In this document: piece after piece, positions 1 to 10,891 of the stretch
Layout: each line of letters starts with the position of its first letter
How positions within the stretch are numbered: the stretch's first letter is position 1
Source of the DNA: an uncultured Pirellula sp.
GTDB taxonomy: Bacteria; Planctomycetota; Planctomycetia; Pirellulales; Pirellulaceae
Reading direction: 5' to 3'
Assembly: GCA_903837255.1 (NCBI GenBank)
Contig: CAILTZ010000279.1
Location: 1-10,891, forward strand
Length of the DNA: 10,891 nucleotides
Made by a program: the position numbers and the translations under genes
The notes under the pieces: generated by a model
What the model was told of the DNA's origin: nothing
Databases searched by the model: none
The model's input: only the letters and a program-made list of their open reading frames with translations

Positions 1-3000
1 CAGGTTCCTCCGATGTGGATCTGTACAAGTTCCAACTTGAGGTTGGCGAACGTGTACGCATCAACGTCAATACAGCAGGCGGACTCGATGCGGCCCTGAA
101 GGTTTTCGATGCAAGCGGTGTAGCTCAAATCGTCAGCAATGGCAACGACGCCACCACTGCCGACAATGTGGCTGCTCCAGGAGAAACCCTGAGCAAGGAT
201 CCGTACATCGATTTCACTGCCACCAAACCTGGTGTTTACTATGCTGCTGTAAGCGCAGCGGGCAACACAACCTATGACCCGCTGTCTCTTGCGGATCGTC
301 GTCAAGGTGCTACCAGCGGTGACTACACCATGACCCTCGAAGTGCTCAAGCCCGAGCAGTTCATTATCACCGTCGACGAAGTCAACACGTACGCCGATGG
401 CGAAACTTTCACCATTCGCCAAGTTTCGGATTTCATTGGGACTTCTAACAATTCTCGAACTTTCGAGTTCACCACAACCGGTGCAACATCGGGCAACAAT
501 ATCCCGGTCTTCATCGGAGCTGAATACCGAGTTCCTGATCTCGCCCGATCGATCGCTGCTGCGATCAACGGGGCAGGGATGACCAACGCACAAAACTTGA
601 ACAACGGCGCGTTTGGTTTCGCTAACCCGCTGGCACCGGTTTCCGCACTGCCTCTTGGTGGTATTAGCGGCTTTAACCCCACTGCCAGTGGTGCCGCTGG
701 AGCGGACCTTGGCATCAACTCCGGTAACATTCGCGGAGCTCAAATCGAAGCTGGTCTCAACCGAACAGCGAACGCCACCAACGACCGCTCCCCGTTCGAT
801 CAAGGTAACTCGCCTGGGTCGAACCACATGGCTCTAGGTTTCGGCCACGATCGGACGATGTCAGGTGGGTTCGGTACGGCTCTTGGTGACGGCACGACAG
901 AGAAATTTGTCGTGGTCCGAAATGCTTACTCCATCACATCGAGTGTTGCTCGCAGGATCAACGGTCGTGTCGGTAGCAACAACGCCAACCAGATCATCCC
1001 CGAAAGCGGGATTAGCATATCCAGTGGTGCTACTCCGACACTGATGAACAATGCTTTCATCAACGTTCAGAGTCCGATCGTTCAAGAACCTCCCACCTAC
1101 GTTGGCACAATTGTCGGCGCCGTAAACCCAGCCCGTCCAGCGGCTGTCGTCGTCGGTGGCAATACGTATCAGTATGTTGAGCCAGCCAAACCCGATTCAA
1201 ACCTGACTTGGGGGAACATCGAAGCAGTCCCAACGAACGTTCCGAACACTAGCTCCGATTTCAACTTCATCGCCTCGGACACGGAAAAACTACTGGTCGA
1301 TTTCCCTGGAAACAACTTCCTCCCCGGAAGCGGTTCTCAAATCATCGATAGCTCGATCAACTCCCTGCCCGAACGTGAAAGCTTCCGAGCGGTCAAGAGT
1401 GCAGTAGGTATCGCCCCGAGCCCGATCCTCGCTCCAGATCGCGATTACTACGGCATCTTCCGTGCCGACGATCCAAACGTCGCTCCGCCTAGCGGCTTGG
1501 GCGGAAACGTCTTCAAAGACCGCGGAGCAGTCGATCGCGCGGACTTTGTTGGACCAACAGCCGTTTCGCTCCTGCCGATCGATAACGATGCACAACAAGT
1601 CGATAGCGATAAGACCGTATCGGTCATCCAACTGACCGGTGGGGTCTACCCGGAATTCCGTATCCAACTCAAAGACGGTTTCGAAACGGCTAACCTCGGT
1701 GGCGGTACCGGAATCAACGACGACTCGGTAATCGGTCGAACCGGTGGCAATCGCCTCCCAGGTTCAGCCGTGACGATCACCGAAAATGGCCGACTCCTGA
1801 TCGAAGGCATCGACTACGCGTTCTCCTACAACACCACCACCAATGAGATCGTTCTCAAGCCTCTGGCTGGCGTATGGAGAAACCAACGCGTCTACGATAT
1901 CAACATCAACAACAAAGACCGATTTGTCGTCAACGCCAACTCAGGTGACCAAATCAACGATGGCGATTCGTTCAGCATCAAAGATTCCAACGGTGGAAAT
2001 GTTACTTTCGAGTACGAAAGTGGATATCGCCTGCAGATTCCCCAAGGCCTCCAACTGAATCTGCCCCTGGCAGGTGGAGGTGCCGGCGGGATCCTCGATG
2101 GCGACCGATTCACCATCAACAGCGGCTCTGCGACCTACGCCTTCGAATTCGATAGCAACGCGAACGTCATCAATCCCGCTGCTCGAGTCGTTCGCTTCAC
2201 TTCGCTCTCGACCAAACAGCAAGTCGTCGAATCGTTGATCGCTGCAATCAACTCGCCAGCAATCCCTGGAGTCGTCGCGAGCTTGACCTCCGACGGAAAC
2301 ATCTTCATCGGTGCTCCAATCGGAACGACCATCGATACCGAATCGGCCCCCTCGATTCAGCCACCGAACCCAACCATCGGCCTGCTGGTTCCGTCCCTAG
2401 GCACCCGCCCAGGCGGAATCACCGACGGCCAAACCTTCAGCATCACCGATGGACGCGTCGCAGTGGTCTTCGAGTACGACTCGGATGGAACAACACAACC
2501 CGGTAACGTCTTGGTCGATATCTCGCAAGCCAACAGCGACCGAGATGTTGCGACCGCAACCCAACTGGCAATCGCCGGTTCCACCTTGGCCCTCCGCTCC
2601 TCGGTCGTCAACGGAAACGTCATTCATCTATCGCTACCGACTGCCGGTCGAGTCGATGTGGTCAGCACAGAACTGAACATCGTCGGAGTAGCTCGTACTA
2701 TCCAGGACGGCCAAACGATTACGATCACGCGAAACATCGCAGGATCGATTGTCTCGACGACCTTCGAGTTCACCACAGACGCGTCGTTTACCGCTGGCAA
2801 CATCCCAGTGATCTTTGGCCCGACCGATACCCAGTCTCAGATCGGTGAAGCCTTGGCCAGCGCGATCGCATCCGCAGGCCTTGGGCTATCGCCTCAGCAT
2901 GTCGGTAACGGCAACGTGATCATCGGTGGATCGTCGGATTACTCGATCTCGGTTGCAAACGCCCCGACCGTCGGACTCTTCGGTCAACCGGGTGTCCAAG

Positions 3001-6000
3001 GCCGTACAACCCTCGAGATCTTCGGTACATTGCTCTTGCAAGTCCCCGCCCGCGGTGGCGCGGACTTGGTCGACAATACTTCCTTTACGATTACGAATCG
3101 AAACCTCACGGCAATCTTCGAGTTCGACGGGAATTTCAGCGGCTCGACCATCCCAGGCAGCCGAACCGTCCGATTCAGCAATGCATCGACCCAAAACGAC
3201 ATCGTCAATGCGATGATCGCTGCAATCAATGCCTACCCAGGCCTTGGTGTAGTGGCTCGCGATGCTGGCAACGGTCGCGTCGACATCGGACTGCTACCGA
3301 CCTCGGCAGTCAACGTTCAAGACAGCAAGTTGACCACAGCCCGGGGCAACGCTCAGGACGGGGATTACTTCAGCATCACCGACGGCGTGAAAACCGTAAC
3401 GTTTGAATTTGAAAATCTGAGCGTCGGCAATGGACGCGATCCTTCGCGTGTCCCGATCCGTTACACCAACCAAGACTCTGTTCAAAGAGTCTACGAAGCG
3501 ATGAAGGCCACGATCAAGTCGTCGGTCCTGAACCTCGATTCGCAGATCACCAGCAACGGTCTCGAACTCTTCGACACGGCCAAGTACCTGACGAACGTCG
3601 ATAATGCACCTTCGCTTCGTCGCACCGGTGTGCCTGGTGGAGCGATTCCGGTCCTGTTCATCCAAGACCCATCGTTTACCGCGATCAATATGCGGGATGC
3701 GATCATCCGGGCAATCAACGGCCTATCGGCAGCCGGAGGAACCTCGCTGGTGGCGAAAGTTCGAGGAGGCTCAACTCTGTTTGTAGAAAACGCTGTGAGC
3801 ATCAGCCCAGAACTCAGCAGCTTCTTCCTGCGAGGCGTCCAAGACAACGCAGGGAACTTCCTCCAAAGCAACCGGATCGACAACGAGACGAAGTTCACGA
3901 TCATTATGCCAGGTGTCGAACTCGACTACGGCGATGCTCCTGATCCGTTCACAACCACTCTGGGCCGATACCCAACCCTCAAGGCCAACGATGGGGCTCG
4001 CCACGTCGTGAGCAACTCGAGCCTGTACCTGGGCGCTGGGATCACCTCGGAAAGCGACGGCAAACCTCAACCACTCGGTGATGGTGACGAAAACGACGAC
4101 GGCGTTTCGTTCCGCTTCCAAGCCAACAGCTACACCGGCACTCAAACTCCGATGTTCAACAAGAATATCGATACCGAGCTTACCGTGACCATGTCGGCGC
4201 CCGGTGTTCTGAACGGTTGGATCGATTTCAACTTTGACGGCGACTGGACAGATCCAGGCGAAAACGTCTTCGACAACGTTGTGTTCAGCTCCGGTAGCCT
4301 GACCCAAACCCTTAAGGTCAGGGTTCCTGCCACCGCCCCGAACGTCTCGCAAGCGACAACCTCGTTCGCTCGCTTCCGAGCATCGACCGCAGGATCGTTA
4401 TCCCCGACCGGCTTGGCGCTTGACGGAGAAGTCGAGGATTACCGAGTAAGCATCGTTCCGGGAACCCCACCGGTAGGAGTCAACGACACCTACACGATGA
4501 ACGAGGATCAATTTGGAGGTCTGATCACCAACGATCCATTCGATTCCGATGGATTCCCCGGCAACAACGGTGTGCTGGCTAACGACATCAATCCGGATCG
4601 CAAGCCTCTATCGGCTCGCTTGGTCAGCCCACCTGCCAACGCAAAGGTCTTTACGTTCCGATCCGATGGAACCTTTGATTACATCCCCAACAATGATTAC
4701 TTCGGCCAAGACTCTTTCGTGTACATCGTTACCGATGGTGTGCTCGACGCTCTGGCCCCTGCGACCGCGTTGATCAATGTCCGTCCAGTCAATGACCCGC
4801 CAATCGCAGGCAACCTAACCTACACGATTGATGAAGATCAACGCTTGGATATCCCAGGCTCGGTGGTTATTGCTGCCTCGGTACCTGGCCCAGCCAACGA
4901 AAGCGATCAGACGCTCAATATCATTGCCGTCGATGCACTTTCGGCACGCGGTGGTAGCGTACGATTCGCAGGAGGTGTGATCTCTTACATCCCTCTGTCG
5001 AACTTTGTGGGCGACGACTCCTTCACGTACACGATCATCGATAACGGTATCACTGGCAACCTCGCCGATCCGCTGACTGCCATCGGTACGATCTTTGTAA
5101 CCGTCGTCGATAAGAACGATCCGCCGATCACGGTCGATAAGACCATTTCGACCAAAGAGGATACTCCGGTCAGCATTACGATCAACGATCTGATCGCCGG
5201 TGACACGGTAGGACCTGCCAATGAGCAGTTGATCCAAACCTTGAACTTCAGCGGAGTGATCAACCCAACGTCCCAAGGTGGACGCGTTGAAGTCGTCGGA
5301 GACCGTGTGATCTACTATCCTGCCAACCACTTCAACGGAACCGATACCTTCGTGTATCTGGTTACCGATGATGGACTGAGCAACGGCCAACCTGATCCGC
5401 AAACCAGCCGCGGTACAGTCACGGTCATCGTCGATCCTGTCAACGATTCGCCGTTTGTGGTCAAACCATTTGGGACAGTCACGGTCCTGGAGGATTCACC
5501 AGAGCGCGAGTTTATTCTCTCGCAGTACTTCAGCGATCCAGATATCGCAACCAATGGCGATGTGCTGACCTACCGAGTCGCTAGCAACAGCAATACCGGG
5601 CTTGTAGAACCAACGTTTGCCGGTGGCAAGATGTTTGTTCGACCCAAGCCTGATCAAAACGGTCAAGCCACGATCGTCATCGAGGCGATGGACCTAGCTG
5701 GCCTGAAAACCACCAACACCCTTCGCTTGGTCGTCACGCCAGTCGATGATGACCCTCGCTTGGTCAGCCCACTGCCTGATCGTACCGTTTCCGAAGATTC
5801 CTTGCCGGTGGTTTTCGAACTGAGCCCAGCTCACTTCTTTGATCCCGACGTAATCAACGGCGACTTCTTGACCTTCACGGCCACAAGTAGCAACACCAAC
5901 GTCGCCACGGTCAGCATCCTGGGCAACCAATTGCAGTTGACACTCGTCCCCAACGCATCGGGCCAAACCACTGTTAATGTGGTCGCTACCGACACGACCG

Positions 6001-6926
6001 GACGCTTTGTCTCCGACTCGTTTATCCTGACGGTCACTCCGGTCAACGACCCACCAGTTGCCAACCCAGATTTCTATGCGACACCGCAAGGCGTCACTTT
6101 GGTGACGACCGACCCGCTGGGTATCTTGACCGCAACTCCTCTCGATGACGGTGTCTTGGCCAACGATAAAGACCCCGAAGGTGACGCGATGACTGCAGCG
6201 ATCGTCACGGCTCCGACACGAGGTACCGTAACGCTCAATGCCAACGGAACGTTCACCTACACCCCAGGTCCAACGGCTCTGTTTGGCTCGACCGACACCT
6301 TCACCTACCGAGCTATCGATGCGTTTGGGGCTGCTAGCCCGCAGACAACCGTAACGATCACCATCGGCAGACCTCCCGCTCCGGCTTACCAAAACCCAAG
6401 CCAGCGTTGGGATGTGAATGCCGACGGGTTTATCTCCCCGATCGACGTTCTGATTCTGGTCAACCTGCTCAATTCGCGCGGTTCGAGCATCCCTGTCGCA
6501 GGGCTCCCTGGACCACCGGATTATGTAGACGTCAACGGGGACAACTTCGTCACCCCGCTGGATGTTTTGGCGGTAATCGACAAGATCAACTCCTCGAGCG
6601 GCAGTGGCGAAGGTGAGCAAATCATCGGCGTCAACAACGCGCCAGCCTTCGAATCGCCAGCCCTCGATTCGATAGTCGTCGAGGTCGGCCGTGGACTGAC
6701 ATCCTCGACCCCAATGCCCGCTTGGGCTGGTATGATGGAGTCTCGGCGTCAAAATGCGTCGAAACTCCAATCGATGCCGCTTGCCAGCATGTTCGCCAAT
6801 AGCAATTGGGATGATGACTTCGACGACCTAGCAGGTTTGCTCGCAAGCCCACAGACCAGCGATGGCGATTCGGACAACCAAAACGACTCGATCGATCAGG
6901 CCCTTATGGACCTCTTCGGCGGCTAA
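1..6926 (+). CDS. Giant modular surface/secreted protein, C-terminal part (PPC, DG/FEF modules, GEVED, cadherin-like repeats, dockerin); 5' partial
   Basis: The reading frame is open from base 3 to the TAA at 6924-6926 (2307 residues). The GTG at 15 is an internal valine in a PPC strand (S-S-D-V-D-L-Y-K-F), so the true start lies upstream. Domain order by base position: PPC-like sandwich (3-350); a DG/FEF module (363-630); a probable end of a right-handed beta-helix (about 640-1540, with G-A-T-P-T-L-M-N-N-A-F and D-R-G-A-V-D-R-A-D-F-V-G-P signatures); an Ig-like segment (about 1545-1910); a DG/FEF array (1950-3850); a GEVED region (3921-4451); six cadherin-like domains (4473-6368); a dockerin (6408-6593); and an acidic tail. 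I see no catalytic motif in this part. PPC, GEVED, cadherin-like and dockerin modules are known from very large planctomycete extracellular proteins. A role in adhesion, matrix or surface structure is inferred; the substrate or partner is unknown. The next gene lies 111 bases downstream in the same direction and shares modules with this one. Confidence 0.93.
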   Translation, partial: GSSDVDLYKFQLEVGERVRINVNTAGGLDAALKVFDASGVAQIVSNGNDATTADNVAAPGETLSKDPYIDFTATKPGVYYAAVSAAGNTTYDPLSLADRRQGATSGDYTMTLEVLKPEQFIITVDEVNTYADGETFTIRQVSDFIGTSNNSRTFEFTTTGATSGNNIPVFIGAEYRVPDLARSIAAAINGAGMTNAQNLNNGAFGFANPLAPVSALPLGGISGFNPTASGAAGADLGINSGNIRGAQIEAGLNRTANATNDRSPFDQGNSPGSNHMALGFGHDRTMSGGFGTALGDGTTEKFVVVRNAYSITSSVARRINGRVGSNNANQIIPESGISISSGATPTLMNNAFINVQSPIVQEPPTYVGTIVGAVNPARPAAVVVGGNTYQYVEPAKPDSNLTWGNIEAVPTNVPNTSSDFNFIASDTEKLLVDFPGNNFLPGSGSQIIDSSINSLPERESFRAVKSAVGIAPSPILAPDRDYYGIFRADDPNVAPPSGLGGNVFKDRGAVDRADFVGPTAVSLLPIDNDAQQVDSDKTVSVIQLTGGVYPEFRIQLKDGFETANLGGGTGINDDSVIGRTGGNRLPGSAVTITENGRLLIEGIDYAFSYNTTTNEIVLKPLAGVWRNQRVYDININNKDRFVVNANSGDQINDGDSFSIKDSNGGNVTFEYESGYRLQIPQGLQLNLPLAGGGAGGILDGDRFTINSGSATYAFEFDSNANVINPAARVVRFTSLSTKQQVVESLIAAINSPAIPGVVASLTSDGNIFIGAPIGTTIDTESAPSIQPPNPTIGLLVPSLGTRPGGITDGQTFSITDGRVAVVFEYDSDGTTQPGNVLVDISQANSDRDVATATQLAIAGSTLALRSSVVNGNVIHLSLPTAGRVDVVSTELNIVGVARTIQDGQTITITRNIAGSIVSTTFEFTTDASFTAGNIPVIFGPTDTQSQIGEALASAIASAGLGLSPQHVGNGNVIIGGSSDYSISVANAPTVGLFGQPGVQGRTTLEIFGTLLLQVPARGGADLVDNTSFTITNRNLTAIFEFDGNFSGSTIPGSRTVRFSNASTQNDIVNAMIAAINAYPGLGVVARDAGNGRVDIGLLPTSAVNVQDSKLTTARGNAQDGDYFSITDGVKTVTFEFENLSVGNGRDPSRVPIRYTNQDSVQRVYEAMKATIKSSVLNLDSQITSNGLELFDTAKYLTNVDNAPSLRRTGVPGGAIPVLFIQDPSFTAINMRDAIIRAINGLSAAGGTSLVAKVRGGSTLFVENAVSISPELSSFFLRGVQDNAGNFLQSNRIDNETKFTIIMPGVELDYGDAPDPFTTTLGRYPTLKANDGARHVVSNSSLYLGAGITSESDGKPQPLGDGDENDDGVSFRFQANSYTGTQTPMFNKNIDTELTVTMSAPGVLNGWIDFNFDGDWTDPGENVFDNVVFSSGSLTQTLKVRVPATAPNVSQATTSFARFRASTAGSLSPTGLALDGEVEDYRVSIVPGTPPVGVNDTYTMNEDQFGGLITNDPFDSDGFPGNNGVLANDINPDRKPLSARLVSPPANAKVFTFRSDGTFDYIPNNDYFGQDSFVYIVTDGVLDALAPATALINVRPVNDPPIAGNLTYTIDEDQRLDIPGSVVIAASVPGPANESDQTLNIIAVDALSARGGSVRFAGGVISYIPLSNFVGDDSFTYTIIDNGITGNLADPLTAIGTIFVTVVDKNDPPITVDKTISTKEDTPVSITINDLIAGDTVGPANEQLIQTLNFSGVINPTSQGGRVEVVGDRVIYYPANHFNGTDTFVYLVTDDGLSNGQPDPQTSRGTVTVIVDPVNDSPFVVKPFGTVTVLEDSPEREFILSQYFSDPDIATNGDVLTYRVASNSNTGLVEPTFAGGKMFVRPKPDQNGQATIVIEAMDLAGLKTTNTLRLVVTPVDDDPRLVSPLPDRTVSEDSLPVVFELSPAHFFDPDVINGDFLTFTATSSNTNVATVSILGNQLQLTLVPNASGQTTVNVVATDTTGRFVSDSFILTVTPVNDPPVANPDFYATPQGVTLVTTDPLGILTATPLDDGVLANDKDPEGDAMTAAIVTAPTRGTVTLNANGTFTYTPGPTALFGSTDTFTYRAIDAFGAASPQTTVTITIGRPPAPAYQNPSQRWDVNADGFISPIDVLILVNLLNSRGSSIPVAGLPGPPDYVDVNGDNFVTPLDVLAVIDKINSSSGSGEGEQIIGVNNAPAFESPALDSIVVEVGRGLTSSTPMPAWAGMMESRRQNASKLQSMPLASMFANSNWDDDFDDLAGLLASPQTSDGDSDNQNDSIDQALMDLFGG
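3..350 (+). other. PPC-like (pre-peptidase C-terminal) beta-sandwich domain in gene 1
   Basis: The visible start has the typical PPC pattern: D-V-D-L-Y-K-F at the first strand, then V-R-I-N-V, a central L-K-V-F-D-A-S-G strand, a P-G-V-Y-Y-A-A-V-S strand, and a closing S-G-D-Y-T-M-T-L-E-V strand. In the second gene the equivalent domain (9234-9554) directly follows a metalloprotease. This suggests that gene 1 may also carry a protease or beta-helix upstream of the window, which cannot be seen. PPC domains are usually secreted, accessory beta-sandwiches with binding or maturation roles. Confidence 0.8.
363..630 (+). repeat. DG/FEF module, first copy in gene 1 (R1)
   Basis: This copy begins with A-D-G-E-T-F-T-I, continues with R-T-F-E-F-T-T-T-G, then N-I-P-V-F-I-G and an A-A-A-I-N helix-like segment. 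It most resembles the copy at 2700-2960, which shares F-E-F-T-T and G-N-I-P-V-I-F-G. It stands apart from the main array, between the PPC domain and the beta-helix-like segment. I recognise the pattern as one seen in large planctomycete proteins but cannot give a certain family name. Confidence 0.65.
1950..3850 (+). repeat. Array of DG/FEF modules in gene 1 (R2-R7 plus a C-terminal half copy)
   Basis: The degenerate unit is roughly 90-110 residues: a short L-x-L-x-V-P-x-x-G-G strand, D-G/N-x-x-F-T/S-I, then F-E-F/Y-D/E, a V-x-F strand, a helix ending A-A-I-N, L-G-V-V-A, and G-N-G-x-V-x-I-G. Core starts are near 1950 (N-terminal half only), 2091, 2418, 2700, 3066 (with the leading strand from 3024) and 3351. 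A C-terminal half with I-P-V-L-F-I and I-I-R-A-I-N lies at 3639-3850. Copies are diverged at DNA level, so the array is old or under diversifying drift. The alternating strands suggest a beta-rich stalk or adhesive fold, which is inference. Confidence 0.7.
3921..4451 (+). other. GEVED-type domain in gene 1
   Basis: The segment opens with L-D-Y-G-D-A-P-D-P (3921-3947), contains G-D-G-D-E-N-D-D-G-V, then G-W-I-D-F-N-F-D-G-D-W and A-R-F-R-A-S, and ends with the diagnostic G-E-V-E-D-Y (4425-4442). This is the classical layout of the GEVED family, found in bacterial extracellular proteins and often followed, as here, by cadherin-like or Ig-like repeats. The acidic clusters suggest calcium binding (inference). 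Confidence 0.88.
4473..6368 (+). repeat. Six tandem cadherin-like / bacterial Ig-like domains in gene 1
   Basis: Unit boundaries fall after the linker motif P-V-N-D-P-P or a variant: units start near 4473, 4803, 5127, 5454, 5757 and 6057. Units 1 and 6 are of the G-V-L-A-N-D ... G-T-F-x-Y-x-P type. Units 2 and 3 share G-P-A-N-E ... Q-T-L-N and a D-x-F-x-Y strand. Units 4 and 5 share E-D-S, F-x-D-P-D, N-G-D-x-L-T and V-T-P-V-D/N-D. Such repeats form stiff, often calcium-stabilised stalks in extracellular adhesins. Pairwise similarity suggests local duplication. Confidence 0.85.
6408..6593 (+). other. Type I dockerin-like domain in gene 1
   Basis: Two EF-hand-like calcium loops are present: D-V-N-A-D-G-F-I-S-P-I-D-V (from 6411) and D-V-N-G-D-N-F-V-T-P-L-D-V (6528-6566). 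Each has acidic or amide residues at loop positions 1, 3, 5 and 12 and is followed by a helix (L-I-L-V-N-L-L-N and L-A-V-I-D-K-I-N). Dockerins bind cohesins in cellulosomes. In planctomycetes they are common at the ends of giant proteins without an obvious cohesin, and none is visible here. Confidence 0.85.
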
Positions 6927-6947
6927 AAAAACACACACTCACCGGCA

Positions 6948-6975
6948 AGCGGAACATTGGAAACAGCGTTCCGCT
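6948..6975 (+). terminator. Intergenic 8-bp perfect hairpin, possible weak terminator of gene 1
   Basis: AGCGGAAC (6948-6955) is exactly complementary to GTTCCGCT (6968-6975) across a 12-base loop, starting 22 bases after the stop codon. There is no T-tract after it on the plus strand, so it is not a canonical intrinsic terminator. A run of seven A (6925-6931) lies 16 bases to its left, too far to make a clean minus-strand terminator. It may be a pause site, an mRNA-stabilising stem, or chance. Confidence 0.3.
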
Positions 6976-7037
6976 CGCTCAATTGACTTATCCATTACCT
7001 TCCATTTTTGTACCGTACGGTTCCAAGGTTCGTTCAA

Positions 7038-10000
7038 ATGGGAATTGACGCATCCAGATCTGCAAACAGCAATCGTTCCAAGCAGCAAGAACGACGCAAA
7101 GGCTTTCGCAATATCCTGTGCGAGAACCTGGAGCGTCGCGAAGTCATGGCAGGGGATATCCTCGACCTTGACTTCCGTCTCTTGTCGGTCGCTCCGAACA
7201 CCGGCGAGACGTTCTCGACGACTCGGTCCAACACCCTCAGTGAGTCCCCCAGGGAGTTGATCTTCCGATTCGCCGGTGGCGACGATGTGCGTCAATCGAC
7301 ACTTCGCAACGGGATTCGAATCTCCCGCTCGGGTGGCGATGGCGTCTTCGGGACCGGTGGCGTTTCAACCGACATCATCGTAACGCCCGAGTACCTGGAT
7401 TTTGCAGATACGGCCAACCGCCGAGTCGTGGTGGCTCGATTCTCACAACCGCTAACAGACGACCTTTACAACGTAGAAATCTTTGGCGCGGATATTCCAG
7501 CCCAAGGCATCAATGCGGTTCGAAACGTGGTCAACGATCCGCTCAAGCCGCGCAAATCAGGGACCGATCGTGATAGCTACGTGTTCAACCTCGAGCTCGG
7601 CACCAAAATCACGGCCATCGTCCCGCAACCGATGAATCGCGCGACAAATGGAACCTTGTCCCAAAAGCTCGATACGATCGATGTCTACTTCAATGATTCC
7701 GAACTCTACGATCGCAAAATCTCCACAGGGGATCTTGCCCCTAAAGCAGACCCAACCGTTGTCGATCCACGTTTCTACAACCTGATTGCGACCACCGATT
7801 CGGTCAGCCCGTTTGACGACCGAGTCTTCAACCCGATCAAGGTCACGTTTGATCCGGCGACCAAGATGGCTTCGCTACAGTTTGCCGGCCCTATCAACTC
7901 CTTGGCAGGTTCTGGCACGTATCGATTGCGCGTCGGATCGGATTCACCGATCTCGTCGGTCGTTAACAACACGACCGTTCCGCTGGTCACGCCCGCTACC
8001 GATCCGCAAGGCTATCTCAGCGGAGCTTATAGCATCAACTCCGGAGTACCGATTTCAAACAGTTTCTCTTCGATTTTTGAGCAAGAGATCCGAACCGTCT
8101 CGAACCCACTCCAACTTGATTTCCCTGGGAGCAGCCAAGAGCCCGGGCACCGCGACATCCAAGAGGACCGATCGCTGCGCTCTCCGGATGTGATTTGGGG
8201 GCCACCGAACTTTGCTCCCGATTCAAACGCCGAAATCCAGAGCATCCGATACAACTTCATGGAGAACCAAGCCTACGGCGTGGACTCCTCAGGTCGACGA
8301 CTCTTCACATCGGTTTCCACCGAGCAAAAGCAACGGATTCGTGAAGTCTTTGAATTCTATTCAAGGTACCTCGGTGTGGACTTCCGGGAATATGCTGGTC
8401 CAATCGGATATCTGTTGTTGGCGATTCCCCAAAACGGGGGACAGTCTCTGATCGATAACACTTCGTTCACCCTGACCAACAATGGCATCACCGCTATTTT
8501 TGAGTTCGATGGCGATGGCAGTGGGTCGACGATCCCAGGCAGCCAAACCATTCCATTTACAGCCGCATCGACGCAAGCCGATGTCATCAACGCGGCGATT
8601 TCCGCGATCAATAGTTTTCCAAAACTAGGTCTAATCGCCACCGACACCGGAAATGGCAGCATCAATCTCGGACTGATTCCCAACTCGGCAATCAAGATTC
8701 CAGTGATTCTGCAAACTATCCTGACGACCTCCCGAGACACTCGAGGATTTTTAAGTGTCATCGTCGGTGACATGATCCCAATCAACAGCACCATAAGCGG
8801 ACCAGGAGATTTGCTTGGTGTAGCTGGGACCACGACGGATCCCGATGACCCCAACACATCTTGGGATATGGTCATCATGGACGGTTCCGAACCTTGGGAC
8901 ACCGCTTTTGGCTTTGGAGTCTCTCAAAAACCGCTGGGTGGTGAAGTCGTTCCCACGGCTCCCGCACCCGGTCAGTTGACCAACCCTCAAGACGGTCCGT
9001 TTAGTTTCTTCACCACCGCAATGCACGAGATAGGGCACATGCTCGGTCTTGACCACACCTACGATCTGCCCGCTGGCACGATTATGGGTAGCGACAACAA
9101 CGGTGGCACGACCAATGCAAGCGGCGGAGTGGTCGGAACTCGACTCAACTCGAGCGCCAATCCGCTCGAACAAATCTTCCCAGGCACGATCGATCAAATC
9201 CACGGTCAACATGCCTTCCGACCCGACAACCGAGATGTCGATCTTTATCAATTCAAATTGACATCCAACGGCCAAGTCCGCCTGGAAACCATCGCCGAAC
9301 GCCTCAACGATTCGAGCAACCTCGATACGTACCTGACATTGCTCAAGCGGGACTCGGTCACCGGCGCTTTGTCGATCGTTTCGGTCAACAACAACTACTT
9401 CAGCCAAGACTCCTTGATCGATGTTCCGCTGACGGCCGGCGAGTACTTTGTGGCTGTCACCGGCAAAGGAAACGAAGACAACGACCCCCAAGTTCTCGAC
9501 ACCGGAAGCGGAGCGACCAGCCAAGGCCGCTATCAACTCCGTTTCGATTTCAAGAGCACCAACGCTAGCAGCATCTCCGAGCAGAGCTTCACATCGACGG
9601 CCGTCGGATCGGCATTAGATGGCGATGGCGATGGCATCGCTGGCGGCGACTTCAACTTCTGGTTCCGCGCCGCCGGTGCTTACGGTACCGCATCGGCTAC
9701 ACCTCGCACCTTGATCGTCGACAAAGCCTACTCAGGCCTGACAACCCTAGGCACTCTGGCTCAGCCCTTCAAAACGATCTCTGCGGCAGTAAGCGCAGCT
9801 CAACCAGGGGATATCATCCGCTTGGCAGGCCTCGATCCAGCCAATCCGCTTCCTCAATTAACCACCGTAAAAGCTTACGAAATCGGTAAAGGTGCGTTCG
9901 GCTCGACCCTCTCCGACGGTGATCGGCTCGAGGTCCCCAAAGGAGTCACCTTGATGATCGACGCCGGTGCGATTCTTAAGCTTGGCAACGCACGAGTGAT

Positions 10001-10891
10001 GGTCGGTTCCGATGGCGTGATCGATCGCTCTGGCGCTGCGATCCAAGTCCTCGGTACTCCAACCCTACCGGTTTACTTTACCGCTTACTCGGATCAGTCT
10101 TTGGGAATAGACACCAATCCGCTCGAGACTACACCCAAACCGGGCGACTGGGGCGGGATCGAGATCCGCAACGAGGTCGATCGTTCTCAAGGCCGATTCG
10201 ATCGCGAGCGCGAAGGTATATTCCTGAACACCATCTCCAATGCAAGGATGACCTACGGTGGTGGTTTGGTCGGCTCAGGAGCTCAAGCCAAGGTCACCAG
10301 TCCAATCGAATTGAGTGAAGCCCGTCCGCTGATTTTCGGTAATTCGATTACGCGCAGTGCCGATTCGGCCATGAGCGCCGATCCGAACAGCTTTGAGGAA
10401 ACCCTCTTTACCGAACCGCGATATCAAAACGCCGGCGCGTTTGTGCCCGATTACCGTCGCGTCGGTCCGGTCATTTATAACAATGACATTCGCAACAACA
10501 CCATCAACGGCCTGTTCGTTCGCGTTGAAACTCTTCCCGGTCAACCGACCAAATCGCTTACGACCCACGCACGGATCGATGACTCCGAAGTCACCTTGGT
10601 CTTTGGCGAAAACTTGCTGATCGCAGGAACCCCCGGCGGAGCTATCAATGAGATCGCAGGACCGAATACTTCGCTGATGCTCTTGACGAACGTTGCACCG
10701 ACCTCCGGTAGCGGATTCGTCAATGCCTCGGCCCTTGAGTACATCGTGACTTACATGGACCGCTTCGGCCAAGAGAGCCTGCCGAGCGTCAGCAAAAGCG
10801 CCGTGGTTCCGGCAGGCCGATCGATGCGTCTATCGAATATTCCTGTCGCAACCAGCGACTACGTATCGCGACGCATCTATCGCCGTGTGAA
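7038..10891 (+). CDS. Giant modular secreted metzincin-type metalloprotease with PPC and beta-helix domains; 3' partial
   Basis: The frame runs open from the ATG at 7038 to the window edge (1284 full codons, no stop). This is the first ATG after an in-frame TGA at 6984; a weak AAGG (7025-7028) lies nine bases upstream. Domain order by residue: basic N-terminus with L-E-R-R-E-V-M-A-G-D (31-40) and no hydrophobic signal peptide; Ig-like domain (about 45-160); second Ig-like domain (about 190-302); metalloprotease (about 402-700) with H-E-I-G-H-M-L-G-L-D-H (663-673) and Met-turn T-I-M-G (Met683); PPC domain (733-839); D-G-D-G-D-G-I-A-G-G linker (about 861-870); beta-helix (about 892-1170) containing G-D-W-G-G-I; and a fibronectin-III-like segment with R-R-I-Y-R-R at the edge. 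The zinc ligands (His663, His667, His673) and catalytic Glu664 are intact, so peptidase activity is likely. The substrate is unknown. A DG/FEF module interrupts the protease domain at residues 456-566. Confidence 0.92.
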   Translation, partial: MGIDASRSANSNRSKQQERRKGFRNILCENLERREVMAGDILDLDFRLLSVAPNTGETFSTTRSNTLSESPRELIFRFAGGDDVRQSTLRNGIRISRSGGDGVFGTGGVSTDIIVTPEYLDFADTANRRVVVARFSQPLTDDLYNVEIFGADIPAQGINAVRNVVNDPLKPRKSGTDRDSYVFNLELGTKITAIVPQPMNRATNGTLSQKLDTIDVYFNDSELYDRKISTGDLAPKADPTVVDPRFYNLIATTDSVSPFDDRVFNPIKVTFDPATKMASLQFAGPINSLAGSGTYRLRVGSDSPISSVVNNTTVPLVTPATDPQGYLSGAYSINSGVPISNSFSSIFEQEIRTVSNPLQLDFPGSSQEPGHRDIQEDRSLRSPDVIWGPPNFAPDSNAEIQSIRYNFMENQAYGVDSSGRRLFTSVSTEQKQRIREVFEFYSRYLGVDFREYAGPIGYLLLAIPQNGGQSLIDNTSFTLTNNGITAIFEFDGDGSGSTIPGSQTIPFTAASTQADVINAAISAINSFPKLGLIATDTGNGSINLGLIPNSAIKIPVILQTILTTSRDTRGFLSVIVGDMIPINSTISGPGDLLGVAGTTTDPDDPNTSWDMVIMDGSEPWDTAFGFGVSQKPLGGEVVPTAPAPGQLTNPQDGPFSFFTTAMHEIGHMLGLDHTYDLPAGTIMGSDNNGGTTNASGGVVGTRLNSSANPLEQIFPGTIDQIHGQHAFRPDNRDVDLYQFKLTSNGQVRLETIAERLNDSSNLDTYLTLLKRDSVTGALSIVSVNNNYFSQDSLIDVPLTAGEYFVAVTGKGNEDNDPQVLDTGSGATSQGRYQLRFDFKSTNASSISEQSFTSTAVGSALDGDGDGIAGGDFNFWFRAAGAYGTASATPRTLIVDKAYSGLTTLGTLAQPFKTISAAVSAAQPGDIIRLAGLDPANPLPQLTTVKAYEIGKGAFGSTLSDGDRLEVPKGVTLMIDAGAILKLGNARVMVGSDGVIDRSGAAIQVLGTPTLPVYFTAYSDQSLGIDTNPLETTPKPGDWGGIEIRNEVDRSQGRFDREREGIFLNTISNARMTYGGGLVGSGAQAKVTSPIELSEARPLIFGNSITRSADSAMSADPNSFEETLFTEPRYQNAGAFVPDYRRVGPVIYNNDIRNNTINGLFVRVETLPGQPTKSLTTHARIDDSEVTLVFGENLLIAGTPGGAINEIAGPNTSLMLLTNVAPTSGSGFVNASALEYIVTYMDRFGQESLPSVSKSAVVPAGRSMRLSNIPVATSDYVSRRIYRRV
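7128..7157 (+). other. LEPR-type N-terminal motif of gene 2
   Basis: Residues 31-40 read L-E-R-R-E-V-M-A-G-D, preceded by a basic stretch (residues 13-24) and C-E-N. This resembles the LEPR-x-L-L type N-terminal motif seen near the start of very large planctomycete and related proteins. Its place near residue 35 supports the chosen ATG. A role in targeting or export is suspected from its constant position but is not shown by the sequence. Confidence 0.75.
8241..9140 (+). other. Metzincin/matrixin-like zinc protease domain in gene 2
   Basis: The domain starts near S-I-R-Y-N-F, runs through Q-R-I-R-E-V-F-E-F-Y-S-R-Y-L-G-V-D-F (the helix and strand before the active site), is interrupted by a DG/FEF module, and resumes with G-F-L-S-V-I-V-G-D-M (8745-8774). 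It then reaches T-T-A-M-H-E-I-G-H-M-L-G-L-D-H (active-site codons 9024-9056) and the Met-turn methionine at 9084-9086. The H-E-x-x-H-x-x-G-x-x-H signature plus a Met-turn ten residues after the third histidine is the metzincin hallmark. Subfamily assignment is uncertain. Confidence 0.87.
8403..8735 (+). repeat. DG/FEF module inserted within the protease domain of gene 2 (R8)
   Basis: From I-G-Y-L-L-L-A-I-P and L-I-D-N-T-S-F-T-L-T-N to L-T-T-S-R this segment matches the gene 1 copy at 3024-3344. That copy has G-T-L-L-L-Q-V-P, L-V-D-N-T-S-F-T-I-T-N, shared T-A-I-F-E-F-D-G and S-G-S-T-I-P-G-S, and L-T-T-A-R. A hand alignment of the 84-residue core gives 51 identities. The flanks, F-R-E-Y-A-G and G-F-L-S-V-I-V-G-D-M, look like adjacent pieces of the protease fold. 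An intein is unlikely because no Cys/Ser and His-Asn splice-junction residues are seen. Confidence 0.75.
9234..9554 (+). other. PPC domain in gene 2
   Basis: It follows the protease after the linker H-G-Q-H-A-F-R-P-D-N-R, opening with D-V-D-L-Y-Q-F-K-L, then L-D-T-Y-L-T-L-L, a D-S-L-I-D-V-P-L strand, A-G-E-Y-F-V-A-V-T-G, and ending G-R-Y-Q-L-R-F-D-F. The order protease then PPC is the standard family arrangement. It matches the PPC-like domain at the left edge of the window. Confidence 0.85.
9618..10560 (+). other. Acidic DGDGDG linker and right-handed beta-helix region in gene 2
   Basis: A D-G-D-G-D-G-I-A-G-G-D-F-N-F-W-F segment (9618-9665) precedes L-I-V-D-K-A-Y-S-G and T-I-S-A-A-V-S-A-A-Q-P-G-D-I-I-R-L, the usual entry of DUF1565-like parallel beta-helices. 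Later signatures are P-K-G-V-T-L-M-I-D-A-G-A-I-L-K, P-G-D-W-G-G-I-E-I and N-N-D-I-R-N-N-T-I-N-G-L-F-V-R. Such helices in extracellular proteins bind or cleave polysaccharides or act as passive stalks. No catalytic residues can be assigned here. Confidence 0.72.
10704..10891 (+). other. Fibronectin-III-like segment at the right edge of gene 2
   Basis: A-L-E-Y-I-V-T-Y-M-D-R-F-G-Q-E-S-L-P-S, then M-R-L-S-N-I-P and S-R-R-I-Y-R-R form a beta-strand pattern seen in fibronectin-III-like units that follow beta-helices in related giant proteins. The domain is cut by the window end. Confidence 0.5.

Follow-up and report, generated by a model that had tools for sequence, protein, structure and literature searches.

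A module of a type carried by the neighbouring gene sits inside a metzincin protease domain in two related planctomycete bacteria

The gelatinases MMP-2 and MMP-9 carry modules just before the zinc helix of the protease. According to PMC3024946, these modules lie inside the catalytic domain, where they make up domains that bind collagen. Domain insertion also unites a metallopeptidase with a flagellin-type part in the flagellinolysins, where, in the cited part of that account, the protease is the guest (PMC5595980), and phage tail sheath proteins, flagellin and FliD have added or inserted domains as well. Cytophagalysin, a bacterial secreted metzincin of the pappalysin family, has extra helices between strands of its catalytic domain rather than a whole module, and its further domains come after the catalytic domain, according to the sections cited here (PMC11674741). 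In freshwater planctomycetes, the proposed planctosome combines a dockerin-bearing extracellular protein with zinc peptidases, for which the cited portion of the model names M12B-like and M14 peptidases (PMC6461901). Our literature searches, with the terms used, found no work on metzincin domain insertion and nothing relevant on domain insertion in planctomycete proteases. Here we describe a copy of a module type from an adjacent gene that lies in frame within a metzincin loop in two bacterial genomes, whereas the same loop is empty in their relatives.

The window is the whole of a contig (C279, 10891 bp) from a Pirellula MAG of 912 contigs that is 83% complete; among the relatives found by name are MAGs that bear the label Pirellula, together with Rhodopirellula strains and those of other Pirellulaceae. 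It holds two genes for giant secreted-type proteins, and all features given below lie on the + strand. Gene 1 (3..6926) is cut at its 5' end, leaving its 3' part in the window, and encodes PPC, GEVED, cadherin-like and dockerin domains (Pfam) as well as DG/FEF modules that have no Pfam name; its dockerin is a point of likeness to the planctosome. Gene 2 (7038..10891; protein P0001) starts with an ATG at 7038, which corresponds to the start of its orthologue in the related genome G123, and stays open to the contig end, which cuts its 3' end. In G123, the open frames of genes 1 and 2 span 5742 and 6386 residues, and the full gene 2 orthologue has 6369 aa. Gene 2 encodes a planctomycete-extracellular motif that scores weakly (13.5 bits against a cut-off of 25.5), an M10-like metzincin domain (PF00413, 23.6 bits against a curated cut-off of 24) and a PPC domain at residues 733-809 (9234..9464; PF04151, 25 bits, slightly below the cut-off of 25.9). 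Many relatives that lack the insert have a precomputed PF00413 match. No Rfam family was found within the window.

The metzincin core of gene 2 comes in two parts, an N-terminal one that is conserved in orthologues (residues 369-455, 8142..8402, profile positions 1-75) and a C-terminal one with a predicted MMP fold (residues 570-734, 8745..9239, profile positions 76-209). Between them lies the inserted module, a predicted domain at residues about 456-569 (8403..8744), with GPIGY starting at residue 454, TSRDT at 564 and the HEIGH of the zinc helix at 663. These residues stand in place of about 3 orthologue residues, a net gain of 111 residues or 333 nt. Where our protein reads GP-IGYLLL...TTSRDTRG-FLS, orthologues read GP-TSP-GIFN or similar, as in EYSGP-TSP-GIFNIIVGDM. 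The preliminary description had proposed that the protease would read through naturally without a segment at 8403..8735, about 96 residues before the zinc-binding helix; the orthologues do so, the net gain equals the length of that segment, and the distance from the end of the insert to HEIGH agrees.

Orthologues can be aligned on either side of the insertion and leave it out. For residues 1-455 and for those from 570 onwards, respectively, protein identity is 94 and 94% in G123, 91 and 87% in G200, 89 and 86% in G177, 81 and 84% in G207, and 67 and 75% in G162. The sole orthologue that aligns unbroken, at 89% over residues 1-1284, is that of a separate MAG, G170 (locus L053). When 27 genomes of the genus were scanned with a 363-residue query, the whole query was matched only in our genome and G170. 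Both halves occur without the insert in 21 of the other 25, with 19 breaking at query residue 83-85 and two weak matches at residue 96 and 98 (G146 and G183), while no clear pair of halves is listed for G201, G204, G205 and G206 (G204 matches at 96-227). Among the matches listed from 199 family and 396 order genomes, only our genome and G170 span the insert and both junctions. A domain profile run on the fetched loci and our own gave 80 domain matches, some of them fragments that do not reach the site. The insert splits the profile match, at positions 75/76, in our protein and in that of G170 (present twice, as loci L053 and L135), and the match in G189 (L056) is split there by a frame break of its own. 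Of 50 aligned protease domains, 48 have 0-7 residues at the site, as against 108 in our genome and G170. In 86 database proteins plus our own, the profile gave 96 domain matches; 94, in 85 proteins including G123, are unsplit, profile positions 68 and 84 being separated by 17-29 residues, and the remaining 2 are the two halves of our protein. The alignment with homologues proposed beforehand thus finds the segment lacking in all aligned domains but those of the two carriers. Searches for more insert-bearing proteins, among proteins of 0.55-1.75 times the query length, gave four matches with P0001 as query, none of them spanning more than 26% of the region, and two with the G170 protein, which reach no more than 67% (P0006). 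No relative was found in a viral collection. Beside the insertion loop, a short deletion breaks the frame of gene 2 in G189 (L056 near 9362-9380; L009), which is either an assembly error or an indel-prone spot.

We traced the insert to one of the module types of gene 1. Wherever the region was fetched from a genome of the genus, gene 1 carries A, C, D, E, F and G in this order, although a copy of A was not found in every case. In our window they lie at 342..572 (A, a shorter stretch), 2043..2372 (C), 2376..2687 (D), 2673..3002 (E), 3018..3338 (F) and 3336..3638 (G). The insert matches module F at 54-55% protein identity (E 5e-37 and 4e-35) and 60-63% DNA identity, and F is its nearest kin in this genome. 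These E-values and the presence of the insert in G170 rule out a chance match. We built a tree from 82 modules of 16 genomes, for which the program warned of few columns for the number of rows and of long branches. In it, both inserts group with F (99/99), and C (99/95), D (100/99), E (96/95) and G (100/99) form separate clades. The branch leading to the inserts is long (0.3-0.44). In a smaller tree to which two C modules were added, these came out between F rows, joined by a long branch at an unresolved fork. Constrained topologies that unite the inserts with the F modules from seven close genomes, from six, or from only our genome and G170 were not rejected (p-AU 0.38, 0.51 and 0.24). On this tree grouping and these constrained-topology tests, the source is an F-type module, and we hold an insertion from such a source to be very probable. 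The earlier suggestion of a module also present in the neighbouring gene was therefore supported and narrowed to one type; the local gene 1 copy of F as donor would be the simplest reading of the sequences. At the edges of the insert we found short repeats only, none of them flanking, and neither a target-site duplication nor a mobile element; any duplication would have decayed at the 60-63% DNA identity between insert and F. No tandem array is present at the insertion site.

The insert is predicted to fold in place and also alone, with a pLDDT of 88, and the predicted protease model aligns to MMP catalytic domains, which gives it an MMP-type fold. It had been asked whether the protease fold closes around an independent domain; in the models it is predicted to do so with its zinc motif intact, and independent folding of the module appears likely. 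The catalytic residues, which had been read as intact, are so in both carriers: the zinc-binding motif HEIGHMLGLDH (residues 663-673, 9024..9056) fits HExxHxxGxxH. The insertion thus sits in an enzyme that is apparently working, judging from its motif. The module itself has no name in Pfam or NCBIfam and no Pfam match at E up to 10, and its profile has no relative among PDB sequences (best E 0.42; FliD, E 1.7). Among 66 modules, 2 showed a weak match to Flagellin_IN, with a best E of 0.023, and a Foldseek comparison of the module with inserted domains of phage sheath and flagellar proteins was not significant taken alone.

HExxHxxGxx(H/D) is kept in 27 of the 50 aligned domains and lost in Rhodopirellula-type relatives and in gene 1 paralogues. 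The Rhodopirellula-type relatives (L065, L066, L067, L069-L074) have a degenerate motif (RGIGNLLGIGN and similar), which suggests that activity may have been lost in this part of the protease family. The gene-1-type paralogues have a metzincin-like domain in which ASIGxxLGLxx or similar replaces the zinc motif (L132:17924-18526, L136:18273-18875, L140:17662-18252, L142:6800-7369, L143:5592-6191 and L150:1160-1726), so that a dead protease domain likely adjoins a live one.

This arrangement is like the gelatinases in placing a foreign module in an MMP-type catalytic domain with an intact zinc motif, as far as the cited part of PMC3024946 describes them. It differs in having one module of another fold, in another loop, in two bacterial genomes and with the source type in the adjacent gene. 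The insert is not fibronectin type II, and it ends about 96 residues ahead of HEIGH, not just before the helix. As for the other systems, the protease is here the host, whereas in the flagellinolysins it is the guest, and the module, whose host here is a protease, has no significant sequence link to the added or inserted domains of phage tail sheath, flagellin and FliD. The preliminary description had called the insertion unusual, which holds inside this protease family; the gelatinases already provide examples of insertion into the catalytic domain of a metzincin. What is new is the module and its site, together with the source type and the empty and filled forms inside one genus.

Both carriers have the insert in the same place, at 74% DNA identity. 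Between them, dN/dS is 0.105 for the insert (dS 1.37), 0.053 for module F, 0.008 for the 5' flank and 0.043 for the 3' flank, values that are rough, dS being near saturation. The insert is constrained, less so than its surroundings. By rpoB, DNA identity to our genome is 83.6% for G177, 83.4% for G170, 82.9% for G200 and 82.5% for G123, and the rpoB tree makes our genome and G170 sisters with weak support (91/49). Because rpoB barely resolves our genome, the insert may also have been transferred between the two carriers.

Compared with G123, and despite the rpoB identity of 82.5%, the contig has a mosaic make-up. Windowed identity is 99-100% at 1-3000, 90-99% at 3001-4600, 74-84% at 4601-7000, 89-95% at 7001-8200, 79-83% around the insert and 86-94% beyond 9000, and 8200..8900 forms a G170-like island around the insert within a part of gene 2 that otherwise resembles G123. 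Sites shared only with G170 number 19 inside this island and 29 outside, against 4 and 128 shared only with G123 (Fisher p 2e-9, with limits set after the windowed identity was seen and sites that are not independent). All 16 protein positions shared only with G170, as compared with five insert-free relatives, fall within 398-738 in the protease domain; they include M668 of the zinc helix, and three of them (456, 568 and 569) are insert edges that depend on the alignment. They point either to a tract common to both genomes or to co-adaptation to the insert. A second contig of our genome (C767), which carries a 5' part of gene 1, shares 98% identity with G123 across 3189 bp. The G123-like stretches (1-4600, 7000-8200 and 9000-10891) stem either from recent exchange between species or from a mixed bin, and could partly be mixed assembly in our genome, of which G170 is independent. 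MutS, which lies beside gene 1 in G123 and was sought to date the mosaic, was not found in our incomplete MAG. One reading is that interspecies exchange replaced much of the gene and spared the insert-bearing island, the insert being useful or hindering recombination.

We propose that an F-type module was inserted once, in the lineage leading to our genome and G170, and that it would serve as an accessory surface domain rather than change catalysis; we give this explanation as a whole a probability of about 0.78. Purifying selection would have kept the insert, which persisted as the rest of the gene turned largely G123-like. Its role would most likely be to bind or to space, setting the protease near a matrix, substrate or partner touched by the gene 1 modules, a suggestion that we make tentatively. 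Doubtful in its entirety is the wider proposal that a domain moved within the genus into the protease fold of the neighbouring gene (empty orthologues being 81-94% identical and the guest constrained), by way of an insertion-friendly fold common to flagellar and phage-tail domains, created a new exosite and had its tract retained against recombination as useful.

The insert might instead be a neutral passenger in a length-tolerant loop, kept only because its folding is harmless, which we consider possible but do not favour. The loop varies in length elsewhere, with 16 extra residues by the domain profile in four loci (L076-L079), the insert has evolved at a higher rate than module F (dN/dS of 0.105 and 0.053), and only two carriers appear among the matches listed. 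Against a passenger stand purifying selection across a divergence whose dS exceeds 1 and retention of the tract while its flanks turned G123-like, although the latter would also be expected from a heterology barrier that hinders recombination. Gating or reshaping of the active-site cleft by the insert, in line with the effect on substrate access raised in the preliminary description, is unlikely: by MMP topology we take the site to link strands II and III and to lie apart from the cleft-lining strand, unlike the gelatinase site next to the zinc helix. The case for gating is that the insert is embedded in the catalytic domain and that, by analogy, gelatinase FnII modules within theirs form collagen-binding domains, as stated in the cited part of PMC3024946.

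Both remaining alternatives, that the segment is ancestral and was lost in other lineages and that it was stitched from gene 1 into the contig during assembly, are highly improbable. Resolution of rpoB is weak near the two carriers, which leaves some room for loss, but the loop is empty in close and distant relatives alike, 48 of 50 aligned domains and all 94 unsplit database domains, and the insert groups with module F; we rejected ancestral presence on the domain counts. The mosaic contig and the fragmented, incomplete MAG would fit an artefact, but the separate MAG G170 has the insert at the same place with 74% DNA identity, and insert and module F share only 60-63%.

Clearly, then, one protein domain landed inside another in two related planctomycete bacteria. 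Nested enzyme domains are mostly old, so that the steps of their formation can no longer be seen. In this case, relatives in one genus still show the source module type alongside both the empty acceptor and the filled product. How an enzyme fold takes up a guest of about 111 residues is thereby testable by comparing natural proteins, and the predicted fold offers a lead for the unnamed DG/FEF modules of the giant surface proteins of planctomycetes.
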